In this document: positions 1 through 6,045 of the stretch, piece after piece
Numbering within the stretch: position 1 is the stretch's first letter
How the letters are laid out: every line of letters starts with the position of its first letter
NCBI GenBank assembly: GCA_002296885.1
Contig: DBIH01000068.1
Location: 1-6,045 of the forward strand
Source of the DNA: Flavobacterium sp. UBA807
Lineage (GTDB): Bacteria; Bacteroidota; Bacteroidia; Flavobacteriales; Flavobacteriaceae
DNA: 6,045 nt
Direction of reading: 5' to 3'
Notes under the pieces: generated by a model
The model's input: the letters and a program-made list of their open reading frames with translations, nothing else
What the model was told of the DNA's origin: nothing
Database searches by the model: none
Position numbers and translations under genes: made by a program

Positions 1-141
1 CAAATCAGTTCGAAGGGATTGGGTTGGGACGGAACGTTTAACGGGCATCTGATGCCGGCCGATGATTACTGGTTTAGTGTTGAGTTTGTAGAGAATGCAA
101 TAAACCGACAATTTAAGGCACACTTTACGCTGAAACGATAG
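1..141 (+). CDS. C-terminal end of a T9SS type B sorting-domain (gliding motility-associated, CHU_C) protein, 5' partial
   Basis: Frame 1 is open from the window edge to a TAG at 139-141 and gives 46 residues ending in HFTLKR. The segment contains GWDGTFNG, then a proline-containing turn, D-D-Y-W-F, and a final F-K-A-H-F-T-L-K-R. This is the pattern I know from the type B C-terminal domain that directs Bacteroidota proteins through the type IX secretion system. Only the signal end is visible, so the passenger function (often a very large adhesin or repeat protein) cannot be told. The gene runs towards ssrA and is closed by a strong intrinsic terminator 44 nt downstream of the stop. The family call is firm although the piece is short; the start lies outside the window. 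Confidence 0.85.
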   Translation, partial: QISSKGLGWDGTFNGHLMPADDYWFSVEFVENAINRQFKAHFTLKR

Positions 142-154
142 GTTGTAATTATTG

Positions 155-180
155 TGAATTATGAATTTTAAATTATAAAT
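155..180. repeat. AT-rich GAATTATGAATT spacer repeat, copy 1
   Basis: This short AT-rich stretch follows the T9SS gene stop. The 14-mer GAATTATGAATTTT at 156-169 recurs exactly at 5178-5191, inside the thioesterase/nitrilase junction. Each copy sits just beyond or across the end of a gene. It could be low-complexity drift, but an exact 14-base match at two gene ends favours a dispersed spacer repeat. Confidence 0.5.
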
Positions 181-184
181 GAAG

Positions 185-209
185 GCCCTGATTTAATCAG
201 GGCTTTTTT
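185..209 (+). terminator. Rho-independent terminator of the T9SS cargo gene
   Basis: GCCCTGATT (185-193) and AATCAGGGC (195-203) are perfect reverse complements. In RNA the stem would be about 7 bp with a TTTAA loop. Six T residues follow directly at 204-209. Orientation and position fit termination of the plus-strand gene ending at 141. Confidence 0.9.
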
Positions 210-232
210 GATAGAAAGAAACTTGTGTTTTT

Positions 233-329
233 AGCCCCGATGGGAGCGGCATCCTTTTTACCGGTTCTCCGATACTCGCTTTTCAAGCGAACTCGAACTG
301 ACGGTAAAAAGATACAGCGGACAGCGGGA
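233..329 (+). repeat. 97-bp palindromic intergenic repeat, copy A
   Basis: This copy begins AGCCCCGATGGGAGCGG and ends ACAGCGGGA. It matches copy B (5611-5707) at 92 of 98 aligned columns: four substitutions and two single-base indels. It can fold as a long hairpin. TTTTTACCG (255-263) pairs with CGGTAAAAA (302-310), and an inner stem TCGCTT/AAGCGA (276-281/285-290) closes on a TTC loop. It lies between the convergent T9SS gene and ssrA. I recall similar AGCCCCGAT...AGCGGGA elements as abundant spacers in Flavobacterium genomes; that is memory, not a search. No protein or transposase is encoded in it. Confidence 0.85.
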
Positions 330-360
330 GCAGGGTTGTAACGATGCAGGATGTACCGCT

Positions 361-393
361 ACTAAAAGAAAATCCTGCCAAAAAGCAGGATTT
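361..393 (-). terminator. Rho-independent terminator of ssrA
   Basis: AAATCCTGC (370-378) and GCAGGATTT (385-393) form a perfect 9-bp stem with a 6-nt loop. Read on the minus strand, the stem is followed by a T-rich tail (TCTTTTAG, 362-369). It starts 3 nt beyond the discriminator base of the tmRNA, so the primary transcript ends just after the mature 3' end. Confidence 0.85.
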
Positions 394-396
394 AAG

Positions 397-791
397 TGGA
401 GTCGCCGAGAATCGAACTCGGGTCCAAACAAGCAACTAAAGAGCTTTCTACACGCTTATTTTCTGATTGGATTTTCGATAGCATGATAGGCCAGAAACAG
501 CCACACACTACTTATCTTCTTCAATTTTCGTAACAGCCCCGAAGCTTCACTGTTCTTAGGTTTATTTTTACGATTCACCTGAGCCGACCGCCACAAACCA
601 AAGCTATCGAGGTGAATCCTGCTTTCCTACCTTGTAGGACGAGGCTAATCTTACTTTAATTCGGATTATGCAGCAAGAGCGTAGTTTCCTTCGCCGTTTA
701 TAGTTTTGCATCTTTGGATTTACGAGCAAAAAATGCAATGCTCGACGTGCTTACCATTCAATTCGACTTGCTGTCAAAACCAGTCGACCCC
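397..791 (-). ncRNA. ssrA: Transfer-messenger RNA (tmRNA, SsrA)
   Basis: tmRNA rescues ribosomes stalled on broken mRNAs and tags the nascent peptide for proteolysis, with SmpB as partner. On the minus strand the RNA begins GGGGTCGACTGGTTTTGACA (from 791), the classic tmRNA 5' end. Its GGGGUCG pairs with CGACUCC (rc of 398-404) as acceptor stem, with one G-U pair and an A discriminator at 397. The T-arm is CCGAG-TTCGATT-CTCGG (rc of 405-421). The tag reading frame lies at 666-695. The encoded bases after the discriminator are CTT, not CCA, so CCA must be added after transcription. The length is 395 nt before CCA. The mature 5' end presumably comes from RNase P cleavage of a precursor starting about 25 nt upstream. 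It has its own promoter and terminator. Confidence 0.96.
666..695 (-). other. tmRNA proteolysis tag reading frame (GEGNYALAA)
   Basis: On the minus strand GGC GAA GGA AAC TAC GCT CTT GCT GCA TAA encodes GEGNYALAA and stop. The ending A-L-A-A is the degron recognised by ClpXP-type proteases, and the G-E-x-N-Y-A-L-A-A form is typical of Bacteroidota tmRNAs. GGC is taken as the resume codon by family analogy. The alanine carried by charged tmRNA would precede it in the finished tag. Confidence 0.9.
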
Positions 792-825
792 AAATGTGTT
801 TTGCCTTTCAGCAAAAATTGTTCCG

Positions 826-857
826 CAAAAGTAGTCTATTCAACAGTAATTTTCCAA
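826..857 (-). promoter_or_regulatory. Probable Bacteroidota-type promoter of ssrA
   Basis: On the minus strand TACTTTTG (833-826) matches the TAnnTTTG -7 box used by the primary sigma factor of Bacteroidota. TTGG (857-854) lies 20 nt upstream as a -33 element. Transcription would start near 815-820, about 25-30 nt before the mature tmRNA 5' end at 791, leaving a short leader for RNase P to remove. The call rests on the motif match and its placement. Confidence 0.55.
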
Positions 858-888
858 GTAGATGACAAACAATTATGAGATTGTTCTA

Positions 889-1260
889 TTATAAAGAAAA
901 TTCAGGATTGTAGATTAGCCCGATGACATTGTCCCAAGGATCTTTGAGCGTTGCGACTACAATTTCACCGCCTACGTTTTGTGGGTTTTCAAAAGCTTCA
1001 GCTCCTAAACTCAAAAAGTAAGCAAAGGTTTCTTCGACATTATCAACGCCCCAATAACTTACGACTGCATCCGAACGGGTTAACGGAGTATCTTCTGGAT
1101 GCAATCCCAATTCATATCCGCCAATGTTGAAGCCAACATAAAACGACTCATCAAAGTAAGGCTTGGTTTGGAAAGCCTTTATATACCATTCCTTAGCTTT
1201 TTGGATATCGCTGACTTTGTAGATTGTTGTGCGGAGACCGAGGATTTTATTTTCCATCAT
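889..1260 (-). CDS. VOC-family (glyoxalase/extradiol dioxygenase fold) protein
   Basis: This 123-residue single-module protein opens with L-R-T-T-I-Y-K-V-S-D and K-A-K-E-W-Y, continues with F-Y-V-G-F-N-I-G-G-Y-E-L-G, and ends with K-D-P-W-D-N-V-I-G-L. That is the betaalphabetabetabeta pattern of vicinal oxygen chelate proteins. Candidate metal ligands are E51 in the Y-E-L-G strand and a residue in the C-terminal strand, but the set is not complete enough to name a reaction. Family members include lyases, isomerases, ring-cleaving dioxygenases and drug-binding proteins. The ATG abuts the stop of the maleate isomerase gene with no gap, so translation is probably coupled. A second ATG follows immediately, so the start could be one codon later. 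A role in the aromatic pathway is inferred from position only. Confidence 0.85.
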   Translation of the reverse strand: MMENKILGLRTTIYKVSDIQKAKEWYIKAFQTKPYFDESFYVGFNIGGYELGLHPEDTPLTRSDAVVSYWGVDNVEETFAYFLSLGAEAFENPQNVGGEIVVATLKDPWDNVIGLIYNPEFSL

Positions 1261-2010
1261 TTAATATTTCCCATTTAACAATTCGCCACCAATAGCTGAT
1301 TTGGCTTTGATGCCCAGTTTCTTCATCATTTCATAGGTAGTACAAACCGCAGCTGAAGTTATCGGAATTCCAATTTCAGCCTGGATTAAATCGATAGCTT
1401 CCAACGAAGGCATTTGAACACAAGCCGAAACGACTAAAACATCAATATCTGTTAAATCCAAGCGTTTATAGATTTCCAATAAATTCATCGGATTTTGCGC
1501 GGCTACTTCCAGATTATCCGGAATCTCAAGCGCAATGCTTTCTTTTACTTTTATTCCCTGATGCTCAATATAATCAACTACTAAATCCGTCAACGGACGC
1601 ATATACGGAGTAATAATTGAAATCTGCTTTGCTCCCAAAACCTTCAAGCCGTTGATTAAAGCTCCGGCAGAAGTAACGATAGGTGTAGGGAAATCATTGG
1701 CAATCGTTTCCTGATGCAGGTTCACTTCGGAGACACAATGGTAACCACGTCCCATACTCATAATTGCTACCAGGCACGCGTAACCCATCACATCAACATG
1801 TGCGTCGGACAATTCCTGAGCGCATTTGAGACTCATGGCATCCATAGCTTCGAGTTCTTCCTTGGTCACTTTTTTCATCCGCATACGACTGCTGTGAAAC
1901 GTAAAACGTTCGGGCAAAATCGTTTCCCTTGATCGGAAGATTGCCGGAATTTCAGTTTCCATGGTAACATTGGATGATGGTACGATTTGACCTATTCTGT
2001 ATTTTTTCAT
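1261..2010 (-). CDS. Maleate cis-trans isomerase (maleate isomerase)
   Basis: The 249-residue product belongs to the Asp/Glu racemase superfamily and would convert maleate to fumarate in the cytoplasm (EC 5.2.1.1) without a cofactor. The N-terminus R-I-G-Q-I-V-P-S-S-N, the block R-F-T-F-H-S-S-R-M-R-M-K-K-V-T and the G-Y-A-C-L-V-A-I-M-S-M-G loop closely resemble characterised maleate isomerases such as NicE of nicotinate degradation. The two catalytic cysteines appear as C79 (YACL) and C197 (SACVQMPS). N14, Y136 (TPYM) and N166 (PDNL) fit the other conserved active-site positions. Length is normal for the family. It lies downstream of the FAH-family gene across an 88-nt repeat-filled gap and abuts the VOC gene. 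An A/T-rich leader precedes the ATG. Hydantoin racemase or arylmalonate decarboxylase are less likely given the motifs. Confidence 0.92.
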   Translation of the reverse strand: MKKYRIGQIVPSSNVTMETEIPAIFRSRETILPERFTFHSSRMRMKKVTKEELEAMDAMSLKCAQELSDAHVDVMGYACLVAIMSMGRGYHCVSEVNLHQETIANDFPTPIVTSAGALINGLKVLGAKQISIITPYMRPLTDLVVDYIEHQGIKVKESIALEIPDNLEVAAQNPMNLLEIYKRLDLTDIDVLVVSACVQMPSLEAIDLIQAEIGIPITSAAVCTTYEMMKKLGIKAKSAIGGELLNGKY

Positions 2011-2030
2011 TTATACAATTTATTTTATTT

Positions 2031-2095
2031 GGGCGTTCCGGCTAAAGCCGTCGGGCTTTCCGCTGTGCATGGCACTTTGCTTCAATCCCTAACGC
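2031..2095. repeat. 65-bp GGGCGTTCCGGC...CCCTAACGC structured spacer repeat
   Basis: The element has three nested or adjacent inverted repeats. GCGTT (2033-2037) pairs with AACGC (2091-2095), CGGCT (2039-2043) with AGCCG (2046-2050), and GTGC (2065-2068) with GCAC (2072-2075). It occupies most of the spacer between the FAH-family and maleate isomerase genes. I recall GGGCGT...GGGCTTTCCGCT...CAATCCCTAACGC elements as very common spacers in Flavobacterium genomes, where the centre often holds a longer hairpin; this copy has a short centre. Only one copy is present here, so repeat status rests on recall. Confidence 0.6.
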
Positions 2096-2098
2096 ATT

Positions 2099-3013
2099 CT
2101 ATTTTAAATCCCTAACTGTATTCACAACTGTTCCAATGCCTTCCACAGTTGCTTCAATAACATCGCCATCATAGAGCCATTCCTGCGGATCACGACCAGC
2201 ACCAACCCCCGATGGTGTTCCGGTTGCAATAATATCTCCGGGTTCAATGGTGAAAACGGTACTCAAATCCTCAATTAGGTCGTTGATGTTGAAAAGCATG
2301 AATTTGGTATTGGCATTTTGTTTTTCAACTCCGTTTACCTTTAATGATAAATTCAGGTTATGCGGATTTTGGATTTCGTCCTTCGTTATTAAAATTGGTC
2401 CCATTGGTGCAAACGTATCCTGACCTTTGGAAACAATCCATTGTCCTTCGCGACGGCAATCACGCGCCGAAATATCATTGATAACGGTATAACCAAAAAC
2501 GTAATCCATCGCATCGGCTTTAGAGACATATTTCCCTTTTTTGCCAATAACAACAGCCAGTTCCACTTCCCAATCTAATTGTGAAGTCAGTTTGGTGTTT
2601 TTGATAATATCCGTGTTGGTTGCGGTAACCGTTGTTGGCGGTTTCGAAAAGATGATTGGTTTTTGTGGTAACTTTCCGGTTGTATCGAGAGTCCGAGCAC
2701 TTTCGGCAACGTGTTCGGTATAGTTTAAGCCAATGCCAATAATGTTTTTTCTTGGTCTCGGAATAGGCGCAAGAAATGTTATTTCGCTCATGCCATAAGC
2801 AATTTCCTTTAGGTAACCTTCTTCGGTATCGGCAACCATATCGTTGAGTTCTTCTACCAATTCATAGCCCATGTCAATCAATTCCAACATTGTTGACGGT
2901 AACGGAAAATTGGATATCTCGCCAAAATCTTCCATATCGATGATTTGGTTGTTATGGATGAAGCCCAGTCGTGGTTCGTAATTATCTTTTAAAGTATAGG
3001 TAAGTAGTTTCAT
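2099..3013 (-). CDS. Fumarylacetoacetate hydrolase (FAH) family protein, candidate maleylpyruvate/fumarylpyruvate hydrolase
   Basis: The protein has 304 residues: an N-terminal FAH-associated region (about 1-80) and the FAH catalytic fold (about 88-300). Visible motifs are I-I-G-I-G-L-N-Y at 91-98, D-W-E-V-E-L-A at 147-153, I-N-D-I-S-A-R-D at 178-185, K-G-Q-D at 196-199 and A-T-G-T-P-S-G-V-G at 263-271. E149, E151 and D180 match the divalent-metal ligands (Mg or Mn) of the family. Members cleave C-C bonds in acylpyruvates and beta-diketo acids, or decarboxylate or isomerise related oxo-acids. Between a gentisate-type dioxygenase and a maleate isomerase, the best guess is hydrolysis of maleylpyruvate to pyruvate plus maleate. 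Fumarylpyruvate or another oxo-acid as substrate cannot be excluded from sequence. The start ATG follows an A-rich leader (TTAAAAA). Confidence 0.9.
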   Translation of the reverse strand: MKLLTYTLKDNYEPRLGFIHNNQIIDMEDFGEISNFPLPSTMLELIDMGYELVEELNDMVADTEEGYLKEIAYGMSEITFLAPIPRPRKNIIGIGLNYTEHVAESARTLDTTGKLPQKPIIFSKPPTTVTATNTDIIKNTKLTSQLDWEVELAVVIGKKGKYVSKADAMDYVFGYTVINDISARDCRREGQWIVSKGQDTFAPMGPILITKDEIQNPHNLNLSLKVNGVEKQNANTKFMLFNINDLIEDLSTVFTIEPGDIIATGTPSGVGAGRDPQEWLYDGDVIEATVEGIGTVVNTVRDLK

Positions 3014-3021
3014 TTTTTAAG

Positions 3022-3045
3022 TTTCAAAGTTGCAAAGTGACAAAG
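3022..3045. repeat. Three tandem 8-nt units, TNNCAAAG
   Basis: On the plus strand TTTCAAAG, TTGCAAAG and TGACAAAG follow each other without gaps, immediately upstream of the FAH-family start codon. On the transcribed strand this reads CTTTGTCA, CTTTGCAA, CTTTGAAA. I recall such CTTTGnnA runs as common intergenic filler in flavobacteria. The CTTTG cores resemble part of a TAnnTTTG -7 box, but none has the TA at the right spacing (TAGACTTTG has one base too many). Confidence 0.6.
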
Positions 3046-3077
3046 TCTATTTTCTATATTCTTTTCTCTTTTTTCTT

Positions 3078-4178
3078 TTATTGATGCCCGTTATTTTCTG
3101 TATATTCTCTTCCCTGATATAATCCCAAACTTTCAATCACAGGCAAGTCATTGAAGTTAAACAAGCAGGCATCTTCGGTTTCCGATGCATTGTGATGCTC
3201 GTGCCAAGCCCAAGATGGAACGCAGAAAATATCACGTTCTTTCCAATCGAAACGTTTTCCGTTGATAATGGAATAACCTTTTCCTTTGGCACATTGGTAT
3301 ACAAACGAACCAGTGTGTTTGTGTGTTTTTCCTTTGAATCCGGAAGGCAACAGTTGAATTGAAGCTCCCATGGTCTGCATTACATGACCACCCGTCATTG
3401 GGTTGGTGTATTTCATCAGGATTCCGTCAAACGGATTCGGAGTATTTACTTTTGCCGCTTCTAATAAAGCTGGATATACTTTCTTCCAGGAATATTTGAA
3501 TAATGGGGAATAGGGTTTGTCCCAAACCACATCAGCCGGAACCAATCCGTTTCCGTCAAACGATAAAGGTAAATGGTTTACTGGAGCAACCAATGGTTGT
3601 TTCCCATCATAAACCGCATAATCATTGGCTTCTAAAGCATTGACCAATGGAATATCCAGACCATCCTGCCAAATACAGGTTTTTCCGCCTTCCTCAACGC
3701 CATGTTCGTGCCATGTTGAGTTGGGTGTAATCACAAAGTCATTGACTTCGAGCATAATCTTATTGCCATCCACGACAGTGTAACCTTTATCACCTTCCAT
3801 GATAAAACGCAATGCAGAAGCTTTGTGACGATGCGCCGAAGTACTTTCGCCCGGTCGTGTCACCTGAATTCCGGTGTACAACCAGCCTACCGCAGCGGAA
3901 ACATCTTTTCTTTTATCGTTTACCAAATAAACCACGCGTCTTCCTGCCTGTTCCGGTGTAACCAATTCAGAAGATTTCAAAACCAGTTCACGCAAATCGT
4001 CATATTTCCACAGCATCGGAACCGAATTGCTTCTCGGTTCCCAAGGCTCTATATCGTTGGCAACAGTCCACAAGGCACCTGCTCCTAAGGTTTCCAATTC
4101 TTTGTAGTAAGCCTCAAGTTCAGGAGTGTCCTGCACTCGTGCACGACCAATTACGTCGTCTGAATGTTTAGCGTCCAT
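3078..4178 (-). CDS. Gentisate 1,2-dioxygenase-type double-cupin ring-cleavage dioxygenase
   Basis: The predicted product has 366 residues. Gentisate 1,2-dioxygenase opens gentisate with O2 to give maleylpyruvate, using Fe(II) in a cupin. The N-terminal cupin shows P-G-E-x-x-x-A-H-R-H-x-x-x-A-L-R-F with H116 and H118, then D-F-V-I-T-P and W-H-E-H-G (H157, H159), followed by I-W-Q-D-G-L-D-I-P-L-V, a block typical of this family. The C-terminal cupin has T-H-K-H-T (H286, H288) and W-A-W-H-E-H-H (H326-H329), so it may also bind metal. An ATG 11 codons upstream (4211) would overlap the nitrilase gene by 32 nt and add MIITKNLIKNN, which is not family-like. The ATG at 4178 lies 1 nt after the nitrilase stop with AAAAAATAAC before it and is preferred. 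Salicylate, 1-hydroxy-2-naphthoate or 5-substituted salicylate dioxygenases share this fold, so the exact substrate is not settled. Confidence 0.88.
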   Translation of the reverse strand: MDAKHSDDVIGRARVQDTPELEAYYKELETLGAGALWTVANDIEPWEPRSNSVPMLWKYDDLRELVLKSSELVTPEQAGRRVVYLVNDKRKDVSAAVGWLYTGIQVTRPGESTSAHRHKASALRFIMEGDKGYTVVDGNKIMLEVNDFVITPNSTWHEHGVEEGGKTCIWQDGLDIPLVNALEANDYAVYDGKQPLVAPVNHLPLSFDGNGLVPADVVWDKPYSPLFKYSWKKVYPALLEAAKVNTPNPFDGILMKYTNPMTGGHVMQTMGASIQLLPSGFKGKTHKHTGSFVYQCAKGKGYSIINGKRFDWKERDIFCVPSWAWHEHHNASETEDACLFNFNDLPVIESLGLYQGREYTENNGHQ

Positions 4179-4179
4179 G

Positions 4180-5160
4180 TTATTTTTTATTAAATTCTTC
4201 GTGATTATCAATAAAAGTAATCTTTTTTGTTGGAGCGGTATTCACTCGTAAATCAAAGATATCAAAACGGTTGTAATGCCCGAGTATGTCATGCATTTGT
4301 TTAGGTTGTATGCATTTCTCCAAATCGATATCGGCATACACAATTCCTTCGTCATCAATTAATGGTTCGCCAACAACTGCGCCATTTGGGCCAATGATTC
4401 CGGAGAATGCCGAGTTTTTTCTGGTTAGTAATTCTTCTACATTCGGAACGTCGTCTCTTAAAGCATCTTTTATTTCCTGTGAAATGGTCGAGCAAGAAAC
4501 AATGGTAAATAATTTGCCTTCGAACGAATGCGCTGCAGCGCGAATCTTAATCGCTTCTGCCATATCGTAATCAGGTGGGGCAACCGGTAGTGAAATGTAA
4601 TTGGCAATGTGAATCAATTCGCCTTGAGAAAGCAAAGTAAAACGAGCTAAGGTATTAGTGTTTTCTCCACAGGCTAAGGTTCCGATTGGACCAATTTCGG
4701 TATTGTATACTTTTAACGATGAACCATCGCCCGATGTCCAGGTGAGTTTTTCTGCCCAGGTTGGGACTAGTTTTCGATGTTTGCCGATTAGTTTTCCGTT
4801 GTTGCCGATGATGAGATTGGTGTTATAGATTTCACCATAACTGTCACCGCGTTCATTGATTCCAATTACGATGTGGCAGTTGTATTTTTTTGCGGCTTCA
4901 AATAATGGCTGCATTTCGGCATCATCAACTTTTACTGATGATTTGTATAACTGCTCATACCATTTGCTACCCTGAACCGGAGTCATAATCCAGTTCCAGT
5001 ATGGGTAACCTGCAACAAAAACTTCAGGGAAAGCAATCAGATTGGCACCGTTTGACTTTGCTTCCTTTACAAAAGAAATTGTTTTCTCAATTGTCTTTTC
5101 CACATTGAGAAAAACAGGTGAAGTTTGTACGGCAGCGGCTTTGAATTTTTTGAACTCCAT
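4180..5160 (-). CDS. Nitrilase (carbon-nitrogen hydrolase superfamily)
   Basis: The product has 326 residues, normal for a nitrilase. The catalytic triad is visible: E46 in F-P-E-V-F-V-A-G-Y-P, K130 in K-H-R-K-L-V-P-T and C164 in A-C-G-E-N-T-N-T-L-A-R-F. E137 (W-A-E-K-L-T-W) fits the second structural glutamate. The C-terminal G-H-Y-N-R-F-D-x-x-x-L-R-V-N is characteristic of true nitrilases rather than amidases of the superfamily. Such enzymes convert a nitrile to a carboxylic acid plus ammonia (EC 3.5.5.-), although some act as nitrile hydratases or on amides. The CGENTN motif differs from the CWEH of well-studied aliphatic nitrilases. The gene starts 6 nt after the thioesterase stop and ends 1 nt before the dioxygenase ATG, which is tight operon spacing. 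The Nit1C cluster partners of bacterial nitrilases are not in this window. Confidence 0.92.
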   Translation of the reverse strand: MEFKKFKAAAVQTSPVFLNVEKTIEKTISFVKEAKSNGANLIAFPEVFVAGYPYWNWIMTPVQGSKWYEQLYKSSVKVDDAEMQPLFEAAKKYNCHIVIGINERGDSYGEIYNTNLIIGNNGKLIGKHRKLVPTWAEKLTWTSGDGSSLKVYNTEIGPIGTLACGENTNTLARFTLLSQGELIHIANYISLPVAPPDYDMAEAIKIRAAAHSFEGKLFTIVSCSTISQEIKDALRDDVPNVEELLTRKNSAFSGIIGPNGAVVGEPLIDDEGIVYADIDLEKCIQPKQMHDILGHYNRFDIFDLRVNTAPTKKITFIDNHEEFNKK

Positions 5161-5162
5161 AA

Positions 5163-5191
5163 ATAATTACGAATTACGAATTATGAATTTT
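5163..5191. repeat. AATTAC/GAATTATGAATT spacer repeat, copy 2, overlapping the thioesterase 3' end
   Basis: AATTACG occurs at 5165-5171 and 5172-5178 in tandem, and the 14-mer GAATTATGAATTTT (5178-5191) is identical to 156-169. The repeat covers the thioesterase/nitrilase gap and the last codons of the thioesterase gene, where it encodes F-I-I-R-N-S and the TAA stop. Confidence 0.55.
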
Positions 5192-5598
5192 GAAATTTTT
5201 TCTTTTATATCGTCATTAAACGGCTCGGCTTTGATGTTGTTTCGGTCTTCGGCAATGGCAACGTTGACCAGAGTTACTTCGCCTTCGAGGCAGGTTTTGC
5301 CATTTTCATCTTCAAAACGGAAACCACAGTTTACCGAAGCGCCACCAAGATGGATTACCCAGAGTTTTTTGGTTAATACATCACCAATTCGTGCTGCTTT
5401 TTTGAACTGCACTTTTAAATCGACCGTTGGGATTCCGTTCGTTTCGTGAATCTTTGAGAACGGTCGGTTTAAAGCCTCTTCAAACCAGTCTTCGACCAAA
5501 TCGTTGAGCATTTCGAGAAAACGCGGATAGAAAACAATTCCGGCATAATCGACATGTTTGAAGCGGATTTGTTCCTGTTTTGTAAAATAGTTGTTCAT
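5167..5598 (-). CDS. Acyl-CoA thioesterase of the 4-hydroxybenzoyl-CoA thioesterase (4HBT, hotdog) family
   Basis: This 143-residue single hotdog-domain protein opens with I-R-F-K-H-V-D-Y-A-G-I-V-F-Y-P-R and F-L-E-M-L-N-D-L-V-E-D-W-F. This is the 4HBT signature, with D17 matching the catalytic aspartate of the DxAGIV loop. Members hydrolyse acyl-CoA or aroyl-CoA thioesters in the cytoplasm, usually as tetramers. As first gene of the cluster it could release an aromatic acid such as gentisate from its CoA ester, as proposed for CoA-dependent salicylate routes, but YbgC-like housekeeping roles are equally possible. The last six residues (FIIRNS) are encoded inside an AT-rich spacer repeat, so the original C-terminus may have been altered. 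The ATG is preceded by AAAAAAACATAT, an A-rich leader at the edge of repeat copy B. No promoter could be identified upstream. Confidence 0.87.
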   Translation of the reverse strand: MNNYFTKQEQIRFKHVDYAGIVFYPRFLEMLNDLVEDWFEEALNRPFSKIHETNGIPTVDLKVQFKKAARIGDVLTKKLWVIHLGGASVNCGFRFEDENGKTCLEGEVTLVNVAIAEDRNNIKAEPFNDDIKEKISKFIIRNS

Positions 5599-5610
5599 AT
5601 ATGTTTTTTT

Positions 5611-5707
5611 AGCCCCGATGGAAGCGACATCCTTTTTACTGGTTCTCGATACTCGCTTTTCAAGCGAACTCGAACTTGACGGTAAAAAGATATAGCGGAC
5701 AGCGGGA
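5611..5707 (+). repeat. 97-bp palindromic intergenic repeat, copy B
   Basis: It is near-identical to copy A (233-329) and in the same orientation. The outer stem TTTTTACTG (5632-5640) with CGGTAAAAA (5680-5688) has one G-U type pair where copy A has perfect pairing. The inner TCGCTT/AAGCGA hairpin is unchanged. The similarity to the recalled consensus runs on through AAATGGCTCCTAAAA to about 5721, reaching the stop codon of the glutamate-synthase-like gene. The element fills almost the entire 117-nt gap to the thioesterase gene. A short open frame across it is a shadow of the repeat, not a gene. Confidence 0.85.
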
Positions 5708-5715
5708 AATGGCTC

Positions 5716-6045
5716 CTAAAATTTATCGACTGAGGCTTTCTTCCAAAAGTACAAAAAATCCTCGGGAACGCTTTCCTCATTTAGCAAACATCCTTTGACC
5801 AGCTCAGGATAGATTTCATAAAATGTTTTAACCTGGGTTTTATCAACACGCGTGCTAACCACGTTTCGGTCAACATCATCGGGGTGATCTATGCCAGCAG
5901 AAGCCATTAAATCCATTGCGCTTTTTACGGTTTCTTTCTGGAAACGGGCGACACGAACGCTTTTTTCTTCGGGAACGAGGCCTTTCATTAACTGCGGATC
6001 TTGTGTTGCCACTCCGGTCGGACAGGTATTAGCATGGCATTCCAA
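5716..6045 (-). CDS. C-terminal part of an FMN-binding glutamate synthase-family protein, 5' partial
   Basis: The minus-strand frame is open from the window edge for 109 residues to a TAG at 5716-5718. It begins L-E-C-H-A-N-T-C-P-T-G-V-A-T-Q-D-P, the conserved end of the glutamate synthase FMN/iron-sulfur domain. C3 and C8 have the five-residue spacing of the last two ligands of the 3Fe-4S cluster; the first ligand lies outside the window. The rest is the short C-terminal tail found in stand-alone proteins of about 500 residues containing only this synthase domain, and it lacks the beta-helix domain of full GltB. The leading TTG is an internal leucine, not a start. Substrate and electron donor of these stand-alone versions are uncertain. 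Its stop codon overlaps the edge of repeat copy B. It lies upstream of the thioesterase gene on the same strand, but shared transcription is not shown. Confidence 0.85.
   Translation of the reverse strand: MECHANTCPTGVATQDPQLMKGLVPEEKSVRVARFQKETVKSAMDLMASAGIDHPDDVDRNVVSTRVDKTQVKTFYEIYPELVKGCLLNEESVPEDFLYFWKKASVDKF

Follow-up and report, generated by a model that had tools for sequence, protein, structure and literature searches.

The genes described here probably form an operon that degrades anthranilate to pyruvate, fumarate, and ammonia, in which the ring would likely be opened with its nitrogen attached and a nitrilase-type enzyme would then remove the nitrogen. The starting material was a window of 6,045 nucleotides from Flavobacterium sp. 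UBA807 (GCA_002296885.1, contig DBIH01000068.1, positions 1–6,045, forward strand), in which the initial annotation had recognized three adjacent genes, encoding a gentisate dioxygenase (GDO)-type cupin, an FAH-family hydrolase, and a maleate isomerase with both catalytic cysteines, and had read them as a possible gentisate-type route without a maleylpyruvate isomerase. The three genes lie at 1261–4178 on the minus strand and both cysteines are present, but the trio occupies only the final third of a longer operon, and the upstream members, which had gone unmentioned, alter its interpretation. As read from sequence, the trio closes an operon conserved in Flavobacterium, of which the source contig carries the downstream half, and the gene set, order, co-inheritance, and active-site residues are established at this level.

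In the proposed pathway, the ligase would make anthraniloyl-CoA from anthranilate, and a flavoenzyme of the 2-aminobenzoyl-CoA monooxygenase/reductase (ACMR) type, with Gln replacing His at the ring-reductase site, would hydroxylate C5 and release aromatic 5-hydroxyanthraniloyl-CoA and no ring-reduced product. The thioesterase would liberate 5-hydroxyanthranilate from the CoA ester, the GDO-like bicupin would cut it between C1 and C2, leaving the amino carbon as a primary amide (maleamyl-pyruvate), and the FAH hydrolase would split this ring-opened acylpyruvate into pyruvate and maleamate, a C4 cis acid. Ammonia would be freed by the nitrilase-type enzyme, in a step interchangeable in order with the FAH cut, and the maleate isomerase would convert maleate to fumarate; since the cis acid would be isomerized last, a cis-trans isomerase before the cut would be unneeded. 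What points to anthranilate and 5-hydroxyanthranilate is the presence of the CoA ligase, the ACMR-type 5-hydroxylase, the thioesterase, and the nitrilase, all superfluous for gentisate, in combination with neighboring isatin hydrolase and indolepyruvate oxidoreductase (IOR) genes at related loci. In bacteria, the breakdown of tryptophan, of indole, and of indoleacetate (auxin) converges on anthranilate, and the pathway, if true, would give a group of nitrilases a natural role.

Gene content and co-inheritance of the operon

Table 1. Features of the window, with the similarity scores and residues on which their assignments rest
Feature	Positions	Strand	Supporting detail
gltB-type glutamate-synthase-like gene, 3' end, truncated by contig end	5716..6045	-	PF01645 39.5 bits
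4HBT-type acyl-CoA thioesterase	5167..5598	-	PF13279 43.6 bits
Nitrilase-branch carbon-nitrogen (CN) hydrolase	4180..5160	-	PF00795 144.6 bits; Glu46-Lys130-Cys164; CGENTN
Bicupin ring-cleavage dioxygenase (GDO), S. pomeroyi GDO clade	3078..4178	-	3bu7 523 bits; His116/118/157 + His286/288/326
FAH-family hydrolase	2099..3013	-	PF01557 232.5 bits
Maleate cis-trans isomerase	1261..2010	-	4fq7 320 bits; Cys79 + Cys197
VOC/glyoxalase-fold gene, immediately downstream of maleate isomerase	889..1260	-	PF00903 22.2 bits

On the source contig, the thioesterase and nitrilase genes precede the trio, and the upstream operon genes of this genome (assembly 83% complete) are found on a second contig, C39. 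The gltB-like gene is split between the two, with residues 418–526 (numbering of the L036 homolog) in the window and residues 1–397 at C39:11188–12378. It stands between the ligase and thioesterase genes in only 24 of 73 loci and was taken as an optional passenger. The VOC gene is probably outside the pathway as well, given that a similar gene occurs in two of 80 loci and directly follows the maleate isomerase gene in one.

The order flavin reductase, ACMR-type flavoenzyme, CoA ligase, thioesterase, nitrilase, GDO, FAH hydrolase, and maleate isomerase is fixed, being found in all 64 flavobacterial loci that hold all eight genes. The trio highlighted by the initial annotation recurs in related genomes and is co-inherited: in all 62 named loci with enough flank, the FAH and maleate isomerase genes accompany the GDO gene on one strand, an association beyond chance. 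The thioesterase, the nitrilase, and the ligase are each present in 61 of these 62 flavobacterial loci and the hydroxylase in 60. Across 199 genomes of the genus, the flavoenzyme, nitrilase, GDO, and maleate isomerase occurred all together in 83 and not at all in 106, and the ten genomes with partial sets were each listed at 60–88% completeness. The 166 good genomes (completeness of 90% or more, contamination of 5% or less) divided into 71 with all four genes and 95 with none. The operon provides a gene set that is complete and open to testing.

A phylum-wide search of 392 genomes gave no GDO match beyond the genus at E ≤ 1e-60, and relatives were hence sought on plasmids; the best 120 of 2718 matches in a protein search were close relatives only. 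Parts of the operon also turned up on plasmids from Alphaproteobacteria, Betaproteobacteria, and one actinomycete.

The CoA ligase and the ACMR-type flavoenzyme

The ligase was analyzed through the representative of locus L035, to which the source-genome copy is 83% identical, and its best match among PDB structures was the anthranilate-CoA ligase 4wv3 (272 bits vs 216 for benzoate-CoA ligase). The likeness to the ACMR pathway of Azoarcus evansii and Arthrobacter Rue61a lies in the pairing of a CoA ligase with an FAD-monooxygenase/OYE-fusion flavoenzyme: the ligase is 46% identical (488 bits) to the one adjoining the ACMR gene of Arthrobacter pAL1, and the flavoenzyme is 44% identical to its counterpart on that plasmid. 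The pAL1 ligase was demonstrated to act on anthranilate (PMC3534580). Unlike that pathway, the operon counts a bicupin GDO, a nitrilase, and a maleate isomerase among its eight fixed members, which include neither an enoyl-CoA hydratase nor an acyl-CoA dehydrogenase, and it has Gln in place of the OYE-motif His in all GDO-linked copies.

This His is Gln in 71 of 71 GDO-linked flavoenzymes, as well as in the source-genome copy on C39, and is kept in seven of the seven copies without this GDO that were compared; by the criterion used, two of the 763 columns separate the sets, and this position is one of them. The contrast sets three GDO-linked lineages against seven references, and since a single clade of GDO-linked copies was rejected (AU p = 2.8e-7), the replacement is apparently convergent. 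Only four of the seven His references adjoin enoyl-CoA hydratase genes; those of Arthrobacter and Rhodococcus instead adjoin an FAH gene, a small cupin gene, and thioesterases, which indicates that His does not mark beta-oxidation in every case. On the R. pomeroyi megaplasmid, the only ACMR copy retains the His, which counts against the proposed reading. Under limiting NADH, 5-hydroxyanthraniloyl-CoA is a reported product of ACMR (PMC3534580). The one-residue change may make a plain hydroxylase out of a flavoenzyme that otherwise reduces the ring.

The same genes can also be arranged into an Sdg-type route for salicylate, running from salicylate over salicylyl-CoA, gentisyl-CoA, gentisate, and maleylpyruvate to pyruvate plus maleate and finally fumarate, with the nitrilase as a passenger. 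The best NCBI family of the flavoenzyme (L035 representative), NF006101 'salicylyl-CoA 5-hydroxylase/oxidoreductase', agrees with such a route, at 994.7 bits and thus below its cut-off of 1078, as does the gentisate 1,2-dioxygenase label of the GDO clade member 3bu7, and the remaining genes, including the His-to-Gln change, would fit equally well. The same family name, however, goes to the Arthrobacter copy, whose locus has a demonstrated role with anthranilate (PMC3534580). Moreover, the salicylate route would leave unused a nitrilase that is present in all 71 high-quality GDO-positive genomes, the ligase is closer to anthranilate-CoA ligase than to benzoate-CoA ligase among PDB structures, and the neighbors at related plasmid loci point to isatin. 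We regard the salicylate route as unlikely and favor anthranilate as the substrate.

Ring cleavage, acylpyruvate hydrolysis, and the nitrilase

The best PDB match of the GDO-like enzyme, 3bu7 ('gentisate 1,2-dioxygenase'; 523 bits, 60% identity), stands well above other PDB GDOs (at most 231 bits), and the enzyme's sole known characterized relative, from S. pomeroyi, was reportedly described as a gentisate dioxygenase, which counts against the proposed substrate. Its score of 304.1 bits against the gentisate_1_2 equivalog TIGR02272 falls under the cut-off of 442.1 and, with the extra ligase, hydroxylase, thioesterase, and nitrilase, argues against gentisate, the substrate originally proposed. 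A distant monocupin relative, 5-nitrosalicylate dioxygenase, is inactive on 5-hydroxyanthranilate and gentisate alike (PMC10306065). The FAH hydrolase was closest to 8sky (229 bits) and scored 102 bits with maleylpyruvate hydrolase 6jvv. The maleate isomerase aligned over its full length (1–249) with maleate cis-trans isomerase 4fq7 and nearly as well (316 bits) with 4fq5, which differs from 4fq7 at the second cysteine; its own cysteines lie in GYAC(79) and VSAC(197).

The lack of a maleylpyruvate isomerase, remarked upon earlier for the window, extends genome-wide for the two known types sought: maiA (TIGR01262) was found in none of 31 genomes, and MDMPI_N (PF11716) was not detected in the source genome (83% complete). 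Together with the maleate isomerase as a fixed partner, this makes a direct cut followed by isomerization of the C4 acid a plausible order, as the initial annotation had it, although its gentisate substrate is probably wrong. Six canonical GDO loci, hand-picked among the matches listed, served as a control; maiA was annotated at four of the six, a maleate isomerase was detected by tblastn in none, and a CN hydrolase was found in none by annotation and in one by tblastn (L161, on the opposite strand, ~4 kb off, in another gene group).

The HbzF strain of Pseudomonas alcaligenes reportedly employs maleate hydratase as the next enzyme, whereas the operon has maleate isomerase in its place, plus the nitrilase and CoA steps. 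The two systems resemble each other in that ring cleavage is followed by an acylpyruvate hydrolase with no isomerase between (PMC5658364); direct maleylpyruvate hydrolysis is hence not new in itself. This precedent, the presence of the trio, and the failure to find either of the two known maleylpyruvate isomerase types sought in the source genome would all suit a stand-alone gentisate route, the reading of the initial annotation, in which the FAH hydrolase cuts maleylpyruvate and maleate is then isomerized. Such a route nevertheless leaves out the ligase, CoA hydroxylase, thioesterase, and nitrilase that accompany the trio; it was dropped as the main explanation after the upstream genes and the nitrilase came to light, and we now hold it to be very improbable.

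The nitrilase has the Glu-Lys-Cys triad and a CGEN motif, of the nitrilase-type C-x-E-N form. Its PDB matches were nitrilases and cyanide-degrading enzymes (135–209 bits), followed by a hypothetical protein (52 bits), with the best carbamoylase at 40 bits, and it scored 227.3 bits against TIGR04048 (Nit6803 nitrilases), below the equivalog cut-off of 502.6. All nine records of plasmid nitrilase copies at 60% identity or more have the GDO within 2 kb. In five other loci, members of the same GDO clade are accompanied by a second nitrilase group, 31–35% identical (~6 kb apart in one), and the union of both groups in one clade was rejected (AU p = 0.0012, with long branches). Of 15 retrieved loci that carry this GDO clade, two were without a CN hydrolase and seven without a maleate isomerase, which counts against the proposed pathway.

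The nitrilase branch favors nitriles over amides, and both CN hydrolase groups, assigned to this branch by their sequences, count against the amide-hydrolysis step. A nitrile product would explain why one dioxygenase clade has acquired two unrelated groups of nitrilases as neighbors and not amidases. The GDO-like enzyme might release the amino carbon of 5-hydroxyanthranilate as a nitrile and not an amide, which would make it the first ring-cleaving dioxygenase to form a C–N triple bond and the module a lower pathway shared by anthranilate and 5-hydroxyindoles such as serotonin breakdown products; we consider this speculative and give it a slim chance.

The maleamate-to-maleate-to-fumarate end that we propose resembles the lower pathway of nicotinate and nicotine (deformylase, maleamate amidase, maleate isomerase), whose maleate isomerase 4fq7, from P. 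putida S16, is the nearest solved relative. The ring dioxygenase of that pathway is not known to be a GDO, nor its amidase a nitrilase. In the open-licence literature, we found no published genes for a route of nitrogen-on ring opening plus nitrilase and no paper joining these steps, and PMC10005059, PMC6117287, and PMC10374108 leave this view unaltered. According to a 2018 review, anthranilate degradation has a 'gentisate' branch whose gene had yet to be revealed (PMC6221969).

Links to tryptophan and indole metabolism

Tryptophan dioxygenase (TDO) was detected in 185 of the 199 genomes of the genus and kynureninase, above cut-off, in 189; being nearly universal, these enzymes do not single out anthranilate. 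TDO was lacking in two of 87 GDO-positive and 12 of 112 GDO-negative genomes (p = 0.025), a co-occurrence set aside as too weak.

Among the eight type-A plasmid loci, five carry IOR and three an isatin hydrolase (461 bits to 5nmp at L138 and 336 bits to 5nna at L139, both solved isatin hydrolases), and the cyclase-gene product of L137 is 60% identical to that of L138. IOR homologs and MarR regulators near the module on five plasmid loci recall the iad indoleacetate loci of Variovorax and Bradyrhizobium, where IOR homologs accompany the conversion of indoleacetate over isatin to anthranilate; that pathway is described as far as anthranilic acid (PMC9613470), and the module analyzed here would come next.

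Seven of the eight type-A loci have no ACMR-type gene within 9 kb, an observation in line with a core of nitrilase, GDO, FAH hydrolase, and maleate isomerase that serves a substrate already hydroxylated at C5, such as a 5-hydroxyindole from serotonin, with the ACMR-type gene adding the hydroxyl only for anthranilate itself. The hydroxylase and ligase are nonetheless fixed members of the flavobacterial loci, and the plasmid hosts may possess an unlinked hydroxylase, the loci counted all lying on plasmids. We accordingly lend little credence to a pre-hydroxylated substrate and retain anthranilate as the probable one. In the R. pomeroyi operon, which would suit the former, the nitrilase gene is preceded by those for an aminotransferase and an aldehyde dehydrogenase, with IOR divergent; this dehydrogenase is closest to the phenylacetaldehyde dehydrogenase StyD (701 bits, cut-off 850).

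Operon structure and co-inheritance

Sequence comparison leads us to favor, as the more probable reading, an operon for the breakdown of anthranilate, whose nitrogen would be carried through ring cleavage. The window is an entire contig (C48, 6045 bases) from an assembly that is 83% complete and split into 288 contigs. The three neighboring minus-strand genes that the initial annotation had called as a gentisate dioxygenase (GDO)-like bicupin, an FAH-family hydrolase and a maleate isomerase were correctly identified. The maleate isomerase aligns over its full length with the solved maleate isomerase 4fq7, and the closest solved relative of the GDO is 3bu7 (523 bits, against at most 231 bits for other GDOs); this GDO falls below the NCBI gentisate equivalog cut-off, and its closest named relatives come from Flavobacterium. 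Genes 86–88% identical to it were also found on contigs titled Limnohabitans, Sphingobacterium thalpophilum, Chryseobacterium gleum and Bifidobacterium breve (L097, L119, L121, L134), which are probably misbinned or misnamed metagenome assemblies.

Features of the window (genes in minus-strand order, 5' to 3') and of two compared loci
Record	Feature	Position	Strand	Remark
Window	gltB-like gene		-	3' end
Window	Flavo-1 RNA (RF01705)	5607-5713	+	67.5 bits; between thioesterase and gltB-like gene
Window	Thioesterase		-	
Window	Nitrilase		-	
Window	GDO-like bicupin		-	
Window	FAH hydrolase		-	
Window	Maleate isomerase		-	
Window	VOC gene		-	
Window	tmRNA (Rfam RF00023)	394-791	-	148.5 bits; directly downstream of operon
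Window	Flavo-1 RNA (RF01705)	229-335	+	65.2 bits
L136 (R. pomeroyi operon)	StyD-like aldehyde dehydrogenase, aminotransferase, nitrilase, GDO, FAH, maleate isomerase	5025-11826		One direction; tricarboxylate transporter genes follow
L161 (control locus)	Nitrilase gene	2139-3064	-	Absent from the record's gene table; inside Sll0783-Sll0787-type gene group

Upstream of the trio, a flavin reductase, a flavoenzyme of ~763 residues that joins an FAD monooxygenase to an old-yellow-enzyme (OYE) domain, and a CoA ligase of the AMP-forming kind were present in 20 of 20 loci, chosen for long contigs among 87 GDO-positive genomes. In the window's own genome, these three genes lie on contig C39 together with residues 1–397 of a gltB-like protein running to the contig end, and residues 418–526 open the window; because the protein is split in this way, the two contigs are probably genome neighbors. 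A scan of named genomes, retaining the best 80 of 357 relatives, gave 62 loci with sufficient flank, which carried the flavin reductase in 58, the flavoenzyme in 60, the ligase, thioesterase and nitrilase in 61 each, and the FAH and maleate isomerase genes in all 62; gene order was identical in 64/64 loci carrying all eight genes.

Across 199 same-genus genomes, as grouped by the genome set, we detected the GDO in 87, the flavoenzyme in 89, the nitrilase in 88 and the maleate isomerase in 89, with all four together in 83, none in 106 and some in 10. The listed completeness of these 10 partial-set genomes is only 60–88%, and hence the per-gene tally of 71/166 good genomes comprises the same 71 genomes for each gene. 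One genome (G016) has all four genes spread over four different contigs. Stop codons were reported within the matched nitrilase stretch of G107, G022, G174, G024, G130 and G132 (one TAA in each of four genomes, both TGA and TAA in the remaining two), and these may be gene ends or losses.

Plasmid relatives and the proposed nitrogen removal

A GDO-like gene occurs in 209 plasmid records, and among the 60 matches listed, 17 belong to the window's clade (at least 55% identity); 15 of these 17 loci were retrieved. Neighborhoods outside the window's phylum come from plasmids. Eight (type A: Ruegeria, Sagittula, Caballeronia, two Shinella, Sulfitobacter, Leisingera, Embleya) carry the operon-type nitrilase and maleate isomerase. 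Type B comprises five loci (Aminobacter, three Novosphingobium, Tistrella), which have another nitrilase group and lack the maleate isomerase. In the remaining two (Cupriavidus, with insertion sequences nearby, and Sulfitobacter alexandrii), nitrilase and maleate isomerase are both missing. Six loci (L141, L142, L143, L144, L149, L150) show a variant of the GDO clade in which maleate isomerase is missing and a flavin-reductase-type gene is present; relative to the L141 gene, the other five copies are 45–57% identical.

The GDO lies within 2 kb of the nitrilase in all nine plasmid records whose nitrilase is at least 60% identical, and not within 2 kb of the next two relatives (54% and 48%). Type B nitrilases (CWENYMP motif) are 31–35% identical to type A (CGENTN), and a single clade of both was rejected (AU p=0.0012, in a tree that warns of long branches). 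Two separate recruitments of C–N hydrolases beside one dioxygenase clade would fit a nitrogen-bearing cleavage product. The simplest outcome of GDO chemistry on the amino group would be a primary amide; a nitrile is the bolder option, given that both groups are nitrilase-branch enzymes. The pairing has exceptions, namely the type B loci and two loci without any nitrilase, and a nitrilase is also within reach at one of six control loci (L161); these points count against the favored reading.

Two further observations weigh against the favored reading: no gene of the 2-aminobenzoyl-CoA monooxygenase/reductase (ACMR) type was found within 9 kb at 7/8 type A plasmid loci, and the sole ACMR copy of the R. 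pomeroyi megaplasmid retains the OYE His. We can only guess that the R. pomeroyi substrate may arrive pre-hydroxylated, for which the aminotransferase and StyD-like aldehyde dehydrogenase linked there speak; this gene set would be appropriate for an aromatic amine, serotonin for instance.

The flavoenzyme and the fate of the ring

In the Azoarcus pathway, the flavoenzyme is described as both hydroxylating and reducing the ring (in a passage of PMC4539516), and 5-hydroxyanthraniloyl-CoA formed under limiting NADH (as one section of PMC3534580 has it). After placement of the OYE motif HxxHGY by alignment to solved OYEs, its first His was found to be Gln in 71/71 GDO-linked copies (66 flavobacterial, five proteobacterial) and in the own-genome copy, and was kept in 7/7 copies without this GDO nearby. 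We sought columns occupied by the same residue in at least 95% of the flavobacterial copies and in every one of the five proteobacterial copies, this residue being absent from the references, themselves limited to at most two residues; 2/763 columns (442 and 557) separated the groups, 557 being the His/Gln site. This His presumably binds the oxygen of the substrate. Four of the seven His-type references (L152, L162, L163, L165) adjoin enoyl-CoA hydratase genes, whereas L153, L154 and L164 do not, so a link to beta-oxidation does not hold for all seven. In a tree of 21 rows (9/66 flavobacterial copies, all five proteobacterial ones and all seven references, column 557 kept in), the GDO-linked flavoenzymes fell in three places and a single clade was rejected (AU p=2.8e-7), hence the His-to-Gln change looks convergent. 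The ring is probably not reduced by these enzymes. A salicylate route instead of the anthranilate one, which we consider unlikely, would fit the change equally; the change therefore argues for aromatic release and not for a substrate.

In the Arthrobacter and Rhodococcus plasmids L153 and L164, the neighbors of a His-type ACMR gene are a ligase gene, thioesterase genes, an FAH gene and the gene of a small single cupin; this arrangement may be one more way of opening the ring of anthranilate.

Evidence on the substrate

Anthranilate is favored because the operon ligase has an anthranilate-CoA ligase as its nearest solved relative and is 46% identical to the ligase adjoining the ACMR gene of Arthrobacter plasmid pAL1, because the nitrilase would have no role on a nitrogen-free substrate, and because related plasmid loci carry indolepyruvate oxidoreductase (5/8 type A loci) or isatin hydrolase (3/8, two of the three checked against solved isatin hydrolases). 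Acting on isatinate, the oxidoreductase would yield anthraniloyl-CoA. Against anthranilate, the S. pomeroyi GDO is said to be a gentisate enzyme. A 5-nitrosalicylate dioxygenase, a distant monocupin, also counts against it, being inactive on 5-hydroxyanthranilate according to an excerpt of PMC10306065. Anthranilate-CoA ligase activity is reported, in the relevant part of PMC3534580, for ARUE_113p00220, which adjoins the putative ACMR gene ARUE_113p00230; we equated both with the pAL1 genes through adjacency. The iad auxin loci, with homologs of indolepyruvate oxidoreductase subunits, are described as leading via isatin to anthranilic acid (a portion of PMC9613470).

Precedents exist for direct maleylpyruvate hydrolysis, for maleate isomerase, for ACMR and for anthranilate-CoA ligase taken singly; no description of their combination here, in which nitrogen would stay on while the ring is opened, turned up in the literature searched. 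A gentisate branch of anthranilate degradation via 5-hydroxyanthranilate is listed for Nocardia opaca (in a section of the review PMC4539516), and the gene of this branch is called unrevealed in a statement within another review, PMC6221969.

On the R. pomeroyi megaplasmid (L152), a separate ACMR gene, a ligase, an enoyl-CoA hydratase and an acyl-CoA dehydrogenase adjoin tryptophan 2,3-dioxygenase, apparently forming an ACMR-type tryptophan-to-anthranilate cluster.
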